From: a virus
DNA length: 34,684 nt
Virus record (IMG/VR): IMGVR_UViG_3300008107_000931
Location: 1-34,684 of that record
Reading direction: 5' to 3' (one strand)
Shown: in pieces, positions 1 through 34,684 of the stretch
How positions within the stretch are numbered: the first letter of the stretch is position 1
Layout of the letters: every line of letters begins with the position of its first letter
Program-made: the position numbers and the translations under genes
Notes under the pieces: model-generated
What the model was told of the DNA's origin: nothing
Database searches by the model: none
Seen by the model: the letters and a program-made list of their open reading frames with translations, nothing else

Positions 1-1
1 G

Positions 2-3000
2 ATCCGCCAAAAGTATCCTCAATACAAAGAACTGAGTGATAGGGAATTAGCGGATGCGCTGCATGACAAGTTCTACCCCGACATGGAGTTGGGGGACTTT
101 TACGAACGTGTAGGGCTTGCCAAAAAAGGCATAGGCGCTGCGGTAGGCAAAGGGATTGAATCCCTGATTTCGTCTGGCCGCACAGCTATCGGTGCGTTAA
201 CTGGTTCTGCTGAAGAAGCCGCCACTGCCGGCTTAGAACGCGGCAAAGACATTGGCACACGCTATGCTGACCAAGTTAGCCTTGACAAAGTAAAAAAAGC
301 CTACGAAAAAGATGGCGTTCTGTCTGCCGCTGGCGAAGCCATTAGCCAAGTCCCTGCGGCTCTTGCTGAACAAGCCCCTAACCTTGCCGCCACATTTGGT
401 AGTGCTCGTGCAGGCGCAGCGCTTGGTTCCGTTGCTGGCCCTGCCGGTACAGTAGTTGGCGGTCTTGCAGGCGCAGCATTACCATCTTTAATTCAGCAGT
501 TTGGCGGCAACATTGAGCGTCAAGCAAGTGAGCAAAAAGGTCGGGGCGAAGCTCTTAAGATTGATACCGGAGCCGCCGGCGCTGCTGCCGTTCCTCAAGC
601 CGCCTTGGATGTGGCGGGTACGTTTATTCCCTTGGGTGGCCGTCTTGTCAGCAAACTGACCGGCATTCCAGAGAAAGCGTTTTTTGGTAAATCTGCCGCG
701 CAAGTTACCAAACTTGCAGATGAAAAACTACTAGCTACCCTTGCCAAAGGCACGGCCACTGGCGCTCTTGCTGAGATTCCAACTGAAATTGCCCAACAGA
801 TGATGGAGCGTGCGCAGGCAGGGTTATCCCTAACTGATGCCAGCGCATTGAAAGAATACGGCGAGACTGCCTACCAAGTTGGTTTGCTTGCACCTATTGG
901 TGCGGCGGGACGTTTGTCTAGTCGTGCTGGTGCGCGTGGTGAAGTGCTTGCTACAAAGCAAGAAGAAGCACGCACACAACGGGAAGAAGAAGCTAAGACA
1001 GCGCAAGAAGAAGCTGACAAGTTGGAAGCGCGTAAACAAACGCCCGAGTACTTGCAAGAGATACAACAAAAGTACTCAGACTATCAAAAACAATTTGATG
1101 ATCTAAACGCTAAAGCCAAAGTTAAAACTGATCCCAACGACTTTGCAGGCATTGAAGCCAAGCGTGAGGCGCGTAAGCAACTGGCTGAGTTGAAACAATC
1201 AGAAGAGTTTAAAAATCTAGTAACGGAATACAGGGCGGCACTGCCACGCATAGCGGCCATGGAGCAACAAAAAGTTGCTGACGAACAGCAACGTGTTGCA
1301 GGCATTGAGCAAGAAGCCGCCGCACTGCCACAAGATACTCAAGCGCAAGAATATTTTCAATCTTCGCAAGGCACGCTCCCCGGCTTTGAGCCAGTTGAGA
1401 CAACCACCAAGATGCCAGAGGTGGACAAAGACGCGCAGTACGCCGATCTTAAAAACCAATACTACAACCTGACCCGTGCGCTTGAAGACCAACAGCAAAA
1501 GGAATCTGATGCCGCCGCTAAAGGTGACATTGCTGAACTTGAAAAGTTGCTTGGCCAACGCTCGGGCATGGAGACAGCGCGTAAACAAGCGGTTGATGAA
1601 TTGGCGCTTGTCGGTGTTCCTATTGACCGCATGGCGGAAGCCAAGGCTATTAGCGAGAGACTAAGCAAAGCCAAAGATCAACTCAAAGCCATGGCTGGCC
1701 CCGGCTTTGATCCTGCCAAAGCACGCAAGCTGGTGGACAAGATCAAGACGTACGAAGAAGAAATGGCGCAGTACCCCGGAGTCCAACAAGACTTTGGGCT
1801 AAAGGCTACCAAAGAACAGCGCGTAGATACGCCTGAAGAGTTCCGCATAGGCAAGCAACGCTTGCAGGCTGATCGCATGGCTCCGTTGTTTGCCGGCCAA
1901 GAGCGTGGTGCTGCGGCGCAGTCTTTCATGGACGCTATCAAATCTTCGGATGAGTACAAGCGTCAAGCTAAAGTAAACCCAGAGATTGCCGCCCTGCTTC
2001 GCATGGCTGAGCCTAAAGACACATCTGCGGCTACCGGCACTGAAATTAAACGCATGGAAATGCAGGGCATGGAGCCTGCTCGCACAGATCAGTACTCCTT
2101 GTTCGATGAAGCCCCAGAAGTTCGTAGCGACATCCAGTCTGGCACAGGCGCACTAGCAACGAAATCCCGTTCAGCACTGATGGCTGAGTTGCAGATTGCT
2201 ACTGCCGCTGGTAACCGCCAAGCCAAAGCTGACGCTATTGCCGCACTGCAAGACTTAAAAGCCAAAGAAATTGCCGCCAAAGAGAAAGCTGCCGCACCTA
2301 CTGCAAGCGGTGTAAGTGGTGAGTTTGATACCGCCCCCGTTGCTGGAGCCCTTGCCGGTACTAAGATGCCTGCAGATGTAGCGCGTAAACAAGCCGTTGC
2401 CGATGCCCGTGAACTGTCCTACGCCAAGATGGTGACGCTTGTTAGCCAGTTTAATAAAGGCAGAGTTAAGCAAGACGAACTGGATACTGCGCGTAAACAA
2501 GTACTTGACAATCTTGTTGCTGACATTGAGCTTAACCGCGGCTCGTCTATGCCTGCCGCTGAACGCCTTGATATTGAGCGTGAAGCCAATATCCAGTTGC
2601 GTGACTTAATTACCCGCTTTGGCGACACGCGTGAGTTGACGGAAGTCAAGGGCGAGAAAGGCCAGACAAGCCTGATCCCTTCACAAACGCAGACAGGCGA
2701 GTTCCGTACCGAAGGCGGGCAAGGCCCAACAGTTGAAGGCCGCACAGAAGGCCGTAGGACATTTGGTAGCCCGTATGCTGCCGCCATGACCATCAAAGAA
2801 GGTCTGGATCAGATTCGCAACAAAGCAATCTCTGGAGAAAAAGGCACGGCTATCGAGCGCACATATACGCCCGAAGAAGCCTCTGTTGAAGCCTTACAAA
2901 AGGACATGGACAAAGCGTTTGCCGCGCCCAACCTGCCTGCTGAAGTCCTCACACTACTTAACCGTGTGGCTGACAACTTTGATGTGGTCAAGACCAACCC

Positions 3001-6000
3001 ATCAGAGGGAACGGAAACAGCCCTGCCGCCCAGCGCCCGTGGCACAGTCCCAACAAAACTGGTGGACGACATCTCCTCATGGCTGCACCGCGCCATGGTC
3101 ACAGGTAATAGTGATCCGGCAATGTCTGCGCGTGTTACTGAGCGCCTTGACCAGCTTGAGAAAGCTAAGATTTCTGAGACACAGCCAACAACGCGTGGCA
3201 CAGAGACTGCCATCCAAGGCGAGTTAGACTTAGAAGGCAATAAACTCAAAGGTCGTATTTTTGAGTCTGCTCAAGCATTTGAAAACTATCTAGGCAGCGA
3301 AGCATTGCAAGGTTTGCGCTCATCCATGGGCATCGTTACCCAGACTGTTGCACGCCTGACACGCCAATTAGCTCCGCTAAAAGCACAAGCAGAGGGCTTG
3401 GCCAAGCAACTTAAAGCCGCCCAAGATCAGTACGATAAAGCCGTAGCCGTCAGGGGTGCCGATGTTGGCGCAGCCAACCAGATTTTGGAAGCTACTAAGC
3501 GCCGCTTGAGCCGTGTTGAGAAAGTCTTGGATGGCCAGTTGCGTCAGTTCCAGATTGATTATCTCAAAGCAAGCACTGCGTTTGAGTTCTCTGCACAGAC
3601 ATCTGAAGACATCGCTGACGCGGTTGAAGCCAACACAAAAACATTCAGCCAGCCTGAGTACGATGCACGTAAAGAATACGTGACGGCTAAACGTGACTTG
3701 CGTATACAAATGCGCAAGCGGTTGCCTGCTAAAGCCCATCCAAAGCTGGAGATGGATTCGTTCAGTAAAGGTTTGAGCGACTACTCTGAGCGCCGCAAAG
3801 AATACATCCGCCCTGCGGAAGAGCGTCTAGCCAAAGCAACAACTGCGTATCGTGCGCAGGTGGCGCGTAACCAACGCCAGTCACACATCGTAGCGTTCTT
3901 GGACAGGGACTTGTCTTTGCAGATGCAGCTTCAAAACGAAGCGGCTTTGATGGACGGCTTGGCCACTAACCTAGTTAACACCAAGATGGCCTTGGACGAA
4001 GCGTTTGAAACGCAAGATCGTAGCCGTATTGAGAAGGCACAGAAAGACATTGCCACAGCAGAGCAACTTAAAACAGAAGCCGCTGCTGAAAACGATACCA
4101 AGATCAAAGCGCTTACCGGCCAGATTGCTGACTTGTCAGACAGCTTGCGTAATATACAGCGCCAGATTCGCGGTGAAGAAGGTGCAGTAGCCGAGCAGCA
4201 GAATGTGCGTCTGGCCACTAAGGAAGAGACACAAGCTGACCGCGAAGCCCGTGATGCAGCAGTTCGCAAGAAAACGCAAGCACAGCGTGAGAGCTTGGAA
4301 CTGATCCCCGGTGAAAAGATTTCTTTTGAGAAGCGCCGTCAACTCATTGAGTTCTTGGACGCATCGCCTGCAAATCTGGACGAACAAGACGCCATCATTA
4401 AAGATGAAGACTCTACAGCCAAGCAAAAGGCCGAGGCTCACTCAGAGATTACGCGCATCAACACGCGCATGGAAGAGCTTACCAAGCTGTTCTCCAACGA
4501 GCCAGAGATTGCACAAGCCGCTACTGCGGCCATCGACAAGCGCATCACCAAGCTACAGAAAACCATTGACGCTGTAACTGCACGAAGCCAAGAGAAGGGC
4601 ATTGAGAAGAAGCTATACGACTCGCGTATTAAAGAGTTGAACAAATACAAGCAGGAGATGAAGAAGCTTCAAGCCAAGCGTTCAGCTAGGCGAGGTGTTG
4701 AGCGTACGCCTGTTGGCCCTAATATTTACGAAGAACCCATGGCGGTTCAAGGTCAGGCACGTACAGTTGTTGCCGCCCCTGCTCCTGAGTTGGAGCCCGT
4801 AGAACCCGGCGTTCGTCTTGCTCCTCGTAGGATTGGCCCCGTGGTCAAGGCAAACGTTACCGCTGGTAATGTGCGTACAGGTGACTTGACGACTGTAGAT
4901 GAGCGCACACTTCCGCCTAACAGTCGCGTTAAGCAGTCTGGCACGACACGTCCTATGACTGGTTTGCAAGCTCAAAGACAGGCCAACAAAGACACTGCGC
5001 TCAAACGTGCAATGGATCGACTAACGTACTTGGAAGACCTGCAAACAAGAAACGATGACGCTCTTGCTGTGGCACAAGAAGCTGGGGACAAAGACCGTAT
5101 TGCTAAACTGACAAGCAACACGACACGTATCAATGACAACATTGAGTTGGCAAACAACGAACTTGCCAAAGTAAACAAAGGCGTTGCCCGTATTGCTGAA
5201 ATCTATCGCCCAGACACACTAAGCCAAGCAGCCGCTACAGCTTCGCAAGGCCCTGCGCTCAGAGACAAGGTGGACACGGAGCAGAGTGCTGCTGCCATCA
5301 TGCAGAACATCTCTAAGACATCGACCAACCCAATCAATAAAGCGGTGGCTGAGCGTCTGAAGATGTTGTTAGGCAACACTCGCGTTTACTTGGAAAACAA
5401 TCTAACTGACAACAACGGCAATGCTGTGTACGGCCAAGCCGCTGCTGACGGCTCGTTTATTGTTTTGGACAAAGAGTTTGGTTTAAATGAAGTGACCGCG
5501 TTGCACGAAGGTGTACACGCCGCTGTTGAGCGCGTCATGCGTATGCCTGAGAGCGAGCTATCTGCTGACCAGTTAGCCGCTAAACGTGAACTTCAAGCTT
5601 TGTTTGAAGCCGCCCAGAAGGACGGTAAGTTTACTAACGAGAACGCTTTGACAGACCTGAGTGAGTTTGTCTCTGAGGCTTTGTCTGACGACATTGTTAA
5701 CATTTCTAACAAGATTGTTGCCCGTCAGAAAACTTGGAGCGAAAGCATCAAGGTCAACGCCACAGGCTTGGCCATGGAGACCCAGTTGGTCGACCGCTTT
5801 GCAGGATTTGAGCGCCTGTCTAAGACGATGGATAAGCTCAAGGGCATCCAGATGATGTACTACTTGCGCATGTATGACCAGCGCATGAACTTTGTGGCGC
5901 AGTCTGCCGCTAATGGTGCGTTGCAAGTGGTTGAGAAAACCCGTGCCGATGGCCAGAAAGAGTACATCATTGAGAGCAAAGCAGGCGCCAGCTTGCGCGG

Positions 6001-8209
6001 TGTAGCCGAGATTCTCAAAGGCGCCGCAAGTGAAATGGGCAGCGTCGACAACGCCAGCCGTACGTTTACTACTTACATGGCGGCTCTGCGTGCTAAGCGT
6101 GTTGGCTTAGACAAACTGAACTTTAGCGGTACTGTGACGCAAGCGGAACTAGATCGTGTACTGGCAACAGTTGAAGGCAATAAGACCATCAAGGATGTCT
6201 TTGAGCGTGCCCGTGAAGAGTACAACACGTACAACAAAGGGCTTATTAACTTTGCTGTGGCCACTGGCGCTATGCGTAAAGCCGATGCTGAAATGTTGCT
6301 CAAGAGCAATGACTACATCCCGTTCTATCGTGAGCGCAACGGTGTTGTCGAACTGATGATTGGCGGAGAAAACCCCGTCCGTATTGGTAACATTAAAGAG
6401 CAGCCGTATTTAAAAGACTTGGTTGGCGGTGATGCTCCCATCATGGACTTCATGGTTAGCTCGGTGCAAAACACCAACATGTTGGTGGACATGGGCTTGC
6501 GTAACTTAGCCACAAAGAACGCTGTGTTTGAGTTAAAGAACATGGACATGGCCAAGATCACGGACAAGATGACTTCCGGCAACGACGTCGTTAAGTTTAA
6601 AGTTGACGGTGAAGACCGCTACGCCATGATTGATACCGATGCTGCCGGCGTTCCTGCTGACATCTTGGTCAAGGGCATGGAAGGTATCCCAACACAGATG
6701 CCGTTTATGCTGCGTGTTTTAGCGGCTCCAGCCACGTTGTTGCGCAAGGCTGTGACAGCAACGCCTTTGTATGCGGCTCGTCAGTTGTTCCGTGACTCCT
6801 TGGCGGCTCCCTTACTGTCTGGCGCTGACTTCTTCCCCGTTACTGGAGCGCTTAAAGAAATTGGAAGCGCAACCAAGAGCACGCTTGAGAGCCGAGGCAT
6901 TACAGGTGGTCAGGTGTTTACTGGCGGCGCGGCAGATATTACCGACATCATGCGCCGCATTGCGTCTGGTAAGGGTAATTTTGCAGACCTCATGTCTAGG
7001 GCAGAAAACTTCTCCATGGAGGCCGATGCGTTGTCTCGCCGTGCGCAGTACAACAGCTACATCAAGCAAGGCTTGTCCGAGATGGAAGCCACATACATGG
7101 CGCTTGAGTCAATGAACTTTACCAAGCGCGGTGCTTCTCCTAGCATCCACATGGCCAACTCGTTGATCCCGTTCTTCAACGCACAGATTCAAGGTCTGAA
7201 CGTGCTGTACAAAGCTATGTTTGGCAAGATGCCTTTCAATGAGCGCTTGAAGATTCAAGAGAAGCTGTTGACTCGGGGCTTGATGATTGCCGCTGGTACG
7301 ATGGCGTACGCCGCCATGATGCAAGACGACGAGGCTTACAAAAACGCTACGCCAGATCAGAAGTACGGCAATTGGTTTGTACGCATCCCCGGTGTGTCTG
7401 AGCCTATCAAGCTCCCTATCCCGTTTGAGATTGGTTACATCTTCAAGGCATTGCCAGAGGCGCTGTACAACTCAATGGTCAACGAGCATGGCGGTGAGGA
7501 AGCCGTTAAAGCGTTCCGTCAAATCCTGATAAACACCATCCCCGGTGGTTCTTCCTACGGCATACCGCAAGGTATGAAGCCGTTGATCGAGGCAGGGCTT
7601 GGCCAGTCGTTTTACACAGGACGCGGCATCATGTCACCTCACGAAGAAAGGCTGTTGCCTGAAGCACAGTTCCGTGAGAACACTTCACAGGTTGCTAAGA
7701 CTGTCGGCGCTGCTGCGGGTGTCTCGCCTATCGTCCTTGAGCAGTTGGTGCAGGGTTACACAGGCACGCTAGGGATAGCCCTCTTGCAAGCGGTCAGCAT
7801 GCCTTTTGGCAAGTCAGACTCGCCAGAGAAAGCGTTTAAGCGTTTGTCGGAAATGCCATTGGTGGGCGGTGCGTTCCAGCCAAACGATGCTGGCGGCATC
7901 ATCAACCGCGCATACGACAGGATGCAGGAGTTCTCCAAAGTTAAAGCCACCGTGGACGATTTGCTTGAAAGAGGAGAGAAGTCCAAGGCGATGGAACTCA
8001 TTGACTCTAAAGCCAAGCAGTACGAGGCAGGTGAGATTGCTCACGACTTCACAACTACGATGGCCGAGATGTCACAGTACGAGAGAGCCATCCGCGCTTC
8101 TAACTTGGACGGCGAACAGAAACGTGAGCGCTTGGATGACATCCGCAAGATCAAGATCAGGTACGCGGAGACGATGCGCGGGGCAGTCGATAAAATAATA
8201 CCCCCGTAA
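2..8209 (+). CDS. Giant virion-associated polyvalent protein with zincin motif (5' truncated)
   Basis: The frame is open to the left edge, so the N-terminus lies outside the window; the first in-window ATG is at 83, but the upstream codons encode IRQKYPQYKELSDRELADAL, a motif I associate with phage polyvalent and internal virion proteins. Visible parts in order (numbered from the ATG at 83): an Ala/Gly-rich, membrane-like stretch (about 80-200); a very long charged, coiled-coil-rich middle (about 280-1650); a zincin motif HEGVH at about 1808 followed by a Glu-rich helix LSEFVSEAL, as in HEXXH metallopeptidases; and a C-terminal region (about 2230-2600) with FFNAQIQGLNVLYKAMFG and hydrophobic segments that resembles the LPD38-type domain of phage polyvalent proteins. 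Such proteins are usually packaged in the capsid and injected with DNA. Role in ejection or host takeover is inferred; the family assignment is from memory. It ends just before a strong terminator. Confidence 0.85.
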   Translation: MRQKYPQYKELSDRELADALHDKFYPDMELGDFYERVGLAKKGIGAAVGKGIESLISSGRTAIGALTGSAEEAATAGLERGKDIGTRYADQVSLDKVKKAYEKDGVLSAAGEAISQVPAALAEQAPNLAATFGSARAGAALGSVAGPAGTVVGGLAGAALPSLIQQFGGNIERQASEQKGRGEALKIDTGAAGAAAVPQAALDVAGTFIPLGGRLVSKLTGIPEKAFFGKSAAQVTKLADEKLLATLAKGTATGALAEIPTEIAQQMMERAQAGLSLTDASALKEYGETAYQVGLLAPIGAAGRLSSRAGARGEVLATKQEEARTQREEEAKTAQEEADKLEARKQTPEYLQEIQQKYSDYQKQFDDLNAKAKVKTDPNDFAGIEAKREARKQLAELKQSEEFKNLVTEYRAALPRIAAMEQQKVADEQQRVAGIEQEAAALPQDTQAQEYFQSSQGTLPGFEPVETTTKMPEVDKDAQYADLKNQYYNLTRALEDQQQKESDAAAKGDIAELEKLLGQRSGMETARKQAVDELALVGVPIDRMAEAKAISERLSKAKDQLKAMAGPGFDPAKARKLVDKIKTYEEEMAQYPGVQQDFGLKATKEQRVDTPEEFRIGKQRLQADRMAPLFAGQERGAAAQSFMDAIKSSDEYKRQAKVNPEIAALLRMAEPKDTSAATGTEIKRMEMQGMEPARTDQYSLFDEAPEVRSDIQSGTGALATKSRSALMAELQIATAAGNRQAKADAIAALQDLKAKEIAAKEKAAAPTASGVSGEFDTAPVAGALAGTKMPADVARKQAVADARELSYAKMVTLVSQFNKGRVKQDELDTARKQVLDNLVADIELNRGSSMPAAERLDIEREANIQLRDLITRFGDTRELTEVKGEKGQTSLIPSQTQTGEFRTEGGQGPTVEGRTEGRRTFGSPYAAAMTIKEGLDQIRNKAISGEKGTAIERTYTPEEASVEALQKDMDKAFAAPNLPAEVLTLLNRVADNFDVVKTNPSEGTETALPPSARGTVPTKLVDDISSWLHRAMVTGNSDPAMSARVTERLDQLEKAKISETQPTTRGTETAIQGELDLEGNKLKGRIFESAQAFENYLGSEALQGLRSSMGIVTQTVARLTRQLAPLKAQAEGLAKQLKAAQDQYDKAVAVRGADVGAANQILEATKRRLSRVEKVLDGQLRQFQIDYLKASTAFEFSAQTSEDIADAVEANTKTFSQPEYDARKEYVTAKRDLRIQMRKRLPAKAHPKLEMDSFSKGLSDYSERRKEYIRPAEERLAKATTAYRAQVARNQRQSHIVAFLDRDLSLQMQLQNEAALMDGLATNLVNTKMALDEAFETQDRSRIEKAQKDIATAEQLKTEAAAENDTKIKALTGQIADLSDSLRNIQRQIRGEEGAVAEQQNVRLATKEETQADREARDAAVRKKTQAQRESLELIPGEKISFEKRRQLIEFLDASPANLDEQDAIIKDEDSTAKQKAEAHSEITRINTRMEELTKLFSNEPEIAQAATAAIDKRITKLQKTIDAVTARSQEKGIEKKLYDSRIKELNKYKQEMKKLQAKRSARRGVERTPVGPNIYEEPMAVQGQARTVVAAPAPELEPVEPGVRLAPRRIGPVVKANVTAGNVRTGDLTTVDERTLPPNSRVKQSGTTRPMTGLQAQRQANKDTALKRAMDRLTYLEDLQTRNDDALAVAQEAGDKDRIAKLTSNTTRINDNIELANNELAKVNKGVARIAEIYRPDTLSQAAATASQGPALRDKVDTEQSAAAIMQNISKTSTNPINKAVAERLKMLLGNTRVYLENNLTDNNGNAVYGQAAADGSFIVLDKEFGLNEVTALHEGVHAAVERVMRMPESELSADQLAAKRELQALFEAAQKDGKFTNENALTDLSEFVSEALSDDIVNISNKIVARQKTWSESIKVNATGLAMETQLVDRFAGFERLSKTMDKLKGIQMMYYLRMYDQRMNFVAQSAANGALQVVEKTRADGQKEYIIESKAGASLRGVAEILKGAASEMGSVDNASRTFTTYMAALRAKRVGLDKLNFSGTVTQAELDRVLATVEGNKTIKDVFERAREEYNTYNKGLINFAVATGAMRKADAEMLLKSNDYIPFYRERNGVVELMIGGENPVRIGNIKEQPYLKDLVGGDAPIMDFMVSSVQNTNMLVDMGLRNLATKNAVFELKNMDMAKITDKMTSGNDVVKFKVDGEDRYAMIDTDAAGVPADILVKGMEGIPTQMPFMLRVLAAPATLLRKAVTATPLYAARQLFRDSLAAPLLSGADFFPVTGALKEIGSATKSTLESRGITGGQVFTGGAADITDIMRRIASGKGNFADLMSRAENFSMEADALSRRAQYNSYIKQGLSEMEATYMALESMNFTKRGASPSIHMANSLIPFFNAQIQGLNVLYKAMFGKMPFNERLKIQEKLLTRGLMIAAGTMAYAAMMQDDEAYKNATPDQKYGNWFVRIPGVSEPIKLPIPFEIGYIFKALPEALYNSMVNEHGGEEAVKAFRQILINTIPGGSSYGIPQGMKPLIEAGLGQSFYTGRGIMSPHEERLLPEAQFRENTSQVAKTVGAAAGVSPIVLEQLVQGYTGTLGIALLQAVSMPFGKSDSPEKAFKRLSEMPLVGGAFQPNDAGGIINRAYDRMQEFSKVKATVDDLLERGEKSKAMELIDSKAKQYEAGEIAHDFTTTMAEMSQYERAIRASNLDGEQKRERLDDIRKIKIRYAETMRGAVDKIIPP

Positions 8210-8219
8210 AGCCTTGATA

Positions 8220-8243
8220 GATGCCCGTCTTAGCACGGGCGTC
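8220..8243 (+). other. Stem-loop after the polyvalent protein gene
   Basis: Just after the stop codon, GCCCGT (8223-8228) pairs with ACGGGC (8235-8240) across a 6-base loop. The stem extends outwards by three more pairs including one wobble. No T-run follows, so it is more likely an RNA 3'-end protection or processing structure than a terminator by itself. Confidence 0.5.
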
Positions 8244-8302
8244 CAGAACTCTACTGAGGGTAGCTCTCTTCAAGCCAAGTTCACGCACAGGGTCGGTGTC
8301 AA

Positions 8303-8332
8303 GGCAGGGGATAAAGAACCCCTGCCCTTTTT
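8303..8332 (+). terminator. Rho-independent terminator of the plus-strand structural module
   Basis: GGCAGGGG (8303-8310) and CCCCTGCC (8319-8326) form a perfect 8-bp GC-rich stem with an 8-base loop, followed by C and five Ts on the plus strand. The T-run overlaps the stop codon of the convergent minus-strand primase-helicase gene. The minus strand has no matching T-run, so the signal is directional and ends the late transcript. Confidence 0.88.
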
Positions 8333-11226
8333 CAATCTTCGTCCACGGGAACTGGATTAAGGATAGTTTCATCGACTTCGTCCATCTTACGTCTGACGCG
8401 CATCACAGTAACACGCATCGGTGGCCCCTTGGTCTTGGCGGTCATATTCTTCTTTAAGAACTCAACAGTAAACGTATCCTCAAGCTGGCGCTTAAATGAA
8501 GCGTAACCGAAACTCGTAGAGGCGCAATAAGATTTAAGCAACTGCTCCTCAATAAAGTAGTCCACGTAGCCCTTGGTCATGCCGTGCTCCACACGCCCTA
8601 GAATCTTGTTGCGGGTAATTGACTGGTCAATGGTCTGGCCGTTACCCAACTCAGCCATCAAGCCGCCTTCGCTTGGGCGCACTACGATGAAACTGCCGTA
8701 ACTCTCACGAGTGTAGGCGTTTAGTATGTCTTCTGCGTTACGCACGCTGTTCTTCATACTGGCACGCATGGTGGCCACAACCTTCTTAAAGGCGTTCAAG
8801 ACAGGGCGCAGGGGGATCTCGACAATGCCTGCGGCCTTGAAAGCATTACGTGCATGCACTGCGGTTCCGATACCCGCCATCCAAAAGCGCTCATCATTGG
8901 TTGCGTTGAACTCTGTGTACATGGCTGTCACCGCTTCGCGCACAGATGTAGGGAACTCGTCCACATTGTTGACCATGTACTCAGCCAGTTTGTAACCCGC
9001 TACGCCATAGTTGTGCTGCAAAGACTTGATGATCTCAATCTCATGGGGCTCCCATGACAACTCTTCCTCAAAAGTAAACTCAAGCAAGCGGCGAAGCTCG
9101 CCCTCAGATGAGTGGTCACGGCCTCCGGTCAAGTAGTCCACAACGTGCGTGTTAGATGACATCAGGCACACAGTCATCCATGTCGAAAGGTTCAGGCGCT
9201 CTTTGTTGGAGCCGGACTCCATACGCTCCTTGCCCCGACCCTCGGTCATGTCCAAGAGAAACTCAGGCAACCACTCGGGGGCGGCTCTGTTCTTGGCGGT
9301 GATCTCATCCGTGATAAGTGGATGACTGTTGAGCAAACCCAAGCGCTGTTGCATGGCCACAGGAGAAGTGCTCTTGCCTGTGCGGTAGTGGGTTGGGTGT
9401 CCCCAGACTGATGCGGCGGCTTCGAGAGACAAAGTTTTACCCGTCCCCGACTCCGTGGATGCGCAATGATAGGTCATCCCGTAGATGCCTGTAAAGCGCA
9501 TGAATGGTGCGCCAGCACCGGCAAGGATCACAGCAATGTGCCCCCACATCTTCTTGGCAATCAACAGATTTATAAAGTCACGCCATGCTTCCATTGTGCC
9601 CTTGGGCTCGGTGTTGACGGTGATGTTCTCCAGACCCGGCATTGGAACCTTGACTGGCGGTTTGCCTTTACTGAAGATGCGCCCTGCATACACGTACGTG
9701 TTGTCAGTCTGCCAGCCGTAGCTGTCAGGCACCTTGATGGCAGGTTTGTTTGTACTAGCTTCTTCCACACATGCCCTTATGTATTCAGATAAATTTTTAT
9801 CATTGCCTGCACCAAATGCGGCTACGATGTTTTGACTAGCCAGTGATTTAACTGTCTCGTCCTTGCTGACGATAGCCTTCTGAGGCATCGTGATGTTCAC
9901 TGCGCCATCAGGTTTGAGCGCAATCATGTGCACAGTGTGGTCGTTGTTGCTATTGAGAATGTCGACTACGAATAACTCGTACGGCAAGAGCATGACTTGC
10001 TTCTTAGACTTATTGCCTTCTTCGTCTTCTACTGTGCGCTCCATGAACGTGCCGCCGTTGGCTCCATAAGAGTACCCGCGTGGCGGTGTTGGGCGCATGA
10101 CCTTGATGGTTTCTTTCTCGGTGACTGTGCTTTCACTTGAAAGTTTTACCTCAATTTCTTTCTCCTCCACCTCGACAGCCAACTCACGACCTAGGATCAG
10201 TGGGTTGGTGATCTTGCCCCAGTGCGTACACGTTGGGCAGATGCCGGGGTTCTCGCTGTCCATCTTGATGCAGGGGTAGGGGCCTTTGATGCTCTGAAGC
10301 TTTTGGTTCATGCGCTCAGGCTCGTACGGGTGCATCTTGCTCAGCCACACCGCCGCCTTGTTGCCATCCTCACAGACCTTTGTCCATGACAGGAGTCCTC
10401 TCCAGATCGGCTCCATGCCTTCTTCCTGCGCATGCTCAACGTAGTTGGCCAACTGGCCGCAACCCCGAGCGTTTTGCGTGGCCAGCCAAATTGGTTTGAA
10501 CTTGGTCACACTGTTTTCAAAGAGCTTGACACTGGTTGCGGATACAGGAGTGGCAGCAGACGGACGGGCTCCGGGAAGGTTCAGGGAAGGTGTAGCTTGC
10601 GCCTCATACACAGAGCCAACAAGCTTGTCCCTGACTAGCTCGGCTAGTATGTCGAAGCTGAACGTATCACCTTGAGTCAGTAGGCGCACGGCGCGCGGCG
10701 TCGCGTACTTCTTCTTGAAGTTGGTGGTCTCAGGCACACGCAAGACTCGGGCGGCATCAGCCGTCACAGTCATGTCAATTGCCAAGCCTTCCTGTTTGCA
10801 CAGGCGCTTGAAGTTCTCGGCCACAGGCTTCCAAGACTCGATAGGTACGGCCTCAGTCAGTGGCCAGTAGCAGTGCAAGCCGCCACCAGACGCCACTACA
10901 TAGGGCGTGCCTAGGGTATCTAGCCCCGTCTTATCCAAGAACGCGTGAAGCGCAAGCGCGGCATCTTTCTTTGAGACGTAGCCATCCATGTCAATGAACA
11001 GGGACTTCACGTATCTAGCGTTCACGGCCAGACGATTGTCCTCGTCACCGAAGGTAGCCAAGGCAAAGTAAATGTCAAACTTGCTGTCGTGCCAACGTTT
11101 GATTGGCGCTGTGGTTTCTTCCAGAGTATGCACAAAGGCATGCTCCTTCTTTGTGAGTTCTGCTACGCAGTACCGACCAAATTCTGGCGGCGGCAGAACA
11201 ACCGCTAAAAACTCAAGCGGAGTCAT
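8332..11226 (-). CDS. Primase-helicase (archaeo-eukaryotic primase + DUF927-like ATPase)
   Basis: A 964-residue replication protein. The N-terminal third carries archaeo-eukaryotic primase (AEP/PrimPol) signatures: LFIDMD with the metal-binding Asp79 and Asp81, SGGGLH at 113-118, and a basic motif RVLRVPETTNF near 160-170. A possible zinc-binding cluster (Cys319, Cys330, Cys333) follows. The C-terminal half has a Walker A TESGTGKT at 591-598 and Walker B LITDE near 637-641, in the setting seen in DUF927 phage and plasmid primase-helicases. It would make primers and unwind DNA at the phage fork. AAGGA sits 5 bases before the ATG. It is the last gene of the minus-strand replication operon and runs convergently into the polyvalent protein gene. 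The DUF927 label is recalled, not searched. Confidence 0.85.
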   Translation of the reverse strand: MTPLEFLAVVLPPPEFGRYCVAELTKKEHAFVHTLEETTAPIKRWHDSKFDIYFALATFGDEDNRLAVNARYVKSLFIDMDGYVSKKDAALALHAFLDKTGLDTLGTPYVVASGGGLHCYWPLTEAVPIESWKPVAENFKRLCKQEGLAIDMTVTADAARVLRVPETTNFKKKYATPRAVRLLTQGDTFSFDILAELVRDKLVGSVYEAQATPSLNLPGARPSAATPVSATSVKLFENSVTKFKPIWLATQNARGCGQLANYVEHAQEEGMEPIWRGLLSWTKVCEDGNKAAVWLSKMHPYEPERMNQKLQSIKGPYPCIKMDSENPGICPTCTHWGKITNPLILGRELAVEVEEKEIEVKLSSESTVTEKETIKVMRPTPPRGYSYGANGGTFMERTVEDEEGNKSKKQVMLLPYELFVVDILNSNNDHTVHMIALKPDGAVNITMPQKAIVSKDETVKSLASQNIVAAFGAGNDKNLSEYIRACVEEASTNKPAIKVPDSYGWQTDNTYVYAGRIFSKGKPPVKVPMPGLENITVNTEPKGTMEAWRDFINLLIAKKMWGHIAVILAGAGAPFMRFTGIYGMTYHCASTESGTGKTLSLEAAASVWGHPTHYRTGKSTSPVAMQQRLGLLNSHPLITDEITAKNRAAPEWLPEFLLDMTEGRGKERMESGSNKERLNLSTWMTVCLMSSNTHVVDYLTGGRDHSSEGELRRLLEFTFEEELSWEPHEIEIIKSLQHNYGVAGYKLAEYMVNNVDEFPTSVREAVTAMYTEFNATNDERFWMAGIGTAVHARNAFKAAGIVEIPLRPVLNAFKKVVATMRASMKNSVRNAEDILNAYTRESYGSFIVVRPSEGGLMAELGNGQTIDQSITRNKILGRVEHGMTKGYVDYFIEEQLLKSYCASTSFGYASFKRQLEDTFTVEFLKKNMTAKTKGPPMRVTVMRVRRKMDEVDETILNPVPVDED

Positions 11227-11243
11227 TGAAGTCCTTGGTGGGG

Positions 11244-11429
11244 TTACAGGAACAGTTCTAGCTGTCGAGCGTCTTTAAGTTGGGCATCATCAAGAGGAGC
11301 CATAACCGTCAAACGGCGTAGCACTTCCAGTTGCCAATCTTTGGGCATTCCTGTATCAAGTTCAATGAGTTCGGCGCTAAAGCGGATTAGCTCTTGCGTT
11401 GTGAGGGATCGAGGTTGTATTCCGTACAT
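11244..11429 (-). CDS. Small hypothetical protein downstream of the HTH gene
   Basis: A 61-residue acidic protein of unknown function, with mostly helical, Leu-rich sequence (TTQELIRFSAELIELDTG). I chose the ATG at 11429 because GGAGA lies 5-6 bases upstream; the alternative ATG at 11441 would add four residues (MEKN) and has poor spacing. The start lies inside the 3' end of the HTH gene in another frame, a long overlap (about 43 bases) that suggests translational coupling. No domain recognised. Confidence 0.6.
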   Translation of the reverse strand: MYGIQPRSLTTQELIRFSAELIELDTGMPKDWQLEVLRRLTVMAPLDDAQLKDARQLELFL

Positions 11430-11680
11430 ATTTTTCTCCATGCCTCATCTGCTGTGCGTGAGGTCTTCATTATGTGAGTTAAGAATTCGACGCGGTCACG
11501 ATAGGCCACAAACACTTCTGTGCCTGTAAACCAGTTGTAGACAGTCTGTCGAGAGACGCCAAGCGCATAGGCAATCTTCGTGACTGGGAAGTCAAGATGG
11601 ATCGCCCAACGCCCAAGCTGGTTGCCCAGAGACTTGGGTGTCTTCGCTACTTCGTCAATGATTTTTTGTGAGTAAGCCAT
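11387..11680 (-). CDS. Small helix-turn-helix DNA-binding protein
   Basis: A 97-residue protein whose residues 33-53 (VTKIAYALGVSRQTVYNWFTG) form a clear helix-turn-helix like those of phage repressors and other small transcription factors. It is the only obvious regulator in the left half of the minus-strand module, next to the primase-helicase. The gap upstream (11681-11818) holds a candidate promoter motif shared with the late region and the partial palindrome GCTAGCTAG, so autoregulation is possible. The ribosome site is weak. It could be a repressor or a replication regulator; the sequence does not decide. Confidence 0.75.
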   Translation of the reverse strand: MAYSQKIIDEVAKTPKSLGNQLGRWAIHLDFPVTKIAYALGVSRQTVYNWFTGTEVFVAYRDRVEFLTHIMKTSRTADEAWRKICTEYNLDPSQRKS

Positions 11681-11750
11681 AGTGGTATAGGTGGGGGTAC
11701 TAGTTGGTGACTATTTGCTACGCTCAACGGATTTGCTAGCTAGACGTACC

Positions 11751-11762
11751 GTTTATATACGC
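11751..11762 (-). promoter_or_regulatory. Candidate promoter motif GCGTATATAAAC
   Basis: Read on the minus strand, these 12 bases are GCGTATATAAAC and point at the HTH gene start 70 bases away. The identical 12-mer occurs on the plus strand at 29652-29663, pointing at the terminase genes. No good -35 hexamer precedes this copy, so it may need an activator. Confidence 0.45.
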
Positions 11763-11818
11763 AGTTACTCAGGGTTGACGTTTACCCCATGGCTTCACCA
11801 ATTTTCCCCCCGATTTAG

Positions 11819-12802
11819 TTACTCATCGTCCCAATCAGCAACGATGTCGGCCAGCTTGTTCTTCTTAGCTGGTACGGATTCAACCTTGGCCGCGGCTTTG
11901 CGCACTTCGGGTTCTTCTTCAGCCTCGACCTCAACGGCCTTGGCTTTCTTGGGCTTGGCGGCTTTGACTTCAGCCATAGCTTCTGCTTCGTCTTCGTCGA
12001 GCATCGCACCCATGGGGCGCTTGCCTTCGATAGCCAAGGGTGCAGGGGCTACAACGCCATCAGCAGAGGCAGGGGTAACAGCCACGGCCTTCTCAGCGTC
12101 CTTGGATTTGGACTGCTCAACAGCAGACTCGTACTCGGCATCAGTCAACCAACGCATTGGGCTGAAGAACAACTTGGGAGACTCGGCCTTGGTGTCAAAC
12201 TTCATGCGCGTCACGATGGCGTCCAAGTTAACGGGAGGAGTCTGAGCCGCCATGTAGCGGGCGTATGCCTGCAATGGGCGCTTGTCGCCGTCTTCCTTGC
12301 CAAAGATGGACGTAGCTGGCAGGGTGACCTGCAAGACATCACCATCAGGGTTGTTAGCCAGCACCACAGCCAAGCGCTGTTGGTAGCGGCAGGCACGGCT
12401 TTGACCATTGCCAGACCCAGCGATGTTTTGTGGGCATGTTGTACAGCTTGACGACTGCTTGTTCTTCACGCCTGCATCGGGCTTCTCACCATCAGCAGAT
12501 GTGCAGTCAGGGGCGGCTGCAGCCGCGTCTTTGTCGTAGCCACCAGCGTAGAAGATACGGCTGACCTTGGGTGCCGCTTTCACGATGATGACATCCAAGT
12601 GGCGGTCTTCAATCGATGCGATCTCCTTGCCGCTTGCAAGCAGGCGGAACACACCACCCTTGATGGAGACGCGCTTCATGCCGCTACCGGCATTCACGTT
12701 ACCGGCCAAGGCTAGAGTAGTTGCTGAGAGTTCTGCGTTCTTAGCGAAAGCAGGAACGTTTGAGGGATTGAACATTGCAATATTGCTCATTTTGTTTTCC
12801 AT
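11819..12802 (-). CDS. Putative single-stranded DNA-binding protein
   Basis: A 327-residue protein with a globular N-terminal part of about 220 residues including a Cys cluster (SSSCTTCPQN and the nearby GQSRACRYQQR) and a long low-complexity Ala/Lys/Glu linker ending in the acidic tip ADIVADWDDE. Acidic C-terminal tips are typical of SSB and T7 gp2.5-like proteins, which use them to bind other replication proteins. Its place between the helicase and primase-helicase genes fits. The SSB role is inferred from this architecture and context; no OB-fold signature can be proven by eye. It abuts the preceding gene's stop; a start four codons later (12790) is also possible, with GGAAA upstream. Confidence 0.6.
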   Translation of the reverse strand: MENKMSNIAMFNPSNVPAFAKNAELSATTLALAGNVNAGSGMKRVSIKGGVFRLLASGKEIASIEDRHLDVIIVKAAPKVSRIFYAGGYDKDAAAAAPDCTSADGEKPDAGVKNKQSSSCTTCPQNIAGSGNGQSRACRYQQRLAVVLANNPDGDVLQVTLPATSIFGKEDGDKRPLQAYARYMAAQTPPVNLDAIVTRMKFDTKAESPKLFFSPMRWLTDAEYESAVEQSKSKDAEKAVAVTPASADGVVAPAPLAIEGKRPMGAMLDEDEAEAMAEVKAAKPKKAKAVEVEAEEEPEVRKAAAKVESVPAKKNKLADIVADWDDE

Positions 12803-13204
12803 TTAAGTTGGTTTGCGTACAGAGATGTCATACTCAGATGCTGAGTTGAGTCCGGGCGGTACGACCCCGGGGTTTTCTTCTAAGAACTGCGCCATGTTGA
12901 GTTGCGCAATGCGCTTCTCAAGCAGGTCAATGGCCTCGTGCTCGATCATAAATTTCTTGAACGAGTCCCAGTCTTGTGTGGTATAGCGAGTTTTCACAGA
13001 CATGACTGCCGTGCCCTCGGTGGTGCGAACAGATGTGACGCCCATGGCCTTCATCTGCTCTTTGATCGCGTTCTTGATCTCGTCCTGTTGGCCTTTAAGT
13101 ACTTCCGCTTGGGTGTCGTACGCTTGGGTCAGTTCGGTCATACGCGTGCGTAGCTTGCGGTATATTTTCACAAGCCTATCTAACGGTATCGCTTCTTCTT
13201 CCAT
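12803..13204 (-). CDS. Conserved phage protein with coiled coil
   Basis: A 133-residue protein. Residues about 10-55 are heptad-rich and probably a coiled coil; the C-terminal half has the pattern SVRTTEGTAVMSVKTRYTT, then DWDSFKKFM, then EENPGVVPPGLN, which I recall from unassigned small proteins in other phage replication modules. No catalytic motif is visible. AGGAG precedes the ATG. Placed directly between the SNF2-type helicase and the putative SSB, it may be an accessory factor of recombination or replication. Confidence 0.75.
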   Translation of the reverse strand: MEEEAIPLDRLVKIYRKLRTRMTELTQAYDTQAEVLKGQQDEIKNAIKEQMKAMGVTSVRTTEGTAVMSVKTRYTTQDWDSFKKFMIEHEAIDLLEKRIAQLNMAQFLEENPGVVPPGLNSASEYDISVRKPT

Positions 13205-13274
13205 TACTTCTCCTGTTATTTTGTTGTCTAAGGTTGGACAGTTTACACAGATTTTTATACGTTACAAGCCCCTT

Positions 13275-14834
13275 TCAAGATTTAATTTCGGTTTCGAACA
13301 TGTCGGTCAGTAGTAAGTTATCGCTTACTTTTCCTTCCAACGCTTTAAACATCTTCTTCTCAATCGGGCTACCCTGAATGTGAATCACGGTAACTTTGTC
13401 TGAGTCTTGCCCCTTGCGGTCAGCACGCGCACAGCACTGGATGTACTGCTCAACGCTCATCAACGGGCCATAGAACACCACAGTGTCAGCGGCAGTCAGC
13501 GTGATGCCGTGGGCAGAAGCCGCAGGCTGCATGACCAACACCCGAGGGTTCGGCTCGTTCTGAAAGCGGCTGATAGTTTGCCCGCGTTTGCTTGGTGTGA
13601 TGTCTCCGTGAATGCACTCATTGACAATGCCCTTCTTGGTGAGGTAGTTGTGTATGGTGTCGATGGTGCTTCGGAACAACGCGAAGATGATGACCTTGCG
13701 ATCTGTCTCGTCCAGTATCTCCTCAAGCACAGCAAGGCGAGGCGCTGAGTCAAACTCCACCACTTCCTTGTCGTCTGTGTAGGCCGCGCCACAACTGATC
13801 TGCAAGAGCTTACTCACACCAGCGGCGGCATTGACTGCCGTGATGGTCTCGCCTGCGGCCTGCACTAGCATGCGGTCTTTGAGCATGGTGTAGTACTTGG
13901 CTTGTTGAGGAGTGAGCGCGATCTCACGCGTCATGGTAATCACTGGCGGCAAGTCAAGGCACTGCGCTTTGGTGTAGCGTATCGCTGGCTGTAGAGCCTC
14001 GTGTACTTTCTCCTTGGCATCGAGCTTGGGCGCCCACTTAAACGTGGTGATCTTGTTCATCACTTGATCTCGCCACGCTGTGTAGAACTTGGGCACGCCC
14101 TCGGGGTTGACTAATTTTGCCAAGCCGTACGCATCCACAGGCGACTGCGATGCAGGCGTACCAGTCATCATCCACAGGTAAGTGTTGGGAGTCAGGATCG
14201 AGTTGAGTGATTTCCATCTGCGGGTAGTAGGCGTCTTGTATGCGTTGGCTTCATCCACAATCACAAGGTCAAAGCGGCCATCGTTCTTTACCTCATCAGC
14301 GATCAAGTTAAGACCTTCGTAATTCGTGATTACAATTTCGTAATCTCGCTGGATCATCTCGATGCGGCGACTAGCCTGCGCATGGTGCGCGATAACGGCA
14401 GAGCGATGAATGACACTGTTATTGATGTCGCCCATCCATGCGCTGTGCATGATCGACAGGGGGCACAGGATGAGAATCCTACGCACCTTCTTGAGCTTCA
14501 TCAGGTAGTCAGCCGCCCACAACGCGGACAGCGTCTTGCCAGTGCCGGGCTCAGAGAACACGAAGGCTCTCCTGTACAGCGTGAGGAACGCTGCCGTCTC
14601 GATCTGGTGAGCCATGGGCTTGTAACGCCCCGGCCAGTCATAGCGCCTAGTGATAGGCGAGGGTACATCTTTGACACCTAGGTTACGCAACACCCGCGCT
14701 TCGTCAAGACCCCAGTAAACAGCAACATCGTAGCCTCCGTCTGCACGGGGCGTTGTCATGCTCTTTGGGATGATTGAGTACTTGTGCGGGTTCCTTGTGC
14801 GTAAGATAAGTGCTTTGTCTTCTACGATTTCCAT
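13275..14834 (-). CDS. SNF2/DEAD-like superfamily 2 helicase
   Basis: A 519-residue two-domain ATPase. Domain 1: Walker A SEPGTGKT (94-101), motif Ia-like ILILCPLSIMHSAW, motif II DEAN (194-197) and motif III TGTPASQSP (224-232). Domain 2: a fold with IFALFRST and motif VI QCCARADRKGQ (466-476), the arginine-finger motif of SNF2-type proteins. The length is short for SNF2 but usual for phage versions. It would remodel or unwind DNA during phage replication or recombination. GGAG precedes the ATG by a good distance. Family assignment is firm; the exact substrate is not known. Confidence 0.93.
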   Translation of the reverse strand: MEIVEDKALILRTRNPHKYSIIPKSMTTPRADGGYDVAVYWGLDEARVLRNLGVKDVPSPITRRYDWPGRYKPMAHQIETAAFLTLYRRAFVFSEPGTGKTLSALWAADYLMKLKKVRRILILCPLSIMHSAWMGDINNSVIHRSAVIAHHAQASRRIEMIQRDYEIVITNYEGLNLIADEVKNDGRFDLVIVDEANAYKTPTTRRWKSLNSILTPNTYLWMMTGTPASQSPVDAYGLAKLVNPEGVPKFYTAWRDQVMNKITTFKWAPKLDAKEKVHEALQPAIRYTKAQCLDLPPVITMTREIALTPQQAKYYTMLKDRMLVQAAGETITAVNAAAGVSKLLQISCGAAYTDDKEVVEFDSAPRLAVLEEILDETDRKVIIFALFRSTIDTIHNYLTKKGIVNECIHGDITPSKRGQTISRFQNEPNPRVLVMQPAASAHGITLTAADTVVFYGPLMSVEQYIQCCARADRKGQDSDKVTVIHIQGSPIEKKMFKALEGKVSDNLLLTDMFETEIKS

Positions 14835-14849
14835 TGCTTCTCCAAGCTA

Positions 14850-15092
14850 TTATTTTCCGTTGTCGCTCTGGTTGGCGCTCTTACTACGGAGGCGGGTATT
14901 ACCGGCCACTGACTTGCCCCCTGCACGCAGGGGTTTGATGTGATCGATGTCCTTGCCTGCACGATCAACACCCTTCTTGTCATAGGCACGCCGTGCTTTC
15001 TGACGCTCGACTTGATCGGCTGTCTCGCCTGTTTTCTTTTGAAGTTTGTAGGCGTGTTTGTAGTCACGCTTGCCGTTGGTCTGTGTCATCAT
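14850..15092 (-). CDS. Small HNH endonuclease
   Basis: An 80-residue basic protein with a compact HNH motif: DIDHIKPLRAGG followed by VAGNTRLRSKSANQS, giving the DH, N and N metal/catalytic positions of the ββα-metal fold. Stand-alone HNH proteins of this size are common in phages, often near replication or packaging genes, and can be homing or nicking enzymes. Two start codons are adjacent (15092 and 15089); AGGAG favours the second slightly. It sits between the helicase and the Cas4-like nuclease genes. Confidence 0.82.
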   Translation of the reverse strand: MMTQTNGKRDYKHAYKLQKKTGETADQVERQKARRAYDKKGVDRAGKDIDHIKPLRAGGKSVAGNTRLRSKSANQSDNGK

Positions 15093-15097
15093 TGCTC

Positions 15098-15763
15098 CTA
15101 GTGTTTAGGGTTGAACTCGCATCCGGTGACCTGACACCATCCGCAAAGTGGGGTTTGATTGGGGTTCCATACGTTGTTCTCAAAGCATGCTTCGAGCCGT
15201 GCAGTACGCTCACGATACTTCCACCAGAAGGCTTCAGATTGATCTCGTGTCATCTGCATCTTGACCATATCATTTTTAACAATGAACAGCAACGCAGAGT
15301 TGACCTTACGGATGTGAGGAAAGTGAGCAAAAACCATAAGCGACATCAGCACAAGCTGATCCCTGTCGGGGTACTTGTTGTTGCCAGTTTTCCAGTCCCC
15401 CACCCACGCCGTAAGGTTCTCATCATCAATGACCAGGATGTCGGCAATACCCCTAACCCATACGTCTGGTGCCTTCCAGTTGGTAGGGCGTAAGTCCACA
15501 GTCAGCGCCATCTCGTACTCAGCAAGAGCCCGTCCGGGCTTACCTAGCATGGCGTCCACCACAGGCTGGAACTGCGCATACTCAGGTGGTATCGGCTTCT
15601 TGTCCCTGATGTAGTCTTCGATGGCCTGATGTACCTGATTGCCGTAGCGCGTGGCCTCAGTCTCTTGGAAGGGGTACTTCTTTAAGACCTTGACCTCGTG
15701 ATACCTGCGTTGGCAGCCCTCAAAATCTTTTAGGCTGCTGTGTGACCATGCTGGTTTTTTCAT
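15098..15763 (-). CDS. Cas4/RecB-like PD-(D/E)XK nuclease with probable Fe-S cluster
   Basis: A 221-residue PD-(D/E)XK nuclease. The N-terminal motif SHSSLKDFEGCQRRY, a GNQVHQAIE helix, RGIADILVIDD, the catalytic GDWKTG and a DQLVLMSLM helix match RecB/Cas4-type exonucleases in order. Cys17 near the N-terminus and Cys207, Cys210 and Cys215 at the C-terminus fit the four-cysteine arrangement that holds an Fe-S cluster in Cas4 and AddB-type nucleases. Role: probably 5' or 3' end resection in phage recombination or host DNA breakdown. Its ATG overlaps the stop of the upstream gene (ATGA), implying coupled translation. No CRISPR array is present. Confidence 0.88.
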   Translation of the reverse strand: MKKPAWSHSSLKDFEGCQRRYHEVKVLKKYPFQETEATRYGNQVHQAIEDYIRDKKPIPPEYAQFQPVVDAMLGKPGRALAEYEMALTVDLRPTNWKAPDVWVRGIADILVIDDENLTAWVGDWKTGNNKYPDRDQLVLMSLMVFAHFPHIRKVNSALLFIVKNDMVKMQMTRDQSEAFWWKYRERTARLEACFENNVWNPNQTPLCGWCQVTGCEFNPKH

Positions 15764-16065
15764 TCAAACTTCGCTGTCTTGATGGCTACTGTTAATCGGT
15801 TGGCAAACTGTGTGACAAACGCTTCGTTGCGGTTCAACTCGTGCTGTCCCATGTCCTCCAGTATGGCGTGTGTGACTTCGTGCCAGAAGGTGTCGGCCAA
15901 CTCATCCTTGGTGAACTTGCGTCCTGTGATGTTGCTGGCCTTGCCAAGACGGATGCACTGCTCTGGGTAGAACGTGCGCCCCATATCTCGGCGGTGGAGC
16001 ATGGCTTCCACCACCTCCACGCTGTACCACTTCTTGCCGACTCTCATTCTTGTTGGTAACTTCAT
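15760..16065 (-). CDS. Small HEXXH metallopeptidase-like protein (ImmA/SprT-like)
   Basis: A 101-residue protein with the zinc-peptidase motif HEVTH (62-66) in a hydrophobic helix (TFWHEVTHAILEDMG) and a downstream helix NEAFVTQFANRL whose Glu81 could be the third zinc ligand, as in ImmA/IrrE- and SprT-like proteases. It is short: only the catalytic core is present. In phages such proteases can cleave repressors or process DNA-bound proteins; here it lies between DNA polymerase and a nuclease, which suggests a role linked to DNA metabolism. AAGGAG precedes the ATG, overlapping the polymerase stop region. Peptidase assignment is solid at motif level, subfamily uncertain. Confidence 0.72.
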   Translation of the reverse strand: MKLPTRMRVGKKWYSVEVVEAMLHRRDMGRTFYPEQCIRLGKASNITGRKFTKDELADTFWHEVTHAILEDMGQHELNRNEAFVTQFANRLTVAIKTAKFE

Positions 16066-16073
16066 TCTTCTCC

Positions 16074-17942
16074 TTAGTTTTTTGCTAACCCATACCTACG
16101 GTGTGCGCCACCGTCAGCGTCCAATGGAATGCCCGGCATATAAGGCGGCTCCATAGTCATTTGAGCCAAGACCCAAGTCTTAGCTTCTTGCACCTCTGCA
16201 TCAGGAACCACAACGATCTGCTCGTCATGCACTGTTCCCGCCACAAAGTATCTCTTTGCAGTACGCACCATACCATCAGTCATCACGCATCTCGCTACGC
16301 CCTGCGTGACATTGTTGGTTATTTTGGGTAGCTCGATCTCGCCCTTGCGGTAGATCAGGCACTTGTGCTTGTACTCCCGCCCCTTGTACAGACACTCACC
16401 AATAAGCTGAGTGTTTAAGTCCCAAAAATCCACAACAGGTGTTGCCGTTGATCGGTATTTGTCGATGATGGCCTTGGCCGCTAGACAATGGATGACCAAC
16501 TCCTTGGTCGTGCAGGTGTGCGGGATGTCTTGGAGCTTCTCCGCGTTGACTTCCCAATCAAGGAATTTCTGCGCTGCTTGCTGAGTAACACCAAGCTTTT
16601 TTGCGAAGGCCAAGTCGTAGCGTTGTGGTGGCGCCCCAAGGAATCCTGTGAGGAGTTGAGAACTAAAAGCCGCCCAGCCAAGACCGTATCCACAGCCAAG
16701 CAACGCGCTCTTCGCAGATTGCCGAAGGTCAGGGTGAGACTCCTTACTAAGTCCGGGTATGTTGAACATCTGCGCTCCGAACGCGGCGTAAGGGTCACCA
16801 CCGGCCCTGAAGATGTCCAGCATGTCTGTGTAGTCTGAAAGCCACGCCAGAACTCGCGGCTCAATCTGCGATAGATCTCCGACGACGAGTTGGTGGCCAG
16901 CGGGAGCCATAATCGCTTTGCGAAGGAACGAGCCTCGCTTGAGGTTTTGCATGTTGATGGCCGAACCCTTACTCGCCGTCCACCTACCCGTCTGCGCACC
17001 GTAGTATGAGAGAGGGACTGGTAAGGCTCCGCGTTGACTAATGTCAAGGAATCTCTGAGCCCTTGTACGCTCGGTTGTCGATTTAACCCGAAGACGCGCT
17101 TCACAAAGTAGGGCAACGTCTTCACGTTCACCATTAAGGAGCGCTTGAAATAGGGCATCGTTTTTAGCAAGTGCGAGAGTTTCTTTGCCGGTCGTCTTAC
17201 TTGTCTTGGTTGGCGGAACCACATTGAGTTTCTCAAGTAGTGCAGCAAACTGCGGATTCGATGCCAACGCAGTCTCTTCCACGCCGAGCTTTTGTAATAG
17301 TGCTTCACGTTTTTCCTTTTCATCTAGTATGGCGTCGGTCAGCATGTTGGGGTCAAGCTGCAAGCACGCACGGGTGTACATTTTCAGAGTCATGTCCACA
17401 AGGCGTAACTCCTTCGATGGGTAGGATACAGCCAGCCTTGTGAATATTTCTTCGCACAGAAACACATCATGTTTGCAGTACTCAGCGAGTTCTCTTTCGA
17501 GCGTGGCGTCCAACTCGTGAACTCCGTTAGTTGAATGAACCGCTGTTCCCTTATCGGGGAGACCGAAGTCTCTAGCAAGTTTTGCAAGTGAATTTCCAAC
17601 TTCCACGCCCCGTAAAGCTCGCGCCATCGATAGCGTGTCGAAGATGAAACATGGTCGGGCGTTGTACTTCCACTCCATAATTGATACATCGAACTGTGCG
17701 TTATGGGCAAGCACTGCGGTTCGTCCCCAGTCGACCCCATCAAGGTACTCACGTAACTCTGCATCTCCAAACCATCTAATTGGTTCATCGCTTCCGTATA
17801 CATGGACGCAAGCTCCGAACGCTCTAAATTTATCATGGCGTATGTACTCCTCTGTTGTCATCTTGCTGAGCGTGTAACCTTCCTTGGTGTCCCAGTAGGT
17901 TTCGAAGTCGATCGTGATGATCTGTTTATATGGTGCGCTCAT
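16074..17942 (-). CDS. polA: Family A DNA polymerase with 3'-5' exonuclease domain
   Basis: A 622-residue replicative polymerase. Exonuclease domain (about 1-170): DFE with Asp12 and Glu14, HNAQFD with Asp85, and YCKHD with Tyr155 and Asp159, a complete DEDDy set. Polymerase domain: motif A VVGDLSQIEPR (Asp356), motif B RQSAKSALLGCGYG (Arg407, Lys411, Tyr419) and motif C VHDE (Asp573, Glu574). There is no 5'-3' exonuclease domain, as usual for phage enzymes. Leu415 occupies the position of E. coli Pol I Phe762, a residue that affects nucleotide selection. GGGAG precedes the start, which lies within the 3' end of the upstream gene. Assignment is firm. Confidence 0.96.
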   Translation of the reverse strand: MSAPYKQIITIDFETYWDTKEGYTLSKMTTEEYIRHDKFRAFGACVHVYGSDEPIRWFGDAELREYLDGVDWGRTAVLAHNAQFDVSIMEWKYNARPCFIFDTLSMARALRGVEVGNSLAKLARDFGLPDKGTAVHSTNGVHELDATLERELAEYCKHDVFLCEEIFTRLAVSYPSKELRLVDMTLKMYTRACLQLDPNMLTDAILDEKEKREALLQKLGVEETALASNPQFAALLEKLNVVPPTKTSKTTGKETLALAKNDALFQALLNGEREDVALLCEARLRVKSTTERTRAQRFLDISQRGALPVPLSYYGAQTGRWTASKGSAINMQNLKRGSFLRKAIMAPAGHQLVVGDLSQIEPRVLAWLSDYTDMLDIFRAGGDPYAAFGAQMFNIPGLSKESHPDLRQSAKSALLGCGYGLGWAAFSSQLLTGFLGAPPQRYDLAFAKKLGVTQQAAQKFLDWEVNAEKLQDIPHTCTTKELVIHCLAAKAIIDKYRSTATPVVDFWDLNTQLIGECLYKGREYKHKCLIYRKGEIELPKITNNVTQGVARCVMTDGMVRTAKRYFVAGTVHDEQIVVVPDAEVQEAKTWVLAQMTMEPPYMPGIPLDADGGAHRRYGLAKN

Positions 17943-18141
17943 TCTTCTCCCTTAGTTTTGCTTCAATGGCTCGGGCCAGTTCCATGTTGGCAGCCCACCC
18001 GACTCGGTATATCTCACCGATCTCTTCGCTGGTCAGGTTGACCCACTCACGCTTCTCTACCACGTCAACTGTTTCGTCAGCTACTCGGCTGTCGTAGCAA
18101 GCGCATCCACGCTCCCAGCATCCTCTGTCAATTATTGTCAT
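17926..18141 (-). CDS. Small hypothetical protein, paralogue of the neighbouring gene
   Basis: A 71-residue protein with an N-terminal Cys-rich stretch (GCWERGCACYD) and a C-terminal half EWVNLTSEEIGEIYRVGW followed by ARAIEAKLREKN. That half matches the C-terminus of the next gene upstream (WTGLTYEEQ and AIEAKLKEKN), so the two probably arose by duplication or domain shuffling. Function unknown. It overlaps the polymerase start by 17 bases and the upstream gene by 4 (ATGA), so it is part of a coupled operon. Confidence 0.7.
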   Translation of the reverse strand: MTIIDRGCWERGCACYDSRVADETVDVVEKREWVNLTSEEIGEIYRVGWAANMELARAIEAKLREKNERTI

Positions 18142-18362
18142 GTGTTCTTCTCCTTAAGTTTGGCTTCAATGGCGTTGTAAAAATGACCCCATCCATCCAT
18201 GTCGTGTTTCTTGTAAAGCTCACGCTGCTCCTCATACGTCAGCCCAGTCCATGTGCGCGGTAGATACAAAGGCCACACCTGACCAAGCGGTGTAAACAAA
18301 GGGCTGTCTTTGTCTGTGCTGACCATGCCGTTAGTTGGGTCGTACCATGCTATTTGTTTCAA
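18138..18362 (-). CDS. Small hypothetical protein with TTG start
   Basis: A 74-residue protein of unknown function. The start codon is TTG at 18362; AAGGAGAAC lies about 8 bases upstream and the codon overlaps the upstream stop (TTGA), which fixes the start despite the rare codon. The C-terminal half (WTGLTYEEQRELYKKHD then NAIEAKLKEKN) is shared with the following gene. The motif looks like a short helical adaptor common in small phage proteins, but no function can be assigned. Confidence 0.7.
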   Translation of the reverse strand: MKQIAWYDPTNGMVSTDKDSPLFTPLGQVWPLYLPRTWTGLTYEEQRELYKKHDMDGWGHFYNAIEAKLKEKNT

Positions 18363-18655
18363 TTAAAGTTCTCCTTGGGTGGTGCGTCCATAAGATTTAA
18401 AAAGCCGAAAAAATCGTTTGCCGCCAACATGAGTTGCGACGCCTCCATCTCGTTACAGTTGAGGGTAACGACTCCTGCCATCTGATCTTCAGCGCGGCCA
18501 ACGATGACCACGCCTTGCGCTTTACCTTCGCCATAGCACATCACCAGTTTGTGGATAAGTAGCTTGAAGTGTGCTTGCTCTTCGTCTGACATGGCCGTCA
18601 CCCTGCGGTGCAGTTCTGCCTCAGACATTGAGCCTTCATAGTCCTCGTAGTTCAT
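18359..18655 (-). CDS. Hypothetical protein
   Basis: A 98-residue acidic protein. Residues 8-40 look helical (SEAELHRRVTAMSDEEQAHF), and the centre VVIVGRAEDQMAGVVTLN looks like β-strands, followed by a helix EASQLMLAAND. No motif recognised. AAGGAG sits before the ATG. It starts inside the 3' end of the VRR-NUC gene and its stop overlaps the TTG start of the next gene, so it is translated within the same operon. Confidence 0.7.
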   Translation of the reverse strand: MNYEDYEGSMSEAELHRRVTAMSDEEQAHFKLLIHKLVMCYGEGKAQGVVIVGRAEDQMAGVVTLNCNEMEASQLMLAANDFFGFLNLMDAPPKENFN

Positions 18656-18947
18656 TTTGTTTCTCCTTGAGCAATAGCTCTAAGTCCGGTATGTTGTGCT
18701 CACGGGCAATGAATACTGTCCCGCCATGGTTGAGGATGGCGTTGAGTTCTCTGTCCTGTAGCGCAGTGGTCTGCCCCTTGCCTGCCTTGCACTCGATGGC
18801 GATGAAGTGTCCGTCCATGCAGCCAATGATGTCAGGTATCCCTGCACGGCCAAAGCCGTTAGCAGGGGGCATGAAGTGGTACACGCCTAGCTTGTCAAGC
18901 AACAGCCGTACCGCCTTCTTTACTTTCCACTCAGGTGTCGAGGCCAT
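18636..18947 (-). CDS. VRR-NUC domain nuclease
   Basis: A stand-alone VRR-NUC protein of 103 residues. The sequence has the PD-(D/E)XK core: GRAGIPDIIG with the catalytic Asp, then HFIAIECKAGKGQ supplying E-x-K, then a helix with TALQDRELNAIL and the strand GGTVFIAR. Such phage proteins are predicted structure-specific nucleases that act on branched DNA. I chose ATG 18947 because MASTPEWKVKKAV looks like the usual family N-terminus; the ATG at 18959 would add four residues. The start overlaps the preceding gene by 17 bases. Confidence 0.87.
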   Translation of the reverse strand: MASTPEWKVKKAVRLLLDKLGVYHFMPPANGFGRAGIPDIIGCMDGHFIAIECKAGKGQTTALQDRELNAILNHGGTVFIAREHNIPDLELLLKEKQNELRGL

Positions 18948-19191
18948 CGCGTCCCCCATTGGCTTCTACATACCTTGTCAGGTTGACCTCGGGGTTGCCA
19001 AAAGTTACGCCGTCATTGGCGATCTCTCTGTTGAGTAGTTCAAACGCTTTCAACAAAGTCCTGTACCCATAGGCGTCCGTTGCCTTCTTCACATCAGGCA
19101 AGAAAACAGCGCTAGGGTCTGACGCCAGTATGAGGTACAAGAGCCGCAAGATTATCCAATCTTTCTTTTTAAGATTTTCTACATCAGTCAT
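18931..19191 (-). CDS. Hypothetical protein, predicted helical
   Basis: An 86-residue protein with helix-rich sequence: LKKKDWIILRLLYLILASDP, then LPDVKKATDAYGYRTLLKAFELLNRE split over two helices. The pattern could be a winged-helix-like fold but no motif is diagnostic. Both ends overlap neighbours (8 bases upstream, 17 downstream), as in the rest of this operon. Function unknown. Confidence 0.68.
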   Translation of the reverse strand: MTDVENLKKKDWIILRLLYLILASDPSAVFLPDVKKATDAYGYRTLLKAFELLNREIANDGVTFGNPEVNLTRYVEANGGRDGLDT

Positions 19192-19405
19192 TGATCTCTC
19201 TCTTTCTGTTTAGAAATGCCGCATCAGCAGGGTTTTGCAAACGCGCCAGTTCGTTGTCGTAGTACTTCTTGGGCATGGGTGCTTTCTTATCAAGCAAGCC
19301 ACGCAACCATTCAGCACCGCCTAGTTGGTTAAGTATGATCCACTGTCTGTCAGACATTCGGACTTGTCTTCCTATTAACTTCTCAGGTGGTTTAGGTCTT
19401 GGCAT
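19184..19405 (-). CDS. Small basic hypothetical protein
   Basis: A 73-residue basic protein. It begins MPRPKPPEKLIGRQVRMSD, continues with a hydrophobic helix and a predicted LGGAEWLRGLLDKK segment, and ends with charged residues. The arrangement is reminiscent of ribbon-helix-helix-type small regulators, but this is only a guess. Starts 14 bases inside the upstream gene. Function unknown. Confidence 0.65.
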   Translation of the reverse strand: MPRPKPPEKLIGRQVRMSDRQWIILNQLGGAEWLRGLLDKKAPMPKKYYDNELARLQNPADAAFLNRKREIND

Positions 19406-19583
19406 TCTTTAAGTTCCTGCTTATTACTCCGTTGGCCCAGCATCTTGCGCAGTGCCATTTAGTTTGGCTCAGTTGAATCCCGCCCTCGGGTGGTTTCGTT
19501 TCATTGCACCGTGCACACTCTTTGTACTTGTGCACGGGTTGCGTGCTACCAATAGCCAACTGCCGCCTAACAAAACCGTTCAT
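19392..19583 (-). CDS. Small zinc-ribbon protein
   Basis: A 63-residue protein with two CXXC knuckles, ECARCNETKPP and WHCARCW, spaced about 20 residues apart, a classic zinc-ribbon arrangement. Such mini-proteins in phages often bind nucleic acids or host RNA polymerase, but no partner is indicated. Its ATG overlaps the stop of the preceding gene (ATGA), so its translation is coupled. Confidence 0.72.
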   Translation of the reverse strand: MNGFVRRQLAIGSTQPVHKYKECARCNETKPPEGGIQLSQTKWHCARCWANGVISRNLKNAKT

Positions 19584-19771
19584 GTTTTCATGTCCCTCAC
19601 ATACGTGGCAAAGCTGTGTGCTGTGTCACCAAAGGCAATGCGCATGGCATCGAACTCAAGCGCCACTTCCTCAAGCACGGCGTTGCGTATCATCGGGTCT
19701 GGTTTGATTTGCACTTTGGGCGTGCCAAAGATGTTGTCAAAATCTTCTTTGTTAAATAGTGTGTCACTCAT
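19580..19771 (-). CDS. Small acidic hypothetical protein
   Basis: A 63-residue acidic, predicted helical protein (IRNAVLEEVALEFDAMRIAF). No recognised domain. Start and stop both overlap neighbours by 4 bases (ATGA), so it belongs to the coupled block that begins at 20226. Function unknown. Confidence 0.65.
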   Translation of the reverse strand: MSDTLFNKEDFDNIFGTPKVQIKPDPMIRNAVLEEVALEFDAMRIAFGDTAHSFATYVRDMKT

Positions 19772-20226
19772 ATGCGCGCCTCTGCTTCCTCTTTAAATTG
19801 GCGGTGTTTAAGTTCTGTGTCAAGTTGCACAATCAGCTTGGCAAGGTCTATATCAATCAGGTGCAGCTTCTTCGTCCAGCGGGCGATGGTCAACTGGATG
19901 TCGTGCATGAACTCTTCCTTCATGTCTTCGTTGCCAAGCACGTTGGCCGTCATGCGGTAGCCGCCGCCAGACTCTCGATCAGAGGGCAAGCTGATAAATG
20001 CACGGACATGGGTAGGGGTGCTGTCCAGCACTGTGATCTTGCATCTCTGAATCAATGACCGCGCCTGTTCCCTTCGGAACTGCTTGGCCGCCTCGGTGTC
20101 GTCCCATTCAAAGTGACGATGCAGAATGTTGTCTTCATCCTGCGCCGCCTGTAAGACGTCATCAATCATCAGCACGCCGTTGTTGCGGCGTGCCATCTGT
20201 TCTAAATACTTGCGTTCTTCATTCAT
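19768..20226 (-). CDS. Conserved phage hypothetical protein
   Basis: A 152-residue protein. I set the start at 20226 because AAGGAGAAAA lies immediately upstream; the frame stays open further, but that part is the pentamer-repeat tract and is not coding-like. The sequence NNGVLMIDDVLQAAQDE followed by HFEWDDTEAAKQFRREQ recalls a family of unassigned phage proteins with a WDD-centred motif. The second half is strand-rich, then a charged helix. It is the first gene after the repeat tract in the direction of transcription, so that tract would be part of its 5' leader if transcription reads through. Function unknown. Confidence 0.75.
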   Translation of the reverse strand: MNEERKYLEQMARRNNGVLMIDDVLQAAQDEDNILHRHFEWDDTEAAKQFRREQARSLIQRCKITVLDSTPTHVRAFISLPSDRESGGGYRMTANVLGNEDMKEEFMHDIQLTIARWTKKLHLIDIDLAKLIVQLDTELKHRQFKEEAEARI

Positions 20227-20255
20227 AGTTTTCTCCTTGTTAAAAAATAAAGGGG

Positions 20256-21005
20256 TGCCTGCTATTCCGTGCCTTGCTCCGCCACACCCCGCCCAACCCG
20301 AACACGCCCCGCCACTCCCCACGGTGCCTGCCAAGCCCTACCACACCATGCCTAAACGAGCCATACTGTTTGCCGTGCCTGCCGTACCTTGCAGTACCAC
20401 ACCACGCCTGACCGCGCCTCGCCTCGCCTGCCTTGCTGTGCCCATCCGCGCCATACCCTTCCAGACCATGCCTCGCCTGCCGTGCTGTGCCAAACCTGTC
20501 CATGCCTTACCATGCCTAGCCTTGCCATGCCTGCCTTGCCAAACCGGGCCCGACCGCTCCTAGCCAATCCCGGCCACGCCTGCCATGCGAAACCACACCT
20601 TATCAAGCCGAGCCTGACCGCGCCGATCCGCGCCTATCCATGCCTGCCTTGCCGAGCCAAACCGGTCGCTACCAAGCCCCGCCATAACGAGCCGTGCCTG
20701 CCTTGCCATGCCTCACTCGTCCTAGCCAGTCCTCGCCCCGCCAGTCCTCGCCTGCCTTGCCATGCCAAACCGAGCCGTGCCTTGCCATGCCTTACCGCGC
20801 CTTGACGAACCAAGCCTGCCATGCTATTCCTCTCCAAGCCACACCGCGCCAGACCCTTCCGCGCCGAGCCCCGCCAGTCCTGCCTTGCGAAACCACACCG
20901 CGCCAGACCCTTCCGCTTCGAGCCGCGCCAGTCCTGCCGTGCCCAGCCACACCATACCGCGCCAAGCCAAGCCGTAACGAACCGCTACGCACCTAGCCTG
21001 CCTCG
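20256..21005. repeat. Pentamer-phased CCNNN degenerate repeat tract (non-coding)
   Basis: About 750 bases in which the plus strand has CC roughly every 5 bases, usually as GCCNN or CCNNN, for some 150 units, with occasional 4-base steps at CCTGCC that shift the phase. From 20583 to 20639, for example, nearly every fifth position starts CC or a one-base variant. The minus strand is correspondingly GG-periodic. A 54-base tandem duplication is embedded near 20841 and 20895 (ACACCGCGCCAGACCCTTCC in both). Nearly all six frames stay open because of the base composition, giving low-complexity Pro/Cys/Ala/His or Gly/Arg/Ala peptides; I take none as genes. It lies between two minus-strand genes. Function unknown; see findings. 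Confidence 0.9.
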
Positions 21006-21014
21006 GTGTTCAGC

Positions 21015-21683
21015 TTACTGGATACTGAACTTGGCTTTGACAGCAACCTCTCGATTGCTCTCCACTACTTGGAACAGACCGAACCCACATCCAGCGCTAG
21101 CCTTACTGTCGGGTCTGCCTGCACCAATCCCTACTTGTAAGCCGCAACGACTCACAAGGTTAATTACATCCACCATCTTAAACTGATCCATGTCGAACCT
21201 GACACGCAGTTTGGCCGCCCACTCACGATACATTGGACGCGAGCGTACATCGACCACGCCTGTTGCATTTCTAGTGTGCGCTGTGTACACATCGCTCTTG
21301 CCATAGATACGCACAAGCGGTATGCCGTCTTGCTTGTCCCAACCATCCGCTTCCACGAACGTCGAGAGCTTTGCAAGCGTCATCTTGAACCCAACCAGAC
21401 GGCACGCTGAGATCATGGCCGCACGGAATGCGGCGGCGTTAACACCCTCCCAGTTCTCCATACTGCGGTAGCGTGCGTCTTCTGCCTCTCTGTCATAGTC
21501 GCGGGCTTCACGTACCTTCTTGCTCTTGGACGATGGGCCCTCCTGCATCTTGGCCATGAGTTCGGCCTTCTTGCTAAAGCGCTCCACCACCAGCGGTGCA
21601 ATGCCCTCCAGTATCAAGTCCACAGTAGCAAACTTGGGTGGGGAAATTACGTATGTTGTTTCGATTTGATTTTTGGTAGCCAT
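21015..21683 (-). CDS. Conserved phage protein, possible RAMP/Cas7-like fold
   Basis: A 222-residue protein. After an N-terminal strand region (ATVDLILEGIAPLVVERFS) comes a charged loop, then FRAAMISACRLVGFKMTLAK, and a C-terminal part with INLVSRCGLQVGIGAGRP (174-191) and GCGFGLFQVV (198-207). I recall a widespread phage family with the same order, ending in a GLxVGxGxxRP...GxGxF pattern. The Gly-rich end resembles the G-loop of RAMP/Cas7-like proteins; that fold guess is tentative. AAGGAGAAAA precedes the ATG. Its stop lies about 10 bases from the pentamer-repeat tract. No function is established. Confidence 0.8.
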   Translation of the reverse strand: MATKNQIETTYVISPPKFATVDLILEGIAPLVVERFSKKAELMAKMQEGPSSKSKKVREARDYDREAEDARYRSMENWEGVNAAAFRAAMISACRLVGFKMTLAKLSTFVEADGWDKQDGIPLVRIYGKSDVYTAHTRNATGVVDVRSRPMYREWAAKLRVRFDMDQFKMVDVINLVSRCGLQVGIGAGRPDSKASAGCGFGLFQVVESNREVAVKAKFSIQ

Positions 21684-21709
21684 TTTATTTTCTCCTTGAT
21701 GTTTTTAAA

Positions 21710-22369
21710 TTACGCGCTAAAAATTTGCTTGAGGCGGTCGTACAACTCCCGCGCTTGGAACACAGTCAGCCTCTTAATGATCTCGTCAGGGTCTTGGGTA
21801 CGCACGAGGGAAACCATGCGTTTGTTTACGTCCACACGCGCAGTACCCATGGCATAGGCAGCAGCATCAAGCGCATCTTGGCTAGGTTCAGGCATATTCT
21901 CTAGCTTCTCGCGTAATAGCGCACCAATGCCTGTCACGGCTTTCTTCTCGTACTTGCGTTTAGGTGCTTGTGCTTCTTTCTCCTTGTTAATAGCTTTGAG
22001 GGTTTTGATGGGGCGATACTCATTGATGTCTGCGTAGTGCAGGCCGTTGGTTTCGTGGATCATTTTGTTGCGACGCATCTGCGCGATCAGGCTAGAGACT
22101 GACCCACCCCCGAACCCTTCGTGCTCCAAGGCCGTGATGATCTCCTTGCGTGTGGAGCCGGGGTTGTTCTTGATGTAGTCGAAGGTTACGCGTGATACGT
22201 TGTTAGTCACATTAAAAGTTTTCTTCATGGGAATTCCCTGAGTTGGTACAGAAGAGAGTGAAACTGGTTGCTTTGAAGAAGGAACGGGGACAGGTGTCCC
22301 CTCATCATCATCCCACTCAGTTAGGGTTCTAGTTAGTGCCGATTTGAAGGCGGTTTGGATGTCAGGCAT
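21710..22369 (-). CDS. Winged-helix-type DNA-binding protein
   Basis: A 219-residue protein. The region about 55-115 (VTFDYIKNNPGSTRKEIIT, then GGSVSSLIAQMRRNKMI, then TNGLHYADI) has the helix-helix-recognition helix-wing layout of a winged HTH domain. The C-terminal half is charged and helical. AGGAGG 8 bases before the ATG at 22369 supports that start; an internal ATG at 22228 preceded by AGGGA could give a shorter form. The N-terminal segment contains one of the seven 16-base palindromes, read as DEGTPVPVP. Likely a phage regulator or DNA-handling protein; target unknown. Confidence 0.75.
   Translation of the reverse strand: MPDIQTAFKSALTRTLTEWDDDEGTPVPVPSSKQPVSLSSVPTQGIPMKKTFNVTNNVSRVTFDYIKNNPGSTRKEIITALEHEGFGGGSVSSLIAQMRRNKMIHETNGLHYADINEYRPIKTLKAINKEKEAQAPKRKYEKKAVTGIGALLREKLENMPEPSQDALDAAAYAMGTARVDVNKRMVSLVRTQDPDEIIKRLTVFQARELYDRLKQIFSA
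22286..22301. repeat. 16-base palindrome, copy 1
   Basis: GGGGACAGGTGTCCCC, two 7-base arms around a 2-base centre, inside the coding sequence of the winged-helix gene. A 15-mer, GTGAAACTGGTTGCT, lies 12 bases to the left and recurs next to copy 3. Confidence 0.9.
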
Positions 22370-22580
22370 TTGAGGTTCCTCCTGTAAGTAGCATGACGAT
22401 TACGATGAAAGCAATGAGTCCAATGGACTGTATTGTGGTGAGTAGTAGATCATCCATCCCCTGCTTGTCGCCAAGCAATATGCCCTGTATCCAGTCGGAC
22501 TCAGGCGTACATTCAGGGGGTGGTGGTGTATAGGTAAGGCCAATCTTGACCTTACCCGTGTCGTAGGGTGTGTTTTGCAT
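22362..22580 (-). CDS. Small single-pass membrane protein
   Basis: A 72-residue protein with a hydrophilic, Pro-rich N-terminal half (LTYTPPPPECTPESDW) and one C-terminal membrane helix (SIGLIAFIVIVMLLTGG). AAGGAGAAAAT precedes the ATG and the stop overlaps the winged-helix gene by 8 bases. It could be a small host-membrane factor or, less likely, a spanin- or holin-like protein; nothing in the sequence decides. Confidence 0.75.
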   Translation of the reverse strand: MQNTPYDTGKVKIGLTYTPPPPECTPESDWIQGILLGDKQGMDDLLLTTIQSIGLIAFIVIVMLLTGGTSNA

Positions 22581-22626
22581 TATTTTCTCCTTGTGTGTGC
22601 ATTATTTGTCCAAGAGTAGACAGATG

Positions 22627-22719
22627 TCAATAGGGTCTCCAATAATAAATATCGGTTATTAGTACTATTACCGCAACTAAAAGTACTACTCTTTCTAGTT
22701 TTTCCCATGGTGTCAGCAT
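22627..22719 (-). CDS. 30-residue single-pass membrane microprotein
   Basis: A tiny gene coding MLTPWEKLERVVLLVAVIVL plus a short polar tail (ITDIYYWRPY): one transmembrane helix flanked by charged and aromatic residues. Its ATG overlaps the 3' end of the upstream gene by 7 bases and GAGGAGG lies about 8 bases before it, good evidence of real translation. Too short for family assignment. Confidence 0.62.
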   Translation of the reverse strand: MLTPWEKLERVVLLVAVIVLITDIYYWRPY

Positions 22720-22892
22720 GATGCGTCCTCCTCGTCAGCTTTTAATTGTTTGATCCACGCATCAATGGCCTGCTCATCGTAGAACGTGAGTATCCAATCA
22801 GCCAACTCATGCACAGGGTTTTGTAGCAAACAGTCGTACAGCTTATCCAATGCGTCCTTGCCGTAGCGTGCTTCAATTTCTTCTGGTGTCAT
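22713..22892 (-). CDS. Small acidic hypothetical protein
   Basis: A 59-residue protein (MTPEEIEARYGKDALDKLYD, then PVHELADWILTFYDEQ, ending LKADEEDASC), predicted all-helical and acidic. The ATG overlaps the stop of the upstream gene (ATGA) and the stop overlaps the membrane microprotein start, so three genes are coupled. Function unknown. Confidence 0.7.
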   Translation of the reverse strand: MTPEEIEARYGKDALDKLYDCLLQNPVHELADWILTFYDEQAIDAWIKQLKADEEDASC

Positions 22893-23257
22893 TTGAATGT
22901 CTCCTTGATGTAATCGTTAGCCTCACGCTTGGTATCGAACCCTCGATACTCGCCCTCCTCATCTATCCACTCACCCGAGAAGTTTTTGCCAAAGATGACC
23001 CAGATGTCACCTACCCTCTCAGGTTCCCAACAGTTCTGGTCATTGAACCCTTCCATGTATAGCTGGTGCACAACCTTCTTGCACGTTGTATCGTCCACAC
23101 CCGTAAGCCTCTCCAACTCAGCGGGGTGGTTCTCTTCAAGTAGCAACGCTATCTTGTCTTTGAAACTATCCATCTCTTCCTCCTTTTGTGCTTGCTCATC
23201 GAGCATGCGTTGATGATCTGCCAACATGTTGGCGTAGTGTGTGTCTAGTCCGTTCAT
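22889..23257 (-). CDS. Hypothetical protein
   Basis: A 122-residue protein. I chose the ATG at 23257, which overlaps the upstream stop (ATGA) and has GGGAG 5 bases upstream; an ATG four codons earlier lies inside the upstream gene. The N-terminal half is helical and charged (LDEQAQKEEEMDSFKDKIAL), the C-terminal part has a small strand-helix unit IWVIFGKNFSGEW then GFDTKREANDYIKE. Function unknown. Confidence 0.7.
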   Translation of the reverse strand: MNGLDTHYANMLADHQRMLDEQAQKEEEMDSFKDKIALLLEENHPAELERLTGVDDTTCKKVVHQLYMEGFNDQNCWEPERVGDIWVIFGKNFSGEWIDEEGEYRGFDTKREANDYIKETFK

Positions 23258-23433
23258 ACATACTCCCATGATGTTTCAGTTATGCAGTCAACAGTCCAAT
23301 CACCCCCGCCAGTAGGCTCGAAGTCACTGCCGTCCATGGCTACAGCTAATGCCCGTGCCTCCTCTTCGTTCTCTGCTTCAACGATGGCGTCGCACCATAC
23401 GACGTAGCTTGCTTGTATGTAGTAGCGTTTCAT
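23254..23433 (-). CDS. Small αβ hypothetical protein
   Basis: A 59-residue protein (MKRYYIQASYVVWCDAIVEA, then ENEEEARALAVAMDG, then GGGDWTVDC). The strand-strand-helix layout with an EEA helix is common among small phage and plasmid proteins of the DpnD/PcfM-like kind; that similarity is only by eye. GGAGGAATAAA precedes the ATG; its stop overlaps the next start. Function unknown. Confidence 0.7.
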   Translation of the reverse strand: MKRYYIQASYVVWCDAIVEAENEEEARALAVAMDGSDFEPTGGGDWTVDCITETSWEYV

Positions 23434-23434
23434 T

Positions 23435-23635
23435 TTATTCCTCCATTAAAAATACACCCTTGTCTACACAAACTGTAAACAAGCTATCGTCAGGGTAGTT
23501 CTTGAATCCACGAATACCATGCAACATGATGTGGCGGAACACTTCTCTTTGTTCCGCAGGTTCTCTGTCAAAGAACCAATTCACCTCGTAGTCAGCGCAG
23601 GCTTCCACCATTTGCGTCTTAGTCATTGCAGTCAT
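23435..23635 (-). CDS. Small hypothetical protein
   Basis: A 66-residue protein (MTKTQMVEACADYEVNWFFD, then REPAEQREVFRHIMLHGIRG). AAGGAGG sits 6 bases before the ATG at 23635, which lies inside the 3' end of the upstream gene (17-base overlap). A short αβ protein with no recognised motif. Confidence 0.68.
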   Translation of the reverse strand: MTAMTKTQMVEACADYEVNWFFDREPAEQREVFRHIMLHGIRGFKNYPDDSLFTVCVDKGVFLMEE

Positions 23636-23924
23636 TTACTTCCTCCTTTTCTATGTAGGCGGGGTTGCCTGTTTGGTATCGATACTCTTTGGCTTCTTTC
23701 TCAGCCGCACGCTTGGTCTTGAACACCCCTAAGAGGGTGCCGTTGTGGTTTCTAACTACGTACTTCATTGCTTCCTCCTTGATAAGTATTGCGCTTGCAA
23801 TCCAAGCCGCTTTCCATATTTCATACATCCGCCCTTGGCATGGAAAATCTTTGACCCTGTAATCGGCAAAGGTATCCTTGCACCACTTGCGGTACTCAAT
23901 CTTGATACGTGTTTCAGGTTTCAT
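23619..23924 (-). CDS. Hypothetical protein with internal start signal
   Basis: A 101-residue protein. The N-terminal half (IEYRKWCKDTFADYRV, then YEIWKAAWIASAIL) is aromatic and helical and resembles small phage proteins with an EIWKAAW-type motif. The C-terminal half (MKYVVRNHNGTLLGVFKTKR, then AAEKEAKEY) reads like a separate mini-domain and is preceded in frame by AAGGAGG and an ATG at 23768. So one gene may yield two products, or two genes may have fused. AAGGAGAAAG precedes the main ATG. Function unknown. Confidence 0.65.
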   Translation of the reverse strand: MKPETRIKIEYRKWCKDTFADYRVKDFPCQGRMYEIWKAAWIASAILIKEEAMKYVVRNHNGTLLGVFKTKRAAEKEAKEYRYQTGNPAYIEKEEVNDCND

Positions 23925-23940
23925 CTACTTTCTCCTTTGG

Positions 23941-25101
23941 TTAAGCTTCACAATGAATAGCATCGAACAGTGTGCACAGCACAGTCGGTGCGTCGTAGGC
24001 TCGGGCCATTTGCTTGGCCTCTTCTAATAAATCGTCAGTCAGCTTGCGCTTGCTCAAGAACTTGATTGCAAACACTGGATCTTCGGGGTACACACACTCG
24101 GCGATCAGGTTGATGATGTCGTCGTAGTACCCAGCTTGCGCATCGTAGAGAGCATCGAACAGAATCTCTGTCTCAAAGTACTCATCGTCGTCATGCCATT
24201 TGACTGGCACAATCAGATCGTTCTTAGCGCCCATGCCATCCTTGTCGTCCTTGTACACGCCGTAGCTTGACCACCAGTCCTTGTTGTATGTGGCGTAACC
24301 GTAGTCCTTGTAGTCATCAATCGTGGGGTCACGATCAGTAGGCAGTGCCTCCCAGTCAAGCTTGGCCACGGCAATAGCGAGGGCAGCAAAGTGCACGATG
24401 TCAAGGTTCTCACGATCACCATGCTCGTTGTAGTAGCCGACACTGATGTTGGTGCACTCAGGTATGTCATCGGTGAACTCAGCGGTGTCTGTGTACACAC
24501 CCGTGTCGTCAGGCGAGTACATCAGGTTGTCGTTGTGCTCGTTGAGCGCAGACGCAAGGGCTTGGCAAAATGTATCTGACGCACACCTACCCATACCCTG
24601 ATGACTGATGACACTGTCGATACCGCGCCTGTCGAACGCGATGGCTCGGTCGAACTGCTTGAGCAGGGCTGAGTTGTTCTTGGCGATGAACTTGGCACCG
24701 ATGCCCCCGCACTCCTCGCCTTGGCTGAAGATGTAGTAGCCCTTGACACCTGAGTGGATCAAGTGCATGAGCATGGCACAGCCAGCACCATCGTCAGCAC
24801 CGAGAGGGGCGCCGTTGGCATACCAGTGGGTCTGCGTCTTCTTGATGAGGTTGACGCCCGTGTCCTTGTGTACTGTGTCAACGTGAGCGATGAACAGAGT
24901 ACGGCTACCCGCACCACGCGCATCGATGTGCAAGTTACCCGCACCATCCACGAATGTGAATGACTTGAGTTCAGCAGGCAGGTGCTCGAACAGCCATGCG
25001 GTGAAGTTGGATACCTCATGCGTTTTGTGTGGACGCTTACGGGATAGCGCACGTTCAAGTGTGCGTACGATGATGGGTTGTGGTTTGATTTTCTTAGCCA
25101 T
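23941..25101 (-). CDS. M20/M28-type zinc metallopeptidase
   Basis: A 386-residue predicted di-zinc exopeptidase. Ligand motifs appear in family order: HVD (His73, Asp75), LGADDG (Asp103/104), QGEECGGIGA (Glu129/130), AFDRRG (Asp157) and later NEHGDRENLD with His227 and His237. This matches the M20/M28 co-catalytic fold (peptidase T, aminopeptidases). After about 260 it continues with an acidic region without a motif. AAGGAAA 5 bases before ATG 25101 sets the start; an ATG 11 codons earlier would overlap the upstream gene. No signal peptide is visible, so it acts in the cytoplasm. Substrates may be host peptides; an exopeptidase of this class is unusual in a phage. Confidence 0.85.
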   Translation of the reverse strand: MAKKIKPQPIIVRTLERALSRKRPHKTHEVSNFTAWLFEHLPAELKSFTFVDGAGNLHIDARGAGSRTLFIAHVDTVHKDTGVNLIKKTQTHWYANGAPLGADDGAGCAMLMHLIHSGVKGYYIFSQGEECGGIGAKFIAKNNSALLKQFDRAIAFDRRGIDSVISHQGMGRCASDTFCQALASALNEHNDNLMYSPDDTGVYTDTAEFTDDIPECTNISVGYYNEHGDRENLDIVHFAALAIAVAKLDWEALPTDRDPTIDDYKDYGYATYNKDWWSSYGVYKDDKDGMGAKNDLIVPVKWHDDDEYFETEILFDALYDAQAGYYDDIINLIAECVYPEDPVFAIKFLSKRKLTDDLLEEAKQMARAYDAPTVLCTLFDAIHCEA

Positions 25102-25111
25102 GATTGTTTCC

Positions 25112-26845
25112 TTAGATTGTGTCGGTTGATTCAAGTTTGAGATTGGCGTTGATCGATGCCATGTGCATCAACTCGGTGCTGATGATCTTGCGCATATCAA
25201 TGCGTGTTTGGTCGAAGCCAAAGGTCTGGATGTGATAAGCAGGTACATCACGATGTGCGAACAACTGAACCCCGTCATGCAGTATGGTCATGCCGAAGCG
25301 AACGAACGAACCCGCAACGGTGTAGTCCTCCACCAGAGCTACCTCACTGAGCATCTCCATCGTCAGCATGGTGGCCTCGGGCTTAGTAACGACAGGGGCA
25401 ACAGCTACGGCTGTATCGCCGTCCTCATCCTCATCGTCAGTAGCAGGGGCGTAGTCAGGGTGGTACTTGTCGCCATCTACCTCAACGAAGTCAACGGCAT
25501 CGGTGTACCAGTTGCCCGACTCCTCGCATTGCCAGCACCCGTCATTGATACGCAAGAACTCATCGGTGTCCTCGGTACGGCATATGCGGTCATCGTCTAC
25601 GTGATACCAATCGCCGTCAACCTCGATGGCCTCATCAAGAGGGACGTACTCGCCATTGTTAAGCTCGATGATCTCGTTGTCATCAAGGTAGTCAACGTCA
25701 TAGTGCTCGCTTTGAGACTCGACATACACCGCATTGTCGTTGGGTACATGGTACTGATGGCCTCGTCTGCCGTACACATAGGTGTAGTCGTTACTGAGAC
25801 ACGACTCACAGACACGGGTGTCCTCACCTCGTCCGACCCAGTAGCCATCATTGTCATCGGTACGATCACCGCAGTCCTCGCAGTCGAAGTAGTCACCGCT
25901 GTCGTCCGTTGGGCAACCGCCTGTCTGATCGCAGACATACTCGCCTTGGGCATCGACCACAACACACCTGTTGCCTACGTCAATCGTCACACGCTTCTCA
26001 CCGCCGTCAAGGAAGGGTGCAAGGAAGTGATCGCTCGTCTCGTGATAGGCCATCTTCTCGCCTTCCTGCCAGCAGTCGCGCTTGCGGTAGCCCTGCTCGG
26101 TGAGCCAGTTCTCCATGCCGTTGTCGGTCTCGCTGTACCCGCCGTTGTTGGATGGCCGAGCGTATGTCCTGACGTAGTACTTCTTGTCGTCAGTGGGGCT
26201 GGTCATACATAGCGCACGGCCAACAGTCTCATCGCCCTCGATGCGCACCGCCATGTGCCAGCCATACTTGGGATCGTATGCCTCATAGGGGTGACGATTC
26301 ACGCTGTCAGAACAGCGGATGCCCCTGTCCTCACGCCAGACCATGCAAGAACCTGGGCCCCGATGCAAGTGGTAGATCATCTCGGCAGTAGTATGTACGA
26401 ACTGGAAGCGAGCCGCTGACCCGTGACGCGCAACGAGATCACGTATGGTGTGATCGGGCAGGTCGAAGTGCCTGTTGAGGTACTTGCCCACCGAGGTGAC
26501 AGTCTGTACGTTCTTCTGACCCTTGGCCTCGTTCTGTGTGTAGGCGATGCGGGTGCGGTCGCCCTCGGATATGTGTGGCCATTCAAGCAGCAGTTGATGC
26601 CAGTCGATGGGACGCACGAGCTTGATGGCCGCATCAATGACGGGGTGCATGGGGTACTTGTCCATCTCACGAATGATCCAGTACCTAGCATCGCGCTTGA
26701 TGCTGATTGCCTCCATCTCATCCTCGTCATCCGAGAGATGCCATGCCCGTCTGAGGATGCCATCAGTTTTGCGTATGGCCTCGCGTGCATGAATCATGAT
26801 GGTTACCATCTCTTGCCAGTCGTATGTGTTGTCTGTTGTAGACAT
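25112..26845 (-). CDS. Large Cys-rich conserved phage protein
   Basis: A 577-residue protein. The N-terminal 280 residues contain a pattern around CMVWREDRGIRCSDS, then RHPYEAY and GRALCM, that I recall from unassigned phage proteins. Next come CXXC pairs: FDCEDCGD (about 322-325), RVCESCL (about 346-349) and CWQCEES (about 437-440), suggesting zinc-ribbon or treble-clef units separated by very acidic segments. The C-terminal part is helical. AAGGAGAAAAC precedes ATG 26845; an earlier ATG at 26881 starts inside a palindrome and is not preferred. Function unknown; a nucleic-acid or protein-binding decoy role is one guess. The opposite strand carries a long open frame that I reject. Confidence 0.78.
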   Translation of the reverse strand: MSTTDNTYDWQEMVTIMIHAREAIRKTDGILRRAWHLSDDEDEMEAISIKRDARYWIIREMDKYPMHPVIDAAIKLVRPIDWHQLLLEWPHISEGDRTRIAYTQNEAKGQKNVQTVTSVGKYLNRHFDLPDHTIRDLVARHGSAARFQFVHTTAEMIYHLHRGPGSCMVWREDRGIRCSDSVNRHPYEAYDPKYGWHMAVRIEGDETVGRALCMTSPTDDKKYYVRTYARPSNNGGYSETDNGMENWLTEQGYRKRDCWQEGEKMAYHETSDHFLAPFLDGGEKRVTIDVGNRCVVVDAQGEYVCDQTGGCPTDDSGDYFDCEDCGDRTDDNDGYWVGRGEDTRVCESCLSNDYTYVYGRRGHQYHVPNDNAVYVESQSEHYDVDYLDDNEIIELNNGEYVPLDEAIEVDGDWYHVDDDRICRTEDTDEFLRINDGCWQCEESGNWYTDAVDFVEVDGDKYHPDYAPATDDEDEDGDTAVAVAPVVTKPEATMLTMEMLSEVALVEDYTVAGSFVRFGMTILHDGVQLFAHRDVPAYHIQTFGFDQTRIDMRKIISTELMHMASINANLKLESTDTI

Positions 26846-26873
26846 ATCGTTTTCTCCTTGAGTTGCTATGAAT

Positions 26874-26889
26874 GGGGACATTTGTCCCT
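26874..26889. repeat. 16-base palindrome, copy 2
   Basis: GGGGACATTTGTCCCT, intergenic, 29 bases upstream of the large Cys-rich protein start. One arm has a terminal mismatch. GTCCCC follows at once. Confidence 0.85.
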
Positions 26890-26907
26890 GTCCCCGTTGG
26901 GTTTTAC

Positions 26908-27081
26908 TTACTCCATTCCGTTATCTGCATCTGTGCCGAATGTCATCAGATGCGTGTGCATCAGGTCTTCAGCTTCAGAGTGGGTATCGAATAGGTTGTT
27001 GCCTAGCGTGTCACTGACATAGTCGCCTGTATCGTCTTCGACCATGTAGCCATCGTTTGTTTTGATTACTTTCAGTTCCAT
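26908..27081 (-). CDS. Small acidic hypothetical protein
   Basis: A 57-residue acidic protein (MELKVIKTNDGYMVEDDTGD, then LFDTHSEAEDLMHTH). GGAG lies 8 bases before the ATG at 27081; an in-frame ATG further upstream would overlap the neighbouring gene by about 50 bases and is disfavoured. Looks like a short strand-turn-strand-helix unit similar to other small phage proteins here. Function unknown. Confidence 0.68.
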   Translation of the reverse strand: MELKVIKTNDGYMVEDDTGDYVSDTLGNNLFDTHSEAEDLMHTHLMTFGTDADNGME

Positions 27082-27082
27082 T

Positions 27083-27313
27083 TCATTTACTCCTGTTGTT
27101 GATTGCTTCGAGCGCCTCGTCAGCACAGGCACGCCAAGCAGCTTCGCTGATGAACGTGTTATCGGTAGACCATGGCGGTGCGACCTTGGTTTGTTTTGAG
27201 TAGGCGTGTATCGCCTCGATCAGGTACGCCTGCATGAGTACGCCTTGTTGTGAGTGGGACATCAGATCGGTTATGAACTGGATGTTGGTGCGGTGTTTAG
27301 GTTTAGTTGCCAT
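27083..27313 (-). CDS. Small hypothetical protein
   Basis: A 76-residue protein, mostly helical (IQFITDLMSHSQQGVLMQAY, then SEAAWRACADEALEAI). AAGGAGAAAACC precedes the ATG. It lies one base before the next gene in transcription order, so the two share an mRNA. Function unknown. Confidence 0.7.
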   Translation of the reverse strand: MATKPKHRTNIQFITDLMSHSQQGVLMQAYLIEAIHAYSKQTKVAPPWSTDNTFISEAAWRACADEALEAINNRSK

Positions 27314-27409
27314 GGTTTTCTCCTTGAGTTTTTAGTATGAGCGTGATGCTCGGCGCCGTCAGGCGTTGCGTTAAAGGGATTCCACGTGGATTCCACAGGG
27401 ATTCCCAAT

Positions 27410-27425
27410 GGGGACAAATGTCCCC
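27410..27425. repeat. 16-base palindrome, copy 3
   Basis: GGGGACAAATGTCCCC in the 132-base gap between the genes at 27083 and 27446. It is preceded by repeated GGATTCCAC-like units (27378-27404) and followed, 4 bases on, by the same 15-mer (27430-27444) found beside copy 1. Confidence 0.9.
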
Positions 27426-27445
27426 ATCAGTGAAACTGGTTGCTC

Positions 27446-28165
27446 TCAGATGTTCCCCACTATCGTGTGCCATGTAGCAGGGACGTGCTGGTTCTCCTCA
27501 AGAGCGTCAATAATCTTGAGAGCTTCTTTCATTTGCGCTATCTTGGCTTCTTTTTTTTCATCGAACGCAAAGATGTTGCTTCGCTCAAGCGTCTCTAGTT
27601 CTTTTCTTGTGGCGTTGTATAGCCTGAACTTGGCGTTTAGATGTTGGGCAGGCGTGACTGTCCGCAAGAAAGGTATCTTGCGCTTGGCTTTAGGCTTGTG
27701 CGGTATCTCCATGAACGCATCGTGGATAGGCTGCTTGATGCGCTCGGGTATCCAGTCAGTCCAGTGCTCGCCATTGTTGGGTATGTGTGACCCTTTGGCT
27801 GAATCGTTCTTCCTACGTGCCAGTTGAATGGGTGTGTACTCAAGGTTGGATCGATGTCCTGTCAGAACATTATTGAGTTTTTCCATGACAGCTATGTAGG
27901 CATCGAACGCTTCGATGCGATGGGGACAAGTGTCCCCGTTGTAGTTCCGCCCCACCTTGGCGTTGTTCAGTTCATATTGCAGGGGCTTCATGAGGTATGC
28001 CCACTCTGCCTTGCGGTGCGTGCGTGCAATACGCATCACACGTATGCTTTCTTTCATCTGAGCCACTTCATCCTTGATCTTGCTCATCTCGGCAGGATGT
28101 AGCTTGCGCTTGCTTAGGTGCATATGAAGTTGGTTTGATGTGAGTTTGAGGTAGCTTTCGTACAT
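27446..28165 (-). CDS. Hypothetical protein with coiled coil
   Basis: A 239-residue basic, helical protein; the segment LTSNQLHMHLSKRKLHPAEM plus the following charged helix, and the C-terminal KKEAKIAQMKEALKIIDALE, are probable coiled coils. I chose ATG 28165 because AAGGA lies about 9 bases upstream and because the likely promoter -10 box at 28197-28202 overlaps or follows the longer alternatives (28198, 28228). Contains palindrome copy 4, read as NGDTCPHR. Transcribed leftwards directly away from the origin-like gap, so it may be an early gene. Function unknown. Confidence 0.7.
   Translation of the reverse strand: MYESYLKLTSNQLHMHLSKRKLHPAEMSKIKDEVAQMKESIRVMRIARTHRKAEWAYLMKPLQYELNNAKVGRNYNGDTCPHRIEAFDAYIAVMEKLNNVLTGHRSNLEYTPIQLARRKNDSAKGSHIPNNGEHWTDWIPERIKQPIHDAFMEIPHKPKAKRKIPFLRTVTPAQHLNAKFRLYNATRKELETLERSNIFAFDEKKEAKIAQMKEALKIIDALEENQHVPATWHTIVGNI
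27922..27937. repeat. 16-base palindrome, copy 4
   Basis: GGGGACAAGTGTCCCC inside the coding sequence of the coiled-coil protein gene. Only the two central bases differ from copies 3 and 5. Confidence 0.9.
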
Positions 28166-28196
28166 GATTACATATCCTTTAAGTTGCGGTAGGGAC

Positions 28197-28205
28197 ATTA
28201 TAGCA
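28197..28205 (-). promoter_or_regulatory. Extended -10 promoter
   Basis: On the minus strand the sequence is TGCTATAAT, a perfect extended -10 element (TGnTATAAT). Transcription would start near 28190 and leave a leader of about 25 bases before the ATG at 28165. No good -35 box is seen, which is usual for extended -10 promoters. Confidence 0.7.
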
Positions 28206-28366
28206 GGTTGCGTCCGTGTGTACATCACATTGGACGAGAGGGTCGCGGGCTGGCAAGCCCCATGGTGTAAGACAATGCGCTAAAAGCTGTCCAGATATAT
28301 GCCTTTTTTTAAAAGTCCTAAAAGGCTTCAAAGAAACAAGCCTCAAAGAAAAATAAATGCACCCCC

Positions 28367-28375
28367 TTATACACA
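28367..28375 (+). promoter_or_regulatory. DnaA-box-like site
   Basis: TTATACACA matches the bacterial DnaA-box consensus TTATNCACA and sits immediately left of an AT-rich tract of about 40 bases that could melt easily. A single site, so the match could be chance. Confidence 0.5.
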
Positions 28376-28525
28376 CCCTTATATATATATATAAATAATA
28401 ATAAAAAGATATATGTATTGGACGCAAAACTTGCCATGCTAGCATCCATGCGGGTTGCGGGGTGTCTGTACGCTGTTCCTTTTTGTTGTACGCACGGACA
28501 TCGTGAAAAAACACGACAGACACCC

Positions 28526-28556
28526 TTCAATAATCTTCGTGCCTTTCAATAATCTT
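28526..28556. repeat. Two direct repeats TTCAATAATCTT (iteron-like)
   Basis: The 12-mer occurs at 28526-28537 and 28545-28556, a 19-base period. An 11-base match recurs at 29218-29228 inside the gene at 29061. The close pair resembles initiator-binding iterons. Confidence 0.6.
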
Positions 28557-28561
28557 AGAAC

Positions 28562-28577
28562 GGGGACAAATGTCCCC
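28562..28577. repeat. 16-base palindrome, copy 5
   Basis: GGGGACAAATGTCCCC, one base downstream of the stop of the gene at 28579-28791 and next to the iteron-like pair. Confidence 0.9.
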
Positions 28578-28578
28578 A

Positions 28579-28791
28579 TCAAAAGGGCAGGTCGAGTTGG
28601 TGCATCCCGTTCTTCCATTGATCGTAGAGTGCCTGAGTTTCGAACACCATGCCACGCAGATGCAATGCACCCTTGCGGAAGATGTGAACCTGATGGTGTG
28701 AGCCGTAGCTGATGGTCTGCATATGGAAGTCACGCCCACGAATGGTGACGATACCGACTTCTTTGATGCGAGGTTGTATGAATGAGCGCAT
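28579..28791 (-). CDS. Small basic hypothetical protein
   Basis: A 70-residue protein (MRSFIQPRIKEVGIVTIRGR, then DFHMQTISYGSHHQVHIFRK). Alternating hydrophobic residues suggest a small β-barrel. AGGAGA 6 bases before ATG 28791 fixes the start; the frame is open further upstream without a good signal. Lies two bases after the membrane protein gene. Function unknown. Confidence 0.7.
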   Translation of the reverse strand: MRSFIQPRIKEVGIVTIRGRDFHMQTISYGSHHQVHIFRKGALHLRGMVFETQALYDQWKNGMHQLDLPF

Positions 28792-28793
28792 GA

Positions 28794-28970
28794 TTATTCT
28801 CCTGTGATGATGTGCATGATCTGAGTGCCAAGTACGAACGCCCCGCCTGCGGTGAGCAGTACGCCCATTGGTGCGAGGCCATACTCGTTGATGCAGTAGA
28901 AGCCCGTGACGATGGATGTGAGTAGCGTGACTGAGAGCACGATGTGCGAGATGACCGCTGATGGTTTCAT
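28794..28970 (-). CDS. Two-helix membrane protein
   Basis: A 58-residue protein with two predicted membrane helices: VISHIVLSVTLLTSIVTGFY and PMGVLLTAGGAFVLGTQIM, separated by a short polar turn (CINEYGLA). AGGAG 6 bases before the ATG supports translation. Size and topology would suit a small holin-like protein, but no lysin gene is adjacent, so this is only a possibility. Confidence 0.75.
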   Translation of the reverse strand: MKPSAVISHIVLSVTLLTSIVTGFYCINEYGLAPMGVLLTAGGAFVLGTQIMHIITGE

Positions 28971-28985
28971 GATTAACTCCTAGGT

Positions 28986-29029
28986 TGGACAAGAAATGAA
29001 ACACCGCACAAGCCTCTCTCGTGCGGTGT
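28986..29029 (-). terminator. Rho-independent terminator of the gene at 29061
   Basis: A perfect 9-bp stem, ACACCGCAC (29001-29009) with GTGCGGTGT (29021-29029), 11-base loop. Read on the minus strand it is followed by the T-rich TTTCATTTCTTG. This would end transcription coming from the gene at 29061-29468 before the membrane protein gene. Confidence 0.7.
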
Positions 29030-29040
29030 CGGGGAAGAAC

Positions 29041-29056
29041 GGGGACAAATGTCCCG
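29041..29056. repeat. 16-base palindrome, copy 6
   Basis: GGGGACAAATGTCCCG, between the stop of the gene at 29061 and its terminator. Last base mismatched. Confidence 0.87.
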
Positions 29057-29060
29057 ATGA

Positions 29061-29468
29061 TTATTGAGCAAATGCAATCGCAACTGCTTTCGATGCCAGT
29101 GAACGAGCACCCTCGTACTTCTGAGCAAGCTTCGCCAGCTTCTTGGCCATCTCGACCAACTCAGCAGGCACCTCGATCTCCTCTTGCTTGCCTGACGATG
29201 CGTCACCGCAAATATCTTTCAATAATCTCTGAGCCGCTTTCTTAGCCGCTTCGTACTTGACCGCATCCTTGTCGAGTACTTTCGTGCCTTTGGCTTTGCC
29301 CTCGCCATCCTTGAGTGTCACCGCAAACTTGCTCGCCACGATGGGCAAGATAACATCGCGCACCGCGTCACGCGTCATACCCTTCGCGTCCTTGCGAGCG
29401 AGATCGATAGCGTCCGCGTATGCCAATGCGTGTGAGAGTGCTGTGGTGATGTGTGTAGATAAAGTCAT
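29061..29468 (-). CDS. Helical hypothetical protein
   Basis: A 135-residue, Ala/Lys-rich, almost wholly helical protein (ALSHALAYADAIDLARKDAK, and near the end AKKLAKLAQKYEGARSLASK). AAGGAAA precedes the ATG by a good distance. It is the first minus-strand gene left of the divergent control region and has its own terminator, so it is probably expressed alone and early. A DNA-binding or scaffolding role is conceivable; no motif proves either. Confidence 0.7.
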   Translation of the reverse strand: MTLSTHITTALSHALAYADAIDLARKDAKGMTRDAVRDVILPIVASKFAVTLKDGEGKAKGTKVLDKDAVKYEAAKKAAQRLLKDICGDASSGKQEEIEVPAELVEMAKKLAKLAQKYEGARSLASKAVAIAFAQ

Positions 29469-29499
29469 GATAATTTCCTTGATGTGAATTGAAAAGAAC

Positions 29500-29515
29500 A
29501 GGGACAGATGTCCCC
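29500..29515. repeat. 16-base palindrome, copy 7
   Basis: AGGGACAGATGTCCCC, 32 bases upstream of the start of the gene at 29061-29468, in the divergent control region. First base mismatched. Confidence 0.87.
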
Positions 29516-29633
29516 GATCGCTTAGAGCTAATCCCTAACCGATACCTCTATTGTCCGAATGGGTGCGTTTCGTGATTTGGCGGACGGCGTTTTTGCCGTG
29601 GCGTTGACCCCACCCACCCCCCACCAACCCTAA

Positions 29634-29662
29634 TTGAGCGACCCGACCCACGCGTATATAAA
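29634..29662 (+). promoter_or_regulatory. Sigma-70-like promoter for the packaging genes
   Basis: TTGAGC (29634-29639) and TATAAA (29657-29662) are separated by exactly 17 bases, close to the sigma-70 consensus and on the strand of the terminase and portal genes. The -10 box lies in GCGTATATAAAC, a 12-mer repeated upstream of the HTH gene. Leader length to the small terminase ATG is about 185 bases. Confidence 0.68.
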
Positions 29663-29791
29663 CACTATTCCTCACCCGCAATTCGCATTTTCAAAAATCC
29701 CACCCACAATTCCCAAACGCCAACACCCCACCCCCCTAAAAATTATAAAAAATTCCCAAGGATCAATGTCAAACGTTGGACACGGCGCAAT

Positions 29792-29823
29792 AAAAAAATG
29801 CCCCGACCTTGCGAGCCGGGGCA
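29792..29823 (-). terminator. GC hairpin with T-run on the minus strand
   Basis: TGCCCCG (29799-29805) pairs with CGGGGCA (29817-29823), 11-base loop. Seven As precede it on the plus strand, so on the minus strand it has the form of a rho-independent terminator. It would block antisense transcription entering the early module from the right; on the plus strand it is a leader stem-loop before the small terminase. Confidence 0.6.
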
Positions 29824-29856
29824 AAAGATGGCAACTGAAACCATCAAGGAGAAGCA

Positions 29857-30393
29857 ATGACTTGCGCCATCACCGAAAAGAAGTGTACACTAACACCAAC
29901 GAGGCAACAAGTCATCGACGCCAAAGTCAAGACGGCTGAGTGGCTGAAGAACTTAGAGCTTGAGGACGAAGAGATTGAGTCCAAGGCAGAACAAGAAGCC
30001 GCCCGTAAGTCTTTTGCAAGTCTCGTGACAGGCCAGCCTGTGGGCAATACGCAACAAGCGTTGGCTAATTTAAAGACTCCTGCTGCAGTGCAGCATTTGG
30101 TTGGGATGCTTACAGCCTATGACTGGGCGTTTGTCGAGCAGGCCAAAGAACTGCGGGGCTACGCAGTGGCTCAGATCCTAGAAGAAGTCAAACATCCAGA
30201 CGCACGCATCAGGCTCAAGGCGCTAGACATGTTGGGTAAGGTCACGGAAGTTGCCCTCTTCACCGAACGGGTGGAGGTCAAGAAGACTGAGATGTCGGAT
30301 GTGGAGCTAGAGACGCGAATCAAAGAGAAGCTCAACAGGTTCATGGGCGTGATTGATGTGATTGACGTTACGGCAGACAAAGATGAAGCCTGA
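29857..30393 (+). CDS. terS: Terminase small subunit
   Basis: A 178-residue protein. It has an acidic helical start, a central helix region (AYDWAFVEQAKELRGYAVAQ) and the pattern RLKALDMLGKVTEVALFTERVEV, which I recognise from phage small terminases, followed by a C-terminal helix with RIKEKLNRFMG. It would bind the packaging site and regulate the large subunit. AAGGAG sits 7 bases before the ATG. The 3' end overlaps the large terminase start by about 10 bases, a typical coupled pair. Assignment rests on these patterns plus position. Confidence 0.82.
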   Translation: MTCAITEKKCTLTPTRQQVIDAKVKTAEWLKNLELEDEEIESKAEQEAARKSFASLVTGQPVGNTQQALANLKTPAAVQHLVGMLTAYDWAFVEQAKELRGYAVAQILEEVKHPDARIRLKALDMLGKVTEVALFTERVEVKKTEMSDVELETRIKEKLNRFMGVIDVIDVTADKDEA

Positions 30394-31000
30394 AAACTTC
30401 ACAACGCTCAGCAAGCTGGAGCTAGAAGCCATGGCCAAGGCCCTGCCGCACATGAGTGTTAGAGAAAAGATGGAGCTTTTTGACGACTTAGAGCTTCGTG
30501 AGTCCCGCGCCAAACTGCAGGCAGCCAAAACAAACATGCTGGGGTTTGCCCAAGCGGTGTATCCGGGCTTTAAGATTGGCCCCCACCACAGAAAGCTGGC
30601 TAAGATCTTTACAGATGTAGTTGAGGGCAAGAAAAAACGCGTGATTATCAACATCGCGCCTCGTATGGGTAAGTCTGAGTTCTCCTCATACCTGTTCCCT
30701 GCGTACTTTTTGGGTAAATATCCCGAGAAAAAGATCATCATGGGCACGCACACTGCGGGTCTGTCAGAAGACTTTGGCCGTCGCATCCGTAACTTGATTG
30801 ATTCAGATGAATACAGAGAAGTTTTCCCAAGCACCATGGTGGCTGACGACCAGAAGGCGGCTGGTAAGTGGTCTACAAGCGCTGGCGGTCAGTACTATGC
30901 TGCTGGTGTCGGGGGCGCTCTTGCTGGTCGTGGTGCTGATCTGTTCGTTATTGACGATCCTCACTCGGAGCAGGACAGACCTGACTGGGCGCCTGATTGA
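30383..31000 (+). pseudogene. terL: Terminase large subunit, N-terminal ATPase part (frame-interrupted)
   Basis: 205 residues of the packaging ATPase. Residues 91-98 (IAPRMGKS) are the variant Walker A of large terminases, and LFVIDDPHSEQD at 187-198 is Walker B with the catalytic acid. After SEQD the frame reads RPDWAPD and stops, while the neighbouring frame continues with TDLTGRLIDYQARNP and the rest of a terminase. Complete proteins normally have a few dozen residues between these points, including a TRW-type motif; none is present in any frame. So a block of 3n+2 bases seems to be missing (or the assembly is wrong). Start at 30383 overlaps the small terminase stop; an ATG at 30362 is an alternative. 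Confidence 0.8.
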
Positions 31001-31805
31001 CTACCAAGCTAGGAATCCAGAAGCAATTCCGTGGGAAATTGTAGAGTTGCCGGCCATCCTGAACGATGGGGGAGAAGATGAGAAGTCTCTTTGGCCAGAG
31101 CAGTGGCCGCTTGAGGCATTGAAATCCACAAAAGCATCCATTGACCCACGGTATTGGAACGCGCAGTACATGCAGCAGCCCACGGCGGAGAACTCGGCCA
31201 TCGTCTCACGCAAGATGTGGCGTATTTGGGAGCCTGAAGACCCGCCAAAGTGCGAATACATCATTCAGTCGTGGGATACGGCGTTTGAAACCAAGAACAA
31301 CTCTGACTATTCCGCCTGTACAACGTGGGGCATCTTCTACAACGAGGAAGAGAATGACTCGCCCCAGCTAATACTGCTGGATGCGTTTAAAGATCGCATG
31401 GCGTTTCCCGAACTCAAGCAAGTTGCGCTCAAACACTACAGAGAGTGGGAACCAGACGCGTGCATTGTGGAGAAGAAGGCCGCTGGCGCACCACTGCTTC
31501 AGGAACTGAGGGCAATGGGAATCCCAGTTCAAGAGTTCAGCCCGTCAAGGGGCAACGACAAGACAGTGCGTGTCAACGCAGTTGCGGATTTATTCAGCAG
31601 TGGTAAAGTCTGGGCACCCGACACACGCTGGGCACGGGAAGTAATTGAAGAGATGGCGGCTTTCCCCGTTGGAGAGCACGACGACTTCGTGGATACGACC
31701 ACACAGGCGCTGCTACGCTTTAGGCAAGGCGGTTTTATTTCTTTGGACACGGACGAGAAAGACGAATCCGAAATCTTTCGCCGTAAGACACACGCATACT
31801 ACTAG
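30975..31805 (+). pseudogene. terL: Terminase large subunit, C-terminal nuclease part
   Basis: 276 codons continuing the large terminase in another frame. TDLTGRLIDYQ marks the end of the ATPase domain; QSWDTAFETKNNSDYSACTT supplies the first metal-binding Asp of the RNase H-like nuclease, EKKAAGAPLLQEL the central acidic residue and EHDDFVDTTTQALL the C-terminal Asp pair, all in order. There is no convincing start codon or ribosome site, so this part cannot be made alone. Upstream codons of the same frame (from 30798) do not look like terminase. If the interruption is real, this genome could not package without help. Confidence 0.8.
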
Positions 31806-31813
31806 GAATACAC

Positions 31814-34318
31814 ATGGCAACGAATATCGACAAAGCGCTGTACCAACAACCCGTGGGCATCGATGCGCTGGGCGAACAAGAGTCACCCATTGAAATTGAG
31901 ATTGTTGACCCTGAAGAAGTAACCATTGGTGTGGACGGGATGGAGATCTCAATTGGCAAGGGTGATTCAGAGGAAGAAGGTTTTGATGACAACTTAGCCG
32001 AGTACATGGACGATGGTGCCTTGCAGTCGATGGGCGGCGACTTGATGGCGGACATTGACCAAGACAAGCAGTCACGCAAAGAGTGGGAGAAGACCTACGT
32101 TGACGGGTTAAAGCTGCTGGGTCTTCAGATAGAGGAGCGCACTGAGCCATGGCAAGGCGCTTGCGGCGTGTTCCACCCCATGATTACAGAAGCCGTTGTG
32201 CGCTTCCAAGCCGAGACAATTACCGAGACGTTCCCAGCCCAAGGGCCTGTGCGCTCTAAGATTATTGGTAGAGACACGCCTGAGAACCAAGAGATCGCAG
32301 CCAACGTCGAAGAGGACATGAACTACGAGTTGACGGAAGTCATGACTGAGTACCGCTCTGAGCATGAGCGCATGCTGTGGTCACTGCCAGCTACAGGTTC
32401 AGCGTTTAAGAAGGTGTACTACGACCCCAGTTTGGGACGTCAGGTATCCATGTTTATTCCAGCAGAAGACATGTTGCTCCCATACGGCGCGACAGATCTG
32501 GACACTTGCTACCGCGTCACGCACGTCATGCGCAAGACCAAGAACGAGATTGTCAAACTCCAGCAAGCTGGGTTCTATCTGGACATCGACCTGCCTGATG
32601 CGCCCAAAGACCGTACTGACATTCAGAAAGCCAAGGACAAAGAGACTGGCTTTAATGATCTGAACGACGACCGCTACACAATCTATGAGTGCCATGTGGA
32701 CTTGAACCTTGAAGGTTACGAGGACATGACTGAGGACGAAGACGGTGAGGAAGAAGAGACCGGCATCATGTTGCCGTACGTTGTCACCATCATCAAAGGC
32801 ACAAACGACATCCTGTCAATCCGCCGTAACTGGAACGAAGACGATGAACTCAGACTCAAGCGCCAGCACTTTGTGCACTATCAGTACATCCCCGGCTTTG
32901 GAGCATATGGTTTTGGACTCTTCCACCTTATCGGTGGTTTTGCCAAGTCAGCCACTAGCCTTATGCGTCAGTTGGTCGACGCAGGAACGTTATCTAACCT
33001 TCCGGGTGGACTCAAGTCAAGGGGTTTGCGAATCAAAGGCGATGACACACCAATCGCCCCCGGTGAGTGGAGAGACGTTGACGTAGCCTCTGGCAACATC
33101 CGTGACAGCATACTGCCGCTTCCATACAAGGAGCCAAGCGCAACGCTGTTCAACTTGATGCAGACCATCGTTGATGAAGGCCGCCGCTTTGCCGCGACTG
33201 CTGACATGAAGGTGTCTGACATGAGCGCCAACGCGCCTGTCGGTACAACGCTAGCTCTCTTAGAGCGTCAATTAAAGGTGATGACTGCGGTGCAGGCTCG
33301 TGTGCACTTTGCATTGAAGCAAGAGTTAAAGCTCTTGAAGAACATCATCCGCGACTACACCGATCCAGACTACACATACGATCCTGAGTACGGCTCACGT
33401 AAAGCAAAGAAGACTGACTACGACAAGGTTGACATCATCCCCGTGTCAGATCCTAACGCGGCTACCATGAGCCAGCGCGTAATCCAGTACCAAGCTGTGA
33501 TTCAGATGGCGCAGATGGCTCCGGACATTTACAACTTGCCAGAACTTCACCGTGGTATGTTAAACGTCTTGGGCATCAAGAACGCAGAAAAGCTTGTGCC
33601 AATTGAGGACGATCAGAAGCCGACAGATCCTGTGCAAGAGAATCAGAACGCGCTCAAGGGCACGCCACTCAAAGCGTTCCTGCATCAAGACCACGCTTCA
33701 CACATTCAAGTGCACATGATGCTGTTGCAAGATCCCCAGATCCAGCAGTTCATTGGACAGAACCCACAGGCCCCCAAGATCATGGGTGCAATTACTGCAC
33801 ACATTGCAGAGCACGTTGGCTATCAGATGCGTCAGAAGATCGAGCAGCAGTTGGGTATGCCTCTGCCTCCCGAAGACGAGAAGTTGCCACCGCAGATTGA
33901 GATTGCCTTGTCCGGCATGATGGCGCAAGCCGCGCAACAGGTAATGCAACAAGCGCAGGCCAAAGCCGCACAGCAACAAGCCCAGCAGCAAGCGCAAGAT
34001 CCGATTGTGCAGATGCAGATGCAAGAGTTGCAACTAAAGCAACAAGAATTGGAATTAAAGAAACAGAAGATCATGATGGACGCCGCAGCCAAAGCGGATG
34101 CCCAGCAGTTGAAAGAACAAGAAGTCAGTGGTCGCTTAGAACTCGACGCCCTCAAAGTGGGTGCACAAATTAAAGAGTCCCAAGCTAAAACCCAGTTTGA
34201 CCAAGAACGTGCCGGTGTCCAAATGGGCACTGACATTGCAAAGAGCAAAGCCCAAATGGAATTGCAAGCGCGAACTGCTGCGCTTCAAAATAGCAGGAAC
34301 CAAGGTTCTAGAAAATGA
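31814..34318 (+). CDS. Portal protein
   Basis: An 834-residue portal. An acidic N-terminal segment (about 1-90) leads to the core beginning EEMD-like WEKTYVDGLKLLGLQIEE and WQGACGVFHPMITEAVVRFQ, then a clip/stem-like region with KKVYYDPSLGRQVSMFIPAE and later FGLFHLIGGFAKSATSLMRQ. From about 700 the chain is Gln/Ala-rich and strongly coiled-coil, as in the C-terminal barrel or tail of large podovirus-type portals. It forms the dodecameric DNA gate at one capsid vertex and docks the terminase. It starts 8 bases after the terminase stop. The size suits podovirus-like portals; tail type itself is not shown. Confidence 0.88.
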   Translation: MATNIDKALYQQPVGIDALGEQESPIEIEIVDPEEVTIGVDGMEISIGKGDSEEEGFDDNLAEYMDDGALQSMGGDLMADIDQDKQSRKEWEKTYVDGLKLLGLQIEERTEPWQGACGVFHPMITEAVVRFQAETITETFPAQGPVRSKIIGRDTPENQEIAANVEEDMNYELTEVMTEYRSEHERMLWSLPATGSAFKKVYYDPSLGRQVSMFIPAEDMLLPYGATDLDTCYRVTHVMRKTKNEIVKLQQAGFYLDIDLPDAPKDRTDIQKAKDKETGFNDLNDDRYTIYECHVDLNLEGYEDMTEDEDGEEEETGIMLPYVVTIIKGTNDILSIRRNWNEDDELRLKRQHFVHYQYIPGFGAYGFGLFHLIGGFAKSATSLMRQLVDAGTLSNLPGGLKSRGLRIKGDDTPIAPGEWRDVDVASGNIRDSILPLPYKEPSATLFNLMQTIVDEGRRFAATADMKVSDMSANAPVGTTLALLERQLKVMTAVQARVHFALKQELKLLKNIIRDYTDPDYTYDPEYGSRKAKKTDYDKVDIIPVSDPNAATMSQRVIQYQAVIQMAQMAPDIYNLPELHRGMLNVLGIKNAEKLVPIEDDQKPTDPVQENQNALKGTPLKAFLHQDHASHIQVHMMLLQDPQIQQFIGQNPQAPKIMGAITAHIAEHVGYQMRQKIEQQLGMPLPPEDEKLPPQIEIALSGMMAQAAQQVMQQAQAKAAQQQAQQQAQDPIVQMQMQELQLKQQELELKKQKIMMDAAAKADAQQLKEQEVSGRLELDALKVGAQIKESQAKTQFDQERAGVQMGTDIAKSKAQMELQARTAALQNSRNQGSRK

Positions 34319-34515
34319 TTCAAGAATTCGCACGCGTATTGCGCGACAAAATACGCACTGACATGAACAACTACGCCGACGACATCGCCGGTGGAGCATG
34401 TCGAACATTCGATGAATATCAAAAACTCTGCGGGATTATTTCGGGTCTAGCCCTTGCAGAGCGTTATCTCCTTGACCTGCAGCAGAAAGTTGAAGAATCA
34501 CATGATCGAGACTGA
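34315..34515 (+). CDS. Small helical protein after the portal
   Basis: A 66-residue protein (MIQEFARVLRDKIRTDMNNY, then CRTFDEYQKLCGIISGLALA). The ATG overlaps the portal stop (ATGA). Two predicted helices with a hydrophobic face; short proteins of this kind commonly follow the portal in related phages. No function assigned. Confidence 0.75.
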   Translation: MIQEFARVLRDKIRTDMNNYADDIAGGACRTFDEYQKLCGIISGLALAERYLLDLQQKVEESHDRD

Positions 34516-34684
34516 ATCAGGATTGATTTTGCCCCCCGGTATTTCGTTGCCGCCACACATCCAGCCAGTAGAACAGCCTGACGAAGATGATGATAACGAT
34601 ACAAAAGCAGGTGCACTGCCATCCCCAACAGGGTGGAAGTTACTTTGCGTAGTGCCTGAAGTTGAAGCAAAGATTGCAGGCACA
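34502..34684 (+). CDS. GroES-like co-chaperonin (3' truncated by window end)
   Basis: The first 61 codons of a gene that runs off the window. After a proline/acidic leader (IETESGLILPPGISLPPHIQ, then EQPDEDDDN) comes ALPSPTGWKLLCVVPEVEAK, which resembles the first strand of phage-encoded Cpn10/GroES proteins (PxGWxLLxxxPExE). I recall such genes just after the portal in other phages. It would cap a host GroEL-like chaperonin during folding of capsid protein. The ATG overlaps the upstream gene by 14 bases. Assignment rests on one motif and position because the rest is missing. Confidence 0.6.
   Translation, partial: MIETESGLILPPGISLPPHIQPVEQPDEDDDNDTKAGALPSPTGWKLLCVVPEVEAKIAGT

Follow-up and report, generated by a model that had tools for sequence, protein, structure and literature searches.

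VIPR (Viral Interference Programmable Repeat) is a phage-borne system, related to CRISPR, that was described in a preprint of April 2026 (PMC13142463; bioRxiv 2026.04.26.720920). As outlined there, the locus contains a RAMP-like Vipr protein with an RRM core, a small accessory gene and a guide RNA, the vrRNA, which is built of tandem YNNGG (GGY/NN) repeats, 9-16 per guide, and reads DNA as NN-skip-NN, the skipped base usually being the codon wobble (PMC13142463). The code and the silencing were demonstrated for the VIPR of SUSP1, which belongs to another clade than the one considered here and whose vrRNAs are directed against a satellite (PMC13142463). The preprint divides VIPR into seven types with the accessory genes vap1-6; in type II (the SUSP1/P. 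fulva kind), an invariant structured 3' tail follows each guide, and 'staggered arrays with overlapping vrRNAs' are mentioned with supplementary figure S18 (PMC13142463). The main text of the preprint does not mention integrases as targets (PMC13142463).

Here we compare this system with a locus in a viral DNA of 34,684 nucleotides (IMG/VR record IMGVR_UViG_3300008107_000931), the whole of which is referred to as the window. The locus very probably contains a VIPR vrRNA array with several guides aimed at tyrosine integrases, which probably serves to silence rival mobile elements. The initial annotation of the window was aware of no comparable phage element that had been described, a statement now overtaken by the preprint (PMC13142463); the tract is not an unknown element. 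The system itself is already described, and what is new is the target class and the dynamics of the cassettes.

The GGYNN array and its flanking genes

The tract spans positions 20255-21002 of the window and is read on the minus strand from 21002 down to 20255, where the unit parser counted 152 GGYNN units. The tract is thus real and lies essentially where the initial annotation had placed it (750 bases at 20256-21005, with CC about every 5 bases in roughly 150 units), and its description as non-coding and strand-oriented agrees with a GGYNN array on the strand of the flanking genes. Among the 132 steps between CC runs, 98 are 5 bases long, 17 are 10 and 13 are 4, and the CC autocorrelation amounts to 100, 99 and 89 at lags 5, 10 and 15. 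The anticipated 5-base peak is therefore strong, with 100 at lag 5 compared to 31.7 ± 5.2 in shuffled sequence (500 dinucleotide-preserving shuffles, about 31 ± 5). The gradual rise of the autocorrelation at lags 9, 14, 19 and 24 is the pattern given by phase slips, in keeping with the 4-base steps that had been proposed to reset the phase.

The GG rhythm suggested for the minus strand is present, but the unit goes beyond bare GG to GGYNN. Over all loci, unit position 3 is C in 59%, T in 26% and A in 14%, and positions 4-5 are nearly free in their base frequencies; position frequencies and the substitution spectrum both show GGY as conserved and NN as hypervariable between guides. TRF detects little of the tract because the NN bases differ from unit to unit. 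A CRISPR array was considered and rejected, as TRF and the unit parser revealed no near-identical repeats of about 20-50 bases with unique spacers, and the earlier view that the tract is neither a satellite nor a CRISPR array is upheld. The Rfam search of the tract gave no match, the plasmid collection contained no tract of a similar kind and the promoter scan showed no promoter excess; the terminator scan marked seven weak terminator-like sites. An assembly artefact is unlikely as the origin of the tract because two records from other samples (L010 and L034) have an identical array and other viruses have arrays that differ from it but follow this design.

On the minus strand, the tract is preceded by vipr (21015-21683, 222 aa, RAMP/Cas7-like, phrog_4652 family) and followed by a vap-like accessory gene (19768-20226, 152 aa, helical), which was assigned to phrog_15946 and is supported by its conservation. 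The profile of the vipr product matches PDB 36pp, 'SUSP1 Vipr protein', at E = 2.6e-22, and the leading Foldseek matches of its AlphaFold model (pLDDT 78) are all Cas7/Csm3-type subunits (E=2.5e-5, probability 1.00). Judged by profile and predicted model, the gene is a Vipr homolog, a Cas7-type RAMP, which bears out the link that had been drawn between the tract and a RAMP-like neighbour. In its predicted fold, the protein resembles the backbone subunits of Class 1 CRISPR-Cas (Cas7/Csm3). Cas7 forms an oligomer on its guide RNA with periodic non-pairing. In contrast to the Cas7/Csm3 systems, the register here is 5 bases rather than 6, the NN code is noncontiguous and there are no identical repeats. 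The model of the vap-like protein (pLDDT 78) found no fold match in the PDB. Elsewhere in the window, a 2708-aa ORF on the plus strand (83-8209) is partly similar to phrog_9854, of unknown function, and weakly similar to a virion structural family.

The search of related phages for CCNNN-periodic tracts, proposed in the initial annotation, was positive: a tract is present in 80 of the 80 IMG/VR loci related by the Vipr protein, and blastn retrieved similar tracts in Mycobacterium phages (Cheoctovirus), Gordonia phages, cyanophage Cy-LDV1 and Pseudomonas LESphi2. A homolog of the vap-like gene (phrog_15946), a feature of the minimal VIPR locus, accompanies the tract in 79 of the 80 related viral loci and in 86 of 88 loci overall. 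In every phage found by blastn, phrog_4652 adjoins the tract, and so does phrog_15946 except in LESphi2. The gene order is vipr-tract-vap, tract-vipr-vap or vipr-vap-tract; the position of the tract relative to vipr thus varies between phages while its strand is constant.

Several of these phages show further particulars. LESphi2 has a different accessory gene (phrog_5926), and its tract (L007, 3998-4316) consists of three short GGYNN stretches with hairpin-like sequence between them, resembling guides with tails in the SUSP1 layout. In Cy-LDV1, additional GGYNN-like tracts seem to be present at 13834-13979 on the plus strand and 12757-13040 on the minus strand (L006). Published gene calls cross the tracts in three loci (L002 3265-4197, L004 3979-4302 and L009 3961-4230); gene 52 of Philus has ~124 extra N-terminal residues ahead of the phrog_4652 domain, and gene 40 of UmaThurman and gene 43 of Pipp lie inside the guide tract. 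The published ORFs across guide tracts in these three phages are probably spurious.

Cassettes and guides of the array

Nearly all 4-base steps read GGCA (549 of 632 segments over the loci). On the sequence evidence, these steps, in which GGCA is followed directly by GG, are guide boundaries, because complete cassettes turn up elsewhere in the arrays of relatives. The segment length peaks at 9 units over all loci, where 7-12 units per cassette are typical, and the cassettes in the window have ~9-13 units. The array contains about 12-13 guide cassettes with only 4-base GGCA units in between. The tract therefore shows the sequence-level features of a VIPR guide RNA, namely GGY/NN units, the cassette size and the one-base wobble skip, and the locus shares with VIPR the Vipr RAMP protein, the small accessory gene and the location in a phage. 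Unlike in SUSP1, however, the guides run head to tail with 4-base GGCA steps and are tail-less: the structured 3' tail of the SUSP1 type was not found after the guides, and the invariant tail that marks type II was absent from the window and from related arrays. This layout may correspond to the staggered, overlapping arrays of the preprint.

Even where the Vipr proteins are 100% identical, the arrays of the viruses differ, although they are assembled from common cassettes; for example, the cassette GT-CG-TT-TA-GC-CG-CC-TT is common to the window and four other loci (L015, L016, L018 and L019). When cassette homology was judged on the first four units and substitutions were tallied in the remaining ones, Y differed in 34% of the units of homologous cassettes, NN in 10-12% and G in 11%. 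Drift within a cassette lineage is thus confined to the Y position, and NN is about as conserved there as GG, contrary to the earlier statement that the intervening bases vary freely. Since NN is constant within a lineage and different between lineages, it is the guide sequence, as expected.

In the window, the guides are numbered along the minus strand from g1 (20935-20998). They continue with g2 and g3, which are near-duplicates (20817-20934), g4 (20753-20816), g5 (20699-20752), g6 (20645-20698), g7 (20581-20644) and g8 (20532-20580), the cassette given above; g9-g13 occupy 20260-20531, where g11 and g12 merge within an irregular stretch (20329-20428).

Integrase motifs as predicted targets

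Guides were searched by the one-base-skip code of VIPR (NN-skip-NN). Four of the 11 regular guides in the window (g1, g6, g7 and g8) match tyrosine integrases at conserved motifs, in all four cases antisense and with the skipped base at the codon wobble. For g8, at least 120 viral stretches matched exactly; among the 120 matches listed, 102 are antisense in the longest frame with the skip at the wobble, and nearly all of these fall on the motif NGRAYNRT of P4-family integrases. Four other guides of the window, searched with 16 bases, gave 11-20 matches each, mostly scattered. No exact g8 match occurred in 100 Burkholderiaceae genomes, so the targets of g8 lie in other hosts.

The 18-base core of g7 (AT-TA-GC-TC-GC-CA-TC-TT-AA-GT-TT) was found in 27 genome contigs, about 22 of them in integrases. 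Ten contigs, including Limnohabitans, Polynucleobacter and other freshwater Burkholderiales, match at 22 of 22 bases and a viral locus (L225) at 21 of 22; the site encodes [KN]TFK[DE]CAEAY[IM] in the central domain of PF22022 integrases. The guide g1 (TA-GC-GC-TC-AC-TT-TT-GC-AT-GT-TG) matches this integrase group around the presumed catalytic tyrosine, with 22 of 22 bases in L244 (PF00589/PF22022) and 21 of 22 in L228, L235 and L242. Its motif is HT[IM]ANKVEAAY, which presumably includes the catalytic Tyr of the family. For g6 (AC-TC-AT-GG-TT-AG-CC-TT-TC), which is antisense to EKGLNPMEV, 18 of 18 bases match in the integrases of L212 and L224, and a further exact match (L299) is located beside a tRNA gene. 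Pfam found Phage_integrase domains in nine of nine examples tested, with PF00589 in the tested examples for g8.

Scans with g2 and g3 yielded no convincing target family: nine units of g2 had 0 exact matches and eight units had 13 scattered ones, six of which are in one phage protein that has 1 mismatch over 9 units. The 11 viral matches of g5 are scattered without a common gene; its match to a conserved Burkholderiaceae host gene family, with 1 mismatch, was taken as chance and serves as a negative control.

The code was also examined over the whole clade with 344 guides and a control set of 140 integrase ORFs at a match threshold of 88% or better, where a one-base skip gave 45 matching guides, skips of 0 and 2 gave none and a skip of 3 gave one. 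Guides of the window had served to recruit the ORFs, and related guides were therefore removed, leaving 308; against this still small and biased set, 30 of the 308 independent guides matched with skip 1, whereas none did so with skip 0 or 2 and a single one with skip 3. With the same 308 guides, reversing the unit order left 0 matches and shuffling left 0-1. The sites of the independent guides are spread along the integrase (for example, HGFRSTFRDW and AYAYP), and at least one integrase guide is present in 60 of 81 loci. Eight loci of actinophages, cyanophages and Pseudomonas phages contained no guide matching this integrase set.

When all guides were compared with the collected viral loci alone, the only targets were Sak4 genes. 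Three guide families of relatives (from L023-L027, L041/L044/L046 and L067/L072) match the Sak4-like recombinase gene of related viruses in the sense orientation, two at 16 of 16 bases and one at 15 of 16, with all three sites in the wobble phase; the sites are in genes for a Sak4-like ssDNA-annealing protein (L085 6711-7472; L087 2328 and 2427).

The orientation of the matches bears on whether the guide RNAs would act on DNA or, as antisense RNAs, on the integrase mRNA. Complementarity to the coding strand is seen for 29 of the 30 independent integrase guides, with the wobble skipped, and for g1, g6, g7 and g8, as expected for mRNA. The VIPR of SUSP1, however, binds dsDNA and represses from either strand (PMC13142463), and the sense Sak4-like guides of the relatives cannot pair with mRNA, which argues against mRNA targeting as a general rule. 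We thus regard a VIPR array that acts on integrase mRNA as unlikely.

Proposed role and remaining alternatives

For transcription, guide processing, binding, silencing and the benefit to the phage, we infer the following course under the preferred reading, a vrRNA array acting on DNA. The array shares its strand with vipr and the accessory gene, and co-transcription of all three is probable; the array RNA would be cleaved, or else read, at the GGCA steps to give guides of about 8-12 GGYNN units. Cas7-like Vipr protomers, one per pentamer, would grip GGY and expose NN, and the exposed NNs would pair with the target DNA as dinucleotides separated by one skipped base. Each guide would thereby cover codon positions 1-2 of a short conserved peptide motif and disregard the wobble base. 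Several guides would be aimed at tyrosine integrase motifs of prophages, satellites and other integrative elements. Binding would probably silence the integrase and leave the rival unable to excise or integrate while the phage, probably lytic, replicates.

In 22 of 23 carrier records, which are possibly incomplete, no tyrosine integrase of the virus itself was found, and the self-target scan of the window found no site; these viruses therefore look lytic and appear to aim at temperate or integrative competitors. As with the SUSP1 vrRNAs against a satellite, the guides would be directed at competing mobile elements, but the best-supported targets are integrase protein motifs across many taxa instead of one satellite genome. 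We consider it reasonably likely, with less assurance than for the array itself, that a clade of apparently lytic viruses uses compact tail-less arrays, exchanged cassettes and family-wide anti-integrase guides as a broad-spectrum weapon against prophages and satellites. If this is true, wobble skipping would let each guide address a conserved protein motif and silence integrases across many species.

The initial annotation had listed possible roles at the DNA or RNA level that fit these data poorly. A partition, packaging or replication site, in which GG/CC at each half turn binds a protein filament, would account for the 5-base periodicity and for the oligomer-forming protein family next door; it is nevertheless highly improbable, since the cassettes shuffle as discrete modules with NN kept within lineages, the NN strings decode to integrase motifs, and the position relative to vipr changes between phages when the strand does not. 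The suggested protein coating came close, as a Cas7-like protein is expected on the RNA, but the partition site is not supported. A pentamer repeat of selfish or mutational origin, or an RNA sponge that forms G-quadruplexes, has in its favour a repetitive, GG-rich sequence with a weak overall fold excess (z = -1.6), and we give it hardly any credence because the tract is tied to vipr in all 80 loci and the unit order holds target information (30 matches against 0-1 when scrambled or reversed).

The vrRNA array thus provides an independent confirmation, through its own sequences and targets, of a system known from one preprint, and natural targets can now be given for this clade: tyrosine integrase motifs and, in relatives, Sak4-like recombinases. 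By leaving out the wobble base, the code can be directed at a protein family rather than a single DNA sequence, which makes the idea of 'inter-phage warfare' directly testable with known laboratory prophages and satellites. Cassette exchange further prompts one to ask by what route new guides are gained. In the irregular stretch near the 3' end of the array lies a short guide (AT-TC-TA-AT-GT-AG), of insufficient length for a target search, that is also found in about 20 loci; it takes a similar place in many loci and may have a special role.
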